Part shown: positions 1 through 64,000 of the stretch, piece after piece | Layout: each line of letters begins with the position of its first letter | Numbering within the stretch: the stretch's first letter is position 1 | Source of the DNA: Corynebacterium aquatimens | GTDB lineage: Bacteria > Actinomycetota > Actinomycetes > Mycobacteriales > Mycobacteriaceae | Direction: 5' to 3' | DNA length: 64,000 nt | NCBI RefSeq assembly: GCF_030408395.1 | Contig: NZ_CP046980.1 | Location: 434,001-498,000 of the forward strand | Notes under the pieces: model-generated | Databases searched by the model: none | Told to the model about the DNA's origin: nothing | Seen by the model: only the letters and a program-made list of their open reading frames with translations | Made by a program: the position numbers and the translations under genes

Positions 1-1332
1 TGGGACGCCATTGAAGCGGTCTTTGAGCCAGAGCAACGACGGCACCGCTTGCGTGAACATGCCGGTGGCGTGGTCGGGACCATATCGTGGCGCTAGCGGC
101 GGGAGTCCATCGTTGGTGAGTGCAACGTTGGCGCCGAGCGAGCAGTGATCGCGCGCTAGTTGGACAACCTGGGCGGAAGGGACAAGGTCATCGCTGCCAC
201 CGGTGCTCACCATGATTGGCGCCGATGGTTTGCGGCGGCCAAGTTTTTGGGAATCCAGGAGTTTGACAACCTCCTTATTGGACAGGAGAGCTTCGCTGAG
301 CGTCTGGCCGGTGGTGGTGAAGGCGCGCGTGTCGCGAAGACCCCAGCGCACAATGTCGTCGGGGATGCAGGTGTTTGAGGTTTTCTGAAGGAATTCGCGG
401 CCGCTCGGGGAGAGGTTTCGCTCGACGGATGCGCGGTACTGAGGGTAGCGGTCGACAACTCCGGCGACGGCGTATCCGAGCACGGCCAGGATCGCAGAGT
501 TGTCCACGCCCTTCATGGTTTTCACAAGGTCAGCCGGGGGAGCACCCGCATACGTTCCCTTCACGTTGAGCTCTGGGGCGTAGGTCTTGTGCATCTCAGC
601 TGCCGCAGCGGCGGCGCCGCCGCCTTGGGAGTATCCCCAAAACGCTACGGGGTTGCCCCGTGGGGTTACGGCGCGTGCGGCGTCGAGCATCGCGTGGCCT
701 TCTTCGGTGTGGAGCACGTACGTGTGCGGCCCCGGGGTGCCCAGACCGATGTAATCAGTGACCACGACGCGCATACCCATCGAAGATGCGGCGACGTAGT
801 TGGGCATCTCGTAGTTGATCCCTAGCGCCCGAGCTTTCGGATCGTACTGTCCGAGCAGGAGCGGGCCCCGTGACGGCGCGCATGCGTCCCCTGCGCCGCG
901 GGTGCCAGGGCCGAACACGACGGTCGGTGTCGGACCAGCGCCGTTCCACTTCACCGCGGGCTCGATGACGAAGCCGGACACCGGCACGATCTTTCCGTCA
1001 ACGGTGGTGGATGTGTAGAGAATCCGGCGCGCAGAGCCTGGCAGCTGTTGCTTCCCGGTGATGTTGAGCAGGTTCGGGGCGTTCTGCTGTCGCAGAAGCG
1101 TGCCGGGCTTGGTCAGCTTGGCGGGTGCAACGGGGGCATCGTAGAAGGCGTCGTAGCCGTGCTTGGCATTGGAACCGGGCGCAGGCTGGGGGAAGTGGGC
1201 GGGAGCGCCTGCGCTGGCTGGAGCGCCGGCGGGAGAGGGAGCACCCGCGCCGGCGGGAGCCGCCGCGCCAAGAGCCAGGCTGATCACGGCGACAGCAGCA
1301 GCGACACCGCGGGAGAACCGGAGGGATTTCAT
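1..1332 (-). CDS. Secreted lipase, LIP (secretory lipase) family, 3' end beyond window
   Basis: Visible part is 444 codons from ATG at 1332, still open at the window edge. Residues 1-29 form a signal peptide (basic start, Ala/Val-rich core), followed by a Pro/Ala/Gly-rich linker to about residue 55. The nucleophile elbow GYSQG lies at 233-237 with the putative catalytic Ser235. A GGSDDLVP stretch and a DHATG stretch near the end fit the Asp and His of an alpha/beta-hydrolase triad. Lipases of this family are secreted and cleave acyl esters; the true substrate is unknown. It is divergent from the small DUF4236 gene. The stop codon is not visible, so full length cannot be stated. Confidence 0.85.
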   Translation of the reverse strand, partial: MKSLRFSRGVAAAVAVISLALGAAAPAGAGAPSPAGAPASAGAPAHFPQPAPGSNAKHGYDAFYDAPVAPAKLTKPGTLLRQQNAPNLLNITGKQQLPGSARRILYTSTTVDGKIVPVSGFVIEPAVKWNGAGPTPTVVFGPGTRGAGDACAPSRGPLLLGQYDPKARALGINYEMPNYVAASSMGMRVVVTDYIGLGTPGPHTYVLHTEEGHAMLDAARAVTPRGNPVAFWGYSQGGGAAAAAAEMHKTYAPELNVKGTYAGAPPADLVKTMKGVDNSAILAVLGYAVAGVVDRYPQYRASVERNLSPSGREFLQKTSNTCIPDDIVRWGLRDTRAFTTTGQTLSEALLSNKEVVKLLDSQKLGRRKPSAPIMVSTGGSDDLVPSAQVVQLARDHCSLGANVALTNDGLPPLAPRYGPDHATGMFTQAVPSLLWLKDRFNGVP

Positions 1333-1345
1333 GTGTAAAAACCTA

Positions 1346-1363
1346 GACCACCGTAGGGTGGTC
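1346..1363. promoter_or_regulatory. Palindrome between lipase and DUF4236 starts
   Basis: GACCACC-gtag-GGTGGTC, a perfect 7-bp inverted repeat with a 4-nt loop. It sits in the 33-bp gap between two divergent start codons and ends 2 nt before the ATG at 1366. It could be an operator shared by both genes, or an RNA hairpin hiding the ribosome site of the DUF4236 gene. No regulator is identified. Confidence 0.4.
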
Positions 1364-1365
1364 AT

Positions 1366-1536
1366 ATGGGTGTTTACTACAGGCAGAAGAAAAAGATTGG
1401 GAAGAATTCGTGGCTGAACTTCTCCAAGTCGGGTGCCTCGGCCTCGACGAAGGTCGGTCCGGTCACCGTCAACTCCCGCGGCGGCGTGTGGGTGAACCTT
1501 CCCGGCGGGATGACCTACCGCGGTAAGTGGAAGTAA
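1366..1536 (+). CDS. DUF4236-like small protein (56 aa)
   Basis: ATG at 1366 to TAA at 1534-1536. It is short, basic and Gly/Ser-rich with no membrane segment. The pattern 'NFSKSGASAST...VTVNSRGGVWVNLPGGMTYRG' follows the DUF4236 layout (LNLSKSG..., V.VGPRG, V.LPGTG.SY) as I know that family, whose function is not established. The upstream AGGGTGG is a plausible ribosome site but overlaps a palindrome. The last 22 bp overlap the convergent 3' end of mutY. It is too short for most gene finders, but the family match supports it being real. Confidence 0.65.
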   Translation: MGVYYRQKKKIGKNSWLNFSKSGASASTKVGPVTVNSRGGVWVNLPGGMTYRGKWK

Positions 1537-2402
1537 CCCCGTTCATCCTGGACCGCGAGACCGTCGTCTAGCAGGGTGTAAAGCGCGCGCGTGAGCTGCA
1601 CGTTATCGGGCCACAGAACGTCGATGGTGCTCTGCGGAATCGGCCCGGACGCCTCGCGCAGGCTCTTCATGATCAGCCCGCGTACTTGACGGTCGGTGCC
1701 CACAAACTTCTGGACCTTCTTTTTCACCATCTCTTCGGCGCTAGGTTCGGGGCGCCCTCGAGCGACCCATTCGCACGACTGCAGCAGCGGGCATGTGTCA
1801 CACGCTGGGTTTACGGCAGTGCACACCAGCGCGCCGAGTTCCATCAGGCCGGCGGAGAACTCTGGGCCGCCTTCGTCCGGCAGCAGTGCCGCGATTTCGG
1901 CGAATTCGGCTTTTCGCGGCTGCGCTATCGGCCGGCCTTTCACCGCACGCGTGTAGACCCTTCGAACATTCACATCAACCACCGGCACGTTGATTCCGTA
2001 GGCAAAACACGCCACGGCCCGGGCGGTATAGTCCCCAATCCCTGGCAGACGCAGCAGGGAATCGACGTCGGAGGGGACGGTGCCGCTGTGGTCGTCGACA
2101 AGCGATTGCGCGCACTCCTTGAGGCGCAGGGCGCGGCGCGGGTAGCCGAGGGTGCCCCACGCGCGCAGGACTTCATCAGTGGGTGCCGCCGCGAGCGCGC
2201 GCGGCGTTGGCCAGCGATCAATCCACTCTTCCCAGATCGGCGCAACGCGTGCGACGGGCGTTTGATGGCTCATGATCTCTGAAAGCAGCACACCCCACGG
2301 GGTGGTACCCGCCCGCCGCCACGGCAAGTCGCGGGCATGAATGCGAAACCATTGAGTAATTCCGGCAGGTTCAATCACAATACGTGCAACAATAGTGACC
2401 AT
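1515..2402 (-). CDS. mutY: A/G-specific adenine glycosylase MutY
   Basis: Base-excision repair enzyme removing adenine mispaired with 8-oxoguanine. With ATG at 2402 it has 295 aa, normal for actinobacterial MutY. Motifs: SEIMSHQTP with catalytic Glu42, helix-hairpin-helix LPGIGDYTA (119-127), VDVNVRRV with Asp143, and the 4Fe-4S cysteine set C-x6-C-x2-C-x5-C at 194, 201, 204, 210. The frame stays open upstream to 2819, but that extension lies antisense to the carbonic anhydrase gene and has no MutY homology. A GTG at 2378 is an alternative start. Its 5' end overlaps the divergent carbonic anhydrase gene. Confidence 0.93.
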   Translation of the reverse strand: MVTIVARIVIEPAGITQWFRIHARDLPWRRAGTTPWGVLLSEIMSHQTPVARVAPIWEEWIDRWPTPRALAAAPTDEVLRAWGTLGYPRRALRLKECAQSLVDDHSGTVPSDVDSLLRLPGIGDYTARAVACFAYGINVPVVDVNVRRVYTRAVKGRPIAQPRKAEFAEIAALLPDEGGPEFSAGLMELGALVCTAVNPACDTCPLLQSCEWVARGRPEPSAEEMVKKKVQKFVGTDRQVRGLIMKSLREASGPIPQSTIDVLWPDNVQLTRALYTLLDDGLAVQDERGYFHLPR

Positions 2403-3015
2403 GCCGTACCGCACAGTCCCCAGGCAGGCGTGGGACCACCTCATAGCGGGCAATGAACGCTTCGCTACAGACTCCCCCCAGCGCCCAAACGCCAGCCATG
2501 ATCGCAGGGAAGAGCTCCGCAAGGGGCAGGCACCGTTTGCCGCTGTTTTGGCGTGCTCAGACTCGCGTGTGCCCGTCGAATTGCTTTTCGACGCTGGGTT
2601 GGGCGACCTCTTCGTCGTTCGCACCGCGGGGGGAACGGTGGATGCGGCGGTGTCCGGTTCGCTGCAGTTCGCGGTGAAGTCGCTGGGTGTCTCCCTCATC
2701 GTCGTGCTCAGCCACGAAAGCTGCGGCGCGGTTGCCGCCGCGATGAACTCCTTCCAGAAAGGAAACATCCCGAAGGATCTGCAGAGGGTCTTCGTGGAAA
2801 AGATCGCCCCGTCCGTCATTCAAGCGAAGTCTGAGGGGCACTTGGACCCCGCCGGGGTGGAGGCCACGCACGCGAAGGTGACCGCGGAACACATCATCGC
2901 TCGCATCCCGGAACTCGCCGAGGGCCTTGTCAGCGGGGATGTCGGGGTGGTGGCTGCGAGATACCGTCTTGAGGACGGCCGTGTCACCAGCGTTGAAGAG
3001 CACTTCGGGATCTAA
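2401..3015 (+). CDS. bca: Beta-class carbonic anhydrase
   Basis: Interconverts CO2 and bicarbonate in the cytoplasm, supplying bicarbonate for carboxylations and fatty acid synthesis. 204 aa. All beta-class signatures are visible: CSDSRVP with zinc ligand Cys52 and the Asp54/Arg56 dyad, and HESCGAV with His105 and Cys108. A GTG at 2395 is an in-frame alternative start. The gene begins back-to-back with mutY, with start codons overlapping, so the two must share a very compact divergent promoter or have promoters inside each other. The symbol follows the beta-type enzyme of C. glutamicum. Confidence 0.93.
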   Translation: MPYRTVPRQAWDHLIAGNERFATDSPQRPNASHDRREELRKGQAPFAAVLACSDSRVPVELLFDAGLGDLFVVRTAGGTVDAAVSGSLQFAVKSLGVSLIVVLSHESCGAVAAAMNSFQKGNIPKDLQRVFVEKIAPSVIQAKSEGHLDPAGVEATHAKVTAEHIIARIPELAEGLVSGDVGVVAARYRLEDGRVTSVEEHFGI

Positions 3016-3025
3016 AATATAGCGC

Positions 3026-3715
3026 GTGAAGGACAATCCGCGACCCCTGCCCGAAAAGATCTACATGCGCCGCCGCGTGGCCGCCGTGGTGATCATCCTC
3101 GCAACGGTCGCGCTCATCGTCTGGGCGCTCACTGCCGTGGCTAAGTCTGGATCCTCGGACAACGAAGAGGAGACCACGGCCAATTCCACGCTGGTGACAA
3201 CGCCGACGGAGCCGCTGCCGTCAGCGAAGCCGTCGACAAGCGAAAGCCCGACGCCCACGATTGAGCCGAAGCCATCGGAGAGCAAGACTAACGACGATGA
3301 GGCGCTGGCCGCGCAAACCACCTGCGAGGTCAAGGACCTGCGGGTGACGGTGGAAGCCGATCGCCCGAACTACGGCGAGGGTGAGGAACCGCAGCTCACC
3401 GGCGTCATCCATAACCCGACTGGGGCTGACTGCGTGATCGACGCTGACGCCGCGCCGCTCCGCTTTGAAGTCACGCGCATGGAGCGCAATGGCTTCCAAC
3501 GCGTGTGGGGTGACACCGACTGCTACCCGCCGGACGTGACCGGCCGCCAAGTGTTCAAAGCCGGCGAAACGCGCAGGTTCAGCACAAGCTGGTCGCGCAT
3601 GGATTCGCGGCCCGGTGAATGTTCCACCCGCCAGCCGGTGGCACCGGGTGCATACATCGCTTACGCATCGGTTGGCGACAACGCCTCCGAGGGCGTGACC
3701 TTCAACCTGAACTAG
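3026..3715 (+). CDS. Membrane-anchored extracytoplasmic protein, function unknown
   Basis: GTG start 10 bp after the carbonic anhydrase stop, so probably co-transcribed. 229 aa. Residues 1-15 are cytoplasmic and basic, 16-40 form one membrane segment (VAAVVIILATVALIVWALTA), 41-95 are a Ser/Thr/Pro/Glu-rich linker, and the rest is a compact beta-rich domain with Cys residues that could form disulphides. The domain resembles DUF4232/BsuPI-like immunoglobulin-fold modules in its 'tctgvihNPTgadCvi' layout, but I do not assign it. Corynebacteria carry a similar gene next to carbonic anhydrase. Confidence 0.75.
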   Translation: MKDNPRPLPEKIYMRRRVAAVVIILATVALIVWALTAVAKSGSSDNEEETTANSTLVTTPTEPLPSAKPSTSESPTPTIEPKPSESKTNDDEALAAQTTCEVKDLRVTVEADRPNYGEGEEPQLTGVIHNPTGADCVIDADAAPLRFEVTRMERNGFQRVWGDTDCYPPDVTGRQVFKAGETRRFSTSWSRMDSRPGECSTRQPVAPGAYIAYASVGDNASEGVTFNLN

Positions 3716-3734
3716 CGGGCTCGAGCCGGGGCGG

Positions 3735-4808
3735 CTAGTTCAGGCGGCGCAAGCCCTCATAAATGTGGCGCCCCCACAGGGGCGAGACATTTTCTGCCTG
3801 CGCGAAATCTTCCGTGCTGGCGGACAAGATGGTGTTTAGGTCGCCGAAAGCCGCGACGATGTGGTCGATCAGGAATTTCTGCACGCGGGGCACGCGGTTA
3901 AGCGCGCGGTAGCCGCGCGGCGTGACTGCTTGCATAAGGTTTTCCTCCGTGGCTGGCAGCCCCAGAGGGCGGGCGAGCGCCGCGGTGTTCAGCAGCTCTG
4001 AATCCGGCAGGGTCATCAGTGCCGCGATCGCGGCGTCTACGTGTTCCTTCTCCGGCACCCCGTCGGCCACGAGGTAGTCGCAGACCAGCATCTCAATGTC
4101 CTCATCGATGGTGCCGCGGAGCTCAGTGAGCTGGATGCGCAGCTGGCGGGCTTCGGTGCCCAGCTCAATGATTTGGTCATCCATGTCGCGGGCTGCGCGC
4201 TGCAGCATTAGCTCGCGCTGCAGAACGTGCAGCACGTCTTCCACCGCGGCGTAAGAGTTCATTTCAGCGACGAACAGGCGCTGGTTGGCTTTGTCTAGGC
4301 GGGAGCGGTACTGCTCAATCGTCGCCAACGCCTGGCGCGCACGGGTCATCAGCATCCCGGGTTCCTCGATGACGTGGCGCACCCCGCCCGCGAACACCGT
4401 CACGATGTTCATCGACGCCGACACCGACACCACGGGCACGCCGGTTTGCAGCGCCGTGCGTTCGGCGGCGCGGTGGCGCGTACCGGTTTCGGAGGTGGGG
4501 AAGGTAGGGGAGGGCACGAGTTGGACGTTGGCGCGGTGGATGCGCGACCCATCGTCGGAAAGCACGACTGCTCCGTCCATCTTGGACAGCTCACGCAGCA
4601 GCGTCGCGCCGAACGGCACGTCAAACTCAATGCCGCCGTCGCAGATCTCCGTGACCTCTGGGCCGGAACCCAGCACGATCAGGCCGCCGGTGTGGCCGCG
4701 CTTGATGCGTTCGAGCCCATCACGCAGGGCGGTACCTGGCGCGAGCCGAACCAACGTTTCGCGCAGAACTGCAGTATTGCGGACGGAATGCGGTTGTCCC
4801 TCAGTCAT
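3735..4808 (-). CDS. disA: Diadenylate cyclase DisA, DNA integrity scanning protein
   Basis: Condenses two ATP into c-di-AMP and scans DNA for branched structures. 357 aa, typical for DisA. The DAC domain (about 10-150) carries both active-site motifs, DGA at 78-80 and RHR at 111-113. A helical spine follows, then a C-terminal helix-hairpin-helix domain (about 290-357). It lies 22 bp downstream of radA on the same strand. RadA is known to modulate DisA activity in Bacillus and mycobacteria, so the pair is a repair and second-messenger operon. Confidence 0.96.
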   Translation of the reverse strand: MTEGQPHSVRNTAVLRETLVRLAPGTALRDGLERIKRGHTGGLIVLGSGPEVTEICDGGIEFDVPFGATLLRELSKMDGAVVLSDDGSRIHRANVQLVPSPTFPTSETGTRHRAAERTALQTGVPVVSVSASMNIVTVFAGGVRHVIEEPGMLMTRARQALATIEQYRSRLDKANQRLFVAEMNSYAAVEDVLHVLQRELMLQRAARDMDDQIIELGTEARQLRIQLTELRGTIDEDIEMLVCDYLVADGVPEKEHVDAAIAALMTLPDSELLNTAALARPLGLPATEENLMQAVTPRGYRALNRVPRVQKFLIDHIVAAFGDLNTILSASTEDFAQAENVSPLWGRHIYEGLRRLN

Positions 4809-4830
4809 AATGCTTCACAGTGTATGCGTG

Positions 4831-6261
4831 CTAGCGCCCTTGGGTCTGCTTGCTCCCAAGCGTGGCGGCGGCCTCAATCGCCGCGGACAGCGTGGCGGCC
4901 TCCACAACCTTCATGCCCTCGATGGTGATGGCATCGGCGGAACTCCGCGAGGCGGGCACAATCGCTTTGTCATAGCCCAGGCGTTTGGCTTCTGCGAGTC
5001 GACGCTTAACGTTGGGCACTTGCCGAAGCTCCCCGGCCAACCCAACCTCGCCCACAACCACCGTCTTTTCCGGTAGCGGCTGCTCGTGCAAGCTCGACCA
5101 GGTAGCTAACGCCACGGCCAGATCGGTCGCGGTTTCTGTGATTTTCACCCCTCCGACGGTGGCCACGTAGGCGTCTTTGTCATTGGTGCGTTGTCCGCAG
5201 CGCGCTTGCAGCACCGCCAAAACCATGGGTACCCGGTTGAAGTCCAACCCCGTCACGACCCTGCGCGGCGACTTGTTTACCGGCTCCACAGTAAGGGCCT
5301 GGACCTCCGCGAGCATCGGCCGCACCCCGTCCATGGCCACCGTCACCGCGGAGCCGTCCGGCGTGGAACCGCGGTGGGAGAGAAACAGCCCCGACGGGTC
5401 AGGCACCTCCCGGATCCCGTCCGCGGTTTGCTCAAAACACCCCACCTCATCAGTTGCCCCGAACCGGTTCTTGATTCCACGCAGCATCCGCAGGCTGGAT
5501 TGCCTGTCGCCTTCGAAGTTCAGCACAACGTCGACCAGGTGCTCCAGCACCCGCGGTCCGGCCACGTTTCCATCCTTGGTCACGTGGCCTACCAGCATCA
5601 CGGGAAGGTTGGTGCTCTTCGCCAGTGACGTCAGCGCCGCGGTGACCGCTCGTGATTGCGCCACACCGCCCGCGACCCCTTCGACCCCGGGGGCGTGCAT
5701 CGTCTGCACAGAATCCACGATCAGAAGGGACGGTTTTGATGCCGCCACGTGGCCGAAGACCACATCCAAATTCGATTCGGCTGCCAGCAGGAGCTTCGGG
5801 TGCAGGCCACCCGTGCGCTCCGCGCGTCCGCGTACTTGGGCGGCGGATTCCTCCGCGGTGACGTAGAGCACCGTCCTGTCGCCCGTTGCTGCCCACCTGC
5901 TGGCCACTTCTAGGAGCAGCGTCGACTTGCCCACGCCGGGTTCTCCTGCCAGCAGCACCACGGACCCCGGGACGACCCCAGATCCCAGCACGCGATCTAA
6001 TTCCCCGATGCCAGACGGCTCCCGCACGGCTACTGCCGCATCCACGCGCGTGATGGGCTGCGCGGGGGAAGAGGGAGTCAGCGCGGTTACCTCACCGCGG
6101 CCCAAAGAAGAGCCCCCGCTTGACGACGATCCCCCTGCCGGCCCAACAGCCACCGACTCATGCAGCGTTCCCCATGAACCGCATTCCGGGCACCGCCCCA
6201 GCCATTTGGGCGAGGAGTAATTGCATTCGGTGCAGGTGTGAATCGTCTTCTGCTTTGCCAT
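4831..6261 (-). CDS. radA: DNA repair protein RadA
   Basis: RecA-like branch-migration ATPase helping to process recombination intermediates. 476 aa from ATG at 6261; the frame is open 20 codons further upstream but conserved RadA sequence begins at MAKQKTIHTC. Domains: C4 zinc finger with Cys10, 13, 24 and 27; Walker A GEPGVGKST at 106-114; Walker B LLIVDSVQ near 180; the RadA-specific KNRFG motif at 264-268; C-terminal Lon-like domain. First gene of the radA-disA pair. Confidence 0.96.
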   Translation of the reverse strand: MAKQKTIHTCTECNYSSPKWLGRCPECGSWGTLHESVAVGPAGGSSSSGGSSLGRGEVTALTPSSPAQPITRVDAAVAVREPSGIGELDRVLGSGVVPGSVVLLAGEPGVGKSTLLLEVASRWAATGDRTVLYVTAEESAAQVRGRAERTGGLHPKLLLAAESNLDVVFGHVAASKPSLLIVDSVQTMHAPGVEGVAGGVAQSRAVTAALTSLAKSTNLPVMLVGHVTKDGNVAGPRVLEHLVDVVLNFEGDRQSSLRMLRGIKNRFGATDEVGCFEQTADGIREVPDPSGLFLSHRGSTPDGSAVTVAMDGVRPMLAEVQALTVEPVNKSPRRVVTGLDFNRVPMVLAVLQARCGQRTNDKDAYVATVGGVKITETATDLAVALATWSSLHEQPLPEKTVVVGEVGLAGELRQVPNVKRRLAEAKRLGYDKAIVPASRSSADAITIEGMKVVEAATLSAAIEAAATLGSKQTQGR

Positions 6262-6299
6262 GCCTGTCACCCTAAAGCGCGCGGGCAACACGCAGCAAC

Positions 6300-6338
6300 G
6301 AAAAAAGGCGCCCAATAGCACATGCTATCGAACGCCTT
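6300..6338 (-). terminator. Rho-independent terminator of the lipoprotein gene
   Basis: Read on the minus strand: AAGGCG, then an inner ATAGC/GCTAT pair, then CGCCTT followed by a run of T. It sits just after the lipoprotein stop (6372) and before the radA start (6261), so it ends the lipoprotein transcript and separates it from radA-disA. Confidence 0.75.
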
Positions 6339-6371
6339 GTGGATTCTGGCCGCGTGGCCGATATTTACGGT

Positions 6372-6935
6372 TTAGTGGTTCTGGCCCGCGTGAGCCGACT
6401 CGTCGCGGGTGGAGTGCCCGGACGCCAGGATCGGGGCGGAGACCGTTGCCGGGAGCTCAATCGTGCCGGTGTCGAAGGTGAAGGCGATGTTGACGTTGCC
6501 GCCGTAGGCGAAGTTCTGGTTCGGGATCGAGGTCTCAACGTACTGGATGCAGTCGTCTTCAGCGTGCGGCATGGCCTCCAGGCCCGCAGCGGAATCGCCA
6601 ACCAGGGTGCAGTTGTACTTGATTGGCTCGGCGGACTCTACCGTTGCGTTCTGGCCGTTGACAGTGATGGAGGACAGCGTGTGCTCCTTCATGGAGTAGT
6701 CCTGGTTGCTGGCAACGAACTTCACGGCTGCCTGGCCGTTCTCATCCAAGATCAGGGTGACGTCCTGGACGGTCACCGCATTGTTCTCGCTCTCACCACT
6801 GGCCCCGTCAACTGCCGCGACCTGCGAGGAAGTCTGGGTGATCTGGCCAGCCGAGCATGCGGCCAGCGCCAGAGCCGACGCAGCTGCTACGGAAACAATG
6901 GCACCGCGGCGGGCAAGGGATGTGTACGACTTCAC
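6372..6935 (-). CDS. Putative lipoprotein
   Basis: 187 aa from GTG at 6935, chosen because GGAGG lies 8 nt upstream. The N-terminus is a lipoprotein signal (SYTSLARRG, hydrophobic Ala/Val core) with lipobox LAAC; Cys27 is the predicted lipidated residue. The mature part has two Cys in a 'YNCT...DDCIQY' region that could pair. Corynebacteria have a secreted protein of this kind next to radA, with unknown function. The promoter region is shared with divergent carD and contains three 13-bp repeats. Confidence 0.75.
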   Translation of the reverse strand: MKSYTSLARRGAIVSVAAASALALAACSAGQITQTSSQVAAVDGASGESENNAVTVQDVTLILDENGQAAVKFVASNQDYSMKEHTLSSITVNGQNATVESAEPIKYNCTLVGDSAAGLEAMPHAEDDCIQYVETSIPNQNFAYGGNVNIAFTFDTGTIELPATVSAPILASGHSTRDESAHAGQNH

Positions 6936-6989
6936 GTGAGGTCCTCCAACTAACAGACAGCCTTTAGTTTTCAAGCTAGTTTTTCTAAA

Positions 6990-7028
6990 GCCTAGTAACT
7001 AGGCCTAGTAATAGAGCCTAGTATTGCG
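6990..7028. repeat. Three 13-bp direct repeats in the lipoprotein/carD intergenic region
   Basis: GCCTAGTA occurs at 6990, 7003 and 7016, exactly 13 bp apart, each followed by five less conserved bases. The first two copies also form the palindrome CCTAGTnACTAGG. This is a likely cooperative binding site for an unidentified regulator in the divergent promoter region. Confidence 0.55.
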
Positions 7029-7208
7029 CCCCTGAAGATTCCCAGTTTCGGGCGCTTTGGTCGCGTCGGGCAGTGGGTTGATGGGGGTCAACCGGGGGTA
7101 TCCATCTCCCGTTCGGGAGCTCGTTCACGGCGGGTGTTAGAATTGGCTGTCTACGCGTTAACTGCCGCGCCGTGAAATGCGCCTTCAACAGCTATGAGGA
7201 GAAGCTTG

Positions 7209-7805
7209 ATGGATTTCAAAGTCGGAGAAGTGGTTGTCTACCCGCACCATGGTGCAGCCCGTATCGCCGACATTGAGCAGCGCGAGCTCAAGGGTGAAAA
7301 GCTCGATTACCTCGTCTTAGAGATTATCCAGACTGACCTGACGGTGCGCGTGCCCGCCAAGAACGCTGAGCTCGTTGGCGTGCGTGATGTGGTTAGCGAA
7401 GATGGCCTGTTGAAGGTGTTCTCCGTATTGCGTGAAACCGATGTGGAGGAAGCGGGAAACTGGTCCCGCCGTTACAAGGCTAACCAGGAGCGCCTTGCCT
7501 CTGGTGACATCAACAAGGTTGCGGAGGTTGTCCGTGACCTGTGGCGCCGTGACCAAGGCCGTGGTCTTTCCGCCGGCGAAAAGCGCATGCTGGGCAAGGC
7601 CCGCGGCATCCTCGTCGGTGAGCTGGCGCTTGCAAAGCCGGTGGATGAGGACAAGGCGGAGGCCTACGAGAAGAAGCTGGCAGAAATCATTGCCCGCCAC
7701 GTTGAGCAGGGCCTCGTCGCTAAGCCGCGCGAAGATGCTGCGGAAGAAGACGACGTTGATTTGGACGACCTGAGCTTCGACGACGACCTCGGCGAAGACG
7801 AATAA
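7209..7805 (+). CDS. carD: CarD-family RNA polymerase-binding transcription factor
   Basis: Stabilises RNA polymerase open complexes at rRNA and many other promoters. 198 aa from ATG at 7209 with GAGGAG just upstream; an in-frame TTG precedes it. The N-terminal Tudor-like polymerase-interaction domain ([15 protein letters not shown]..., 1-60) is followed by a helical DNA-binding domain (80-165). The tail is a strongly acidic Asp/Glu stretch (about 178-198). A TAGAAT -10-like box lies near 7138. Followed closely by ispD, as in mycobacteria and other corynebacteria. Confidence 0.95.
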
Positions 7806-7828
7806 TTAGCCGCGGTAGACAGTAGACA

Positions 7829-8578
7829 ATGGCTCGCCGCGTCACTGCCCTCATTGCCGCAGCTGGGCGCGGTTCCAGGCTGGGTGCGCCCACTCCGAAG
7901 GCGTACGTTGAGCTGCGCGGCCGTACTCTTTTAGAGCGCTCCGTGACCGCGATGGAGACCTCTGAGGTCGTGGATTCGATCAAGGTCATCGTGAGCCCCG
8001 ACATGGAACCGGTTGCCCGCAAGGCGCTCAGCGGTCACCCCTACGTCGAATTTGTCCACGGCGCTGCGGAACGCGCGGATTCTGTGTGGGAGGGGCTGAA
8101 ATCCATTGACGCGGCTGACGGCGTTGTGCTCGTCCATGACGCGGCGCGTGCGTTGACTCCGCCTGGCATGATTGCGCGCGTCACTGCGGAAGTTTTAAGC
8201 GGGGCACCCGCCGTCATTCCAGTGCTGCCCGTTGCGGACACGATCAAAGCAGTGCAGCTTATCGACGACCCGGGAGCTCCCACGCCGGTCACCACCGTGG
8301 TGGGTACCCCGGACCGCGCGGGGTTGCGTATCGTCCAAACCCCGCAGGGCTTCGATCTGAATCTGCTGCGGCAGGCAAACGAGGCCTACTTTGCCCTGGA
8401 CAACCCAGACTTCGTGGCCACCGATGACGCGAGTTTGATGGAGTGGTTCGGTGTGCCCGTGACGTGTGTCCAGGGTGACCCGATGGCCTTTAAGATCACC
8501 ACTCCGATCGACTTGACCCTGGCTACAACGATCACGGATGAAGCTGAGCCCACCATCTTCGATGTCCCGGGTAGCTAA
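7829..8578 (+). CDS. ispD: 2-C-methyl-D-erythritol 4-phosphate cytidylyltransferase
   Basis: Third step of the MEP isoprenoid pathway: MEP plus CTP to CDP-ME. 249 aa. The CTP-binding signature [19 protein letters not shown] is at 8-26, with the catalytic Arg and Lys within it. The VHDAAR motif and the TDDASLMEW segment are also present. Starts 23 bp after carD and ends 10 bp before ispF, so one transcription unit is likely. Confidence 0.95.
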
Positions 8579-8588
8579 CCTAGACCCC

Positions 8589-9071
8589 ATGACTTCTCCC
8601 GGGAACTTCCGCGTTGGTACGGCGTTCGATGCTCACCAGATTCAGGAGGGCAAACCGTGCTACATCGCGGGCCTTTACTTCAGCGATGCCGATGGGTGCG
8701 AAGGCCACTCTGACGGTGACGTCGTCTCTCACGCGATAGTGGACGCGGTTCTGTCCGCCGCCGGGTTGGGTGACTTGGGCAGTTTCGTTGGGGTCGGCCG
8801 CCCGGAATATGCCGGTGTGACCGGTGCCGAGCTTCTCGCGGAGCTAAGACAACTCCTTGCAACTCACTCCATCACCGTGGTTAATGTGTCTGCGCAGCTG
8901 ATTGCTCAAACACCAAAGATGGGCCCCGTTCGTGCACAAGCGCAGGAGGTTCTATCTTCTGCTCTAGGCGCCCCAGTCACGGTCTCGGCGACAACCACAG
9001 ACCACATGGGTTTCACCGGTTCCGGTCAAGGCCGCGCCGCCATCGCCACGGCGCTCATTCAGCTTCCGTAG
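8589..9071 (+). CDS. ispF: 2-C-methyl-D-erythritol 2,4-cyclodiphosphate synthase
   Basis: Fifth step of the MEP pathway, cyclising CDP-ME-2-phosphate with loss of CMP; homotrimer with metal in the active site. 160 aa from ATG at 8589; an upstream in-frame ATG would overlap ispD and has no homology. Metal ligands are visible in AFDAHQI (Asp and His) and in [12 protein letters not shown] (His). The C-terminal [15 protein letters not shown] segment is typical. Confidence 0.95.
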
Positions 9072-9138
9072 CTCGCAGGAGAAGTCGGGGTAACTTCCTT
9101 TTCCGATCCTGTCGACAGGCTGCACTAGAGTGGTCCGC

Positions 9139-10566
9139 GTGAGTACAGCCAGTGAGATCCGCATTTTTGACACGGCGACGCGGTCGGCGCGCCCGTTTGT
9201 TCCCCTCCGCGAGGGCCACGTCTCCATGTACGTGTGCGGTGCGACCCCGCAGTCGGCCCCGCACATTGGCCATCTACGTTCGGCCGTGGCCTTTGACATT
9301 GTGCGCCGCTGGTTTATGGCAAAGGGGTATGACGTCGCCTTCGTGCGCAACGTCACCGATATTGATGACAAGATTTTGAACAAGGCTGCTGAAAACAACC
9401 GTCCGTGGTGGGAGTGGGTGTCTACCTACGAGCGGGAATTCACGCGGGCATACACCCTGCTTGGTGTTTTGCCGCCGAGCGTTGAGCCACGAGCAACGGG
9501 TTTTGTTACCCAGATGGTGGACTACATGCAAAGGCTCATTGACCGCGGGTTCGCCTACGAGGCAGACGGGTCCGTGTACTTTGACGTCGCAGCGTGGGTG
9601 AATGCACCGGGTAGTGATTACGGGGCTGTCTCTGGAAACAAGGTCGAAGAGATGGAGCAGGGCGAGTCTGACAGCGTCGGCGCTGGCGCGAAGCGCAGCA
9701 AGCAAGACTTCGCGCTGTGGAAAGCTGCAAAACCCGGCGAACCGAGCTGGCCGACGCCGTGGGGTCCGGGCCGTCCTGGCTGGCACCTGGAATGCTCCGC
9801 GATGTCCACGTGGTACTTGGGCAGCGAGTTCGATATTCACGGCGGCGGATTGGACCTGCAGTTCCCGCACCATGAAAATGAGGCTGCGCAGTCTCACGCG
9901 GCGGGGGATGGCTTTGCCCAGTTCTGGATGCACAACCACTGGGTGACCATGGCGGGGGAGAAGATGTCCAAGTCTTTGGGCAACGTCATGTCGTTGGACC
10001 AGATGCTGGAGACAGTGCGTCCGGTGGAGCTGCGTTACTACCTTGGTTCTGCCCACTACCGCAGCGTGCTTGAGTACTCCCCGGAGGCGCTCACCGAAGC
10101 GGCGGCGGGGTACCGCCGCATCGAGGATTTCATCGCCCGCGCCGGTACGCCTGAGCCCACGACGTGGACGGAGGGCTTTGAGCACGCGCTTAACGACGAT
10201 TTTTCGGTGCCGAAGGCTCTCGCTGAAATCCACACGGCGATACGGGCAGGCAATAGTGCTTTGGCCGCTGGGAACCTTGACAAGGCTGGGGAGATCGCTG
10301 GTCAAGTCCGTGCAATGGCGGCAGTCCTCGGGATTGATCCCGGGGAGTGGCTCACGCGCGCAGGCGGTGGTGCCGGTGCGGGCGAGGCAGAAAGCGCCCA
10401 CGCAGCCCTCGAGGTGCTGGTTGCCGCCGAACTTGAGCGTCGCACCCACGCCCGCGCGGAAAAAGACTGGGCTAGAGCCGATGAGGTCCGTGACCGTCTC
10501 GCGGCTGCAGGTATCGAAGTGACTGACACGGCTGATGGGCCGACGTGGGAACTCGTTGAGCGCTAG
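9139..10566 (+). CDS. cysS: Cysteine--tRNA ligase
   Basis: Charges tRNA-Cys. 475 aa from GTG at 9139 (another GTG lies at 9130). Class I signatures: HIGH at 42-45 and KMSKS at 275-279. Zinc-binding Cys33 lies in YVCGATPQ, and more ligands lie in HLECSAM and HHENEAAQS. The overall sequence follows CysS rather than the paralogous mycothiol enzyme MshC. Part of the ispDF-cysS-rlmB cluster seen in many actinobacteria. Confidence 0.95.
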
Positions 10567-10614
10567 CTCTCCCGTGCCAGCGCCTAAAAACGATCAACGA
10601 AGAAGAGGTAACTC

Positions 10615-11559
10615 ATGGCAAAGCCGTACCGCCGTCCGGATGTGCAGAAGACGAGCAAAAAGGGAGCCACCAAGGGGTCTGGCGGAGCGAACCGCAAGGG
10701 GTTGAAGGGCAAAGGCCCGACTCCAAAGGCGGAGGACCGCGTCTACCACGCCGCTCATAAGCGCAAGCTGGATCAAGCGCGCCGGGATTCCGGTAGGCAC
10801 GAGCGTGAGGAGGCCGATCTGGTGGTTGGCCGCAACCCCGTCATTGAGTGTCTGCGGGCGAAGGTTCCGGCGGAATCCTTAATCGTTGCGTACGGCACTG
10901 CTCACGATGATCGTCTGAGTGAGGCCGTCGCGCTGGCGACGTCGCGCCAGATCCCGGTGCGCGAAGTGCAGCGCCGTGAGCTGGACGCCATGACGGGAAA
11001 CACGCTGCACCAGGGAATTGGTTTGAAGATCCAGCCGTACAAGTACGCCGATGTCTTCGACCTCATTTCGGGCGTGAGCGACCGGAAAGAAACCGGCATG
11101 TTCGTCGTGCTGGACAACATCACCGACCCGCGAAACTTAGGCGCAGTTATTCGATCCACGGCGGCTTTTGGTGGCCATGGCGTGATTATTCCGGAGCGTC
11201 GTTCGGCCCAGGTAACCGGCGTGGCGTGGCGCACCTCAGCGGGTACCGCTGCCCGGCTGCCGGTGGCACGCGCGACCAACATCACGCGCACGCTGAAGGA
11301 GTTCAAAGACAACGGCTACCAGGTCGTCGGATTGGATGCCGGCGGGGAGCACACCCTGGACACCTATGACGGGGCGACGGACCCCGTGGTCATCGTCGTT
11401 GGCTCAGAAGGCAAGGGGATTTCGCGCCTGGTGCGGGAGAACTGCGATGTGATCATGTCCGTCCCCATGGAGGATTGGGTGGAGTCCCTCAATGCTTCCG
11501 TGGCTGCGGGTGTGGTTTTGAGTGAATTCGCTCGTCAGCGTCGCGTCGCGCGAGCGTAA
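10615..11559 (+). CDS. rlmB: 23S rRNA (guanosine-2'-O)-methyltransferase, TrmH/SpoU family
   Basis: SAM-dependent ribose methylation of 23S rRNA. 314 aa with AAGAGG ahead of ATG at 10615. Residues 1-65 are a Lys/Arg/Gly-rich extension common in actinobacterial homologues. Next come the L30e-like substrate-binding domain ([11 protein letters not shown]) and the knotted SPOUT domain with its three motifs: [28 protein letters not shown] and [19 protein letters not shown]. RlmB is the usual name; exact position specificity is inferred. Confidence 0.9.
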
Positions 11560-11563
11560 ATAC

Positions 11564-12658
11564 GTGGCTACGAAGGGGACGCTGGCGTCGATCGCCGCGG
11601 AGCTAGGCGTATCGCGCACGACGGTGTCCAATGCCTACAACCACCCTGATCAGCTCTCGCCGGCGTTGCGTGAGAAGATTCTGGCGACGGCGAAGGCCCG
11701 GGGGTACACCGGGCCTGATCCGATGGCGCGTTCTTTGCGGACGCGTCGAGTCGGCGCGTACGGGGTCATGCTCACGGAGCAGATGTCGTACGCATTCGAA
11801 GACCATGCGTCTATTGACTTCCTAGCAGGGCTGGCGGAGAGTTCCTACGGGACGCACAACTGCCTCACGCTGATTCCGCTCGGTTCGGGGGCCGCCGCTG
11901 GTGCTGATCCCAGTCCGATGGTCGCCAGCGCCGTCGTTGATGGTTTTGTGGTGTATTCCGTCGGGCAGTCGGAGCCACACCTCGATGCCGCGCGTGCCCG
12001 CAACATCCCCACGGTGATTTGCGACCAGCCGAAAGACTTAGACCTCCCGTTCGTCGGGATCGATGATCGTGCGGCAATCGCACCCGCCGCACGCATGCTT
12101 ATCGACGAAGGGCATTCACGCATCGGCATCCTCACCAAGCGCCTGTTCCGCCGGCGCACCAACGGGCCGGTCAGCCTCCCGGAGCTGAAAGCGGCTGACA
12201 TGCACGTCCAGCGCGATCGCGTCCTCGGTGCCCTCGATGTGTTTGGTGAAGCCGGGCTGAACGTGGATGACATCCCCGTGGTCACCCGCCACCACAATGA
12301 TTACGCCACGGCGTTAGACGGGGCCCGCGAGCTGCTCTCAGCTCATCCAGACCTCACAGCGGTTCTGTGCACCACCGATTCCATGGCGTTTGGAGTGCTG
12401 GATTATTGCGCGGCGCAGGGCATTGATGTTCCTGGGGAGATCTCGGTCACCGGTTTTGACGGTGTCGAAATGGCCATGGCGCGCGGGCTCACCACGGTGA
12501 TTCAGCCGAATAAGAAGAAAGGCGCGACCGTCGGCAAGCTGTTGCACAGCCTGATCGATTCCCATCTCAGCGAGCCCGGTAACGCTACCGCCGCCGAGCG
12601 AATCATCCTGCCAACGCGCTTTTCGCGCGGCCGGACCGTGGGGCCCGCTGCACGATAA
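11564..12658 (+). CDS. ipsA: LacI-family regulator, probable IpsA
   Basis: 364 aa from GTG at 11564, 4 bp after the rlmB stop. An earlier in-frame GTG at 11522 would overlap rlmB and adds no HTH sequence. The N-terminal LacI helix-turn-helix (TLASIAAELGVSRTTVSNAYN) is followed by a periplasmic-binding-protein-like effector domain. In C. glutamicum the LacI regulator beside otsB is IpsA, an inositol-responsive activator of ino1 and other envelope genes. The same position here, facing otsB and otsA, supports that name. The effector is inferred. Confidence 0.78.
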   Translation: MATKGTLASIAAELGVSRTTVSNAYNHPDQLSPALREKILATAKARGYTGPDPMARSLRTRRVGAYGVMLTEQMSYAFEDHASIDFLAGLAESSYGTHNCLTLIPLGSGAAAGADPSPMVASAVVDGFVVYSVGQSEPHLDAARARNIPTVICDQPKDLDLPFVGIDDRAAIAPAARMLIDEGHSRIGILTKRLFRRRTNGPVSLPELKAADMHVQRDRVLGALDVFGEAGLNVDDIPVVTRHHNDYATALDGARELLSAHPDLTAVLCTTDSMAFGVLDYCAAQGIDVPGEISVTGFDGVEMAMARGLTTVIQPNKKKGATVGKLLHSLIDSHLSEPGNATAAERIILPTRFSRGRTVGPAAR

Positions 12659-12680
12659 CCGCCCCGGTGGCTTGTTCGCT

Positions 12681-13433
12681 TCAGCGACCTCGGGTGGCGG
12701 CCAACGCGCTAAAAAACGCCGCGACTGCATCCACGTCAGGTAACCGCATTCCTGCGGCCGTCTCGCCGACCCCCACCTTAATGCCAACGTCGTGAGGGCC
12801 AAGGACGGCGAAAGCGGTTTCATCGGTCACGTCGTCGCCAACAAACACGGCTGAATCGTAGGCCCGTTTAGCCTCAGCGAGCCAGCTGCCCTTCGTCGCC
12901 TTCGCCACGGAAAACTCCATGATGTTGTGGCCTGGGGTCACGCTGACCCCTTCGGGGAGGGCGCGGGAGAGCCCGTAGGCTTCGTCGATAAGCATCTGCG
13001 CGCGCGTAGGATCCACCTCGGCGAGCGCCGCAACGTGGAGGACGCGGGAGAAGGGCTTGGCCTCGACGAAAGCCGGTTCGTTTCCGCTGGTGATCGCCTC
13101 GAGTCGCCGTTCGATGTCAGCGAGCTGTGCCTTAAGTTCCGGCGACAAGGCGGCCACGTGCCCGCTGGATTCCGCACCGTGGGACCCCACGAACACCACG
13201 GGCGGCTCCAACGGGCAGACCTGCCGCAGGCCCTCCACATGCCGCCCCGACAGGACCGTGACCGTCGTGTCCGCCATGCCTGCCAGCGCACTCAAAGCGG
13301 CCAGCGCGCGGGGGTCGGGTGTGACCGCGTACGCGTCTGGGCCGAGCTCGCAGATCGTGCCGTCAAAATCCGTGCACACCAAAAGCCGCGGCGCTGTTGC
13401 GAGACGCCCCACCGCCTCATCGATCTCAAGCAT
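12681..13433 (-). CDS. otsB: Trehalose-6-phosphate phosphatase
   Basis: Dephosphorylates trehalose-6-phosphate to trehalose. 250 aa from ATG at 13433, overlapping the end of otsA by 8 bp and so translationally coupled. HAD-superfamily motifs: nucleophile DFDGT (Asp22, Asp24), the SGR motif in TVLSGRHVEGL, and the acidic VFVGDDVTDE near residue 200. Convergent with the LacI-type regulator gene. Confidence 0.94.
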   Translation of the reverse strand: MLEIDEAVGRLATAPRLLVCTDFDGTICELGPDAYAVTPDPRALAALSALAGMADTTVTVLSGRHVEGLRQVCPLEPPVVFVGSHGAESSGHVAALSPELKAQLADIERRLEAITSGNEPAFVEAKPFSRVLHVAALAEVDPTRAQMLIDEAYGLSRALPEGVSVTPGHNIMEFSVAKATKGSWLAEAKRAYDSAVFVGDDVTDETAFAVLGPHDVGIKVGVGETAAGMRLPDVDAVAAFFSALAATRGR

Positions 13434-14736
13434 CCGCCAAACCCTCGAGGAAGCTACCGGCCCACCGCGCCACATCGTGCTGATTAACGTGGGTGTTCAT
13501 CGCGGTCATGGCGTCGCGCGCGGCATCTGTTCCTTGCTCTTCGACCGCGCGCGTGATCGCAGCCTTGATTGACTCAATGTCAAAGGGGTTACACAAATGC
13601 GCACGGTGCAACTCAACCGCCGCACCCGCGAACTCCGACAGCACCAGCGCGCCGCTGCCGTCTGGGTGGCACGCGACGTACTCCTTGGCCACCAGGTTCA
13701 TCCCGTCTTTGAACGGAGTGACCAGCATGACATCCGCCGTCGAGTAGTAGGCCCGCAGCTCATCGCGCGCGATCTGGTGGTGGTGATAGTGCACCACCGG
13801 ACGCCCGATTGACCCGTGCCTACCGTTGATGCGCCCCACGGCCTCTTCCACCGCTGAGCGCGTCGTGCGGTAACTACCGATGCGCTCCCGCGACGGCGTG
13901 GCCACCTGGATCATCGCAACATTCTCGATCGCCCCGGCCTCCAGCAGCTCTTCCAGCGCATTCAGCCGCTGCAAGATCCCCTTCGTGTAATCAAGGCGGT
14001 CCACACCCAGCATGATCGTCTTCGCGTTCCCCACCGCGTCGCGCACGCGCGCGATGTCCTCCGCGCTGGCCCGCGGGTAGGCAGAGGTGTCAATGGAAAT
14101 CGGGAAAGTCCCAGTGCGCATTCCATCGCATGCACCGCTTAACGACGAGAAATTCTCCTCATCCCGTGTCCTCTGGAAACCGATTAAGTCCGCCCCCTGC
14201 AATCCACGCAAGATTTCATCACGCCACGGGAGCTGACGGAACAAATCAGTGGCGGGGAAGGGGATATGCAAAAAGAACCCGATCCTCAAGTCAGGCCGCA
14301 TCTCTTTGAGCAAGCCCGGAACAAGCTGCAACTGGTAATCCTGCACCCATACCGTGGCCCCCGGTGCAGCCACATCCGCAGTGGCACGGGCGAACTTGTG
14401 ATTCACCTCGCGGTAGCACTCCCACCAGGAGGCGTCATAGATCGGCGTGACAATCAGGTCGTGGTAGAGCGGCCACAGGGTGGAATTGGAAAAGCCCTCA
14501 TAAAACGCCTCATAGTCGTGCTCATCTAGAACGACTGGGTGCAACGCCAAACCGTCATTTTCAAACGGCGGGAAGTCCGCCCCGGGTTCTCCCGGCCAGC
14601 CGACCCAGCACCCCGTGTGCTTCTGCAAAACCGGCGCCAACGCGGTGACCAACCCGCCAGGGGACGCCACCCAGCGCCCCTCCACTCTGTCTACCGGCAA
14701 CCGGTTGGCCACCACCACGAAGTCATACGCGGTCAT
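13426..14736 (-). CDS. otsA: Trehalose-6-phosphate synthase
   Basis: GT20 glycosyltransferase joining UDP- or GDP-glucose to glucose-6-phosphate. 436 aa from ATG at 14736, preceded by GGAG at suitable spacing; a GTG at 14754 is an alternative. Visible signatures: N-terminal VVVANRLP, the GG loop [28 protein letters not shown] and the C-terminal SEFAGAA. Trehalose is needed for trehalose mycolates of the corynebacterial envelope. Downstream otsB completes the pathway. Confidence 0.95.
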
Positions 14737-14781
14737 ACGCTGTTTCTCCGCCACTGTTGTTGGTGCTGGCCACGACAGCCC

Positions 14782-15441
14782 CTAGCTTTCGTCAGCCTCA
14801 GCAGCGGACTTGGCCGCCGTCTTCCGGGCCGTCGTGGTTTTCTTTGCCGGAGTCTTCTTCGCAGCCGTCGTGGTTTTCTTCGCCGGAGTCTTCTTCGCAG
14901 CCGTGGTCTTCTTCGCTGCGGTGCCGGTGGTCTTCTTCTTCGCGGCCGTGGTCTTAGCCGCGGTGCCAGTAGTCTTCTTCGCCGCGGTGGTCTTCTTTGC
15001 CGCGGTGGTCTTAGCGGTGCCTGACTTCGCCGCGGTCGACTTTGCAGCCGTCGTCTTCTTTGCGGTGCTGGATTTAGCTGTGCTCGTCTTGGCGGTGCTG
15101 GTCTTAGCGGTGCTCGATTTCGCTGCCGGCTTCTTCGCTGTTGTCTTGCGCGTGGTTGTGGTCTTCCGCGTGGTGGTCTTGCGGGCGGGAGTCTTCTTGG
15201 CGGGCTTTTCTTCGGCGGCTCCGCCCAGGTCATCCACGATTGTGCCCGCCTCATAATCCTCAGCGAACTGCTTGTACACGAGCCCTTCCGGTTCGATGCC
15301 CAGCATGCACATCAACGTCACGCCATCGCCGAGATCTTCAGAGTAGGTCGCCACGACTGTGCGGGCGCCGGCGGCGGTTTGCTCCTCTACCGTCTCCTCA
15401 GCATCGGGTGCGGGTCGGGCGTCAGTGATCTTGGGTGGCAC
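14782..15441 (-). CDS. Histone H1-like Lys/Ala/Thr-rich repeat protein
   Basis: 219 aa. GTG at 15441 is chosen because AGGAGG lies 5 nt upstream; an ATG 15 nt earlier would put that site inside the gene. Residues 1-75 form a small acidic globular part without a family I recognise. From about 76 the protein is a low-complexity array of AKKTT, AAKK, TAKSS and AKKTP units, very basic, like histone-H1-type tails of actinobacterial nucleoid proteins. No HU or Lsr2 domain is visible. It lies 45 bp upstream of otsA, probably in one operon. The DNA is an imperfect minisatellite, so length may vary between strains. Confidence 0.75.
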   Translation of the reverse strand: MPPKITDARPAPDAEETVEEQTAAGARTVVATYSEDLGDGVTLMCMLGIEPEGLVYKQFAEDYEAGTIVDDLGGAAEEKPAKKTPARKTTTRKTTTTRKTTAKKPAAKSSTAKTSTAKTSTAKSSTAKKTTAAKSTAAKSGTAKTTAAKKTTAAKKTTGTAAKTTAAKKKTTGTAAKKTTAAKKTPAKKTTTAAKKTPAKKTTTARKTAAKSAAEADES

Positions 15442-15585
15442 AAAATCCTCCTGCATGCTCTACATGGGTAACGTGCTCATTCTACGCCAGTAGTGGGCGC
15501 TCCGATTACGTCGGTGCCTGCCTGGGTGTGTATGATCTTCACACGGTTAAAAGTTTCCGGCTATGCGCTGGGCTTTGTAGCCAAT

Positions 15586-15658
15586 GCTGGAGTGGCGCAA
15601 TCGGTAGCGCAACGGTCTTGTAAACCGTAGGTTGCGAGTTCAAGTCTCGTCTCCAGCT
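15586..15658 (+). tRNA. tRNA-Thr (anticodon TGT)
   Basis: A full cloverleaf can be drawn. Acceptor GCTGGAG pairs with CTCCAGC. The D arm is GCGC...GCGC. The anticodon stem is ACGGT/ACCGT with loop CTTGTAA. The T arm is GCGAG/CTCGT with loop TTCAAGT. No CCA is encoded. Confidence 0.95.
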
Positions 15659-15671
15659 CAAAACCCCAGCT

Positions 15672-15851
15672 CTACTTTTGGTTCCGGTTTTTGATGATCC
15701 CGCGGCCGATCATGAACGCGCCGGCGATGAAACAGACGCCGGCGGTGACGTAGGAAAATGCGTTACCGTAGAGCGCCATCGCGGCCAGGCCGGAGAAGAT
15801 CACGATGGCGCCCAGAGCCATGTCTTGGTTGCCGCTAGTGTTTGTTTTCAT
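15672..15851 (-). CDS. Small two-helix membrane protein
   Basis: 59 aa from ATG at 15851 (in-frame ATGs upstream add a non-hydrophobic extension). Two predicted membrane helices, about 15-32 and 36-52, end in a basic tail (GIIKNRNQK). No family recognised and no strong ribosome site. It sits alone between tRNA-Thr and phoR on the opposite strand. Plausible because the two helices and basic tail form a sensible small membrane protein. Confidence 0.55.
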   Translation of the reverse strand: MKTNTSGNQDMALGAIVIFSGLAAMALYGNAFSYVTAGVCFIAGAFMIGRGIIKNRNQK

Positions 15852-15979
15852 ACCGACAGTGTGCCAAAGCTCGGCCATGCTGGCAGGTCTGCAGTAGCAA
15901 AGTGATTCACACCTTGGCTAGGGGTGGCTAGGGGTGCCCCGAGAACTCCTCAGCAATCCAATCAACCCATGCAGAAAAC

Positions 15980-16001
15980 GTACAGGAAACGTTCAGAGTG
16001 G
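15980..16001 (+). promoter_or_regulatory. Candidate PHO box upstream of phoR
   Basis: Two contiguous 11-bp units, GTACAGGAAAC and GTTCAGAGTGG. They match the GTTCA(C) head of actinobacterial PHO-box units and the 11-bp spacing. Equivalently, AAACGTACAGG and AAACGTTCAGA repeat at an 11-bp offset from 15976. Located about 76 bp before the phoR start, it would serve autoregulation. Confidence 0.5.
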
Positions 16002-16076
16002 TGGGGTTTACTAGTCAAAGATTTTTCACTCCGGCGGTTGTCTAAGCAACCGCGATCACGACCTGAATGGATTGAT

Positions 16077-16790
16077 ATGCCTGACACACCTACCCCACAG
16101 AACGTGAAAGTTCTGGTTGTTGATGATGAGCCGAACATCGTTGAACTTCTCACCGTGTCCCTGAAATTCCAGGGCTTTGAGGTTGAGGCTGTGGGTTCCG
16201 GCCAGGAAGCGCTTGAGGTAGCGCGAAAGTTCGCACCGGATGCGTACATTCTGGACGTGATGATGCCCGGGATGGACGGCTTTGAGCTACTGGGCAAGCT
16301 GCGTGCTGAGGGGTTGGATGCGCCGGTGCTGTTCCTGACCGCGAAGGACGCGGTGGAGGACCGTATTCACGGCCTGACCATTGGTGCGGATGATTACGTG
16401 ACCAAGCCGTTCTCCCTCGAAGAGGTCATCACTCGCCTGCGCGTTATTCTTCGCCGCGGCAACGTCACGGAGGACGGGGGTCAAGATTCCACGATCCGTT
16501 ACGCAGACCTCACGCTTAACGACGACACGCATGAGGTGACCAAGGCCGGTGAGATCATCGAGCTCTCGCCCACGGAGTTCAACCTGCTGCGCTACCTGAT
16601 GCTCAACGCAGAGGTGGTTCTGTCGAAGGCGAAGATCCTAGACAACGTATGGCACTACGACTTCGGTGGTGACGGCAACGTCGTGGAGTCCTACATCTCC
16701 TACCTTCGACGCAAGGTTGACACCGGCGATGTACCGCTCATCCACACGGTCCGCGGCGTCGGCTACGTGCTGCGCACCCCGCGCCAGTAA
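16077..16790 (+). CDS. phoR: Phosphate-starvation response regulator PhoR (PhoP-type)
   Basis: OmpR/PhoB-family transcription factor, 237 aa. The receiver domain (10-125) has acidic pocket DD16-17, phospho-acceptor Asp60 in LDVMMPGMDG and the VTKPF lysine near 110. A winged-helix domain follows (about 140-237, ending VRGVGYVLRTP). Sequence and neighbours match PhoP of Mycobacterium and PhoR of C. glutamicum, where the pair controls pst and other phosphate genes. ATG at 16077 is chosen because homology starts there; the open frame upstream covers the promoter. Confidence 0.88.
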   Translation: MPDTPTPQNVKVLVVDDEPNIVELLTVSLKFQGFEVEAVGSGQEALEVARKFAPDAYILDVMMPGMDGFELLGKLRAEGLDAPVLFLTAKDAVEDRIHGLTIGADDYVTKPFSLEEVITRLRVILRRGNVTEDGGQDSTIRYADLTLNDDTHEVTKAGEIIELSPTEFNLLRYLMLNAEVVLSKAKILDNVWHYDFGGDGNVVESYISYLRRKVDTGDVPLIHTVRGVGYVLRTPRQ

Positions 16791-16834
16791 GCCTCAGGCG
16801 GGGTGGGTAGCTAACACCTAGTTAGTTTCGTTCT

Positions 16835-18325
16835 ATGGCTACATTTACCCGGGTTCCTTCGAAATCCCTGGCGTCGGCAAGCGCGAAAATGCGTCTGAGC
16901 ACGCGCCTAGTGATCATTTTGATGATCGTGTCGGGGCTTGGACTCATTGGTACGGCGGCGACTGTCTACGGGCTGATGCATCGTCAGCTGTATAACCGCG
17001 TGGACCGGAATTTGTACGAAGGTGTGAGCACGTGGGCGCTTGACATTGATCCTTTTCGGTTGCAGTACAACTCAGGGACGCCGAGTGACTACTTGATAGT
17101 CCGGCAATTCCCCGATGGCCGGGTGGTCAACTCGAATAGCGGGTGGTCCACGATCCCGAACTGGTCCGAACTTGATTTGGGCTCAACGCAGCCGCAGACG
17201 ATCGGTGCGAATTCGTCCACGTACTCGCATAAGAATTGGCGGGTTGTGTGCTGGCCGGACTCCGACGGGTCGTTCACCATCCTGGCCAAGGACCTTGAGA
17301 GTGAGCGCAAGATTTTGCGCAACCTTGCCGCCATTGAATCGACGCTGGCTATAGCAGTGCTTGTGGCGATGGGGGTGGCGGGTACTCTCTTCGTGCGTCG
17401 TGCCCTAGCGCCGTTGAAGGAAGTGGAGGACACGGCGCTAGCGATTGCCGACGGGGACATGGACCGGCGCGTCCCGGCCTGGCCGCGTGAAACTGAAGTG
17501 GGTGCGCTGTCCTACGCGATGAATACGATGGTCACGCGCTTGCAAGAAACCCTCGAGGAATCCCAGGAAAAAGAAAGCCAGATGCGCCGCTTCGTAGGCG
17601 ATGCCTCCCACGAATTGCGCACCCCGCTGACCAGCGTGCGTGGGTACACGGAGCTCTACCGCAAGGGCATGGTCGACGACCCCGACATGGTGTTGAGCAA
17701 GATCGACGAAGAATCAGCACGCATGAAGTTGCTGGTGGAGGACTTGCTCAGTCTTACCCGCGCTGAAGGGCAACGACTCAACGTGCGCGATGTGGACATG
17801 CTTGAACTCGTCCTGTCGTCGGTAAGCTCGGCGAAAGCTGCGTTCCCTGAGCGGTCAATTTCGGTTCTGAACGAGACCAGTGATGTGCCGATAGTTAAAG
17901 GTGATCCCGACCGTTTGCACCAAGTGATGCTCAACCTGATGACCAACGCGTTCAAGCACGCGGGCGAATCCGCCGACGGTGAGCCGGCAGAAGTCACTAT
18001 TACGCTCCGCCGCAACCTCGACCGCGTGATGGTGGACGTGAGCGACAACGGCGTCGGGATGGACCCGGACGTCGCCGAGCACATCTTCGAGCGCTTCTAT
18101 CGCGCTGACTCTTCGCGTTCACGTTCCAAGGGTGGTGGCGCTGGTTTGGGCCTGGCCATCACAAAGTCGATCGTCGATCAGCATGACGGCTCAATCTCGG
18201 TGACATCCGCCGTGGGGCAGGGTTCCACCTTCACCATGTCCCTGCCAGAAGCTCCGGCGGAGGCCAACGTTGAAAAAGCTCCGAATGGGAAGAAGAAGGA
18301 GACTAACGGGAAGAAGGGGGCCTAA
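16835..18325 (+). CDS. phoS: Sensor histidine kinase PhoS
   Basis: Membrane sensor paired with PhoR. 496 aa. First membrane helix about 28-48 and second about 170-190, with an extracytoplasmic sensor domain between them. Then HAMP (about 190-245), HisKA with SHELRTPL (phosphorylated His259), and an HATPase domain with its N box (LMTNAFKHA) and G boxes (DNGVGMDP, GAGLGL). The C-terminal tail is Lys-rich. Starts 44 bp after phoR. A second ATG at codon 19 could be the real start. The last 4 bp overlap the convergent HIT gene. Confidence 0.88.
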   Translation: MATFTRVPSKSLASASAKMRLSTRLVIILMIVSGLGLIGTAATVYGLMHRQLYNRVDRNLYEGVSTWALDIDPFRLQYNSGTPSDYLIVRQFPDGRVVNSNSGWSTIPNWSELDLGSTQPQTIGANSSTYSHKNWRVVCWPDSDGSFTILAKDLESERKILRNLAAIESTLAIAVLVAMGVAGTLFVRRALAPLKEVEDTALAIADGDMDRRVPAWPRETEVGALSYAMNTMVTRLQETLEESQEKESQMRRFVGDASHELRTPLTSVRGYTELYRKGMVDDPDMVLSKIDEESARMKLLVEDLLSLTRAEGQRLNVRDVDMLELVLSSVSSAKAAFPERSISVLNETSDVPIVKGDPDRLHQVMLNLMTNAFKHAGESADGEPAEVTITLRRNLDRVMVDVSDNGVGMDPDVAEHIFERFYRADSSRSRSKGGGAGLGLAITKSIVDQHDGSISVTSAVGQGSTFTMSLPEAPAEANVEKAPNGKKKETNGKKGA

Positions 18326-18747
18326 GAGGCTCGGCCGTCTTCACCGACCCCAAGTGCCGCGCGGAGTTTCTGCGCGGCTTCGTCCATTTTCTCCGCATCC
18401 GTTTCGTCAGCACGCATGATGTTCTGCAAGCTGTAGCCGCTCATGTCGTTGGCAGGGAAAACGTGGATGTGGGCGTGCGGGACCTCGAAGCCAGCAATCA
18501 AGTAGCCTGCGCGTGCGGAGCCGAAAACATCGATGATGGCCTTGCCGATCTTTTGCGCGACATCGTTCATGTGCGCCCAGGTGGCTGGGTCGGCGTCAGT
18601 CCACTTGTCAATCTCCTCGACCGGAACGACCAGCGTGTGGCCATAAGCGATGGGCTCAATAGTGAGGAAGGCTGCAACTGTGTCATCCCGGTAGACAAAG
18701 CGTCCGGGGATCTCTCCGTCAATGATCTTTGTAAAAACAGTGCTCAT
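18322..18747 (-). CDS. HIT-family nucleotide-binding protein
   Basis: 141 aa. The histidine triad is present as VPHAHIHVFP (HxHxH followed by hydrophobic residues) near residue 96. N-terminal CIF-like VFTKIIDGEIPGRFVYRD and HTLVVP are typical of the HinT/FHIT branch, which hydrolyses nucleotide phosphoramidates or dinucleotides. The exact substrate is unknown. Monocistronic, convergent with phoS and divergent from purD. Confidence 0.9.
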   Translation of the reverse strand: MSTVFTKIIDGEIPGRFVYRDDTVAAFLTIEPIAYGHTLVVPVEEIDKWTDADPATWAHMNDVAQKIGKAIIDVFGSARAGYLIAGFEVPHAHIHVFPANDMSGYSLQNIMRADETDAEKMDEAAQKLRAALGVGEDGRAS

Positions 18748-18864
18748 AACGCCCCAGGGTACCGTCGCTTTTTAATCCCGCGTTCGTCCCGAGCGGCAGG
18801 GTGGGAGTGAACGCCGGGTGCGACTGTGACGGTGCGGTGTCCGGGCGCTGGTTAAACTGGCGTT

Positions 18865-20175
18865 ATGACTAGCGTTAAAAAGGTTTTAGTGATCGGGGCA
18901 GGCGGACGCGAACACGCCTTGCTTGAGGCAATGAAGCGCACGAGCAACGAGGCAGATGGCCTGGAGCTTCACGTCGCGCCCGGAAATGCCGGCATGACGT
19001 CGATCGCGCAGCGGCATGACGTCAAGGTCGATGACGCGGCGGCCGTCGTTAGCTTGGCGGGAGAAATTGGGGCGGATCTAGTGGTGATTGGGCCTGAACA
19101 ACCTCTTGTTTCGGGCGTCACCGATGCACTGCGGGAGGCAGGATTTGCTGTATTCGGCCCCTCCCAGCAAGCAGCGAAGCTGGAAGGTTCAAAGACGTTT
19201 GCTAAAGAGATCATGGCGTTGGCGGGAGTGCGCACCGCGCGCGCCAAGCGCGTCACCGACCCGGACACGGTCAAGATTGAGCTGAAGAACTTCGGACCGC
19301 ACTTCGTGGTGAAAGATGATGGCCTTGCCGGCGGCAAAGGCGTTGTTGTCACCGATGATGTGCGTGAGGCGGTCCACCACGCAAAGGCTGTGATTGAGGC
19401 AGGTAATCCGGTTCTTTTGGAAACATTCCTCGATGGTCCGGAGGTGAGCCTGTTCTGCCTCGTTGATGGTGAAACGGTGGTTCCGCTGCTGCCGGCCCAA
19501 GACCACAAGCGTGCGTACGACGGGGATGAGGGGCCCAACACCGGCGGTATGGGTGCCTACACGCCGTTGCCCTGGCTTCCGGAAGACGGCGTGCAACGCA
19601 TCGTTGATGACGTGGTTGCGCCCGTCGCTAAGCAAATGGTGAAGCGTGGAACCCCGTACTCAGGCCTGCTGTACGCGGGCCTGGCATGGGGGGCGCAAGG
19701 ACCAGCCGTCGTGGAATTCAACGCGCGCTTCGGTGACCCGGAAACCCAAGCGGTGCTCGCGTTGTTGGACTCACCTTTAGCGGAATTGCTGGCAGCCACC
19801 GCGAACGGGGAGCTCGCGCAATTCATGGAGTCCCACGGTCCGCTGCGGTGGAAAGAAGGCTACGCCGTCACGGTTGTTCTGGCGGCGAAGGACTACCCGG
19901 CATCGCCCCAAAGCGGGGACCCGATCGAGGGGGACAACCTTGATGATCCCGCGGCGGTTCTTCACGCGGGCACCGCACTCGCGCCGGGCACCGTCCGCGG
20001 TGAAGGGGCCTACGTTTCCGCTGGTGGCCGCGTCCTCAACGTCGTGGGAACAGGCGCAGACCTAGCTGCCGCCGCGGATGCTGCGTACGCGGAAATTGAA
20101 AAGATCAGCCTGCCGGGCTCGTTCTACCGCCGCGATATCGCGCGTCCCGCAATCGATGGAAAGATCAGTTTGTAA
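18865..20175 (+). CDS. purD: Phosphoribosylamine--glycine ligase
   Basis: Second step of purine synthesis, ATP-dependent ligation of glycine to phosphoribosylamine. 436 aa. ATP-grasp features: N-terminal [13 protein letters not shown], the lysine-containing [16 protein letters not shown], the GARS signature [10 protein letters not shown], and [11 protein letters not shown] for metal and ATP binding. Followed at 50 bp by purB, so purine genes begin here. Confidence 0.96.
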
Positions 20176-20225
20176 CCACCGGTGCAGATACCGGCATGAA
20201 TCCCGCACGACCCCAAGGAGTACCC

Positions 20226-21650
20226 GTGAAGCCAAAAGTCGCCAACGTTTTGTCCAACCGCTACGCCTCCCCGGAGATGGCGCTGCTGTGGAGCCCTGAG
20301 CACAAGATCGTGCTCGAGCGCCAGCTGTGGATCGCGGTCATGCGTGCGCAGCAGTCTCTGGGGGTGGACATCCCTGATGAGGCCATCGCGGCGTATGAGA
20401 AAGTAGTGGGCGACGTTGATCTTGGCTCCATCGCCGAGCGTGAAAAGGTTACGCGGCACGATGTGAAGGCACGCATTGAAGAGTTCAATGCGCTCGCTGG
20501 GCACGAGCACATCCACAAGGGCATGACCAGCCGCGACCTGACGGAAAACGTTGAGCAACTACAGATCTACCGTTCGCTGGAACTCGTACGCGGCAAGTCC
20601 GTTGCGTTGCTGAAGGCGATCGGCAACCGCGCCGCGGAATACCAAGAGCTAGTCATGGCTGGGCGCTCCCACAATGTTGCCGCGCAGGCAACAACGTTGG
20701 GCAAGCGCTTCGCATCCGCGGCGGATGAGATCCTAGTCGCGCTCGAGCGCGTTGATGATCTGTTGAACCGGTACCCACTACGCGGCATCAAGGGTCCAAT
20801 GGGTACGTCCCAGGACATGCTTGATCTGATGGGTGGGGACGAAGAGAAGCTCAACCAGCTTGAAGGCGCGATCGCGGAGCACCTCGGGTTTTCACGGGTC
20901 TTTGACTCAGTGGGTCAGATTTACCCACGTTCACTAGATTTTGATGCGATCTCTGCTCTGGTTCAGTTGGGCGCTGGCCCGTCGAGCTTGGCTACGACGA
21001 TCCGTTTGATGGCCGGAAATGAAACCGTCACCGAGGGCTTCAAGGAAGGCCAAGTCGGCTCCTCCGCGATGCCGCACAAGATGAATGCCCGATCCTGCGA
21101 GCGCGTCGGCGGTTTCCACGTGATCCTGCGTGGTTACCTCACGATGGTTGCTGATTTGAGCGGGCAGCAGTGGAACGAGGGTGACGTGTTCTGTTCCGTC
21201 GTCCGCCGCGTTGCCTTGCCGGATGCCTTCTTTGCTATCGACGGAATGATGGAGACCTTCCTCACCGTCTTAAAGGAATTCGGTGCGTTCCCGGCGATGA
21301 TTAACCGGGAGCTGGACCGCTACCTGCCGTTCTTGGCCACGACGCGCATCCTCATGGCGTCCGTGCGCGCAGGTGTCGGACGCGAAACCGCCCACGAAGT
21401 GATCAAGGAGCACGCGGTGGCAATGGCGCTGGATATGCGCGAGCGCGGCGCGGAGCAGAACCTCGTTGACCGCCTCGCCGAGGACGACCGACTCCCATTA
21501 ACAAAGGAAGAACTCGAAGCAGCCCTAGCGGACCGCAACGCGTTCATCGGTGCCGCCGAGTCCCAGGTCAGTAACGTGCTTGCGCGTATCGACGAATGGG
21601 TAGAAAAATACCCGGAGGCAGCGAACTACACTCCGGGAGACATCCTTTAA
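20226..21650 (+). CDS. purB: Adenylosuccinate lyase
   Basis: Removes fumarate from SAICAR and adenylosuccinate, acting twice in purine synthesis. 474 aa from GTG at 20226 with AAGGAG 6 nt before it; an upstream GTG is in frame but has no ribosome site. The fumarase/aspartase-superfamily signature is GSSAMPHKMN, with TSRDLTEN and SHNVAAQATT for the catalytic histidines. The TAA stop lies inside a perfect hairpin and is followed by a 30-bp tandem repeat. Confidence 0.96.
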   Translation: MKPKVANVLSNRYASPEMALLWSPEHKIVLERQLWIAVMRAQQSLGVDIPDEAIAAYEKVVGDVDLGSIAEREKVTRHDVKARIEEFNALAGHEHIHKGMTSRDLTENVEQLQIYRSLELVRGKSVALLKAIGNRAAEYQELVMAGRSHNVAAQATTLGKRFASAADEILVALERVDDLLNRYPLRGIKGPMGTSQDMLDLMGGDEEKLNQLEGAIAEHLGFSRVFDSVGQIYPRSLDFDAISALVQLGAGPSSLATTIRLMAGNETVTEGFKEGQVGSSAMPHKMNARSCERVGGFHVILRGYLTMVADLSGQQWNEGDVFCSVVRRVALPDAFFAIDGMMETFLTVLKEFGAFPAMINRELDRYLPFLATTRILMASVRAGVGRETAHEVIKEHAVAMALDMRERGAEQNLVDRLAEDDRLPLTKEELEAALADRNAFIGAAESQVSNVLARIDEWVEKYPEAANYTPGDIL

Positions 21651-21670
21651 TGCGGACGCATTAAAGGATG
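21641..21670 (+). terminator. Hairpin over the purB stop codon
   Basis: Perfect 14-bp inverted repeat: 21641-21654 pairs with 21657-21670 (arms CATCCTTTAATGCG and CGCATTAAAGGATG). The left arm holds the last codons and stop of purB. There is no T run, so it may act as a bidirectional pause or mRNA-end structure rather than a classical terminator. Confidence 0.5.
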
Positions 21671-21738
21671 AGAAAACCAATGGGGACGCATTAAAGGATG
21701 AAAACGCCGATGTTGTCGCATTAAAGGATGAAAAAACT
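21657..21738 (+). repeat. Three tandem 30-bp repeats downstream of purB
   Basis: CGCATTAAAGGATGA occurs at 21657, 21687 and 21717, exactly 30 bp apart. It is followed by A-rich bases (RAAAAC), with about 10 variable bases before the next copy. The conserved part equals the right arm of the hairpin over the purB stop, so the array seems to have grown from that arm. Confidence 0.85.
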
Positions 21739-21762
21739 GGCGCCGGGCCGTTCGCCCCGTCG

Positions 21763-22509
21763 TTACTCGCCGTCGAAGTAGATTTCGCCGGACGGGTGCT
21801 TGGTGTTGGTGGTGCCAAGGCGCATCTTCATGCCGGTAGCCACCATCTGGGGACCGGACGCGTCGGTGGTTTCCACGGTGACGGCGGCTGCCTTGTAGGT
21901 TTTGCCCACCTCGATGTCCTTAGCGCTCAGTGGCAGGCGGTCCGCTTTGTGGATTCCGCAGATGTCATCCTGGTCAGAAATCATGGAGTTCGCGCGGTTG
22001 CCGTTGCCCATCACGGGGGTCAGGGACGGTGCGCTCAACGTACCCTCCGTTGCCTCGCTATCCACGATCTTGTAGGACACCTCGAAGCAGGTCAGGGACT
22101 TGATCTTGTCCTTGTCCGCTAGGACACCACCGGCATTCTTTTCGGCATCTTCCACGGTGATTGGGTCCATCTTCTCTACCGTTGCCTCGGCGTAAACCGG
22201 CACATCGTCATTGATGGTCGGGATGATGATGTCTGCGGTATCACCAAGCTTAAAGCGGTCGCCTTCCTTCGCCGCAGCGAAGTCGGAGGGCTTGCCACCT
22301 TCGGAGTCACTGTCCGAGTCCTTGTCGGAGTCGGAGTCGGAATCCTTGTCGGCGTCGGAGTCGTCCTTCTTCTCCGCGGTCTTTTCCTCGGCGGATTCTT
22401 CTGAGGTGTTGCCGCCGATGGAGAACTCGCAACCGCTCAAAACTAGGGCGGATGCTGCGATAACGGAAGCGACTGCTGGGCGAATCTTGTTTCTAGTGAT
22501 GTACGTCAT
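21763..22509 (-). CDS. Putative lipoprotein with acidic Asp/Ser repeat
   Basis: 248 aa from ATG at 22509. The signal peptide has lipobox VLSGC (Cys27). A low-complexity linker of about 50 residues follows, rich in Glu, Lys, then Asp-Ser pairs (DADKDSDSDSDKDSDSDSEGG). The C-terminal domain (about 80-248) looks like a DUF4352-type telokin-like fold, judging by 'GDRFKLGDTADI' and the C-terminal strands; I do not assign a function. Convergent with purB and transcribed in the same direction as upstream purC, about 107 bp away. Confidence 0.72.
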   Translation of the reverse strand: MTYITRNKIRPAVASVIAASALVLSGCEFSIGGNTSEESAEEKTAEKKDDSDADKDSDSDSDKDSDSDSEGGKPSDFAAAKEGDRFKLGDTADIIIPTINDDVPVYAEATVEKMDPITVEDAEKNAGGVLADKDKIKSLTCFEVSYKIVDSEATEGTLSAPSLTPVMGNGNRANSMISDQDDICGIHKADRLPLSAKDIEVGKTYKAAAVTVETTDASGPQMVATGMKMRLGTTNTKHPSGEIYFDGE

Positions 22510-22615
22510 AAATTCAACGTATAGTGCCGCCGCCCTTTGGGCGACGGCTAATGGGGTTTTCGCACGTACTGTGATGTTTTTGTTACAAAACTTGGATTTG
22601 CACAAGAGGATCGGG

Positions 22616-23485
22616 TTAGCAGAAACGCTTGCCGCTGAGGCGCTCGTACGCTTCGATGTAGCGCTGGCGGGTGGCCTCGACTACGGAGCCGGGCAGTTCC
22701 GGGGGAGGGGTGGAATCGGACTGGTCCCAGCCGGACTTCTGCGTCAACCAGTTGCGCACGTACTGCTTGTCAAAGCTCGGCTGGACCTTGCCCGGCTCAT
22801 AGGATTCGGCGGGCCAGTAGCGGGAGGAATCCGGGGTCAAGACCTCGTCGGCAAGCGTGAGCGTGCCATTGGAATCGATGCCGAACTCGAATTTCGTATC
22901 GGCCAGGATGATTCCCTTGCTCAGCGCGTAGTCGGCGGCTTGGGTGTAAATCTTAAGCGTCGCTTCGCGCAGATCATCGGCCATCTGCTTGCCCATGTGG
23001 CGGCAGACGTGCTGGTAGGACACGTTTTCATCGTGGTTGCCCTGCTCCGCCTTGGTCGCAGGGGTGAAAATCGGCTCCGGCAGCTTCGATGCCTCCTCAA
23101 GACCTTCGGGCAGTTCGATGCCGCAGACTTCGCCCGTCGCATGGTACTCCTTCAGGCCGGAGCCGGTGAGGTAACCACGGGCAACGCACTCGAACGGGAC
23201 CATCTCCAGGCGCTTCACCACGAATGCTCGGCCCAGGACTTCTTCGGGAATCCTTTCGTCGTCAAGCGGGCCAGCGAGGTGGTTGGGGAAGTCAATGAGG
23301 TCGAAGAAGAACTCGCTTGTTTTCGTTAGAATCTTGCCCTTGTCTGGGATCGCGGGCTCCAGCGAGAAGTCATACGCGGAGATGCGATCGGTGGCAACCA
23401 TGAGGAGGTGGTCGGCGTCGATCTCAAAAATTTCGCGGACTTTACCTGCAGAAAGATGCTTGTAATCTGATAACTCAGGGCGCAT
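22616..23485 (-). CDS. purC: SAICAR synthase
   Basis: Phosphoribosylaminoimidazole-succinocarboxamide synthase, joining aspartate to CAIR in purine synthesis. 289 aa from ATG at 23485, chosen because conserved sequence begins with '[18 protein letters not shown]'. Visible signatures: [10 protein letters not shown] (nucleotide binding), [12 protein letters not shown], and LADTKFEFG for metal binding. Its start is divergent from oligopeptidase B, 65 bp away. Confidence 0.96.
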
Positions 23486-23549
23486 GGACAAAAGTCTAGT
23501 CCTACCGGGCATCTTCGTCTGTTTGATAGGCGGCCTAGACTCGATGGGC

Positions 23550-25739
23550 ATGACCGCAGACTTTCCCGCACTCCCGCAGGCCCGCAAGCAACCCATGACG
23601 CGTAGCTTCCACGGCAGAGACTTCATCGACGACTATGAGTGGCTGCGCGACAAGGAAAACCCAGAGACGATCGCGTATCTAGAGGCCGAAAACGCCTACA
23701 CGGCGGCGGCGACAGCGCACTTGGACGGCGTGCGCTCAGATATTTACGGGGAAATCAAAGCCCGCACGAAAGAGACGGATATGTCCGTGCCTGTGCGTCA
23801 AGGCGACTGGTGGTACTACAGCCGCACGGAGGAAGGCAAAAACTACTCCATTTCCTCTCGCGTTCCCGTGGGCGCCGGATCCGACCCGTGGGCACCGCCT
23901 GTCGTTCCGGAAGACGGATCGCCCCTGCCCGATGAGCAAATCCTGCTTGACGTCAACGAACTCGCCGACGGGCATGAGTTCTTCTCCATCGGCGCCTCGT
24001 CCGTCTCCACCTCCGGCCGCCTTCTGGCGTACTCCGTCGACACCGAAGGCGATGAGCGATTCACGCTCTACTTCAAGGATCTTTCCACGGGCACAATGCT
24101 TGACGACGAAATCCCCGGCGTCTTCTACGGCGCCACCTGGGCGGGGGAAGACTACGTGTTCTACACGCGTGTCGACGACGCCTGGCGACCACACCAGATC
24201 TGGCGCCACCGCATCGGCACCGATGCCTCACAGGATGTGCTTGTGTACCAGGAAGACGACGAAAAGTTCGGAGTTGGAATCAACGCTGACCGTTCCGAAC
24301 GCTATCTATACATCCTCTCTTCGTCTTCACTGACCTCCGAGTACCGCGTCACCCCAATGGACAAACCCGAGGCTGAATTCACAATCCTGTGGGAGCGCGA
24401 ACCCGGGGTGGAATACAACGTCGACCTTGCCGTTCTGGGCCGACGCCCAGAACGGCAAGAAGAAGCACCCGGCCAAGAACAGCAAGAAGAAGCACCCGGC
24501 CAAGAACACTGGGTCGTCACACACAATGCCTTCGGGCCAAACTTCGCGATTGGCACCTGCCCAGTCCCGGCCCCAAGAGAGGCCCTTCCGCCCTTGCGTG
24601 AACTGCGTGAGTACGTAGCCCACGATGATGAGCGGCGCATCGAAGGAACCGACTGCTACCAAGACTTCATGGTTGTCGGCTACCGGCGCGGCGGAATCGG
24701 TCGTTTAGCGTTCGCGGACCTCACCGGCGGATCATTCGGGGAGCTCAAAGAACTGGAATTTGATGAAGAGCTCTACACAGCCGGCTTCGGCGGCAACCCC
24801 GAGTGGGACGCACCGGTCGTGCGCGTGGTCTACACATCATTTACCCAACCCGCGCAGGTGTTTGACTTTTCACCCGCTACGAGCGAACTCACCCTGTTGA
24901 AAGAACAAGAAGTTCTCGGCGGATACGATCCAGCGGATTACGTGGCCACCCGCATGTGGGCTACCGCGGAAGATGGGACGCGGGTGCCCATGTCCGTCGT
25001 TAAGCGTGCTGATCTTGATCTTTCCTCGCCGCGACCCACGTTGCTGTACGGCTACGGCTCCTATGAAGCCTCGACCGATCCCGGGTTCTCTGTCGCTCGG
25101 CTGTCGCTGATGGACCGCGGCATGGTGTGGGTGTGTGCCCACGTGCGCGGCGGCGGCGAAATGGGGCGCCTGTGGTACGACAACGGCAAGGGCCTGCACA
25201 AACGCAACACATTCACCGACTTCATCGCGTGCGCTGATGCGCTTTTCGACGCCGGCGTGACCACCCCGGACCAACTCGTCGCCGAGGGAGGATCCGCCGG
25301 CGGCATGCTCATGGGTGCCGTAGCAAACCTGGCGCCGGAAAAGTTCGCGGGTATTCAGGCGATCGTTCCGTTTGTGGATCCGCTGACGTCGATCCTGATG
25401 CCGGAGCTCCCACTCACCGTCGGCGAGTGGGAAGAATGGGGCGACCCCTACCACGACCCAGAGATCTACGACTACATGGCCACCTACGCTCCCTACGAGA
25501 ACATCGAGGCCAAGGACTACCCCAACATTCTGGCCATCACCAGCATCAATGACACCCGCGTTCTCTACGTTGAACCCGCGAAGTGGATCGCGAAACTCCG
25601 CGACACCGCCACCGGCGGCCAGTTCTTGCTCAAGACCGAGATGGCTGCCGGGCACGGCGGTGTCTCCGGACGCTACAAGAAGTGGGAGCAGACCGCGTTC
25701 GAGTACGCCTGGACCCTCGACCAAGCCGGCGCTGTGTAA
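23550..25739 (+). CDS. ptrB: Oligopeptidase B (prolyl oligopeptidase family)
   Basis: Serine peptidase of family S9A cleaving short peptides after basic residues, probably cytoplasmic (no signal peptide). About 729 aa from ATG at 23550, with an ATG at 23544 as alternative. An N-terminal beta-propeller (about 70-400) is followed by the hydrolase domain. The catalytic Ser lies in [12 protein letters not shown]; the late INDTRV and AGHGGVSGR segments supply Asp and His. Odd: residues about 292-320 are a Glu/Gln/Pro-rich insert made of a 9-residue duplication, preceded in DNA by a perfect hairpin. The frame stays open through it. Confidence 0.93.
24426..24459 (+). repeat. Perfect 15-bp inverted repeat inside ptrB
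   Basis: Left arm 24426-24440 (CTTGCCGTTCTGGGC), loop CGAC at 24441-24444, right arm 24445-24459 an exact reverse complement. It lies inside the coding sequence of the propeller domain and touches a 27-bp duplication. Confidence 0.9.
24455..24508 (+). repeat. Exact 27-bp tandem duplication inside ptrB
   Basis: Two identical 27-bp units start at 24455 and 24482 (each begins GCAAGAAGAAGCACCC). They encode a repeated nine-residue block, QEEAPGQEQ then QEEAPGQEH. In frame, so the protein only gains residues. Confidence 0.9.
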
Positions 25740-25911
25740 CACTGCTCCAGCGCTCCGGCCCTGCTCCTCCTTCCGCCTCACCTGCTCTTACCTGCTCTGA
25801 CTCGCTTCACTCGCTCTGACCTGCTCTCGCCCGCTTTTACCTGCTCTCACCCGCTCCCACCCGCGTCCCCACCCCACTTCAACGCGTCCCCACCCCTCTT
25901 CAACGGAGCAG
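25740..25911. repeat. Pyrimidine-rich 10-bp periodic tract after ptrB
   Basis: No gene. From about 25781 units such as CCTGCTCTTA and CCTGCTCTGA follow one another at 10-bp steps with decay (CTCGCTTCAC, CCGCTCCCAC), ending in ACCCC-rich sequence. GCGGGTGAAA and GAGCAGG on the far side of the neighbouring cassette (27290-27360) read as the reverse complement of this composition, so the two outer edges may be related. Confidence 0.55.
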
Positions 25912-26037
25912 TGATCGAGCCGTTTGTTGTAGCGATCGAGCCGTTTGATTTTCGATCGATCCGTTGGCCGCAAAACCCCAGGTCGCGATTTTGCGAATTT
26001 CAACGGCTCGATCGGCGTGCTCTACGGCTCGATCGGC
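25912..26037. repeat. Repeat array A: GATCGAGCCGTTTG motifs around a conserved core
   Basis: Forward motifs at 25913, 25934 and 25953 (the last as GATCGATCCGTTGG). Then the core AAAACCCCAGGTCGCGATTT near 25972-25993, then inverted copies AACGGCTCGATCGG near 26002 and ACGGCTCGATCGG near 26024. Spacing is about 20-22 bp. Forward and inverted halves can pair into one long imperfect hairpin with the core at its tip. It lies downstream of the nuclease-like gene; array B lies upstream of it. Confidence 0.8.
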
Positions 26038-26079
26038 TGACAGCGATCGCGCACGAAGAGGGGATAAGCGCTGGAGCGG

Positions 26080-26949
26080 TCAGAGGGTCCGCCGGGGCGT
26101 AGACGAATAGGCGATCAGAGCCTCTTGAACGATTCGCGGGACGCGGCCATGGATAGCGTCATCCCAGGTCACGCGAATAATCGGAATTCCTTTGTTGTTG
26201 ATGCCGATTTGGCGTGACCTTTCGTCGAGAAGCACTTGCGTTGGGTCGCCGTACTTGCCGGAGATTTTCTCCTCTCCGTCGGCCTCGAGACCGAGAAAGT
26301 TATTAATCATGAAGTCGATCCACGCAGTACGAACGCGGCCCTGCCCGTCGATGTAAGTGACCTTCACTTGGGCTTCGATTGAGTGCACTTCCGGGATATC
26401 GGCCTGGATGATCTGGTCTCTGACGATGGTTTCAAGAGGGCTTTGAGAGGTCTCAACGGAATAATGGATCAACCTGCGGAAATCCCGGATTCCATTGGCG
26501 CTGGGGACGTCGTCGAGTTGCTCGAGCAGGTACTGCGTAGTCAACTGCTGCCACTTGAATCGCGCAGATTCTAAGGTGACCAAGGCTGCAAGGCGGCCAT
26601 AGTACCGGTAAGTATCGAGGAGCATTTGAGTTCCGTCCACGTGCGGGATCCCGTGACTTGTTTGAACGCGGTCCTCACGGAAACGCCCGCTTCTATAGAC
26701 TGCCCCGTGCTTATTCTGCTTGCGACTACCAGCGTTTGTGCCGCTTCTGCGCTTGAGATCGACCTGTCTCACCCACTCGTGAGTCGCTAGATCCATAAGC
26801 ACAGCCGCCGCCGGGCCAGTGACAATGCAGTCTTTTGTCCGCCCGTGCACGCGCTTGATTAATTCGATTTCCCCCTGCCGGTCCATGTCTTTAATTTTGA
26901 CCTGGATCTTTGGTGTACGCACGCGAATTTGGCACACTTCAGTGTGCAT
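26080..26949 (-). CDS. Putative PD-(D/E)XK-type endonuclease-fold protein (AbiEi/DUF559-like)
   Basis: 289 aa from ATG at 26949; the frame is open to 27174, but that extension only translates repeat array B. The middle (about 30-180) resembles the N-terminal part of actinobacterial AbiEi-like regulators. The C-terminus has the pattern SPLETIVRD ... WIDFMINNFLGLEADGEEK ... ERSRQIGINNKGIPIIRVTWDD, as in very-short-patch-repair/DUF559-like domains. A candidate metal site is Asp in WIDF with E-x-D-G-x-x-K. Codon choice looks less GC-biased than in its neighbours. It is bracketed by repeat arrays A and B, within an accessory insertion between ptrB and the DUF2334 gene. Function not known. Confidence 0.6.
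   Translation of the reverse strand: MHTEVCQIRVRTPKIQVKIKDMDRQGEIELIKRVHGRTKDCIVTGPAAAVLMDLATHEWVRQVDLKRRSGTNAGSRKQNKHGAVYRSGRFREDRVQTSHGIPHVDGTQMLLDTYRYYGRLAALVTLESARFKWQQLTTQYLLEQLDDVPSANGIRDFRRLIHYSVETSQSPLETIVRDQIIQADIPEVHSIEAQVKVTYIDGQGRVRTAWIDFMINNFLGLEADGEEKISGKYGDPTQVLLDERSRQIGINNKGIPIIRVTWDDAIHGRVPRIVQEALIAYSSTPRRTL
26932..26947 (-). promoter_or_regulatory. Hairpin at the start codon of the nuclease-like gene
   Basis: GCACAC-ttca-GTGTGC, a perfect 6-bp inverted repeat covering the third base of the proposed ATG and the following codons. In mRNA it could hide the start. If the real start lies elsewhere it would be an operator instead. Confidence 0.4.
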
Positions 26950-27033
26950 TTTGCGGTGGATTTCTTGGCGGAATAGTGGTAGCGGGGCGTTGCTTATTCG
27001 GTGGAAGCTCTTTTCGCGTTTTTCGTGGTCTGG

Positions 27034-27400
27034 GCGAGCCGTTTGCGTAGGGTGATCGAGCCGTTTGTGTGGGGTGATCGAGCCGTTTGATTTTTGATCG
27101 ATCCGTTTGCGTGCGGTGATCCAGCCGTTTGTTGCAGTGATCGATCCGTTTGATTTTTGATCGATCCGTTGCACGTAAAACCCCAGGTCGCGATTTTGAG
27201 AATTCCAACGGATCGATCGGTGTACTCAACGGCTCGATCGGGCGGGTTAAACGGCTCGATCGGTCGGGTGAAACGGCTCGATCGGGCAGGCGGGTGAAAC
27301 AGGCGGGTGGGTGAAACGGCTCGATCGGGCAGGAGGGAAACGGAGCAGGCGGGTGAAACGGCTCGACTGGTGGGCGAGGGGAATGGATCGGGCGGGCGGG
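27034..27400. repeat. Repeat array B: larger copy of the GATCGAGCCGTTTG array
   Basis: About seven forward motifs (27035 partial, then 27054, 27076, 27097, 27118, 27139, 27159) sit 20-22 bp apart, in variants GATCGAGCCGTTTG, GATCGATCCGTTTG and GATCCAGCCGTTTG. Then comes the core near 27177-27198, then inverted motifs AACGGATCGATCGG and AACGGCTCGATCGG near 27208, 27229, 27250, 27272, 27315 and 27358 with GGCGGGTGAAA spacers. Beyond it to 27461 I see only a purine-rich stretch and the DUF2334 promoter. Confidence 0.85.
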
Positions 27401-27461
27401 AAACAACTTGCAAGGGCTGAAAGCGGGTGGAGGCCAGCGCGGTGTGGGATAATAGGATCTC

Positions 27462-28136
27462 ATGTCTGGTTATCTGCTCGTTTCCGTGTCGTCGATCTTC
27501 GATGACACGCGCAAGGATGTGCAGAAGCTGGTGGCGGACTTGGACCGGGAGGACATCCCTGTTTCGTTGCTTGTGGCGCCTCACATTGATAAGAAGTGGC
27601 ACTTGGCCAAGGACGCCAAAACTCGCAACTGGCTGCATGAACAGATGGCTGCGGGTAAGGGTTTGATCCTTAATGGCTTTGACCAGCCGGTTCAGGGAAA
27701 CCGCGCTGAGTTTGCAACGTTGGAGGAGCACGAGGCGAAACTTCGGCTCAAGGGGGCAACCCGGCAGATGGAGAAGCTGGGGTTTGAGTTGGATACGTTC
27801 GCGCCGCCGCGGTGGCGGATGTCAGAAGGAACGCTTAGCGCTCTTAATAAGTTTGATTTTCGCCTCGCTGCATCGACGAAGGGCATTCATTTCCTGCGCA
27901 CGGGCGAGATCATGTACTCCCGCAACCTGTCGGTCGGTGAGGGTTTCGGTGCCGCTGGCTGGTGGCGTCGGAACATCATCAACGCAGCGGTGCGCAATGC
28001 CCGCAGAGGAAATACGGTGCGTTTGTCCGTCTCGGGACGCAATTTGGGCACGAAAAAGGTGCGTACAGATTTCATAGAGGCAGCGCTGCAAGCTGCCGCG
28101 GAAGGGTTGAGTCCCGCGCACTACAGGGATCTCTAA
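27462..28136 (+). CDS. DUF2334 protein (polysaccharide-deacetylase-like fold)
   Basis: 224 aa from ATG at 27462 with AGGA just upstream. N-terminal 'LLVSVSSIFDDTRKDVQKLVADLDREDIPVSLLVAPHI' followed by 'LILNGFDQP' follows the DUF2334 pattern. This family is related to NodB-type deacetylases and has the first conserved acidic residues in the SIFDD region. No signal peptide, so probably cytoplasmic. Corynebacteria keep such a gene near purSQL. Substrate unknown. Confidence 0.8.
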   Translation: MSGYLLVSVSSIFDDTRKDVQKLVADLDREDIPVSLLVAPHIDKKWHLAKDAKTRNWLHEQMAAGKGLILNGFDQPVQGNRAEFATLEEHEAKLRLKGATRQMEKLGFELDTFAPPRWRMSEGTLSALNKFDFRLAASTKGIHFLRTGEIMYSRNLSVGEGFGAAGWWRRNIINAAVRNARRGNTVRLSVSGRNLGTKKVRTDFIEAALQAAAEGLSPAHYRDL

Positions 28137-28192
28137 AAGCTCTCCGGGGTGGGATTGCCCGCCGAACTGTGCGTCATCGGCAGCGCTAGTGT

Positions 28193-29026
28193 TTAGATCC
28201 TGCGGCGCTGCAGGCTACCGATGACGCGGCACACAAGATAAATGCCGAAGGAAATGAACGCCACAAAGACGCTGACCGGAACGCCGGGCGCTAGGGAAAG
28301 GATCAGTCCGCCTACTGCGGCAACCTCAGCGAAAACCACGGAATAGAGCACAGCCCGTACAGGGTTCGCGGTGATGCTGGCGGCGGCCGCGCCGGGCGTG
28401 ATCATCAGGCTCATGACCAAAAGAGCGCCGACGATTTGCACGGACTGCGCGGAGGCGATGCCCACCAAAACGGCGAATACCAGCGCCATTGCGCGCACGT
28501 TGACGCCGCTGGCGGCGGCCATGATCGGGTCTGCGGAGGCAAACAGCATGGGTCGCCACAGGACCGCCACCGCCGCGACCACCACCACGGTGGTAGCCGC
28601 AAGAAGCCACACGTTCGACGAAGAAACGCCAACGATTTGCCCAGTCAGCAGTGACAATGCCCGGTTGGCGTTGCCGGGATATAAGTGGATGAACAGTACG
28701 GATAAGCCCATGCCGAAGCTCATCACCACACCCACGGCTGAGTCTTGCTGCCCGCGGAACCCTAACGCGGCCAGCGTCAGTGCCGCAACGATGGCCCCGG
28801 CGATCGCGCCCAGCCCAACGTTGAGCCCAAACAGCAGTGCAGCCGACGCACCCATCAGTGCCAGTTCGGAAGTCGCATGAACAGAAAAAGACATCTGCCG
28901 CAGAACGATCAGCGGGGCCATCACGCCGGACAAAATTCCCAGCAATGCACTGGCCACCAAAGTGACCTGCACAAAATCAACGCTCAGTAGATACTGCGTC
29001 GTTTCCCAGAAAGAGCCATCCAGCAC
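28193..29026 (-). CDS. Metal ABC transporter permease (ZnuB/MntB type)
   Basis: 277 aa from GTG at 29026, 3 bp after the ATPase stop. About eight hydrophobic helices with the ABC-3 family look (LLGILSGVMAPLIVLRQMSFSVHATSELALMGASAALLFG). Forms the membrane channel with the ATPase and binding protein encoded upstream. Zinc is the likely substrate, from the His-rich binding protein and the Zur-like site; manganese is not excluded. Confidence 0.9.
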   Translation of the reverse strand: MLDGSFWETTQYLLSVDFVQVTLVASALLGILSGVMAPLIVLRQMSFSVHATSELALMGASAALLFGLNVGLGAIAGAIVAALTLAALGFRGQQDSAVGVVMSFGMGLSVLFIHLYPGNANRALSLLTGQIVGVSSSNVWLLAATTVVVVAAVAVLWRPMLFASADPIMAAASGVNVRAMALVFAVLVGIASAQSVQIVGALLVMSLMITPGAAAASITANPVRAVLYSVVFAEVAAVGGLILSLAPGVPVSVFVAFISFGIYLVCRVIGSLQRRRI

Positions 29027-29029
29027 GAT

Positions 29030-29731
29030 TCACATCACCACCATTCGACCGTGCGCTTCCAGCACGTCAACGTGTGTGCCGTACAGCTCGCTCAGCACGT
29101 CCGAGCGCATGACCTCTTCAACAGTCCCCACTACGTGGCCCTTCGGCCCGATGTAGAGGATTCGATTGACCACACCCAAGAAAGGATTAATGGAGTGGGT
29201 GACGCAGATGACGGAGGACCCGTCGTCGACAAGCGAGCGAAGCCGCGCAACGGTATCCCGCTCACGGGCGAGGTCTAGGGAGAGGAGGGGTTCGTCGGCA
29301 AGCACAAGCTGCGGGTCATTCGCGAAAGCCTGCGCCTGCCGGATGAGCTGCTGCTGGCCCCCAGAGAGCAGGCCCACGCGCTTGTCCGCGAAGCCTTGTG
29401 CCCCGACGCTTTCAAGCAGCTTATCGACGACCCCCGTGCGCGGACTCCGCCGCACCACGCCATGCTGGGCGGCAAGCGAAACAAGGTCCCGGCCACGAAT
29501 TGGAAGATCGGCCGGAAACATCTGCTGTTGCGGAATGAACCCCACGCGACCACCAACATCAACGCGGCCGTGGGTGAGCCTGCGCGTGCCCACAATCGTG
29601 TGGAGCAGAGTGGATTTGCCCACGCCGTTGGGGCCCAAAACAACAACGAATTCGCCGCGCGCGACGGTCAGGTCAAGGCCTGTCCACAGCGGCGCGACGG
29701 CGGCATCGGTAAAGCGGAGGAGCACGGGCAA
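29030..29731 (-). CDS. Metal ABC transporter ATP-binding protein (ZnuC type)
   Basis: 233 aa. Walker A GPNGVGKST near 34-42, signature LLSGGQQQLIRQA near 121, Walker B LVLADEP, and the switch His in ICVTHSIN. The longest start is TTG at 29731; GTG at 29725 is an alternative, and neither has a clear ribosome site. Middle gene of the three-gene uptake operon, lying 15 bp after the binding-protein gene. Confidence 0.92.
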   Translation of the reverse strand: MPVLLRFTDAAVAPLWTGLDLTVARGEFVVVLGPNGVGKSTLLHTIVGTRRLTHGRVDVGGRVGFIPQQQMFPADLPIRGRDLVSLAAQHGVVRRSPRTGVVDKLLESVGAQGFADKRVGLLSGGQQQLIRQAQAFANDPQLVLADEPLLSLDLARERDTVARLRSLVDDGSSVICVTHSINPFLGVVNRILYIGPKGHVVGTVEEVMRSDVLSELYGTHVDVLEAHGRMVVM

Positions 29732-29746
29732 AAACTTTAGTGGGTT

Positions 29747-30787
29747 TTACTGGAAGCGCATCAGTTCGGCGTCCGGACGCGGGTTCGCCTTCGCGATGAT
29801 CGCGTCGATGTCGTTGACGATCTGCTCGAAGTAGTCGAGGAAGTTCACGCCTTCCGGCGGGGTTTCACGGATTTCCACGATAGGAATGTTCTTTTTCTTC
29901 GCGGCATCCGCGAGGCGTTCCGTTGCGTTATTGGTCGACTGCGGGTTGACCACCAGGAAGTCCAGATTGCCGCTTTCAATTAGTGCCAAAAATTCCGCGA
30001 CGTCCGACGCCGACGGTTCATTCTCATTCAGCGTGGCCAGAAGGTATTTCTCCGGCGTAAGGTCGTGCAGCTGCGTGCCCCAGATCAGCGGCGCGGCAAT
30101 CGGCTCCGTCATCGCTAGGTGGACGTGGGGGAAAGAGTTCAGCTTCTCAGTGATCGCATCCATTCGCTTATCGACGGTCGATGCGTCACCGCCAGCACGC
30201 TTAGCGACGGCATCTGCGACCTCCTTCACCTTCCCTGGTGCGAGCCAAATGTGCTCGAGCTCATCGAGTGAGGTGGGGATTTCCGTGATCCCGTGAGCAT
30301 GGCCTTCGCCGTGAGCATGGCTATCGCCATGCTCATGCTCGTGCTCTTGACCTTCATGCTGGTTTTCGTCGTGAGCATGGCCTTCGGGCTTATTCTCTTG
30401 ACCACCCAACGGGTGGTCAAGTGGGACCGCGTGGATGATCCGGTCTTGCTCTGCAACGGTGTACAGGCTGGAGTCGTAGTGGCCGCCGTTCGCAACTACG
30501 GTGCCTGCTTCCTTGATGCGGGCCAGGTCGGCGGCGGCGGGCTCGAAGTGGTGGGGATCGATGGAGGCGCCCCTGATAATTGCGGGTACTTCGTTGCCGG
30601 TGACGGCGGATGCGACGTCTGCCCAGACCTCAGTGGTGGCAATGATGTTGGTCGGGTCTGCGTTCTTCCCGCTGTAACCGCTGGCGCCGCCCTCGGTGCC
30701 GTTAGTGCTGCATGCGATTAGGGATGCGCTGGCCAAGGCGGTGGCGGCGGTGAGGGTGAATGCGCGGTGGAGTCGTCGTAAAGCCAT
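29747..30787 (-). CDS. Zinc-type ABC transporter substrate-binding lipoprotein (ZnuA-like)
   Basis: 346 aa. Signal peptide with lipobox LIAC (Cys26). Cluster A-I binding-protein fold with candidate metal ligands His80 region (IDPHHFEP), a second His in FPHVHLAMTE, and C-terminal Asp/Glu. The stretch 137-166 is strikingly His/Glu/Asp-rich (repeated HAH and HEH), a hallmark of zinc-binding ZnuA proteins. Heads the operon with ATPase and permease. A Zur-like palindrome lies 16 bp before the ATG. Confidence 0.92.
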   Translation of the reverse strand: MALRRLHRAFTLTAATALASASLIACSTNGTEGGASGYSGKNADPTNIIATTEVWADVASAVTGNEVPAIIRGASIDPHHFEPAAADLARIKEAGTVVANGGHYDSSLYTVAEQDRIIHAVPLDHPLGGQENKPEGHAHDENQHEGQEHEHEHGDSHAHGEGHAHGITEIPTSLDELEHIWLAPGKVKEVADAVAKRAGGDASTVDKRMDAITEKLNSFPHVHLAMTEPIAAPLIWGTQLHDLTPEKYLLATLNENEPSASDVAEFLALIESGNLDFLVVNPQSTNNATERLADAAKKKNIPIVEIRETPPEGVNFLDYFEQIVNDIDAIIAKANPRPDAELMRFQ

Positions 30788-30802
30788 GCGTTAATAAAAG
30801 CA

Positions 30803-30825
30803 TTGATGAAAATGAATTTCAATTC
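30803..30825 (-). promoter_or_regulatory. Candidate Zur box upstream of the zinc transporter
   Basis: Plus strand TTGATGAAAATGAATTTCAA (30803-30822) contains TGAAA-n5-TTTCA, close to the actinobacterial Zur palindrome I know as about ATGAAAATGATTTTCAT. It is 16-38 nt from the start codon, so Zur-Zn binding would block transcription, giving induction under zinc limitation. Confidence 0.6.
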
Positions 30826-30924
30826 GTTCGGGGAAATTGTGGGGAATTCTTCTTCACCGGGGAGTGTTGCGCCTGTCGGATATAGTTAATGGCGATTTAA
30901 ACGAGTCTCTTCGAAAGGTTTCTC

Positions 30925-31173
30925 ATGGCGCGAGTGGTTGTCAATGTCATGCCAAAAGCTGAAATTCTGGACCCCCAGGGCCAGGCCGTGCAGCGAGCGC
31001 TGGGGCGCATCGGCGTCAGCGGTGTTGCAGATGTCCGTCAGGGCAAGCGGTTTGAAATTGAGGTTGATGATTCCGTAACGGACGAAGACCTCCACCGCGT
31101 GGCGGAGACGTTGCTGGCAAACACCGTTATTGAGGACTTTTTCATCGTTCGCGATGAAAAAGAGGAGGCGTAA
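30925..31173 (+). CDS. purS: FGAM synthase subunit PurS
   Basis: 82-aa small subunit that bridges PurQ and PurL in the three-part FGAM synthase of Gram-positive and actinobacterial type. Sequence [19 protein letters not shown] and the ending [11 protein letters not shown] are characteristic. Starts the purS-purQ-purL operon with a 5-bp gap to purQ. Confidence 0.95.
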
Positions 31174-31178
31174 AACAG

Positions 31179-31859
31179 ATGAGCGCGACAATCGGGGTGA
31201 TTACGTTCCCCGGCACGCTTGATGACGTGGACGCGGTGCGCGCGGTGCGTCTGGGTGGGGCAACGCCGAAGGAGCTCTGGCATGCTGACGACGATCTGGC
31301 GGGCGTTGACGCGGTGATCGTGCCAGGGGGATTCTCCTACGGTGATTACCTGCGTTCCGGTGCGATCGCGGCGATGGCGCCGATGATGCGCGCGGTGGTT
31401 GATGCAGCGCGCCGCGGCATGCCGGTGTTGGGAATTTGCAATGGCTTCCAGATTTTGACTGAAGCCGGGTTGCTTCCAGGCGCGCTGACCCGCAATGAGG
31501 GGCTGCACTTCCACTGCGTGGACACCCACTTGGAAGTGGCCAATGCATCCACCGCGTGGACGAGCCAGTTTGAGCAGGGGCAGAAGATTCTGGTCCCCGC
31601 CAAGCACGGTGAGGGACGTTTTCAGGCCACGCACGAGACCATCGAAGAGCTCGAGGGGGAGGGGCGCGTGGTGTTCCGCTACACCGACAACTTCAACGGT
31701 TCCATCAACGCAATCGCTGGTGTCACCAGTGCGGATGGTCGCGTTGTGGGTGTCATGCCGCACCCAGAACATGCCGTGGATATTTTGACCGGCCCGTCGA
31801 CCGATGGGCTGGGACTGATCCACTCCGCTATCGCCGAGATTTCCAAGATTGGAGCCTAA
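31179..31859 (+). CDS. purQ: FGAM synthase glutaminase subunit PurQ
   Basis: 226 aa. Class I glutamine amidotransferase providing ammonia to PurL. Nucleophile Cys87 in LGICNGFQ; the His/Glu pair lies in [11 protein letters not shown] near the C-terminus. [13 protein letters not shown] is also typical. Five base pairs separate it from purL. Confidence 0.96.
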
Positions 31860-31864
31860 ATCTT

Positions 31865-34165
31865 ATGAGCACTCCTCATGAAGGAAACAAGTTGGTACAC
31901 AACGACACCGTGGATGCGGCGAAAGCAACACCAGACCATGAACAGCCGTACGCGGCGCTTGGGCTGAAAGATGACGAATACGCGCGTATTCGTGAGATTC
32001 TTGGCCGCCGCCCAACCGATGCGGAGCTGACCGTTTACTCGGTTATGTGGTCGGAGCACTGCTCGTACAAGTCTTCCAAGGTCCACCTGCGTTACTTCGG
32101 TGAAACCATGACGGAAGAGATGGGTGCGAAGCTGCTCGCCGGCATCGGTGAAAACGCTGGTGTGGTGGATATCGGGGACGGCAACGCGGTGACGTTCCGT
32201 GTTGAGTCGCACAACCACCCGAGCTACGTCGAGCCCTACCAAGGTGCGGCGACGGGTGTCGGCGGCATTGTCCGCGACATTATGGCGATGGGTGCACGCC
32301 CGATCGCGGTCATGGATCAGCTGCGTTTCGGCCCCGTGGATGCGGATGACACGAAGCGCGTCCTGCCGGGAGTTGTTGCTGGCGTCGGTGGCTACGGCAA
32401 CTGCCTTGGCCTTCCCAACATCGGTGGTGAGACCGTCTTTGACTCCACCTACGCGGGCAACCCACTGGTGAACGCTTTGTGCGTGGGCACGTTGAAGGTC
32501 GAGGACCTGAAGCTGGCATTTGCATCCGGTAAGGGCAACAAGGTGATCTTGTTCGGTTCGCGCACCGGCCTGGACGGCATTGGTGGCGTGTCCGTGTTGG
32601 CGTCTGACACTTTCGAAGACGGTGCGGAGCGCAAACTCCCGGCCGTTCAGGTGGGTGACCCGTTCGCGGAGAAGGTCCTTATTGAATGCTGCCTGGAGCT
32701 CTACCAGTCCGGGTGCGTGGTGGGTATTCAGGACCTCGGCGGTGCTGGACTTGCGTGTGCCACCTCGGAGCTGGCTGCTGCTGGTGACGGCGGTATGCGG
32801 GTGAACCTCGATGCTGTGCCACTGCGCGCGTCGCACATGACTGCGGCTGAGATCCTCGCATCCGAATCGCAGGAGCGCATGTGCGCCGTTGTCGCCCCGG
32901 AAAACGTAGAGAAGTTCAAGGAGATCTGCGCGAAGTGGGATGTTAACTGCGCGGAAATCGGTGAGGTCACCGGTGAAGGCGATCGCCTGGTAATCACGCA
33001 CAACGGTGAAGTCGTGCTGGACGCGCCGCCGTCGACCATTGCGGATGAGGCCCCCGTGTACGAACGCCCATGGGCACGGCCCGAGTGGCAAGACTCGGTG
33101 CAGGAGTTCGGGGGCGTCGATAAGCCTGCTGATCTTGCGGGCACCTGGCTGAAGATGGTGGCCAGCCCCGCGCTGTGCTCACGCGATTGGATCACGGAGC
33201 AATACGACCGCTACGTGCGCGGCAACACGGTGCAAGCGCGGCATGCGGATTCGGGCGTGCTGCGGATTGATGAAGAGACGAACCGCGGTGTCGCCGTCAG
33301 CGCTGATGCCTCAGGCCGCTACACGTATCTGGATCCGAACATGGGCGCACGTCTCGCTCTGGCTGAGGCCTACCGCAACGTGGCTGTGACTGGTGCGCGC
33401 CCCGTTGCCGTGACAAACTGCCTTAACTTCGGTTCGCCAGAGAACACCGATGTGATGTGGCAATTCCGTGAGGCCGTCCATGGTCTTGCGGACGGCGCGG
33501 TGGAACTGAACATTCCGGTGTCCGGCGGAAACGTGTCCTTCTACAACCAGACGGGGGACACTCCGATCCTGCCGACACCAGTCGTGGGTGTGCTCGGTGT
33601 CATTGATGACGTCCGCACGGCGATCAGCCACCGGGTGGTCAACAACGATGAGACCGACGTGCTGGTTCTGCTCGGCGAAACCAAGGATGAGTTTGGCGGA
33701 TCCGTCTGGCAGGAGATTTCCGGCGCCGGCTTGAACGGTCTTCCACCGCAGGTCGACCTGGTTAATGAAGCCCGCCTGGCGGACTTCTTCACCAGTGCGG
33801 AGGGGCTTACCGCCGCCCACGATCTTTCCGAGGGCGGTTTGTCTCAAGCCGTCTTCGAAATGATCAAGGATGCCGGCAAGGGCGCTGAACTCGATTTGGC
33901 TGCGGTCCACGAGGACGCGTTCACCGCGCTGTTCTCCGAATCCGCCTCCCGCGTGCTCGTCGCACTCAGCGCTGACCGGCTCGATGCCGCCCTGCGCAGG
34001 GCTAGCGAGCTGGGCATCCCGGCTGCCGTGATCGGCCGCACCAACAACGGCGCTGCCATCACATTCGGCGACGAATCAGTCGCGGTCGATGAGCTGCGTG
34101 TCGCGTGGCAGGCAACTTTGCCGAAGTACTTCAGCCACGCTGACGCACCGAACTCCGCGGTGTAG
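31865..34165 (+). CDS. purL: FGAM synthase large subunit PurL
   Basis: 766 aa, the small-type PurL that works with PurS and PurQ. Converts FGAR to FGAM with ATP and ammonia. Conserved [12 protein letters not shown] near the start, [29 protein letters not shown], and two internally related PurM-like halves (second nucleotide site around '[11 protein letters not shown]'). Ends the purSQL operon with a hairpin terminator. Confidence 0.97.
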
Positions 34166-34185
34166 CGGAGTGCAGAACTAACCTC

Positions 34186-34217
34186 AGCCGGCACGGTCAA
34201 AGTTCCGTGCCGGCTTT
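34186..34217 (+). terminator. Terminator after purL
   Basis: Perfect 11-bp stem AGCCGGCACGG / CCGTGCCGGCT with an 8-nt loop, followed by a short T run. It also lies before the 3' end of the convergent thioesterase gene, so it may act on both strands. Confidence 0.75.
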
Positions 34218-34248
34218 CCGTGTCGGCTGTGCGTGCTGGCTTTGGGGT

Positions 34249-35304
34249 CTAGTCGATGGTTTGGCGGGGCTCCGGGAGCGAAATCAACGGGCGCGGGGTG
34301 AACTCGGAGCGTAGCTCCATGAGGCGCTCGGCGTGTTCCCACAGGGCGATGTCGGTGTCGGTCGTGGGGGTGAACTGGCGCGCCGGCAACGGCTGCCCGT
34401 CAATATCAATGGCCACGTAGGTGAAGGTCGCGTGGATTGCCGTCTTCAAGTTTTCGCTGCCGCCGCGGGGGTCGCCGCAGCGGACGTGAGTGTGAACGTG
34501 CATGCCGCGCTTGCCAGTGCGGATGATCCGTGCGTCCACCTCGATCAGGTCGCCGATGTTGATCGGCTGGTAGAAGCGGATGCCGCCCGCGTACACGGCT
34601 TGGGTGCGCTCCCCGGACCATTCCATAGTGCACGATGCGCCGGTGGAGTCGATCCATTCCATCGCGGTACCGCCGTGGACCTTTCCGCCGAAGTTGATGT
34701 CGGTTGGTTTGGCCATGAAGCGGTGGATGATCCGGGGCTCGTTTGATTCGCCCTCATACGTTTGGGCGGACATTTCCTCTTGGATCTCTTTGCGCAACTG
34801 GATGCGGTCGCGCGCAGCTAATTCGATGCGGCGTTCTTCCTCCGTTTCAGGAACGAAGGGTTGAACCTTCATCGGCTTACCGGTGTCGGGGTCTTTAGCC
34901 ACGTAGATCACAAGGCAGTCACACGCGCGGGTGAACACTCCCTCGCGTGGGTCCGCAGACAGGACCTCGTTGACGATGTGCATCGACGAGGACCCGGTCA
35001 TTGCAATCCGCGAGCGGACTTCCACCAGGTGACCGGAGGGGATCGGGCGGGTGAAGTGGATGTGGCCTACGTATGCCGTGACGCAGTAGGCTCCGGCCCA
35101 TTGCACGGCGCAGGCGTAAGCAGCCTTGTCGATCCATTCCAAAATGCGTCCGCCGGACACACCTTCAGCACCCGCCATAACGATGTCCGTCGGGGATGCC
35201 ATGAAGCGCAACGTCAGGTGGGAGGACTTTTCCTCCGGGACTTGTTCGGTGTAGGCGGGGTCGCGGTTCGCGTCGGTCGGGTTGGAGGCAGCTTGTTCAC
35301 TCAC
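34249..35304 (-). CDS. Double-hotdog acyl-CoA thioesterase
   Basis: 351 aa from GTG at 35304, preceded by AAGGTGGGG; the open frame upstream runs antisense to the next gene and is not homologous. Two tandem hotdog domains (about 30-165 and 200-330). Each has the pattern 'rFMAsPTDI...GG...EWIDKAAyACAvqWAGAYcVTAYVGHIHFtrPI' typical of acyl-CoA hydrolases (YciA/BFIT-like). Hydrolyses acyl-CoA; chain length unknown. Confidence 0.85.
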   Translation of the reverse strand: MSEQAASNPTDANRDPAYTEQVPEEKSSHLTLRFMASPTDIVMAGAEGVSGGRILEWIDKAAYACAVQWAGAYCVTAYVGHIHFTRPIPSGHLVEVRSRIAMTGSSSMHIVNEVLSADPREGVFTRACDCLVIYVAKDPDTGKPMKVQPFVPETEEERRIELAARDRIQLRKEIQEEMSAQTYEGESNEPRIIHRFMAKPTDINFGGKVHGGTAMEWIDSTGASCTMEWSGERTQAVYAGGIRFYQPINIGDLIEVDARIIRTGKRGMHVHTHVRCGDPRGGSENLKTAIHATFTYVAIDIDGQPLPARQFTPTTDTDIALWEHAERLMELRSEFTPRPLISLPEPRQTID

Positions 35305-35326
35305 AGTGCCCCACCTTAATGGAACT

Positions 35327-35722
35327 ATGGTGGGCAAGGTGGTGCAGAAGAATGATCCAGTGAAAACGCGGGAAGCGGTTGCCGCGGTGAAAGCGTGGGT
35401 TGCGCAACCCGGGTCCGTCGATAAGCCATCGCGAAGCGAGCTCGCAGATGCTTGTCGACGAACGGTGCGCGCGCTCGCCGAAGAGCTTCCCGGCCAGACG
35501 GTGGAGCTGCGTGTCCCGCCGTTCGTCGCTGTCCAATGTGTAGAAGGGCCCCGGCACACGCGTGGCACTCCGCCGAACGTTGTGGAAACGGACCCTTTGA
35601 CGTGGCTGCAGCTCGCCACCGGTCAGCTGGAGTTTGATGAGGCTGTGGCGCGCGGGGTGGTGGATGCGTCCGGAAGTCGGTGCGCAGAAATTGCGGCCGG
35701 TTTGCCGGTAGTCACGCTCTAG
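35327..35722 (+). CDS. Sterol-carrier-family protein
   Basis: About 131 aa from ATG at 35327; several in-frame GTGs shortly after are alternatives. Pattern 'VELRVPPFVAVQC...GPRHTRGTPPNVVETDPLTWLQLATGQLEFDEAVARGVVDASGSRCAEIAAGLPVV' fits the small actinobacterial sterol-carrier-like (SCP2/MDMPI C-terminal type) family found beside purF. Lipid-binding role is inferred; no ligand is known. Starts divergently from the thioesterase gene, 22 bp away. Confidence 0.75.
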   Translation: MVGKVVQKNDPVKTREAVAAVKAWVAQPGSVDKPSRSELADACRRTVRALAEELPGQTVELRVPPFVAVQCVEGPRHTRGTPPNVVETDPLTWLQLATGQLEFDEAVARGVVDASGSRCAEIAAGLPVVTL

Positions 35723-35782
35723 CCCGTGGCTGGCGTTGCTACCGACGCACAAGTTGCTTGAAAGTGTCGGGAGTCCGATAAA

Positions 35783-37327
35783 GTGGATCACGTGCAGACC
35801 TCGAACGACCCTGCTAAATCACCTGCCCACCTGAGTGCCGATCTGGAACAAGAACCGCGCGAAGAATGCGGCGTTTTTGGATTGTGGGCCCCTGGTGAGG
35901 ATGTTTCTAAGCTGACCTACTTTGGGCTCTTTGCGTTGCAGCACCGCGGCCAAGAAGGCGCAGGAATGGCCGTTGGGGAAGACGGCAGAATCCTTGTGTT
36001 TAAAGACAGCGGACTCGTATCCCAAGTGTTCGATGAGGGCACGCTGGACGCACTGCAAGGCAACGTGTCGGTGGGGCACACCCGCTACTCGACGGCCGGG
36101 GCTGGGAACTGGGAAAACGTTCAGCCGATGTTTCGGACCGCCCCGGATGGAACGGACATTGCGATCGGCCACAACGGCAATCTGATCAATTACTCGGATC
36201 TGCAGCGCGAAGCGATTGAGCGGCGTTTGATTCCCAAACAGGGTGTGTCCGGCCAGGGATCGTCGTCGGATACGTCGGTTGTGTCAGCGCTTCTGGCAGG
36301 TGGGGTGACGGACGGCCGGACGGTACTCGATTCCGCACGTGAACTGCTCCCGCGCCTGCGCGGGGCGTTCTGCTTCGTCTTCACGGACGGCCAATCGCTC
36401 TACGCAGCGCGTGACCCACATGGGGTGCGCCCACTGTCGCTTGGTCGTTTGGAGAACGGCTGGGTCGTGGCCAGCGAGACCTCAGCGCTGGACATCACGG
36501 GCGCGTCGTTCGTGCGTGATATTGAGCCCGGTGAGCTGATCACCATCGATGAATCGGGAGTCAGCTCCGAACGTTTCGCGTCCCCGTCGCCCAAAACGTG
36601 CGTGTTCGAGTACGTCTACATCGCCCGACCGGATTCAGTCATCGAAGGGCGCACTGTCAACGCCGCCCGCTTAGAAATCGGGCGCAGGCTTTCGCACGTC
36701 GCGCCTATCGACGGCGACTTGGTGATGCCAGTCCCAGAATCAGGCACCCCGGCGGCAATCGGGTACGCGGAGGAATCTGGGATCCCATTCGTCCAGGGAC
36801 TGATGAAGAACGCCTACGTTGGACGCACGTTCATCCAACCCTCGGATACACTGCGCCAACTTGGCCTGCGCCTGAAGCTCAACCCCGTGCGTGAAGTCAT
36901 CGAGGGCAAAAAGCTGATCGTCGTCGACGATTCCATCGTGCGCGGCAACACGCAGCGCAAACTGATCCGCATGCTGCGTGAGGCCGGGGCAGCTGAGGTA
37001 CACGTGCGCATTGCCTCGCCGCCGGTAAAGTGGCCGTGCTTCTACGGCATCGACTTCGCTTCCCCCGGTGAGTTGATCGCCAACCATGGCGGCGCCGGCT
37101 CGACTGCCTCTGGCGATGAGGACGTGGCCCACGACATTTGCACTATGATCGGGGCGGATTCGCTCGCTTTCGTGACCATTGATGACATGATTGCGTCGAC
37201 TGAGCGTCCCGCGTCCTCTTTGTGCGCAGCCTGCTTTGATGGGCATTACCCGCTGGGGCTGCCGCAGGACAATGCCAACGCGGATGCTGTTCGCCGTATC
37301 AAAGAGCGCACCCACGCGGCTGAGTAA
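35783..37327 (+). CDS. purF: Amidophosphoribosyltransferase
   Basis: First committed step of purine synthesis, PRPP plus glutamine to phosphoribosylamine. 514 aa. A propeptide of about 28 residues precedes the N-terminal nucleophile Cys29 (EECGVFGLW), as in enzymes that mature by cleavage. Glutaminase domain 29-260, then phosphoribosyltransferase domain with the PRPP loop IVVDDSIVRGNT. C-terminal Cys residues (SLCAACFDG) may hold an iron-sulfur cluster. GTG at 35783 has an alternative GTG at 35792. Followed by purM at 48 bp. Confidence 0.96.
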   Translation: MDHVQTSNDPAKSPAHLSADLEQEPREECGVFGLWAPGEDVSKLTYFGLFALQHRGQEGAGMAVGEDGRILVFKDSGLVSQVFDEGTLDALQGNVSVGHTRYSTAGAGNWENVQPMFRTAPDGTDIAIGHNGNLINYSDLQREAIERRLIPKQGVSGQGSSSDTSVVSALLAGGVTDGRTVLDSARELLPRLRGAFCFVFTDGQSLYAARDPHGVRPLSLGRLENGWVVASETSALDITGASFVRDIEPGELITIDESGVSSERFASPSPKTCVFEYVYIARPDSVIEGRTVNAARLEIGRRLSHVAPIDGDLVMPVPESGTPAAIGYAEESGIPFVQGLMKNAYVGRTFIQPSDTLRQLGLRLKLNPVREVIEGKKLIVVDDSIVRGNTQRKLIRMLREAGAAEVHVRIASPPVKWPCFYGIDFASPGELIANHGGAGSTASGDEDVAHDICTMIGADSLAFVTIDDMIASTERPASSLCAACFDGHYPLGLPQDNANADAVRRIKERTHAAE

Positions 37328-37375
37328 TGCTGCCCCCACGATCAGCCGATTTCAACTAACTAAAGGAGCACGACC

Positions 37376-38452
37376 GTGACCACCGATCACGCCGATGAAT
37401 CAGTGTCATACGAGGCCGCCGGAGTCTCCATCGAGGCCGGCGACCAGGCAGTGGAATTGATTAAGACCCACGCCAAACGCGCGACCCGCCCCGAAGTACG
37501 CGGCGGGTTGGGCGGTTTCGCTGGCCTATTCGCGTTGGGCAAGTACCGTCAGCCCCTCCTTGCTGCTGGCTCCGATGGCGTGGGCACCAAATTGGCCGTG
37601 GCCCAAGCGATGGACGTCCACAACACCATCGGCATTGACCTCGTGGCGATGTGCGTGGATGACCTCGTAGTCTGCGGTGCGGAACCACTGTTTCTGCAGG
37701 ATTACATCGCCGTGGGCAAGGTCGTTCCGGAGAAAGTCGCGCAGATCGTCGAAGGAATTGCGGAAGGCTGCGTCCAAGCCGGTTGCGCGTTGCTCGGCGG
37801 TGAAACCGCTGAGCACCCAGGCGTGATGGACCCGAATGAGTACGACGTTTCTGCCACCGCCGTCGGTGTGGTCGAAGCCGATGAACTGTTGGGCCCCGAT
37901 CGCGTCCGCGAAGGCGACGTCATCATCGGCATGGCATCGTCAGGCTTGCACTCCAACGGTTACTCGTTGGCCCGCTACGTCCTGCTGGAGCGTGCTGGAC
38001 TCACACTGGAAGGCCACGTCGAAGAACTCGGCCGCACCCTCGGCGAGGAGTTGCTTGAACCAACCCGCATCTACGCCCTGGACTGCCTAGCCCTCGCCGC
38101 CGAGTGTGAGGTCCGCACGTTCTGCCACGTCACCGGCGGCGGCCTAGTGGGCAACATGGAGCGCATTATCCCTGAAGGCAAGGTCGCGGAAATGTACCGC
38201 ACCACCTGGAATCCTCCGCAGATCTTCCGCACCATTCGCGCCGTGGGTAAGGTCCCGGATGTTGAGATGGAGAAGACCTTCAACAAGGGCGTCGGCATGG
38301 TCGCCGTCGTCGCACCCGAGGACCGCGACAGGGCACTTGCAATGCTGACCGCCCGCCACGTTGACTGCTGGGAACTCGGCGTCGTGCGCGCCGCAACCCC
38401 CGACGACGAAGGTGCTCGGGCAACGCTGCTAGGCGCCCACCCAGGGTTCTAA
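37376..38452 (+). CDS. purM: AIR synthase
   Basis: Phosphoribosylformylglycinamidine cyclo-ligase, converting FGAM to AIR with ATP. 358 aa from GTG at 37376 with AAAGGAG upstream. Typical segments: SYEAAGVSIEAGDQAVELIK, GSDGVGTKLAVA, GGETAEHPGVM, and HVTGGGLVGNMERIIP. Probably co-transcribed with purF. A duplicated palindromic element lies just downstream. Confidence 0.97.
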   Translation: MTTDHADESVSYEAAGVSIEAGDQAVELIKTHAKRATRPEVRGGLGGFAGLFALGKYRQPLLAAGSDGVGTKLAVAQAMDVHNTIGIDLVAMCVDDLVVCGAEPLFLQDYIAVGKVVPEKVAQIVEGIAEGCVQAGCALLGGETAEHPGVMDPNEYDVSATAVGVVEADELLGPDRVREGDVIIGMASSGLHSNGYSLARYVLLERAGLTLEGHVEELGRTLGEELLEPTRIYALDCLALAAECEVRTFCHVTGGGLVGNMERIIPEGKVAEMYRTTWNPPQIFRTIRAVGKVPDVEMEKTFNKGVGMVAVVAPEDRDRALAMLTARHVDCWELGVVRAATPDDEGARATLLGAHPGF

Positions 38453-38823
38453 GAGCCCACCCGGTCCGCCCTGGCCGGCCCACTCGGCCCGGCCCGCCCC
38501 GGCGTCCTGACGATGGTGACACTTTGACACCCCAGGTCAAATCGCGACCTGGGGTTTTGCGCTGAATCGCCGGAGGAGGTGTCAGAATCGTCAGGATCGA
38601 CCCCTCGCCGCCATATCCAGGCGACGAGAAGCCCTCGACGGCGGGAAACCCCGGCGTCCTGACGATGCTGACACTTCGGCACCCTAGATCGAATCGCGAA
38701 CTGGGGTTTTGGGCTGAATCGCCGGGGGAGGTGTCAGAATCGTCAGGATCGACCCCTCGCCGCAAAGTCACTGCGGCGAGAAACCCGAGCGGCTCGACGC
38801 TGCAGCGGGGACTAAATAGGGGC
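38453..38823. repeat. Gene-free region with two copies of a 115-bp palindromic element
   Basis: No gene. Copies at 38497-38611 and 38649-38763 are exactly 152 bp apart, without gaps and with about nine mismatches. In each, the ends pair (TCCTGACGATnnTGACAC with GTGTCAgaATCGTCAGGA). In copy 1 an inner palindrome, CCCCAGGTC-n7-GACCTGGGG, forms a second stem; in copy 2 this inner stem is degraded. The inner part carries the sequence AATCGCGACCTGGGGTTTTG, also the core of arrays A and B. The rest is GC-rich without clear features. Confidence 0.88.
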
Positions 38824-39018
38824 TTAGCGGCCCGCGGCCCAGTCAGCGTAGTCCGAGTAGTCGTCCCCATCGAGGTCATCGAAATCGGAGCGCTGAGAAG
38901 AGGAAGGCGATTGGCCTGCCAGTTCGCGCTGCAGCGAATCGAGGTCCATGTCTGGAGAGTTGTACTTCAGCTGGCGTGCAACCTTGGTTTGCTTTGCTTT
39001 GGCGCGTCCGCGGCCCAT
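38824..39018 (-). CDS. DUF3073 protein
   Basis: 64 aa from ATG at 39018; nine further in-frame codons upstream are not conserved. Begins MGRGRAKAKQTKVARQLKY, the signature of actinobacterial DUF3073, then an acidic Ser/Asp tail (FDDLDGDDYSDYADWA). Small, basic at the front and acidic at the back, of unknown function. It is commonly found downstream of purM in this order. Confidence 0.88.
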   Translation of the reverse strand: MGRGRAKAKQTKVARQLKYNSPDMDLDSLQRELAGQSPSSSQRSDFDDLDGDDYSDYADWAAGR

Positions 39019-39113
39019 GGGCGTGACCCCCTTGAGGTGTCGCAAGGGCGGCGGCGTAATGCGCGGCCCTTGAAATATAAGTTCGTATTTGTCCTGCTAG
39101 CCATCATACCGTG

Positions 39114-40307
39114 CTAGTCAAATTGTGGGGATCTACCCTTCAGTCGGTCTATTGCTGCACGTCCGGCATGGTTTCCTTCATCGGCGGGTAGAGAGTCCGG
39201 GTCAACGGTTGCCGCGACAGCGATCTCGCCTTCCTCACCCGCAGCGACCTCAAACGTTGGTCCGGCTGGTGAGTGGTGAGCGCCGGGCGGCTGCGTAGCG
39301 GCGCGCGTCGTGTCTATCACGGTGGCGAGGGCTGAGCGCTTGATCAAGGCAAGAGCAATGGGCCCGTAGTCGCAGTCGTGCACCATGGTGCCTAGACGCC
39401 CGACGCGGCGGCCGCCGAGCGTGATGTCGGCGCCCATTTCCGGATCGAGTGGGGCAGAACCGTCCAAGTGGAGCTTTACCATGAGGCGCGGCGAACGGCC
39501 GATGTTGTCCACCCGCGCCACGGTTTCCTGCCCGCGGTAGCACCCTTTGTCCAGGTGGACTGCGCCAAGGGTGTCCCCGCGGCCGATGAGGCGGTGCGCC
39601 TCGTGGGGGATCGATTTGTCATCCAGGTCAGCCCGCAATTCGGGTTCGCCGGCATGTACTCGCGCCGCGGTAAAAGCCATGAGACCAGCGAGTTTTCCCC
39701 CGGCGGCGCGGAAGGAACGTACCGCGTCGCGTAAGGCGGAACGCGGGACCAGGGTGTCGTAGCGGTAGGGGCCCGGGCCCGCCCATTCCACCGGGCTCGT
39801 GGGAAGGGGGGTTGTTTCGCTGGTAGAGGGGTCGTCGATAAGCGATGTGGGCGTCGGAGCGGGGCTGAGCTCCGTGACCACGGCGTAGTCCGTGTCCTCA
39901 ACGGTGACGTTGGACCAGAAGATCATCCTCGACAGGTACTCGCGGAGGGAGTCGCCGCTGTAGGAGGGAACGTTGAGGTAGAAGGCGTCGGCGGCGCGCG
40001 TGACGTGCGCGTGGTGGAGAATGCGTCCTTGGCCATCGAGGTCCAGCGCGGCGGCGGAAAAACCGTCGCTGGCGTCGTCGAGTTTCTGGCTCAGCAGGTT
40101 GTTCAAAAATTCCGCGGCGTCCGGACCGGCGACCTTGATCACGCGGCGATGCGAACGATCAATCAGCACGGGCCCAAACATCAGCGCGCGCTGCTCAGCG
40201 AAGGGATCACCGTAGTGCCAGGCCACCCCCGCGGCGTCCAGCGGCGAATCATCGGCCGCAACCAGTTCGGCGGCGCCGGGCAAGTTCATAAGAGGGGAGC
40301 GGTACAT
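39114..40307 (-). CDS. ygfZ: YgfZ/GcvT-like folate-binding protein
   Basis: 397 aa from ATG at 40307 (alternatives 40319 and 40289). The YgfZ signature KGCYRGQETVAR near residue 260 contains the conserved Cys. YgfZ uses tetrahydrofolate and supports iron-sulfur enzyme assembly or repair. The N-terminus (GVAWHYGDPFAEQRAL, VIKVAGPDAAEFLNNLLSQ) resembles the aminomethyltransferase fold. Its C-terminus has a low-complexity extension. Divergent from the PabC-like gene, 45 bp away. Confidence 0.88.
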   Translation of the reverse strand: MYRSPLMNLPGAAELVAADDSPLDAAGVAWHYGDPFAEQRALMFGPVLIDRSHRRVIKVAGPDAAEFLNNLLSQKLDDASDGFSAAALDLDGQGRILHHAHVTRAADAFYLNVPSYSGDSLREYLSRMIFWSNVTVEDTDYAVVTELSPAPTPTSLIDDPSTSETTPLPTSPVEWAGPGPYRYDTLVPRSALRDAVRSFRAAGGKLAGLMAFTAARVHAGEPELRADLDDKSIPHEAHRLIGRGDTLGAVHLDKGCYRGQETVARVDNIGRSPRLMVKLHLDGSAPLDPEMGADITLGGRRVGRLGTMVHDCDYGPIALALIKRSALATVIDTTRAATQPPGAHHSPAGPTFEVAAGEEGEIAVAATVDPDSLPADEGNHAGRAAIDRLKGRSPQFD

Positions 40308-40352
40308 GCGCCGAATCATACGCGCGTGTGTGCGTGGGCATAATGGGAGAGT

Positions 40353-41309
40353 ATGGGCCTTTATCCTGCACGCATTCCGCAGCCGGTTATCTACCTCGTG
40401 GAGCCATTTGGCGGTTCCATGCGTAGGCACAATCTGAATTTGCCGCACGTTTTCTGGGACGATGCCGCAGTCACGCGTGGCGACGGGGTGTTTGAGACCA
40501 TCTTGGTTTCCGCCGGTGAACCAGTGAACGTGGGCAAGCACTTGGAGCGCTTCGCGCGTTCCGCCGCGCTGCTGGACTTGCCGGAACCAGATGCGGACAC
40601 GTGGGTGCGTGCAACACGTGAGGCCGTGGCGGATTTCGTCCGCGAATCGGGCCTGGATCCGCAGAACCCCGCGGACGCTGATGCGCTTTCACAACTCGAA
40701 GGCAAGTGCGTGTGGACATACACCCGTGGGCGGGAGTCCACCGGCGTGCCCACGGCGTGGGTGACGGTGCGCCCGGTTGCGCCGGAGGTCGTGGCGCAGC
40801 GCGAAAACGGCGTGCGCGTCCTCACCGCGCCGAAGGGCTACACAATAGCGCGTATCGACGACGCGGCGGCGGCACCATGGATGGCCGTCGGTGCGAAGTC
40901 ACTGAATTACGCCGGTGCAATGGCAGCGCAGCGCTGGGCCGCATCCCAGGGCGCGGACGATGTGATTTACATCGAGCCCGAGTCAGGCCGCGTGCTGGAA
41001 AGCACCATCGCGTCGGTGCTCGTGGTGAAGGCCAACAAGAAACTGCGCACGCCTGTTACCGGCGGCGATGTCCTGCCCGGCACCACCGTGGCAGCGATCT
41101 TCGCGCGCGCAGTCGACGACGGATGGCGCTGTAAAGAAAAAGACCTCACCGTTGATGATCTGCACAACGCCGAGCAGGTGTGGCTCGTGTCCTCCGTGCG
41201 CGGCGGGGTGCGCGTCACCTCCATCGATGGGAAGAAGTTACCCACGCCCAAAGCCAAAGAAGAGGACGCCGTGCGTGTGCTTATCGAGAACAGCCGCCGC
41301 GCTGGCTAG
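40353..41309 (+). CDS. pabC: Aminodeoxychorismate lyase-like PLP enzyme
   Basis: 318 aa, fold-type IV PLP enzyme. Lys182 in VGAKSLNYAGAM is the likely Schiff-base lysine; VTRGDGVFETI and IEPESGRVLEST are the other family motifs. PabC releases pyruvate from aminodeoxychorismate to give 4-aminobenzoate for folate. The divergent folate-binding YgfZ gene suits this role. A D-amino-acid or branched-chain aminotransferase cannot be excluded from sequence alone. Confidence 0.82.
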   Translation: MGLYPARIPQPVIYLVEPFGGSMRRHNLNLPHVFWDDAAVTRGDGVFETILVSAGEPVNVGKHLERFARSAALLDLPEPDADTWVRATREAVADFVRESGLDPQNPADADALSQLEGKCVWTYTRGRESTGVPTAWVTVRPVAPEVVAQRENGVRVLTAPKGYTIARIDDAAAAPWMAVGAKSLNYAGAMAAQRWAASQGADDVIYIEPESGRVLESTIASVLVVKANKKLRTPVTGGDVLPGTTVAAIFARAVDDGWRCKEKDLTVDDLHNAEQVWLVSSVRGGVRVTSIDGKKLPTPKAKEEDAVRVLIENSRRAG

Positions 41310-41341
41310 GCAGCACGGCGGGAGAATAGCTTAACCGCTGG

Positions 41342-42025
41342 CTAGCCGGCGACGCGGGTTAGTTCGGCGGACATGTACGGGACTAGCTCGCGGTCCTCGC
41401 CGGTGCCCACCATGCGTTCGTCGACCCAGCCGAGGTTCTGGTTGGGCAGCAAGCCGTATAGGCGCTTGCCGGGGCCGTGGGAGGCGGGGCCGGTGGCGGT
41501 GGCCACGGTGGACGCGGACGCTAGGGACCACGCGCGCTCGTTGACGGGCTCGCCGTAGAGGATTTCCACCAGTCCGCGGGAGTTGGTCAGGATCACCTCA
41601 ATGTCGTCGTCGAGCGAGATGCGCCAGAAGCCGACTTCGCGTTCCAGTGGGCCGGCCGGGTTGCCTTCACCGTCGAGGCGCCACGTGCGGGACTCAAAGC
41701 GGAGGTAGTTCTCACCATCGTGGGAGATGATCAACTGCTGACCAAAGGTGAATTCCTCGGCGTTGTCTTCCATGGCCGGGTTCGCTTGACCAGTGCCGTG
41801 CCACACGCCTACTAGAGGGAGAAGTGCTAGTAGACCGTCGTGCAGGCTGGGGCCTTGGCGGAGGTTCGCCGTGTCGTCGGCAAGCGGCACGTCAAAGCCA
41901 AACGTAGGGATGTTGCGGCTACCGGTGGTCTTCGCGCGCTCGGCGGCAATGTTGACGGCTTCGTTGCCGTCGAGGTGCTCGCCGCCAGTTGGTTGTGGGA
42001 TGGAATCGTGCGTAGTTTCGCTCAT
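41342..42025 (-). CDS. Nitrobindin-like (FABP-family) protein lacking the heme histidine
   Basis: 227 aa. The nitrobindin beta-barrel signature GVWHGTGQ lies near residue 72, followed by 'EEFTFGQQLIISHDGENYLRFESRTWRLDG'. Nitrobindins bind ferric heme through a C-terminal His. Here the end reads ELVPYMSAELTRVAG with no His, as in other corynebacterial members described as lacking the heme ligand. Peroxynitrite isomerase activity should not be assumed. An N-terminal extension of about 60 residues precedes the barrel. Confidence 0.85.
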   Translation of the reverse strand: MSETTHDSIPQPTGGEHLDGNEAVNIAAERAKTTGSRNIPTFGFDVPLADDTANLRQGPSLHDGLLALLPLVGVWHGTGQANPAMEDNAEEFTFGQQLIISHDGENYLRFESRTWRLDGEGNPAGPLEREVGFWRISLDDDIEVILTNSRGLVEILYGEPVNERAWSLASASTVATATGPASHGPGKRLYGLLPNQNLGWVDERMVGTGEDRELVPYMSAELTRVAG

Positions 42026-42088
42026 GCCAATCTAGGGTAGCGCCGCGGGATGCCGGCGGTTTTCGGTGGCCGGGGGCTTCCCCCGCGT

Positions 42089-42913
42089 TTAGTCCGGCCG
42101 GTGAGCGATTGGGCTCAGGTCCTCCGAGGTCAGCGTGACCTGCCGTCGTTGTGCGAGAAATTGGATCGAGCCGCCGACGAGCTGCACCATGTCGGCCGCG
42201 TCGGCGTGTGCGCCGAAGGACAGCATCCGCGTATCCAGTTCCAAGGTGAACGCGCGCGTCACTGCCTCGCGGTGCTTGTCATCAACATCGATCAGCTGGA
42301 TTGGGGTCATCCGGAACAGTGGTCCGTCGAGCCGAAGAGAGACAATCGCTGTGCTGCGCGTATCCATCCCAGGGATCGTGCCGGTCAGTTGCGCTTCGCT
42401 GGCTGGCCCGCCGTTGGGAGAAATGTCGTAGGGGTTGGAGATATCCAAGTCCGTCATGTGGACGCCGTCGACGCGAATCAGCTGGCCGAACGCCACGCCG
42501 TCGAGGCTGATTGTGTGCTCAACGATGTCCGCTTGGGCGCCCTCGAAGCGCCCGGCGAGGGCGTCGGCAGGGTCGATGAAGATGTGGTGAATGTCGGTCC
42601 GGGCGTTCGCGATGCCCACGCCCGGCACGTCAACGTCAAGCGCCTGAATGCTTAACCGCGGCACTTGACCTGTCAGCAGGACCTGCGTGAACGGAAAGCC
42701 ATCGACGAAAGTTTCCGGCTCAGCGGCAAGCTTCGCGGTGGTTTGTGCGTTGCGCGATAGCGTTCGCTCAACGCGCGCCGCAGTAAAGGAATCGGCGAGG
42801 AACAGGCACGCAAGGACAACGATGATCGTTGACGCGGTGATCCACGCGGCGCGCGGGGGCCGGCGCCACCAGCGGCGAGCTGCGCGCTCGCGATCAATCA
42901 GTGCGGTACTCAC
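42089..42913 (-). CDS. DUF2993 (LmeA-like) membrane-anchored protein
   Basis: 274 aa. Basic N-terminus with one membrane segment (about 24-43, WITASTIIVVLACLFLADS), then an extracytoplasmic domain with FVDGFPFTQVLLTGQVPRLSI, the DUF2993 opening. LmeA in mycobacteria is a periplasmic phosphoinositide-binding protein needed for lipomannan maturation; a similar envelope role is possible here but inferred. Divergent from mshD, with start codons 60 bp apart. Confidence 0.82.
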   Translation of the reverse strand: MSTALIDRERAARRWWRRPPRAAWITASTIIVVLACLFLADSFTAARVERTLSRNAQTTAKLAAEPETFVDGFPFTQVLLTGQVPRLSIQALDVDVPGVGIANARTDIHHIFIDPADALAGRFEGAQADIVEHTISLDGVAFGQLIRVDGVHMTDLDISNPYDISPNGGPASEAQLTGTIPGMDTRSTAIVSLRLDGPLFRMTPIQLIDVDDKHREAVTRAFTLELDTRMLSFGAHADAADMVQLVGGSIQFLAQRRQVTLTSEDLSPIAHRPD

Positions 42914-42972
42914 AGATCAAGTATGGCCTACCACCCGTTGCCGTAGTGTGCGGCGGCGCTATTGTCGTTTCC

Positions 42973-44001
42973 ATGGGCATCACGCACATTACAGCAGGCG
43001 CTCTCGCTTCCGACAGCCGCGTACGCAGCGAGGCCGATGAGCTGCTCGCGCGCATCGAGAAGCAAGATCGCGTCGCCGCATTCTCCGAGGCCTTTCTCGC
43101 AGGCATGCGCGAAGCCCGCTGGTCGCATGAGCATTTTCTTGCGCTTATCGACGACACCCTAGTAGGCATCGCCGGCCTTTCCCCAGATGGTTCCGCTGAG
43201 TTGGCCGTAGAACCCACCGCGCGTGGCCGGGGGATAGGAACGACCCTGGCGAAGGCAGTGCTTAAGCACCATGAAGCCCGTGACAATGACGGTGGAAATA
43301 ACGGGGATGCGAGCCTAGGGTTCTGGGCGCACGGCAACCTCCCGGCCGCGCAGAGCGTAGCTAACCGGCTTGATCTCACGCCGCGCAGGACGCTGCTCGT
43401 GATGGAGATTGAAGGTGAAGCCTTAGACGCCATTACGGACGATGACGCGTGGGCGAAGACCCAGGCCGAACTGGCGGAGCAGGGGTTGGGGCTGGAAACG
43501 TATGGTGAGGCCGTCGATAAGTATGGCGCGAACGCCGTGGATCGCGCGTGGCTTGCCGTGAACAACGACGCCTTTAGCTGGCACCCCGAACAAGGCGGAT
43601 GGGATATTGAACGTCTTCGCGCCGGGATGAACACGCAGTGGTTTGACCCGCATGGAGTGATCCTCCTGTGGGATTTCGCTGGCCACGAATCCGGTGACGG
43701 CGAGCCTGCCACCCTCGTGGGTTTCCACTGGACGAAGATGCACGTCGCTGATAGTGAAGCTGGCGCTGCTGGTGACGAGCACGGGGCGAAGGGCGAGGTC
43801 TACGTCGTCGGGCTTTCTTCCGCCTATCGTGGGCGTGGCCTCGGTGATCCTTTGATGCGCGCCGGGCTTGTATCCCTGCGTAAGCGCGGCGATGTATCCC
43901 GCGTTGTCCTCTACGTTGAAGAGGACAATAAGCCAGCTGTAGCGAGGTACCGGCAGCTCGGCTTCACCGTGGTGGAGCATCACGTTGTGTACGCGCGGTG
44001 A
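42973..44001 (+). CDS. mshD: Mycothiol synthase
   Basis: Acetylates Cys-GlcN-Ins with acetyl-CoA to give mycothiol, the main thiol of actinobacteria. 342 aa with two GNAT domains. The N-terminal one is degenerate (ELAVEPTARGRGIGTTL still shows an acetyl-CoA loop). The C-terminal one is active-like (VVGLSSAYRGRGLGDPLMRAGL, VLYVEEDNKPAVARYRQLGF). ATG at 42973 is chosen; the frame is open upstream to 42901 without homology. Adjacent to pstS, as in C. glutamicum. Confidence 0.93.
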   Translation: MGITHITAGALASDSRVRSEADELLARIEKQDRVAAFSEAFLAGMREARWSHEHFLALIDDTLVGIAGLSPDGSAELAVEPTARGRGIGTTLAKAVLKHHEARDNDGGNNGDASLGFWAHGNLPAAQSVANRLDLTPRRTLLVMEIEGEALDAITDDDAWAKTQAELAEQGLGLETYGEAVDKYGANAVDRAWLAVNNDAFSWHPEQGGWDIERLRAGMNTQWFDPHGVILLWDFAGHESGDGEPATLVGFHWTKMHVADSEAGAAGDEHGAKGEVYVVGLSSAYRGRGLGDPLMRAGLVSLRKRGDVSRVVLYVEEDNKPAVARYRQLGFTVVEHHVVYAR

Positions 44002-44057
44002 TCACAACGGGCGCCGGTTGCACTTTGGTTGGATTCACGGGCACCGTATTGCAGGCA

Positions 44058-44084
44058 AAAGTCACAAAAGTTATCAAAGTTAAC
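44058..44084 (+). repeat. Three 9-bp direct repeats upstream of pstS
   Basis: AAAGTCACA, AAAGTTATC, AAAGTTAAC in direct succession. The same AAAG-N5 pattern, three times at exactly 9 bp, occurs upstream of cydA, including an identical AAAGTCACA unit. Function unknown. Confidence 0.6.
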
Positions 44085-44100
44085 GCAGTGTTCACCTCAA
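44079..44100 (+). promoter_or_regulatory. Candidate PHO box upstream of pstS
   Basis: Contiguous 11-bp units GTTAACGCAGT and GTTCACCTCAA. The second matches the GTTCACC head of streptomycete PHO-box units, and the spacing is exact. It lies 91 bp before the pstS start. It is the likely PhoR activation site of the pst operon. Confidence 0.55.
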
Positions 44101-44190
44101 AGGCTAGCTGGGGTTAACGCTTAGAACGTAGCTTTCGGACATGTGAGTGCTTGCACTCTGCAAGTTTGTTATCCACTTGAAAGGTATCCC

Positions 44191-45309
44191 GTGATCAAGA
44201 ACATCAAGCGCACCGCTGCCATCTTCGGCGCAGTGGCCCTGACTTCCTCCGCTCTTGTTGCCTGCGGCGGCGACAATGGTAACGGCGGCGGCGGCGATGA
44301 AAAGGACCCGTCTCAGATCGAGGGCCTTTCCGGTCAGTCCGGTCAGCTCGTCGCTGAGGGTGCAACCTCCCAGGCAGACGCAATGAACGAGGTCTTCGGT
44401 CTTCGTTACCAAGAGGCTGTTGAAGGCGCAACGCTTGCGTACAACGGCACCGGCTCTGGCCAGGGCGTGAAGAACTTCACCGCAGGCCAGGTCGCTTTCG
44501 CTGGTTCTGACTCCCCGCTGAAGGACGAAGAGGTTGAGCCGGCTAAGCAGCGCTGCAACGGCAACGAAGCATGGCACCTGCCGATGGTGATCGGCCCGGT
44601 CGCTATCGCCTACAACCTTGAGGGCCAGGACATCAACCTGACCATCGACAACCTGGTTGACATCTTCAAGGGCGACATCAAGAAGTGGAACGACTCCAAG
44701 ATCGCTGACGCTAACCCGGACGCTTCCCTGCCGGACAAGGACATCAAGGTCATCTACCGCGCTGAGGAGTCCGGTACCTCTGACAACTTCCAGAAGTTCC
44801 TGAAGGCTGCCTCCAACGGTCGCTGGGACTCCACCGGTAAGTCCTTCCCGAAGGCTGTCGGTGCTGGTGCTAACAAGTCCACCGGTGTGGTCAAGGAAGT
44901 TGAGAAGATCGACGGCGCTATCACCTACGTTGAGGTTGGTGCTGCACAGGCTTCCGGCCTCCAGATCGCCAACATTGACTTCGGTGCAGGCCCGGTTGAG
45001 CTGAACAAGGACTCCGTTGTCAAGGCTCTGGACAACCTTGAGTTCAAGGAAGGTCACAACGAGCACGACCTCGTCGTTGACTCTGAGGCACTGTTCAAGC
45101 AGAACGGCGAGGGCGCATACCCGCTCATCCTCACGACCTACGAGATCGTCTGCTCCGCAGGCTACGACGAGGCAACCGGTAAGCAGGTCAAGGACTTCCT
45201 GAAGGTCGCTCTGGAATCCCAGAACCAGACCCTCGAGGACGTCGGCTACATCCCGGTCGAGGGCAAGCACCTCGAGCGCCTGAAGGCTGCTGTCGACGCT
45301 CTTGCGTAA
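44191..45309 (+). CDS. pstS: Phosphate-binding lipoprotein PstS
   Basis: High-affinity phosphate receptor on the outer face of the membrane. 372 aa from GTG at 44191 (AAAGG upstream). Lipobox LVAC with Cys25. Typical PstS segments: GATSQADAMNEVF, YNGTGSGQGVKNF, FAGSDSPL and YRAEESGTSDNFQKFL. Codon use is strongly biased to C-ending codons, as in highly expressed genes. First gene of pstSCAB; a hairpin before pstC probably lets pstS be expressed more than the rest. Confidence 0.97.
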   Translation: MIKNIKRTAAIFGAVALTSSALVACGGDNGNGGGGDEKDPSQIEGLSGQSGQLVAEGATSQADAMNEVFGLRYQEAVEGATLAYNGTGSGQGVKNFTAGQVAFAGSDSPLKDEEVEPAKQRCNGNEAWHLPMVIGPVAIAYNLEGQDINLTIDNLVDIFKGDIKKWNDSKIADANPDASLPDKDIKVIYRAEESGTSDNFQKFLKAASNGRWDSTGKSFPKAVGAGANKSTGVVKEVEKIDGAITYVEVGAAQASGLQIANIDFGAGPVELNKDSVVKALDNLEFKEGHNEHDLVVDSEALFKQNGEGAYPLILTTYEIVCSAGYDEATGKQVKDFLKVALESQNQTLEDVGYIPVEGKHLERLKAAVDALA

Positions 45310-45343
45310 ACCGCTTTAAAGGTGCTGGTTAACACGCCAGCGC

Positions 45344-45375
45344 GCCCCCCGACGACACGATCATCAGCGGGGGGC
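45344..45375 (+). terminator. Intercistronic hairpin between pstS and pstC
   Basis: GCCCCCCG (45344-45351) pairs with CGGGGGGC (45368-45375) over a 16-nt loop. No strong T run, so it is a partial terminator or 3' stability structure for the pstS message. Confidence 0.55.
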
Positions 45376-45442
45376 TTACCTACGTCACAAACCGTAGGAA
45401 CCGAACTAGGTTTTACCTCTTTTCGACTTTTAATAAGGATTC

Positions 45443-46531
45443 GTGAACATGGCTGATAACGAATTGCCAGCAACAGAACACGACGACCGTGGTGCCGGCC
45501 CCGCCACGAGGACTGAACCTGTCGTGACTGGCTCCACCGGAACCCCCATTTCCAAGGGGCAGGACCCGGCCACCAGCGGAACGCCAGAAGCTGGCGCATC
45601 CGGTTCTCAGAATGGCGTGAAGCGCCCCGGCGACCGCGTCTTCGAAGCACTCTCCACCATCTCCGCAGCGCTGATCACCGTGATCATCGCCGCCATCGGT
45701 ATCTTCCTGATCTACCAGGCGATTATTCCGTTGTCCCGCAACGCCGAAAACTTCTTCACCTACACCGGTGAGTGGGACACCCCGGGCGAAGGACCGATGA
45801 AGTTCGGTATCCCGAACCTCTTCCTGTCCACCGTGACGATCTCCCTGATCGCTTTGATCATCGCTATGCCGGTGGCCCTCGCGATTGCACTCTTCCTCTC
45901 TAACTACGCACCTAAGCAGCTGGTTCGCCCGCTGTCGACCCTGGTCGACATGCTCGCTGCAGTTCCGTCGATCGTTTACGGTGTGTGGGGTGCACAGATT
46001 CTCGGCCCAGCCCTGAAGCCCTTCTACGAGTGGCTCAACAACCTCTTCGGCGGATTCATCCTCTTCAACAATGAGGGCTCCCCGTCGTTCGACACCGGCC
46101 GTAACATGCTCACCGGTGGTATCGTTCTGGCGATCATGATCCTCCCGGTCATCGCCGCTACTGCACGTGAGATCTTCGTGCAGACCCCTCCGGGACACAT
46201 CGAGTCCGCCCTGGCGCTTGGTGCCACCCGCTGGGAGGTCATCCGCATGGCTGTTCTCCCGTTCGGTTTCTCCGGCTTCATCGCTGGTTCCATGCTTGGT
46301 CTTGGTCGCGCCCTCGGTGAGACCATGGCGCTCTACATGGTTGTCTCCCCGTCGCCCGCGTTCCGCGGTTCGCTTTTCGACGGTGGTACGACCTTCGCTA
46401 CCGCGATTGCTAACGCGTCGGGTGAGTTCAACAACGAGATTTCGGCTGGTGCCTACATTGCAGCTGGTCTGGTCCTGTTCTTGCTCACGTTCATCGTCAA
46501 CTCGATCGCCCGCGCGATCGTTAACAAGTAA
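45443..46531 (+). CDS. pstC: Phosphate ABC transporter permease PstC
   Basis: 362 aa from GTG at 45443 (AAGGA just before); ATG at 45449 is an alternative. The N-terminal 50 residues are hydrophilic and low-complexity, then six membrane helices. The permease loop 'ESALALGATRWEVIRMAVLPFGFSGFIAGSMLGLGRALGETMA' is the EAA motif contacting PstB. Works with PstA as the membrane channel. Confidence 0.96.
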   Translation: MNMADNELPATEHDDRGAGPATRTEPVVTGSTGTPISKGQDPATSGTPEAGASGSQNGVKRPGDRVFEALSTISAALITVIIAAIGIFLIYQAIIPLSRNAENFFTYTGEWDTPGEGPMKFGIPNLFLSTVTISLIALIIAMPVALAIALFLSNYAPKQLVRPLSTLVDMLAAVPSIVYGVWGAQILGPALKPFYEWLNNLFGGFILFNNEGSPSFDTGRNMLTGGIVLAIMILPVIAATAREIFVQTPPGHIESALALGATRWEVIRMAVLPFGFSGFIAGSMLGLGRALGETMALYMVVSPSPAFRGSLFDGGTTFATAIANASGEFNNEISAGAYIAAGLVLFLLTFIVNSIARAIVNK

Positions 46532-46550
46532 GTAAGGGAGAAGGAAAACA

Positions 46551-47546
46551 ATGAGTACTGCAATCCCTTCCGACGGCTCGCGCAAGGAGTCGATCGCTGC
46601 GACGGATTCCGCTGCGACCAGCACGGCAACGACCGACACGCTGGAGCAGACGCCGCGTCGCACTGACAACCCGTTCACCGACATCTCCGGTGGCCGTAAG
46701 GCCACGAACACGATCATGAACGCCCTGATGTGGATCGCCATGATCCTGGCGATGATCCCGCTCGGCTGGCTGCTCTGGACAGTGTTCGCCAACGGCTACG
46801 AGGCTGTGTTCTCCGCGTCCTGGTGGACCGAGGACATGAGCTCCGTGGGTAACCGCACCCAGGGTGGTGGTGCACTGCACGCTATCGCCGGTACCCTCGT
46901 CCAGACCCTTATCGCGTCCCTGTTCTCCATTCCGATCGGTGTGTTCACCGCTATCTACCTGGTGGAGTACGCCAACGGCAACCGCCTGGGCAAGCTCACC
47001 ACCTTCATGGTGGACATCCTCTCTGGTGTTCCGTCCATCGTTGCCGCACTGTTCATCTACGCGGTGTGGATCACCATCCTGGGTCAGCAGCGTTCCGGCT
47101 TCGCTGTGTCGCTCTCCCTGATCTTGCTTATGGTCCCGGTTGTTGTTCGTAACACCGAAGAAATGCTCCGCGTGGTTCCGATGGACCTGCGCGAGGCCTC
47201 CTACGCACTGGGTGTTCCGAAGTGGAAGACCATCGTGCGCATCGTTCTTCCGACCGCGCTGTCCGGCATCATCACCGGTATCATGCTGGCCGTCGCCCGC
47301 GTCATGGGTGAGTCCGCACCGGTGCTGATCCTTGTTGGTACGTCCCGTTCTGTGAACTGGTTCGGTATCTTCGGCGAGCCGCAGTCCTCGCTGCCGCTGT
47401 TCATGCTGGACATGTGGAACGCGAACCCGTCCATCCAGGCAGTCTCCGACCGTCTGTGGGGCGCGGCCCTGACCCTGGTGATCCTGGTGGTTGTTATCAA
47501 CCTTCTCGCCCGGTTCATCGCATCCAAGTTCTCGGTTAAGAAGTAA
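46551..47546 (+). CDS. pstA: Phosphate ABC transporter permease PstA
   Basis: 331 aa, ATG at 46551 with AAGGAG-like sequence upstream. Hydrophilic N-terminus of about 50 residues, then six helices. EAA loop 'REASYALGVPKWKTIVRIVLPTALSGIITGIMLAVARVMGESAP' present. Second channel subunit; 19 bp after pstC and 48 bp before pstB. Confidence 0.96.
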   Translation: MSTAIPSDGSRKESIAATDSAATSTATTDTLEQTPRRTDNPFTDISGGRKATNTIMNALMWIAMILAMIPLGWLLWTVFANGYEAVFSASWWTEDMSSVGNRTQGGGALHAIAGTLVQTLIASLFSIPIGVFTAIYLVEYANGNRLGKLTTFMVDILSGVPSIVAALFIYAVWITILGQQRSGFAVSLSLILLMVPVVVRNTEEMLRVVPMDLREASYALGVPKWKTIVRIVLPTALSGIITGIMLAVARVMGESAPVLILVGTSRSVNWFGIFGEPQSSLPLFMLDMWNANPSIQAVSDRLWGAALTLVILVVVINLLARFIASKFSVKK

Positions 47547-47594
47547 CCGACACCGTAGAAAACCACACACACTTTTCACTAGAGGAGAAAATCA

Positions 47595-48368
47595 ATGGCC
47601 AAGCTTGAGCTCAATGACCTCAACATTTACTACGGTGACTTCCACGCCGTGAACACCGTCAACATGAAGATCCCCGCACAGGCCGTGACCGCGTTCATCG
47701 GCCCGTCCGGTTGCGGTAAGTCCACCGTGCTCCGCACGCTGAACCGCATGCACGAGGTCATCCCTAACGCATCCGTCACCGGCCAGGTCCTGCTGGACGG
47801 CCACGACATCTACGCCAAGGACGTCGACCCGGTGTCCGTGCGCAACACCATCGGCATGGTGTTCCAGAAGGCTAACCCGTTCCCGACCATGTCCATCGAG
47901 GACAACGTTGTCGCCGGCCTGAAGCTTGCTGGCGAGAAGAACAAGTCCAAGCTGAAGGAAATCGCTGAGCGCTCCCTGCGCGGCGCAAACCTCTGGGACG
48001 AGGTCAAGGACCGTCTGGACAAGCCGGGTGGCGGCCTCTCCGGTGGTCAGCAGCAGCGTCTCTGCATCGCTCGCGCGATTGCAGTGCAGCCGGAAGTTCT
48101 GCTCATGGACGAGCCGTGCTCCGCTCTTGACCCGATCTCGACCCTGGCTGTGGAGGACCTGATCCACGAGCTGAAGGACGAGTACACCATCGTCATCGTA
48201 ACGCACAACATGCAGCAGGCAGCGCGTGTGTCCGACAAGACCGCGTTCTTCTCCCTCGAGGCAACCGGTAAGCCGGGCCAGCTCATCGAGTTCAACGACA
48301 CGACCACGATCTTCGAGAACCCTGAGCGCAAGGAGACCGAGGACTACATCGCTGGTCGCTTCGGTTAA
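47595..48368 (+). CDS. pstB: Phosphate ABC transporter ATPase PstB
   Basis: 257 aa. Walker [10 protein letters not shown] at 36-44, signature [14 protein letters not shown], Walker [13 protein letters not shown], and switch HN in [13 protein letters not shown] ribosome site before ATG. Last gene of pstSCAB, closed by a strong terminator. The next conserved gene, phoU, is cut off by an inserted IS. Confidence 0.97.
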
Positions 48369-48403
48369 ACCACCGCGGGGAGCGCTCCTGCTCCTCGAAA
48401 CTT

Positions 48404-48436
48404 AAAAAGGAGGCGGATTATCCGCCTCCTTTTTTG
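48404..48436 (+). terminator. Strong terminator after pstB
   Basis: AAAAAGGAGGCGGA and its exact complement around loop TTA, then a T run. A classical rho-independent terminator with A and T tracts on both sides, so it may act in both directions. It lies just before the IS copy. Confidence 0.92.
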
Positions 48437-48446
48437 TGCAGATCCC

Positions 48447-49851
48447 GGGTTAATAGACAAAAAGTGTGTCTGGTCGGCGTGTCGCCGGTGGGGCACGCTT
48501 TTTGTTATTTGAGGGGTCCTTTTCTGATTCCTACTGAGTGTTCGTAGTCGGTTGGGATAGCGTTGTCGTAGAAGGCTGGTCGGCCTGTTTGATGGTCGGA
48601 TTCGTTTCGGTCTTTAGTGACGAGATCGGGAACTTTGGCGAGTTGATCTTGTCCGAACCTGCACTGCCTGGCGATCTGTAATGGGGCGTCAGGCAGTTGC
48701 GTTTTCGAGTGCAGGTACCATTCGAGCATTTTGCGTTGCCGCTCTCCTGATCTGCCGCGGTGGGCGTCAGCGATGCGTTTGAGTTGGGCGTTGATCCCGC
48801 CTTCAAGACTGTTGGTGGTTGCTGCCCACCGGTCGGGTTCGAGTGCGTCTGTCGGGGGTTGGAGGTAGGTGAACAGCCAGTTGTTGCGTGAAAGGTGCAC
48901 AAGCGAGTTGTAAGCCCTACGCACACGGATATGGGTCCATTCCCATTGGTGGTTGAGGGTGCGGCGCTCTTTGGGTAGGAGTGTTTTCTCGTTGAGGAAG
49001 GCCTTGTAGACCACTGCGAAGTCGTGTAGACGCAGCGTCCATTCCCGGGCTTGGTCCACGGTGGTGATCGTGGTCAGTTTCAGCGCTAGTGCATAGATGG
49101 CCTTGCCGGCATCGGTGCGGGGGCGTGTTGTGGTGTAGCGGCGGACAACGCGTTGGGCATGGACGAGACAGCGCTGGATCAGCGTGTTGGGCCAGCAGGC
49201 TTTGATGGCGGATAAGGCGCCTTGGCCGCCGTCGAGGACGACGCATAACGGTGCGGCGATGCCGCTTAGTAGTTGAGTGTAGGCGTGGGCTGATTCGCTT
49301 TTAGCCCAGTGCCAGGCGATGACGTGGTCGCGGCTTGCGGCAACCAGCAGGCAGCCAGCGTCGGTGTAGGTGCCGTCGATGAAAATCTGGTCGTAGACCC
49401 GGTGTGGGTCTGGGGTGTTGGGAACATCGATGAGCCAAAACGGGGCGAACCGGCGGTCGAGCGTGCGGCGGGAGACGTTCAAGGTACCAGCTACGTCGTT
49501 AAGTGACGCTGTGCCAGTGACGTAGGCGTGAAACGCTGTGAAGTCCCGAGCTTGGGTTTGGTCGGTGCGGTGGCGTATGAAGGTGGCTCCGCAGTCTTTG
49601 CACCGCCACCTAGTGGAGCCTTTGGGAGTGGGACCGTTTTTCTTTGTTTCCCCATGACATGAGGGGCATCGTGGTCTGTTTGGTGTCACCGGGAAAGCAC
49701 ACCAACACCCCGCTAGCACATGAAGGTGCCATTCCGGTGGATTGAACGAAAAACGAGCCAGAATAAGGCGAAAAACCCTATTCGAGCCCGATTTATGCAG
49801 CCTGATCAGCAGATATACCGGAAATCAGACACACATTTTGTCACTTAACCC
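48447..49851 (-). mobile_element. IS1249-type (IS256 family) insertion sequence, copy 1
   Basis: 1405 bp. Ends are GGGTTAATAGACAAAAAGTG on the left and the complement of GGGTTAAGTGACAAAATGTG on the right, imperfect inverted repeats with the inner part GTGTGTCTG. Flanked by 8-bp target duplications CAGATCCC (48439-48446 and 49852-49859), typical of IS256-family insertion. One transposase gene on the minus strand. Same length as copy 2 at 58160-59564, in opposite orientation. Inserted between pstB and phoU. Confidence 0.95.
48505..49719 (-). CDS. IS1249-type transposase, copy 1
   Basis: 404 aa, intact and identical in protein to the copy at 58292-59506. N-terminal zinc finger (Cys18, 21, 40, 43), a helix-turn-helix-like stretch (LNDVAGTLNVSRRTLDRR, about 73-90), then a DDE catalytic core: Asp115 in FIDGTYTD, Asp163 in VVLDGGQG, Glu306 in NSLEGGIN. 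Start is GTG at 49719; a GTG ten codons later is an alternative. Moves the element by cut and paste or through a circle, as is known for IS256. Confidence 0.93.
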   Translation of the reverse strand: MLAGCWCAFPVTPNRPRCPSCHGETKKNGPTPKGSTRWRCKDCGATFIRHRTDQTQARDFTAFHAYVTGTASLNDVAGTLNVSRRTLDRRFAPFWLIDVPNTPDPHRVYDQIFIDGTYTDAGCLLVAASRDHVIAWHWAKSESAHAYTQLLSGIAAPLCVVLDGGQGALSAIKACWPNTLIQRCLVHAQRVVRRYTTTRPRTDAGKAIYALALKLTTITTVDQAREWTLRLHDFAVVYKAFLNEKTLLPKERRTLNHQWEWTHIRVRRAYNSLVHLSRNNWLFTYLQPPTDALEPDRWAATTNSLEGGINAQLKRIADAHRGRSGERQRKMLEWYLHSKTQLPDAPLQIARQCRFGQDQLAKVPDLVTKDRNESDHQTGRPAFYDNAIPTDYEHSVGIRKGPLK

Positions 49852-49867
49852 CAGATCCCCGAGAGTC

Positions 49868-49914
49868 AGATCCCGGGCATCAGATCGGGCCGGCTAGATC
49901 CCGGGCATCAGATC
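49868..49914. repeat. Two 19-bp direct repeats next to the IS, overlapping the phoU end
   Basis: AGATCCCGGGCATCAGATC at 49868-49886 and 49896-49914, 28 bp apart. The second contains the phoU stop codon. The IS target duplication CAGATCCC is a fragment of the same motif, so the IS landed in or next to this repeat cluster. Confidence 0.8.
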
Positions 49915-50582
49915 TGGATGGTTTTCTGGTCCGCGTAGTCTTCTGGGCTTTGCCCGGTGACTAAGAAGACGATGCGCGAAGCCACGTTGACGCAGTGGTC
50001 GGCGTAGCGTTCGTAGAAGCGGCCCACGAGGGCGAGGTCCACGGCGGCACGGTTGGATTCCTCCCAGTCGTTGGCTGTGACCGTGGACAGGATGAACCGG
50101 TGTAGCGCATCGACCTGATCGTCAACGCGGTTGACTTCCAGTGCAAGGTCGGCGTCGGGGCTGATCAACTGGTCGTCGATGAGTTCTGCCATTTCGTCGA
50201 CAAGCTTGGCTACATCGGCGACGGTGTCGCGCAGATCTGCTGGCACCACTTCACGTGGGTGGCGCAGGCGTGCTGTGTTGGCGATGTGCTTTGCCAAAGC
50301 GCCCATGCGGTTGAAATCTTCGACGATGTGGATCGACGTGATCACCTGGCGCAGTTCGCTGGCAACGGGGTTCTGGAGCGCCAGCAGTTCCATCGAGCGG
50401 TGTTCGCAGCGCTCGCGGATTTCTTTCAAAGAATCCGCCAGTGATAAAGCCTCTTCCGCGTTGTCTAGGGATGTCTCCAGCAATGCGGTGGTGGCGTTGG
50501 ACATGATTGCGCGCACGGTCTCGCTCATGACCCGCAGGTCAGAGGCGTAGGCTTCGAGATGTTCACGGTACGCGGTGCGCAT
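49908..50582 (-). CDS. phoU: Phosphate-transport regulator PhoU
   Basis: 224 aa, two three-helix bundles with the repeated (E/D)xxxD metal-binding segments (RMGALAKHIANTARL; YADHCVNVASRIVF). PhoU damps PhoR-type signalling when phosphate is ample by contacting PstB and the sensor kinase. It faces the pst operon from the opposite strand. The copy of IS1249 between pstB and phoU begins 56 bp from its stop. Confidence 0.95.
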   Translation of the reverse strand: MRTAYREHLEAYASDLRVMSETVRAIMSNATTALLETSLDNAEEALSLADSLKEIRERCEHRSMELLALQNPVASELRQVITSIHIVEDFNRMGALAKHIANTARLRHPREVVPADLRDTVADVAKLVDEMAELIDDQLISPDADLALEVNRVDDQVDALHRFILSTVTANDWEESNRAAVDLALVGRFYERYADHCVNVASRIVFLVTGQSPEDYADQKTIQI

Positions 50583-50667
50583 ACGCGTATAGTACGCCCA
50601 ACTTGTTTAAAGTACAGAACTGGGAACTTAAGTTCATGCGCGGTGCACGTCGCGTTAACCTTCGCGT

Positions 50668-51858
50668 TTACCCGCCGTTGTTCTCTACTTCTGCGCCCTC
50701 GGGCACGGTGGCGTCCTCGGGGTCATCGAGCCAGCCGTCGGGCAGCACGATCTTGCCGGCGGAGCCCTGGCGGCCGCGCGCGGAGTCCGCTTCGGAGGCC
50801 TTGTCTGTGGCATCCGCGATGGGGGACAGCTGGGTGCGCAGCTCCTCCAGGGTAGAGACGCGGGTGAGAGCGGAGCGGAATTCACCGCCGACGGGGAAGC
50901 CGCGGAAATACCAGCCGACGTGCTTGCGCAGCTCACGCACGCCCCGGTCTTCGCCGTTGTGGTCGGCCAGTAGCTCCGCGTGACGGTAGACAATCCGGGC
51001 AACTTCGCCCAGGGTGGGTTCCGGCGGAACCTCTTCACCGCGTAGTTGCGCGCCCAACTGCGCAAACAGCCACGGGCGCCCCAGGCAGCCACGGCCAACT
51101 TCGACGCCAGCGCAGCCGGTCTGCGCCATCATGCGCGCCGCGTCATCGGGGGCGAAAATATCGCCATTGCCCAGCACCGGAACCCCGGTGCCGGCCATGT
51201 GGTCCACCAGGCGGGTGATCTCGTCCCACCTGGCAGCGCCCGAGTAGCGCTGCGCCCCGGTGCGCGCGTGCAAAGTTACGGCCGCCGCGCCCTCCTCGGC
51301 GGCGATTCGCCCCGCGTCAAGGTGCGTGTGGTGCTCATCGTCGATGCCCACGCGGAATTTCACGGTCACTGGAATGCCCGATCCTTCGGCGGCGCGCACC
51401 GCGGCGGCGACGATGTTTCCGTACAACCGCCGCTTGAAGGGGATGGCGCACCCGCCGCCCTTGCGGGTCACTTTCGGGACGGGGCAGCCGAAGTTCATGT
51501 CCACGTGGTCGGCCATGTCTTGTTCGACAATCTGGCGCACGGCACGGTAGGTAAAGTCCGGATCCACTGTGTAGAGCTGCATGGAACGCGGGGTTTCCTG
51601 TGGCGCGAAGGACGTCATGTGCAGCGTTTTCGGGTTGCCCGCCACGAGCGCGCGGGCGGTGATCATCTCGCACACGTATAACCCGGATGCGGTGCCGGTG
51701 AGCTCCTGCTCGATCTCGCGGCATAGTACGCGGAACGGCATGTTAGTTACCCCGGCCATGGGCGCCAGGATCACCGGGGAGGATAAGGCCAGTCCGCCAA
51801 TGTTCAGCGTTGGCGCAGACCCGTCCGCCGCGGGGGTTACAGGAGCAGTCGTAGTCAT
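50668..51858 (-). CDS. dusB: tRNA-dihydrouridine synthase DusB
   Basis: FMN enzyme reducing uridines in tRNA D-loops. 396 aa. TIM-barrel start 'SPVILAPMAGVTNMPFRVLCRE', catalytic Cys in NFGCPVPKVTRKGGG, and VTVKFRVGID for tRNA binding. The C-terminal extension is low-complexity and acidic. Monocistronic, between phoU and cydC. Confidence 0.93.
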   Translation of the reverse strand: MTTTAPVTPAADGSAPTLNIGGLALSSPVILAPMAGVTNMPFRVLCREIEQELTGTASGLYVCEMITARALVAGNPKTLHMTSFAPQETPRSMQLYTVDPDFTYRAVRQIVEQDMADHVDMNFGCPVPKVTRKGGGCAIPFKRRLYGNIVAAAVRAAEGSGIPVTVKFRVGIDDEHHTHLDAGRIAAEEGAAAVTLHARTGAQRYSGAARWDEITRLVDHMAGTGVPVLGNGDIFAPDDAARMMAQTGCAGVEVGRGCLGRPWLFAQLGAQLRGEEVPPEPTLGEVARIVYRHAELLADHNGEDRGVRELRKHVGWYFRGFPVGGEFRSALTRVSTLEELRTQLSPIADATDKASEADSARGRQGSAGKIVLPDGWLDDPEDATVPEGAEVENNGG

Positions 51859-51909
51859 CGCCCACCATTGTGGCCGTGGGCGGCGCGAATGCCAAAAGAG
51901 GACTTGTGC

Positions 51910-53523
51910 TTAGGGGGCGGGGAAGATCTCTACGCCTACAGGTCCGTCGGTGTGGGTCACGGCGATCACGCTGCGCTGCGCCCGCGCGCCAGGCAGCGGC
52001 GAACGCATGAGGATGTCCTGAAACGCTGCGGCATCATCGGGGGAGAGGTGGGCGAAGGGTTCGTCGAGAAGCAAAAGCTCCGCCTCGCTCACGAGGGCCC
52101 GCGCGAGGAGCAGTCGCCGTCGCTGGCCAGACGACAGGGAGTCGGCGCCGTCGTGAAGCATGAAGCTCAGCTCGAAATCAAGGCCCACCGCGGCGAGGGC
52201 TTCGCACATGAGCTCGTCGCTTGCCTGCGGGTTAGCCACGGTGAGGTTCTCGCGGATCGTTGTGGCGAAGACCCACGCGTCCTCAGCGAAAAATCGCGCG
52301 GACCTCGGCGCGCTCACCGTTCCTCCAGCTGGCGGCAGCAGCCCCGCGACAGTCGCGAGCATCGTCGTCTTGCCGCATCCACTCGGCCCCCGCACGAGCA
52401 TTCGCTGGCCGGGTTCAAGCTCAAAATCCCACACCGTGTCACCGTGGATGGTTTCCAAAGCCTTCACAGAGCATTTGCTTATCGACGATTCCCCTCCCCC
52501 CAATTCCGATTCCCCTGCGGCGTCGATGAGGCGCTCCAACCTGTTAGCCGAGCGGCTCGCCGCGTCGGCGTGGATAGCTGCGGCGGGCAGCGGACCGTGT
52601 GCTTCAAACGCAGCAAGCGGGAGCATGACCAGCATCCCCACCCAGGTGGGGTCCCCGCCGGCAGTGGCGTAGTGGCTCACCGCGACCCAGAGGACACCGA
52701 GTGCCGTGAGCCCGGTGGCCCAGGCCTGCAGCGCCGCGGCTGTTGCCTCAGGGCGGGTGGCATCAACCCATGCGCGTGAGGCCTCGCGTGATTGGGCGGT
52801 GGCGTACTCGATTTGGTTGTCGGCACGACCAGCGGCGGCGTATTCCACGCGGTCGGTGAGCACACTGTCCAAGGCCGCGAGGAACGCCGCTTCCGATTCG
52901 ATGAGCCGCGACGACCGCGCGGCGCGCGCGGCGAGCGCCGGGACGAGCCCTCCCGTAACGGCGAAGCCCGCTAGCATCACCGCCCCGGCGGCGGGGGAGA
53001 GGATGAAGGCGAAAACGGTAGCCGCGACCGTGAGCACCGCCGCCACCCCAGCCGGCACCACGGAGCGCACGATGAAATCCGTGATCCTCTCCGTATCCGC
53101 GACCAGGCGGGTCTGCGCCTCCGCGCGGGTCAGGTGCTGTGACGCATGCTGGGACTCATTCGGGGACCCATAAGGTGGCACAGCCCCATAAGACAACTCG
53201 GCCGCCTGGGCGTCGTAGATCCGCGCGCGCAGCGTCGTGAGCGCATCCAACGCCAAGCGGTGGCTGACTAAACGGTCAAGGTAGCGGAACACTGCCCGGG
53301 AAATGCCCAACGCGCGCACTGACGTCACCGCGATAGACAGGTCCAGCACCGGCGGCATCTCCCACGCACGCGTAATCAGCCATCCCGACACCACCGTCAA
53401 ACTCAGCGCCGCGAGCAAAGTTATCGAGCCCGCGATGATCGGACTCACCAGGTCACGCGGCCGCACCCCAGCGAGCCGCAAAAGGCGGGCCAACGTCCGC
53501 ACAGAAGCTGTAAGCGACTTCAC
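51910..53523 (-). CDS. cydC: Thiol reductant ABC exporter subunit CydC
   Basis: 537 aa, six-helix ABC exporter half with Walker A GPSGCGKTT near 380, signature SSGQRRRLLLARAL and Walker B LLLDEPFAHL. With CydD it exports cysteine or glutathione-like thiols needed for cytochrome bd maturation. GTG start overlaps the cydD stop by 4 bp, so translation is coupled. The helical part is more divergent than in CydD. Confidence 0.93.
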   Translation of the reverse strand: MKSLTASVRTLARLLRLAGVRPRDLVSPIIAGSITLLAALSLTVVSGWLITRAWEMPPVLDLSIAVTSVRALGISRAVFRYLDRLVSHRLALDALTTLRARIYDAQAAELSYGAVPPYGSPNESQHASQHLTRAEAQTRLVADTERITDFIVRSVVPAGVAAVLTVAATVFAFILSPAAGAVMLAGFAVTGGLVPALAARAARSSRLIESEAAFLAALDSVLTDRVEYAAAGRADNQIEYATAQSREASRAWVDATRPEATAAALQAWATGLTALGVLWVAVSHYATAGGDPTWVGMLVMLPLAAFEAHGPLPAAAIHADAASRSANRLERLIDAAGESELGGGESSISKCSVKALETIHGDTVWDFELEPGQRMLVRGPSGCGKTTMLATVAGLLPPAGGTVSAPRSARFFAEDAWVFATTIRENLTVANPQASDELMCEALAAVGLDFELSFMLHDGADSLSSGQRRRLLLARALVSEAELLLLDEPFAHLSPDDAAAFQDILMRSPLPGARAQRSVIAVTHTDGPVGVEIFPAP

Positions 53524-55127
53524 AGCTCAACCACCTCGTCTGCGATCGCAGTAACGCGATGGTCGTGCGAGGCCACGATCACGATGCGGCCCTCGTCAGC
53601 CAATCGGCGCAGCTGCGCCACTATACGAGGCACGAGCTCGGGGGACAGGTGGGCCGTAGGTTCGTCGGCAAGCACGATGCGTGCCTTAGACGTAAACAAC
53701 CGCGCGAGCCCAATCCTTTGTAACTGACCCGCCGACACGCCCGCTCCGCCGACACCCACCGGGTGATCCAGCGGCAGGTCCAACTCCGCCGCCTCACACG
53801 CGCCGGGCACCGCATGTGGGGGCGCGCCGAACAACGCCACGTTGCTTCCCGCCGTCCCCGGAACCGTCGCCGGGCGGGCCGGGACGTAGACGGAGCCCAC
53901 GCCCACCCCAACGCCATCCACGACGCCCCTGACTGCCGCATCCGGCAGCGCACCCACAAGCGCTAGAAGCGTCGTCGACTTGCCCGACCCGTTCGCGCCG
54001 GTCAAAACGGTGATCTCCCCGGGGCGCGCGGTGAAAGACAGATCGCTCGGCCGTACGCCGTCGCGGCCGTGCACGCTGAGGCCCGACACAACCACGCCCG
54101 CGTGCGCACCGTCCGTCACCCCGCGGAGGTAGCTGCCGGTGAGCTCTGGGGGCGCGTCGATAAGCATGAGAACCTCATCGGCAGCCGTGATGCCGTCGGC
54201 GGCGGCGTGGAAACTGCCTCCCACTCGGCGCACAGGGTTGAAGACCTCCGGGATGATGATCAACACAGTCAGACCTGCGACCAGGGACACATCCCCGGAC
54301 ACCAGACGCAGGCCAATACTCACCGCGACCAACGCGATCGACAGCGTGGCCAGAAACTCCAACGCGAAAGACGACAAAAACGCCAGGCGCAGAACGCCCA
54401 TCGTCGCGCGGGCATGTCGCGACCCACCGTCGCGGATCTGGGCGGCTGGCCGTGCTGCGGCGTGCAACGCGCGCAGCGTCGGCGCCCCGGCGAGAAGATC
54501 TGCCAACTGACCGCCCAGCGCCGCTGTGGTGGCGAGCCGTTTCTCCGTCCGGTCCCGCGTGAGGGTACCAATCAACACCATGAAAATTGGGATGAGCGGA
54601 AGCGTCACCACCGCGAAAACAGCTGAGACCCAGTCGAAATAGAGCACCACGGCGAGGGCCACCGGAGTGGAAATCACCGTCGCGATCAGCGCAGGGAGAA
54701 ACTCAGTGAGGTACGGCCGAAAGTCGTCCATCCCGCGCGTGAGAACGTGGCGCCAGTGGCTGGCGTGTTCCTGCACGACGCGGGGGTCGCGGCCCGTCAG
54801 CGCGGTCATGGCTTGGGATCGCATGGAATCCACGACGTTGCCAACGCTTGCCTGTGCGCTGCGCGCCGCGCACCACTCCACGACGCCGTGCGCAAGCACA
54901 ACGCCAAGCAACCAGCCCAGCAGCCCGCGCACGGGGTGACCTTCAATCGCCGATGCGGCGGTGACACCAATGAGCACGCCGCGCGCGATCACCAGCATGG
55001 TTGAAAGCGCCTGAAACACACCCGTACGCACAATCAAACCGCGCACCGGGGGAACCAACCGCAGAAGCTGCGGATTGATCGGACCCCGGCGCGCGGTAGC
55101 CGAAGGTGCCTGCGGCGAATCAGCCAC
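53520..55127 (-). CDS. cydD: Thiol reductant ABC exporter subunit CydD
   Basis: 535 aa from GTG at 55127, 4 bp after cydB. Six-helix exporter domain, then ATPase with Walker A GANGSGKST, signature VSAGQLQRIGLARL and Walker B IVLADEPTAHLSP. Partner of CydC in cytochrome bd assembly. The order cydA-cydB-cydD-cydC is the common actinobacterial operon. Confidence 0.94.
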   Translation of the reverse strand: MADSPQAPSATARRGPINPQLLRLVPPVRGLIVRTGVFQALSTMLVIARGVLIGVTAASAIEGHPVRGLLGWLLGVVLAHGVVEWCAARSAQASVGNVVDSMRSQAMTALTGRDPRVVQEHASHWRHVLTRGMDDFRPYLTEFLPALIATVISTPVALAVVLYFDWVSAVFAVVTLPLIPIFMVLIGTLTRDRTEKRLATTAALGGQLADLLAGAPTLRALHAAARPAAQIRDGGSRHARATMGVLRLAFLSSFALEFLATLSIALVAVSIGLRLVSGDVSLVAGLTVLIIIPEVFNPVRRVGGSFHAAADGITAADEVLMLIDAPPELTGSYLRGVTDGAHAGVVVSGLSVHGRDGVRPSDLSFTARPGEITVLTGANGSGKSTTLLALVGALPDAAVRGVVDGVGVGVGSVYVPARPATVPGTAGSNVALFGAPPHAVPGACEAAELDLPLDHPVGVGGAGVSAGQLQRIGLARLFTSKARIVLADEPTAHLSPELVPRIVAQLRRLADEGRIVIVASHDHRVTAIADEVVEL

Positions 55128-55131
55128 TTAG

Positions 55132-56139
55132 CTACACCGTCACGCGTTTGCGGAAGGACCAGTACGTCCACGCCTGCGAAATCAGCACCACCGGCAGCAT
55201 TACCACTGCAGCGCCAGTCATGATCTTCAGCGTGTACGGGCTCGAAGAGGCATTGCGGATGGTCCAGCCTTCAAAAGCATCGCTTGTCGACGGCAGGACA
55301 TCCGGAAACAGCGACCCAAAGAGCAACACGGCGATGAATGCGATCATCCCAGCCGTGAAGTAAAACGCGAGGCGATCCTTGCCAGCGAACAGTGCCGCAA
55401 TGGCCGCGACGAGCGCAGCTACCGCGAGCGCTACCGCCACCCACGTCCAGGGCTTGCCGTGAAGGATCTGCACCCACACCAGGTAGATCGCGCCACCCAC
55501 CACCACGGGGGCAACCAGCCACTTCTTCGCAATTCCGTGGGCAATCGAGCGCAGCGGCTCATGCGCCTTGAACCCGATGAACAGAGCGCCGTGAAGGAGA
55601 AAAGCCAGCATGAACGCTATTCCCCCGATCAGGCCGAGGGGGTTGAGCAGTCCAAAGAATCCGTCGTAAAGCGAATTGAGGCGTCCATCAGAGTTAAGCG
55701 GAACACCAGCGATGATGTTGGTGAACGCGACGCCCCACAGCACCGCAGGAAGGTACGAGCCGAACGCCGTGCCGATATCGCACCACCGGCGCCATTGAAG
55801 CGTGTCGACTTTGCCACGCCATTCGATGGACACACCGCGGACAATGAGCGCTACGACGATCAGCAGAAGGGGGAGGTAGAAGCCGGAAAACAGAGTCGAA
55901 TACCACTCGGGGAACGCCGCGAAAATTGCCGCGCCGCCGGTGATCAGCCAGACCTCATTGCCGTCCCAGACAGGGCCGATTGTTTTGATCGCGGCGCTGC
56001 GGCGGCGATCGTTTTCTTCAGGCGTGTCCCCGCCGAGGAAGGGGAGGAGCATACCGACACCGAAATCGAATCCCTCCAGAATGAAGTACCCAGTGAAGAA
56101 GAACCCGATGATGACAAACCACATGATCTGAAGGTCCAT
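55132..56139 (-). CDS. cydB: Cytochrome bd oxidase subunit II
   Basis: 335 aa from ATG at 56139 (GTG at 56142 also in frame). Eight to nine hydrophobic helices. The N-terminal IIGFFFTGYFILEGFDFGVGMLLP and the following GNEVWLITGGAA are the CydB signature. Subunit of the high-affinity quinol oxidase used at low oxygen. Abuts the cydA stop. Confidence 0.96.
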   Translation of the reverse strand: MDLQIMWFVIIGFFFTGYFILEGFDFGVGMLLPFLGGDTPEENDRRRSAAIKTIGPVWDGNEVWLITGGAAIFAAFPEWYSTLFSGFYLPLLLIVVALIVRGVSIEWRGKVDTLQWRRWCDIGTAFGSYLPAVLWGVAFTNIIAGVPLNSDGRLNSLYDGFFGLLNPLGLIGGIAFMLAFLLHGALFIGFKAHEPLRSIAHGIAKKWLVAPVVVGGAIYLVWVQILHGKPWTWVAVALAVAALVAAIAALFAGKDRLAFYFTAGMIAFIAVLLFGSLFPDVLPSTSDAFEGWTIRNASSSPYTLKIMTGAAVVMLPVVLISQAWTYWSFRKRVTV

Positions 56140-56141
56140 CA

Positions 56142-57701
56142 CTACTCACCTTCCTTAAGCGCCACGGCGGTGGACCCGCCAGTGGCGGCGTCGCTAAACG
56201 CGAGCGGTTCTAGGTCCGCGTCTTCGGGCGGGCCGTAGGATATTTCAGCCACGCGGTCCGCATCACCGTCGCGCATCCCTGGCTGGTCAATTCCCGCGAG
56301 AACCTGGCGTTTGACCAGGATGAACCACAACACCGCGCCCGCGCCGTACAGCAGCGTGAAGACGGTCAGGCTGAGTACCACCTGCCACGTCGAATGGTTA
56401 GACACGCCATCTTGAACGATCATCATGATGTTCTGTTGCCCCCCAGCAGGATTCTGTCCCTGGAATTCCGGGTTGGGGTGGACGATCCACGGCTGACGGC
56501 CCATCTCCGTGAACACCCAGCCCGCCATGTTGGACAGGAACGGCGCAGGGATGCACAGCAACGCCACCGGCTGGATCCACTTTGCCCGCGGGGTGCGGCC
56601 ACCGCGGGTGAAAATCAACGCGGCCAGCGCCAAGAGGAAAGACACCGCCATGAAGCCAATCATCACGCGGAAGGACCAGTAGGTGACAAACAAGTTTGGC
56701 GTGTAGTTGCCTGGCCCATACAGGGCTTCGTATTCAGCTTGCAGGTCTAAGACGCCGCGGAGTTCCACTCCGGTGAACTTGCCTTGGGCCAAGAACGGCA
56801 AGACGTAGGGTAGGCCAATGATCTGGACGGCATCATTACAGGTGTTCAAACTAGAGAACGACAGCACCGAAAAGTGAGGATCCATCTCCGTGCGGCACAG
56901 CGCCTCTGCCGAAGCCATCTTCATTGGCTGCTGCGTGAACAAGAGCTTTGCAAGCAGGTCGCCCGTGACGGCAAGACCAAAGCTGCCGACGATAATGACC
57001 CACGCTCCGAAACGGGATGCTTTCCGCCACAGCGAAGCTGCCACCCCCGTCGGATCACCCGCGCGAGCCTCCCGCACCATCCACCACCCAGCGATGCTGC
57101 ACACCAACGTGCCGGCGAGCACCCATCCACCGAACATCGCGTGGGGGAAGGCCTGCAGTGCTGTCGGGTTTGTCAGCAGGGCGATGAAGTCCACCAGCTC
57201 GGCGCGCCCAGTCTCCGGGTTGTAGACCGCACCGACCGGGTGCTGCATGAATGAGTTGGCCACGATGATCCAGTACGCGGAGACATTCACCGCCACGGCG
57301 ACCACCCAAATAGACGTCAAGTGCGCCCACCGCGGGATGCGACCCCAGCCGAAAATCCACACCCCGAGGAATACGGATTCGAAGAAGAACGCCATGAGCC
57401 CCTCAAACGCCAGCGGCGCCCCGAAGACGTCTCCGACGAAGCTGGAGTATTCCGACCAGTTCATGCCGAACTGGAATTCCTGGACAATGCCGGTCACGAT
57501 GCCCATGGCGAAGTTGATCAGCATGATGTTTCCAAAGAACCGAGTGGCCTGGTACCAGCGCTCATTGCCGGTGCGGTGCCACAGGGTCTGGAAAATCGCC
57601 ACCATCGGGGTGAGCCCCAAGGTCAGCGGCACAAAAATATAGTGGTAGACGGTAGTGATACCGAACTGCCAGCGTGAGACATCCACGAGGTCTAGACCCA
57701 C
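56142..57701 (-). CDS. cydA: Cytochrome bd oxidase subunit I
   Basis: Heme-bearing quinol oxidase subunit. 519 aa from GTG at 57701 with AAGGA 8 nt upstream; the open frame further upstream covers the promoter. Nine or so helices. Heme-ligand His lies in DVSRWQFGITTVYHYIFVPLTLG; the quinol-loop sequence MGRQPWIVHP (Q loop of the shorter type) and GRAE.VDF segments fit. First gene of cydABDC. Three 9-bp AAAG repeats lie about 120 bp upstream. Confidence 0.96.
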   Translation of the reverse strand: MGLDLVDVSRWQFGITTVYHYIFVPLTLGLTPMVAIFQTLWHRTGNERWYQATRFFGNIMLINFAMGIVTGIVQEFQFGMNWSEYSSFVGDVFGAPLAFEGLMAFFFESVFLGVWIFGWGRIPRWAHLTSIWVVAVAVNVSAYWIIVANSFMQHPVGAVYNPETGRAELVDFIALLTNPTALQAFPHAMFGGWVLAGTLVCSIAGWWMVREARAGDPTGVAASLWRKASRFGAWVIIVGSFGLAVTGDLLAKLLFTQQPMKMASAEALCRTEMDPHFSVLSFSSLNTCNDAVQIIGLPYVLPFLAQGKFTGVELRGVLDLQAEYEALYGPGNYTPNLFVTYWSFRVMIGFMAVSFLLALAALIFTRGGRTPRAKWIQPVALLCIPAPFLSNMAGWVFTEMGRQPWIVHPNPEFQGQNPAGGQQNIMMIVQDGVSNHSTWQVVLSLTVFTLLYGAGAVLWFILVKRQVLAGIDQPGMRDGDADRVAEISYGPPEDADLEPLAFSDAATGGSTAVALKEGE

Positions 57702-57818
57702 GGAACCATTCCTTCCACTCACAGCGAGATGATGCGCTCCGCGACCGTTGCCCGATCGCGCAGCGCCGTACTCACATAGTCGCAGTTTGGTAACAGTCAG
57801 TTCCCGTTTTCGCCGCTG

Positions 57819-57845
57819 AAAGTCGCAAAAGCAACCAAAGTCACA
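57819..57845 (+). repeat. Three 9-bp AAAG-N5 repeats upstream of cydA
   Basis: AAAGTCGCA, AAAGCAACC, AAAGTCACA, each exactly 9 bp. Same pattern as upstream of pstS but in reverse orientation to the cydA gene. Candidate site for an unknown regulator. Confidence 0.55.
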
Positions 57846-57951
57846 TTTCGCCGCGCGCAACGTGTGTGGCAAGCAGCCTCGTCTTCCTACCGGGCCAAGC
57901 CGTGCCCCAGTTTTAGATCCGAGGCACCTTCCGGCTACTATGTTCCATCAC

Positions 57952-58024
57952 GGGCCTTTAGCTCAGTTGGTAGAGCTACGGACTTTTAATCCGCAGGTCC
58001 CGGGTTCGAGCCCCGGAGGGCCCA
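57952..58024 (+). tRNA. tRNA-Lys (anticodon TTT)
   Basis: Cloverleaf drawn by eye. Acceptor GGGCCTT pairs with AGGGCCC (one G-T pair). The anticodon loop is CTTTTAA. The T arm is CCGGG/CCCGG with loop TTCGAGC, and the discriminator is A. No encoded CCA. Confidence 0.95.
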
Positions 58025-58063
58025 CAACTTTTAGTCGCACACCATCCCCGGTTGTGCCTGCAC

Positions 58064-58089
58064 AAGACCGCCGCTACGGCGGTCTTTTC
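58064..58089 (+). terminator. Terminator after tRNA-Lys
   Basis: AAGACCGCC / GGCGGTCTT with loop GCTAC, then TTTTCTTATTT. A typical rho-independent terminator 40 bp after the tRNA. Confidence 0.85.
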
Positions 58090-58159
58090 TTATTTCTCTG
58101 TCTTTTTCCCCACACGGGTGGCTTGAATAATGGACTCGCACAAATCTCGCGCAAATCTC

Positions 58160-59564
58160 GGGTTAAGTGACAAAATGTGTGTCTGATTTCCGGTATATCT
58201 GCTGATCAGGCTGCATAAATCGGGCTCGAATAGGGTTTTTCGCCTTATTCTGGCTCGTTTTTCGTTCAATCCACCGGAATGGCACCTTCATGTGCTAGCG
58301 GGGTGTTGGTGTGCTTTCCCGGTGACACCAAACAGACCACGATGCCCCTCATGTCATGGGGAAACAAAGAAAAACGGTCCCACTCCCAAAGGCTCCACTA
58401 GGTGGCGGTGCAAAGACTGCGGAGCCACCTTCATACGCCACCGCACCGACCAAACCCAAGCTCGGGACTTCACAGCGTTTCACGCCTACGTCACTGGCAC
58501 AGCGTCACTTAACGACGTAGCTGGTACCTTGAACGTCTCCCGCCGCACGCTCGACCGCCGGTTCGCCCCGTTTTGGCTCATCGATGTTCCCAACACCCCA
58601 GACCCACACCGGGTCTACGACCAGATTTTCATCGACGGCACCTACACCGACGCTGGCTGCCTGCTGGTTGCCGCAAGCCGCGACCACGTCATCGCCTGGC
58701 ACTGGGCTAAAAGCGAATCAGCCCACGCCTACACTCAACTACTAAGCGGCATCGCCGCACCGTTATGCGTCGTCCTCGACGGCGGCCAAGGCGCCTTATC
58801 CGCCATCAAAGCCTGCTGGCCCAACACGCTGATCCAGCGCTGTCTCGTCCATGCCCAACGCGTTGTCCGCCGCTACACCACAACACGCCCCCGCACCGAT
58901 GCCGGCAAGGCCATCTATGCACTAGCGCTGAAACTGACCACGATCACCACCGTGGACCAAGCCCGGGAATGGACGCTGCGTCTACACGACTTCGCAGTGG
59001 TCTACAAGGCCTTCCTCAACGAGAAAACACTCCTACCCAAAGAGCGCCGCACCCTCAACCACCAATGGGAATGGACCCATATCCGTGTGCGTAGGGCTTA
59101 CAACTCGCTTGTGCACCTTTCACGCAACAACTGGCTGTTCACCTACCTCCAACCCCCGACAGACGCACTCGAACCCGACCGGTGGGCAGCAACCACCAAC
59201 AGTCTTGAAGGCGGGATCAACGCCCAACTCAAACGCATCGCTGACGCCCACCGCGGCAGATCAGGAGAGCGGCAACGCAAAATGCTCGAATGGTACCTGC
59301 ACTCGAAAACGCAACTGCCTGACGCCCCATTACAGATCGCCAGGCAGTGCAGGTTCGGACAAGATCAACTCGCCAAAGTTCCCGATCTCGTCACTAAAGA
59401 CCGAAACGAATCCGACCATCAAACAGGCCGACCAGCCTTCTACGACAACGCTATCCCAACCGACTACGAACACTCAGTAGGAATCAGAAAAGGACCCCTC
59501 AAATAACAAAAAGCGTGCCCCACCGGCGACACGCCGACCAGACACACTTTTTGTCTATTAACCC
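58160..59564 (+). mobile_element. IS1249-type (IS256 family) insertion sequence, copy 2
   Basis: 1405 bp, same length and ends as copy 1 but inverted. Target duplications CAAATCTC at 58152-58159 and 59565-59572 are intact. The insertion hit a small direct repeat (CAAATCTCGCG occurs just before as well). Two copies with different intact 8-bp duplications show two separate transpositions, not one rearranged element. The region between them holds phoU, dusB, cydABDC and tRNA-Lys. Confidence 0.95.
58292..59506 (+). CDS. IS1249-type transposase, copy 2
   Basis: 404 aa, the same protein as copy 1, with zinc finger Cys18/21/40/43 and DDE residues Asp115, Asp163, Glu306. The sequence identity suggests recent copying or gene conversion. 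Transcription runs toward the two membrane-protein genes that follow, so read-through could affect them. Confidence 0.93.
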   Translation: MLAGCWCAFPVTPNRPRCPSCHGETKKNGPTPKGSTRWRCKDCGATFIRHRTDQTQARDFTAFHAYVTGTASLNDVAGTLNVSRRTLDRRFAPFWLIDVPNTPDPHRVYDQIFIDGTYTDAGCLLVAASRDHVIAWHWAKSESAHAYTQLLSGIAAPLCVVLDGGQGALSAIKACWPNTLIQRCLVHAQRVVRRYTTTRPRTDAGKAIYALALKLTTITTVDQAREWTLRLHDFAVVYKAFLNEKTLLPKERRTLNHQWEWTHIRVRRAYNSLVHLSRNNWLFTYLQPPTDALEPDRWAATTNSLEGGINAQLKRIADAHRGRSGERQRKMLEWYLHSKTQLPDAPLQIARQCRFGQDQLAKVPDLVTKDRNESDHQTGRPAFYDNAIPTDYEHSVGIRKGPLK

Positions 59565-59616
59565 CAAATCTCGCGCAGCTGAGGAACCTTCGTGCGTGCT
59601 TGTACATTAAACGTGC

Positions 59617-60351
59617 ATGAACGCATCAACACCGCCCGATTCTGCGGGCGCCGGCCCGGGTACTGGCTCGGGAGTGAGCCAACCCCCACGGACAAAACGC
59701 TTCGGCGATAAGGCGTTGCGGTGGACCGTCGTCACGAGCTTTCTCGTGGGATTGTTTGCTTCTACGGCTTGGTTCGTATCGCTGGAGCTGGGAGATCGGG
59801 AGCTGAAAGAATCTTTGGCGCAGGGGCCAGAAGACTACACGTCTGCACAGGCGAGATCGGGCTCGGCGCCGGGCTCATCTACAGATGCCGCCGAACACAC
59901 AGCGAACGCTTCCATCGGCCAAGAGTCTGCGTTTGGGCGTGATTTCATCACAGTGACACGCGTATCTGAGTCAGGGGAGGTCCCGATTGAGAGCTATTAC
60001 CGCAACGGTCCGACCACCGTTGTGCCTGATAGCCCCGGAGCCAAGTTCATCGTGGTGGTGGCCGACTTCCGTAACGGTGCGACCGGGCCCGATGATGCCT
60101 GTGATCAGTTGGTATACGCCGGGGTTGAGTCTCCTTCCGGGGAAGAATACGCCCGGTTTATTCCGGATCTGGGAAGTCTGGTGGGCCAACCATCGTGCAC
60201 CATCCCGAAGGAACCAGGCGAGAAGCATTCGGTCACATTTCTCTTTGAAGTCCCCGAAGATTTCGATGAGGGCACCGTAGCGTTCGAAAAACTGAACGAT
60301 GAAAATACTCAGCCCGTTGTGTACCCCGTCGACTTGAGGCCAGAGGCGTAG
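59617..60351 (+). CDS. Membrane-anchored extracytoplasmic protein 1
   Basis: 244 aa. Cytoplasmic Pro/Gly/Ser-rich head (1-35), one membrane helix (about 37-57, VVTSFLVGLFASTAWFVSLEL), then an extracytoplasmic domain with 'GREFITVTRV...GAKFIVVVADFRNGA...' like DUF4352/telokin-like proteins. No enzyme motif. It starts 45 bp beyond the IS target duplication, so the IS probably replaced or altered its promoter. It has a similar plan to the next gene, 15 bp downstream, and the two probably form an operon. Confidence 0.7.
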   Translation: MNASTPPDSAGAGPGTGSGVSQPPRTKRFGDKALRWTVVTSFLVGLFASTAWFVSLELGDRELKESLAQGPEDYTSAQARSGSAPGSSTDAAEHTANASIGQESAFGRDFITVTRVSESGEVPIESYYRNGPTTVVPDSPGAKFIVVVADFRNGATGPDDACDQLVYAGVESPSGEEYARFIPDLGSLVGQPSCTIPKEPGEKHSVTFLFEVPEDFDEGTVAFEKLNDENTQPVVYPVDLRPEA

Positions 60352-60366
60352 AGGAGGACTGCAATC

Positions 60367-60996
60367 ATGACGTCACAGAATGTGCAACGCCGCTTCGCCG
60401 CGTGGGAGCTTCTGCTTATTGGCGCGGCAACCTTCCTCGCCGGGCTTGTAGTTGTGCCCTTGTTCTTCTCAGTGAACACGCTCATCTTCAACAACGCGAA
60501 TTCCGCTCCAGCGCCTAACGACGACCACATGTCACAACGCGAACGGGCAGTGATTCTTGGAAACATTGGTGATGCCGTCTCCGTCGGTGAGGCGTTGGTT
60601 ACCGTCCACAAAGTTGAGATGAGTGACACCATCGACGTGTCTGATGAGCGTACGAATGACGGTGACCCGATCATGGAAGCTGCCCAGCCGGATCGTGACG
60701 GCGACAAATTTGTTCGCGTTGAAGCAACAGTGCGCAACGTCGGCAAGCAAAAGCTCGACTACTGCCAGGGATTCTTCGACCTTGTCCCGCCCGAGAACAC
60801 CATCGACTATGAACTGAGCGACTACACGCGGAACATCCTCAACAATGGAGGGTGCTTGAACGATCTTGGGCCACGACTAGAACGCCAAGTGACCTGGATT
60901 TATGAAGTGCCGAAGGATTTCGAATCTGGTCTGTTGGTCGCGGGTGGGCCCGACAGGGACTCTGTCGCGATTGATCTGCGCGGCCGCGAAACGTAG
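60367..60996 (+). CDS. Membrane-anchored extracytoplasmic protein 2
   Basis: 209 aa. One N-terminal membrane helix (about 13-37, LLLIGAATFLAGLVVVPLFFSV), short linker, then a domain with 'IGDAVSVGEALVTVHKVEMSD...DKFVRVEATVRNVGKQKLDYCQGFFDLVPPENTIDYEL' reminiscent of DUF4352. Two Cys (QGFFDL and NNGGCLND regions) could pair. GAGG ribosome site upstream. Its last 97 bp overlap the convergent glycosyltransferase gene, an unusually long overlap. Confidence 0.72.
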   Translation: MTSQNVQRRFAAWELLLIGAATFLAGLVVVPLFFSVNTLIFNNANSAPAPNDDHMSQRERAVILGNIGDAVSVGEALVTVHKVEMSDTIDVSDERTNDGDPIMEAAQPDRDGDKFVRVEATVRNVGKQKLDYCQGFFDLVPPENTIDYELSDYTRNILNNGGCLNDLGPRLERQVTWIYEVPKDFESGLLVAGGPDRDSVAIDLRGRET

Positions 60997-62258
60997 ATCG
61001 CTGCCACATAGATTGCCGGAGCGATGACGGCCGTGGCCATGTACCCCAGCTCCCACGGCCCAGTTCCTGGCCGGTAGGGATCCTGCGCGGCTACGTTTAC
61101 CGTGACCGAGACCAATGGTAAGCAATACAGGGCAAGCGCAGCCATCGACAGTGCGCCGATGACTTGATCCAAGAGCGCATCCCCGCGGGGTGTGAGCGTG
61201 GTGAGCAGACGGTTCACTGCGAATAGTAAAGCAACGCCAAAAGGCACGATCCACACCCAGTGGTGGTACCAGCTAAACGGGGAAATCATGCAGGCGCCGA
61301 TGCCGATGAGGCCGACGGCGGCGGGGACGTCGTCGACACGCAGGGCCTGCCATGCCACCCACAGGATGAAACCGAAGAAGACCAGCGCGAGCACCAGCCA
61401 CAGCACAGTGGAATCCGTGCCCAGGGTGCGTTCCATCAGAGAGCGGATTGATTGAGCGCCTGGGTTGTTGTGTTTTCCTACGCGGTCGGAGCTGAAAATC
61501 GCGTGCGTCCAGAACTGCTGCGCATCGGGGACTAGAAGGTATCCAATACCGACGGTGACAAGGAACGTGATAAAGCTCCCAGCGGCCGCCCACCAGCGCC
61601 GTTGTAGCAGGAAGAGGATGCCAAAGATCGCTGGGGTGAGTTTGATTCCCGCGGCAAGCCCCACGCCGATGCCCGGCAGCGCGGATTTACGCGGCAGAAA
61701 ATCCAGAAACACCAGCGCCATCAGGATGACGTTGATCTGCCCCCAGTACAGGCTGCCCTGCAGCGGTTCCGTCCCCAGGAGGAAAAACGCCGCGAGCAAG
61801 AGCACTAAAAGAGCAGTGCTTGCTTGACGACGAAAGACTCCCGCACCCCTCCGTTCGCCCTGTGTGGTGGCGTCAACTGTTTTTCTTTGCGTAGGGGCGT
61901 AAGCCACTACGCAAAGTGCAACGACAAGCACCGTCCCCAACACGGTGGTGGTGTGCCAGAGGAGGGTGATTGTGGCGTCGTTAAGCGTGCTCACGAGGGC
62001 GAAGATGGCGGCGGCGAAGGGGGTGTAGGTGAAAGGGAGGCGGCCGAAGATTCCGCCGTCGTAGAGGGGGACGCCGTCGAGGACGCGTTCGCCGCCGCGC
62101 ATATAGATCCACAGGTCAAGTGGCATGCCGCCTTCGAAGGGCCAAGGGTCGAATACGGTTTTGATGTAGTCGTCGGTGACCCAGTATTGGTAGCCGAACA
62201 GACCGACGAGCACGCTCAAGATGCACAGGATCGTCGTTTGCCCAGTCAACCGTTTCAC
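60900..62258 (-). CDS. GT87-family polyprenol-phosphate-mannose-type glycosyltransferase
   Basis: 452 aa integral membrane protein with about 10-12 helices. The early acidic motif MPLDLWIYMRGGERVLDG, and 'SLYWGQINVILMALVFLDFLPRKSALPGIGVGLAAGIKLTPAIFGI', are typical of GT87 (DUF2029) alpha-mannosyltransferases such as those of lipomannan or lipoarabinomannan synthesis. Substrate inferred. The C-terminal 30 residues are encoded in the overlap with the gene on the other strand and look non-conserved. Confidence 0.82.
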   Translation of the reverse strand: MKRLTGQTTILCILSVLVGLFGYQYWVTDDYIKTVFDPWPFEGGMPLDLWIYMRGGERVLDGVPLYDGGIFGRLPFTYTPFAAAIFALVSTLNDATITLLWHTTTVLGTVLVVALCVVAYAPTQRKTVDATTQGERRGAGVFRRQASTALLVLLLAAFFLLGTEPLQGSLYWGQINVILMALVFLDFLPRKSALPGIGVGLAAGIKLTPAIFGILFLLQRRWWAAAGSFITFLVTVGIGYLLVPDAQQFWTHAIFSSDRVGKHNNPGAQSIRSLMERTLGTDSTVLWLVLALVFFGFILWVAWQALRVDDVPAAVGLIGIGACMISPFSWYHHWVWIVPFGVALLFAVNRLLTTLTPRGDALLDQVIGALSMAALALYCLPLVSVTVNVAAQDPYRPGTGPWELGYMATAVIAPAIYVAAIYVSRPRRSIATESLSGPPATNRPDSKSFGTS

Positions 62259-62302
62259 AGGTGGGATCGTACGCGTGTCAACAGGTGGCGTAGGGTGGCG
62301 AC

Positions 62303-64000
62303 ATGACCGATGGCACGAACAATTTTTCTGCTCCTATCCCTGCGCAGAACGGTGGGCGCGCGCCGTGGCTGGATTTCTATCCAGAGTGGACGGCGCATTC
62401 GTTGGACTACGAAGACGAAACGCTGGTGGATATCTACGAGGCGAATCTAAAGCGCAACGCCGATAAGCCGGCGACGCGTTTCTTTGGCCGGGGGCACACC
62501 TATGCGGAGTTGGACAAGCAGGTGCGCGCCGCCGCGGCGGGCCTGCATGCCGTGGGTGTGAGCAAGGGCGACCGAGTGGCGATCATGCTACCGAATTGCC
62601 CGCAACATGTCGACGCTTTTTTCGCCGCGCAGTTGCTCGGTGCGGTGGTGGTGGAGCATAACCCGCTGTACACCACGAATGAGCTTCGACCGCAGTTCGT
62701 AGACCATGGGGCGAAGGTAGCGATCGTGTGGGACAAGGTCGCTGACACCCTCGGCCCGATCCGCGATGACGGAGGGACGGCGCTGGACACGATCGTCAGC
62801 GTAAACATGACTAAAGCGATGCCGCGGTTGCAGCAGCTGGCGTTGAAGTTGCCCGTCGCTAAGCTCGCGCGGGCGAGGGAGTCGTTGACGGGGGAGCCGT
62901 CGATAAGCGTGGTGCCCTGGGAAAAGTTTGTGGCGACGGGGCGCGCGCACGTGGTCGCGCGGACGGACATTCAATCAGCGGATCCGGCACTGATTTTGTA
63001 CACCTCGGGCACGACAGGCGCGCCGAAGGGAGCGCCGCTAACGCATGCGAACCTGCTGGCGAACCCGAAGCAGGGGCGCGCGTGGGTGAAAGAATTGCAG
63101 CAGCCTGGGCAACGAATGCTTGCCACGCTGCCGTTCTTCCACGCGTATGGGCTGACGTTCTCGCTGACCCTCACCGTGCTGATCGGCAGCGAGCTGATCC
63201 TGTTGCCCGCGCCCACGATGGAGCTGATCATGGGGGCGATGAAAGCGAAGAACCCGCCGACGTTCGTGCCGGGGGTGCCAACGGTTTTTGAACGCATTGT
63301 GGACACCGCGGAGGCTGAAGGCGTGGATCTTTCCGCGGTACAAACAGGGTTTTCTGGGGCCTCGTCGCTGCCCGCGGAAGTCATTGAGGGATGGGAGCGC
63401 GCTACTGGCGGGCGTCTCGTGGAGGGCTATGGGCTTACGGAAACCTCGCCGATCCTGGTCGGTAATCCGCCTACCGACGAGCGTCGACCAGGTTACATCG
63501 GCATCCCATTCCCTGACACGGACGTACGCATTGTCAACCCCGATAATCCCGATGAGGAAATGCCCTACGGTGAAGCCGGTGAGCTCATCGCCCGTGGCCC
63601 GCAGGTCTTCGGTGGCTACATCAATAACCCTGAGGCGACAGCAAAGGTGTTCCACAACGGGTGGTTCCGCACCGGTGACATGGCTGTTATGGAGCCGGAT
63701 GGCTTTATCAAGCTCGTTAGCCGCATCAAGGAGCTGATCATCACCGGGGGATTCAATGTTTACCCGGCGGAGGTCGAGGAGGTCATGCGCCGCCACCCAG
63801 ACATCGCGGAGGTTGCGGTCGTGGGGCGCCCGCGGCACGACGGTTCCGAGGACGTCGTCGCGTGTGTTGTGCTTGAGGACACGGCACGGCTCGACCCGGA
63901 GGGGCTGAAGAGTTACGCGCGCGAGAATCTCACCCGCTACAAGGTTCCGCGTGATTTTTACCACTTCGAGGAGCTCCCGAGCGACCAGCTGGGCAAGATT
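62303..64000 (+). CDS. fadD: Long-chain fatty acid--CoA ligase, 3' end beyond window
   Basis: 566 codons visible, no stop. AMP-binding (ANL) superfamily: phosphate-binding loop LILYTSGTTGAPKGAPLTH near 230, VEGYGLTETSP, WFRTGDMAVMEPDG and the linker VSRIKELIITGGFNVYPAEVEEVM. Activates fatty acids with ATP and CoA. In corynebacteria such ligases serve lipid uptake or mycolate-related acyl activation; which one is not clear. Only the C-terminal end, including the catalytic lysine region, is partly missing. Divergent from the GT87 gene. Confidence 0.9.
   Translation, partial: MTDGTNNFSAPIPAQNGGRAPWLDFYPEWTAHSLDYEDETLVDIYEANLKRNADKPATRFFGRGHTYAELDKQVRAAAAGLHAVGVSKGDRVAIMLPNCPQHVDAFFAAQLLGAVVVEHNPLYTTNELRPQFVDHGAKVAIVWDKVADTLGPIRDDGGTALDTIVSVNMTKAMPRLQQLALKLPVAKLARARESLTGEPSISVVPWEKFVATGRAHVVARTDIQSADPALILYTSGTTGAPKGAPLTHANLLANPKQGRAWVKELQQPGQRMLATLPFFHAYGLTFSLTLTVLIGSELILLPAPTMELIMGAMKAKNPPTFVPGVPTVFERIVDTAEAEGVDLSAVQTGFSGASSLPAEVIEGWERATGGRLVEGYGLTETSPILVGNPPTDERRPGYIGIPFPDTDVRIVNPDNPDEEMPYGEAGELIARGPQVFGGYINNPEATAKVFHNGWFRTGDMAVMEPDGFIKLVSRIKELIITGGFNVYPAEVEEVMRRHPDIAEVAVVGRPRHDGSEDVVACVVLEDTARLDPEGLKSYARENLTRYKVPRDFYHFEELPSDQLGKI

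Follow-up and report, generated by a model that had tools for sequence, protein, structure and literature searches.

Mirrored intergenic repeat arrays beside genes for predicted AbiEi/Vsr-like nucleases in Corynebacterium aquatimens and its relatives

Introduction

Between ptrB and a DUF2334 gene of Corynebacterium aquatimens, a gene for a 289-aa protein lies between two arrays of short repeats that are arranged as mirror images. What kind of unit is this, and do the repeats belong to the gene? We addressed these questions in a window of 64,000 nucleotides (positions 434001-498000 of a single 2.52-Mb contig), where the whole unit takes up positions 25740..27461, from the end of ptrB (25739) to the start of the DUF2334 gene (27462); ptrB and similar gene names are readings of translations. 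A first-pass annotation of this DNA had described a 14-bp motif with a 20-22 bp period in both arrays and had suggested, as a hypothesis, a new mobile or defence-like unit whose product acts on the arrays.

Results

The motif and its period are real. Allowing at most 2 mismatches, GATCGAKCCGTTTG has 18 matches in the window vs. 1.30 expected, the maximum in 100 shuffles being 4, and 16 of the 18 matches lie in the two arrays, where most copies follow one another at 20-22 bp, except that the step is doubled twice in the right half of array B. Array A (25913..26036) consists of three forward copies of GATCGA(G/T)CCGTTTG, a core and two inverted copies, the second of them with 3 mismatches. The core, AAAACCCCAGGTCG, lies on the plus strand at 25972..25985 and is common to other repeat families of the genome and the genus. 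Array B (27032..27400) comprises seven forward copies, the same core (27177..27190, plus strand) and about six inverted copies, five within 2 mismatches and a sixth, degenerate one found by reading. Neither array, nor the unit as a whole, is assigned to a strand. The mirrored layout thus holds in both arrays, which bracket the gene (26080..26949, minus strand) just as had been described. A longer GTG-initiated ORF (26080-27174) was rejected as the gene start, as it reads into array B. The arrays are 88% identical to each other over 129 bp, core included, and both fold as single strands more stably than their dinucleotide shuffles (z −4.87 for array A, none of 200 shuffles equal; z −5.38 for array B, none of 100 equal). 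An Rfam scan of the window returned two tRNAs and nothing else, and the idea that the core is a known RNA was dropped.

The structural model suggests that the protein joins an AbiEi-antitoxin-like domain (residues ~29-165) to a PD-(D/E)XK domain resembling Vsr and the homing endonuclease I-Bth0305I (~170-283), the two folds filling residues 29-283. The Foldseek matches of the model all fall short of an E-value of 0.001 (3r3p, E 0.037, probability 1.00). The AbiEi antitoxin-domain fold is present in the model and aligns with residues 57-195 of 6y8q; AbiEi shares the N-terminal fold of the protein well, and Rv2827c weakly. The N-terminal DNA-binding domain of AbiEi is not matched in the model of the window protein, and since residue 29 aligns with residue 57 of 6y8q and residues 1-16 are below pLDDT 50, there appears to be no room for it. 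In an alignment of 36 sequences, D212, E222, D224, G225, R246 and R259 are invariant, whereas no histidine is invariant or nearly so. The catalytic domain thus combines a D...ExDG signature with a modelled Vsr-like fold, and these two features support the earlier guess of a PD-(D/E)XK/DUF559 nuclease, although the window protein itself has no Pfam family over the cut-off, DUF559 included. Three paralogues (genes 2416807, 2188438 and 2048233) do exceed the cut-off for DUF559, and C. glutamicum also has a DUF559 match.

Such a domain composition brings to mind defence by abortive infection, with a nuclease that is restrained by the repeats or senses them. The AbiEi-like domain (padloc AbiEi matches of paralogues L129, E 2.2e-11, and L248, E 4e-5) and the nuclease domain are in line with this. 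We nevertheless consider it very improbable, given that the window protein itself matches no padloc model and has no match at E 1e-5 in 50,697 phage and 72,556 plasmid records, that no partner toxin was recognised among the neighbours (by reading, ptrB and the DUF2334 gene), and that defence would leave the multi-copy intergenic repeats unexplained. As for the unit proposed at the outset, the link of the gene to repeats and its absence from relatives (see below) speak for it, whereas for the defence role nothing positive was found beyond the likeness to AbiEi.

The arrays turned out to be members of a much larger set. DNA resembling array A occurs near 79, 316, 1146, 1593, 2150 and 2282 kb, six further loci of the genome, while three others have one motif match each, and the core, (A)AAACCCCAGGTCG, is common to families with unlike arms. 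The pattern AAACCCN{1,2}AGGTC occurs 30 times in the genome vs. 4 times for the reversed pattern; by reading, 29 of the 30 occurrences sit between mirrored arms of six families (one assigned weakly), and one, at 2314093, has no arms. By eye, the strands of the 30 occurrences show no replication-strand bias. The arms are GATCGAGCCGTTTG in family F1, to which arrays A and B belong, TTGAGTGG-CCACTCA in F2, CTGACGAT-TGACAC with variants in F3, CGCGAAATT in F4, GTAGATCCGT in F5 and GTCGAGCCGT in F6. The window holds two F3 elements with arms CTGACGATnnTGACA at 38507..38746 (genome ~472507-472746; no strand assigned), one of them with the canonical core; F3 is an orphan family, with no nuclease gene assigned to it in this genome. 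An apparent transposase gene, read from its ORF (394536-395750 in locus L134), has an F5 and an F3 element close by (396037, 396161).

According to gene calls by our own codon-usage script, 34 of the 35 elements examined in this genome are intergenic, the exception lying inside a doubtful ORF. Seventeen of the 35 are between convergent genes vs. 6 of 30 window junctions longer than 60 bp (Fisher p 0.015), and eight are between divergent genes. Across the genus, at least one core match is present in 85 of 151 genomes, a count that includes chance single matches, so only high-copy genomes with zero control matches serve as evidence: G107 (50 cores), G020 (40), G155 (27) and G021 (24), and yet these carry arms other than those of our families. 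In G020 and G107 there are also tandem arrays with a period of ~71-85 bp, in which the unit is one core plus a palindrome (loci L076-L105 and L202), and a large array of G020 lies directly 5′ of a DUF559 gene (~1099594-1100527). In viral contigs, the 22-mer core had no match and the 18-base core pattern matched two contigs, with no arms of the listed families seen in either; a search of genome contigs for named relatives gave two exact matches, in one Streptomyces and one Clostridia record. The sequences thus point to a common design, a constant core between variable mirrored arms.

We then related the elements to nuclease genes, of which the genome holds seven according to the union of searches with the window protein, a homologue and the Pfam DUF559 family; gene 2188438 was found by DUF559 only and has no AbiEi model match. 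All seven adjoin mirrored repeats, five of them on both sides, and the arm sequence differs from gene to gene. The window gene is flanked on both sides by F1, gene 576340 by F5, gene 2188438 by F4, gene 2416807 by F2 and gene 2396315 by arms GTATACTTCGAT, while on the 3′ side gene 2275226 has F6 and gene 2048233 a seventh family, F7, with arms AAATGCTCGT. When the 5′ flank is matched against the 3′ flank, the best scores are 84, 29, 37, 25 and 15 where the gene is bracketed, and 10 and 9 for genes 2275226 and 2048233. Of 49 control loci, 47 do not exceed 14; the remaining two (L156, L164) are contig-truncated and their flanks overlap, artefacts which the p-value of 0.0086 takes in. Copies away from the own gene occur for F1, F2, F4, F5, F6 and F7, and the arms of gene 2396315 were met only beside it in the own-genome stretches scanned.

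These data modify the picture of a gene-linked unit. Arrays stand beside all seven related genes, as that picture implies, but numerous copies are remote from every nuclease gene found. The arrays are therefore widespread, as would also be expected of repeats indifferent to the gene; such indifference does not hold, since each gene has its own arm sequence. To judge from sequence comparison, widespread arrays go together with a strong link to the nuclease gene family.

A homologue of the gene, often distant, was found in 94 of 151 genomes of the genus. Of the first 20 loci, 10 have a near-canonical core next to the gene, or 9 of 19 if the window locus is left out, vs. 1 of 20 loci after shuffling; under a less strict count that reached out to 600 bp, 17 of 56 loci have one, in some cases with weak arms, the 56 being what is left of 65 after nine without a gene match were set aside. 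A scan for long-gap inverted repeats that makes no use of the core covered 31 close homologues, 25 distant paralogues and 29 control loci of the DUF2334 gene, with L156 and L164 staying among these controls both here and in the DnaA-box count below. The close homologues clearly exceeded the controls (p 2.5e-8) and shuffles (p 4.4e-10), but 5 of the 31 stayed within the range of the controls, with scores of at most 9. The distant paralogues lay weakly above the controls (p 0.037). By reading, L111, L117, L165 and L166 have no recognisable core, and genome G015 carries elements but the homologue search found none there. In other genera of the family, L234 and L239 show two-sided mirrored repeats that do not have the same core, with scores of 11-15 where controls reach 12. 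Taken together, the association of gene and repeat and its specificity are well supported at the level of sequence.

Furthermore, the arms appear to evolve in concert. Related upstream elements were compared from nine species, one from each; seven of the nine share a locus, as judged by the following gene. Their arms differ (ATCTGCTAG, ATCGTCTAG, TCGTATAG and others), and within each element the four arm copies largely change together: 95.7% of cells are paired, with 21 double-sided changes. Arm covariation in these nine elements is 0.387, vs. 0.143 when shuffled and at most 0.059 when slid. For 22 genes, with arms picked by eye, arm similarity follows protein identity (Mantel rho 0.41, p 0.0002), and for pairs below 60% protein identity rho is 0.22 (p 0.0012, computed without permutation). 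Part of this correlation comes from shared descent. Within our own genome, which has five genes in the test, the most similar pair of proteins (57%) also has the most similar arms. Homologues with GTTAGTCCCGT arms occur in five genomes, three of which hold copies elsewhere as well (four in total, the core of one being degenerate); among 15 further genomes searched, only two match GTTAGTCCCGT, apparently inside coding sequence, and the matches to GTTAGTCCCGTYCG in G020 and G021 both look coding.

It could be argued that these are non-autonomous elements, such as terminators, hairpins or MITEs of some transposon, that merely happen to lie near the nuclease genes. Their intergenic, convergent-biased placement and stable hairpins fit generic short repeats of this kind, but a set of arms peculiar to each gene, arms that track protein similarity, and the same arms on both sides of five of seven genes do not, and we regard a chance neighbourhood as highly unlikely.

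The first-pass annotation had also suggested comparing the locus in related strains for a clean empty site. We used 29 loci of the DUF2334 gene, the best-scoring of 104 genomes with a match among 151. Nuclease gene and arrays are absent beside this gene in all 29; ptrB lies 27-183 bp upstream of it in 18, the two genes are 1.06-1.23 kb apart and have other small ORFs between them in two (L149 and L153, from G158 and G107), and there is no ptrB within 1.5 kb in nine. The unit is thus absent at the same gene in relatives, whose intergenic DNA is too diverged to place its exact ends or any target duplications. The lpd site was also considered as a clean empty site and rejected, the next gene not being conserved. 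Downstream of lpd, the intergenic DNA of several species carries elements that belong to different families (L130, at 259639 and 259823-259952; L265, L266, L271 and L272), so that this region looks like a hotspot.

We also aligned 298 kb from G021 and 300 kb from G020, two species whose best-aligned flanks are mostly 84-94% identical. Six of seven G020 element sites are occupied in G021 too, each array being longer in G020, by 84-710 bp; the seventh element (1119653) is missing from G021, but it is uninformative because gene content differs there. Since six of seven sites are common to two close species, new sites probably arise rarely, and since the shared sites differ in array length, the visible activity is local gain and loss of units. 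The word "mobile" in the first reading is weakened by the stability of sites between two close species, so that movement would be at most slow or past.

The same comparisons bear on a homing-type selfish nuclease, which would cut unit-free sites and be copied into them by repair, the repeats being the footprint of homing. For such an enzyme speak the catalytic domain, modelled close to I-Bth0305I, the bracketed gene and the relatives that lack the unit. Against it, only one gene per arm family was found in the own genome, gene-free repeats outnumber gene-bearing copies, and seven homologues, one in each of seven species, share a locus and differ in their arms, which suggests vertical descent. 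We therefore think homing improbable.

Finally, we looked at the promoters of the nuclease genes. Of 56 nuclease loci, 20 have a perfect TTATCCACA, which we take to be a DnaA-box consensus, on either strand in the 330 bp before the gene (8 of 31 close and 12 of 25 distant; for example, L119, L115, L123 and L186), and it is absent from control upstream regions (0 of 29 and 0 of 20). The window gene does not belong to this group of 20. The promoters of these nucleases therefore look regulated, and the sites suggest replication-linked control of AbiEi-DUF559-type genes.

Regulation is also at the heart of the main rival explanation, in which the elements are operators: the AbiEi-like domain would be an autorepressor acting on inverted repeats at its own promoter, and the dispersed copies would be a regulon or decoys. 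In the part of PMC7319586 available, AbiEi and Rv2827c are described as autoregulators that recognise cognate inverted repeats in the promoters of their own genes, and in many homologues here an element lies ~106-242 bp upstream of the aligned start, besides the TTATCCACA sites just described. However, elements are also found on the 3′ side or flanking the gene on both sides, the 17 of 35 between convergent genes contrast with eight between divergent ones, tandem expansion and a constant core are needless for an operator, and the aligned part of AbiEi omits the N-terminal part, where that same portion of PMC7319586 places the DNA-binding domain. Given the elements on the 3′ side, the placement between convergent genes and the growth in tandem, operators are hardly the whole story, and we consider this explanation unlikely.

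Discussion

Our preferred reading, which we regard as reasonably probable, is that the arrays at this locus represent one family of nuclease-owned intergenic repeats, in a partnership that resembles a REPtron and is built on an unrelated nuclease. The F1 arrays would then be one example among many short intergenic elements composed of an arm, a conserved core and an inverted arm, often in several units, and each family would be owned by one nuclease gene beside or between copies of its element, the other copies being gene-free and elsewhere. The protein may recognise the arms that match it, possibly by way of the AbiEi-like domain and possibly as folded single strands, and the nuclease domain may nick or cut at or near the core, after which repair would multiply units locally and, rarely, seed new sites. 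We infer the binding, the cleavage and any nuclease-driven amplification or movement.

A more specific version can be put forward tentatively, as a possibility that we do not rate as probable. The repeats would form a new class of nuclease-governed populations, with AbiEi-Vsr proteins as sequence-specific nickases. Each would read its own mirrored repeat, most likely where replication forks leave it extruded or single-stranded, act at the common core and amplify units; in many members expression would be tied to replication through DnaA boxes, and the protein-arm pairs found across the genus would amount to a recognition code that diversified naturally.

If a second, unrelated enzyme class does have this layout, gene-repeat partnerships arose more than once. 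The reading would also give AbiEi-DUF559 proteins a candidate function, and offer many naturally matched protein-site pairs for studying how specificity changes. That no described system was recognised at the outset agrees with the open-licence PMC literature: among the matches listed, we found no description of AbiEi-DUF559-linked repeats or of these families, and those to the core string are all unrelated by title. In the available portion of PMC2267715, Corynebacterium diphtheriae appears once, in a table of stem-loop clusters.

How does this compare with known systems? With the AbiE type IV toxin-antitoxin systems (AbiEi/Rv2827c) the protein shares a modelled antitoxin-domain fold; it differs in that no partner toxin is recognised, the N-terminal part of AbiEi is outside the alignment, a nuclease domain is fused to it and the repeats are dispersed. 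With the Vsr/DUF559 and I-Bth0305I-type enzymes it shares the modelled fold of the catalytic domain and the D...ExDG residues. Homing endonucleases reside in introns or genes, whereas the elements here are intergenic. For Caulobacter VsrA, the part of PMC12907096 available describes mismatch repair and a methyltransferase, and not linked repeats.

The closest parallel is the REPtron, in which a TnpAREP/RAYT transposase goes with cognate REP/REPIN/BIME repeats. In the portions of PMC8266576 and PMC3116915 available, it is described as one gene beside its own inverted, dispersed and often tandem palindromes, with co-evolution and little mobility of the gene. The same features recur here: one gene per family with cognate repeats adjoining it (in all seven genes of the genome and, above controls, in homologues), repeats that are dispersed, intergenic, in inverted pairs and often in tandem, gene and repeat that co-evolve, and a gene that barely moves. 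The differences concern the enzyme and the repeat tag. The RAYT protein is a HuH (Y1) enzyme with His-x-His and Tyr, whereas the enzyme here is predicted to be AbiEi-like plus PD-(D/E)XK, and a conserved histidine motif is absent from the 36-sequence alignment. There is no general GTAG tag, F5 (TGTAGATCCG) alone having GTAG among the own arm motifs read, and a core of 13-14 bp is instead common to many otherwise unlike repeat families. To our knowledge, a chromosomal gene paired with its own dispersed palindromic repeats has been known only for HuH-type RAYT enzymes. We regard the gene-repeat partnership as new by homology and analogous to REPtrons in layout; as enzyme class and repeat tag both differ, it would work like a REPtron and is not one.
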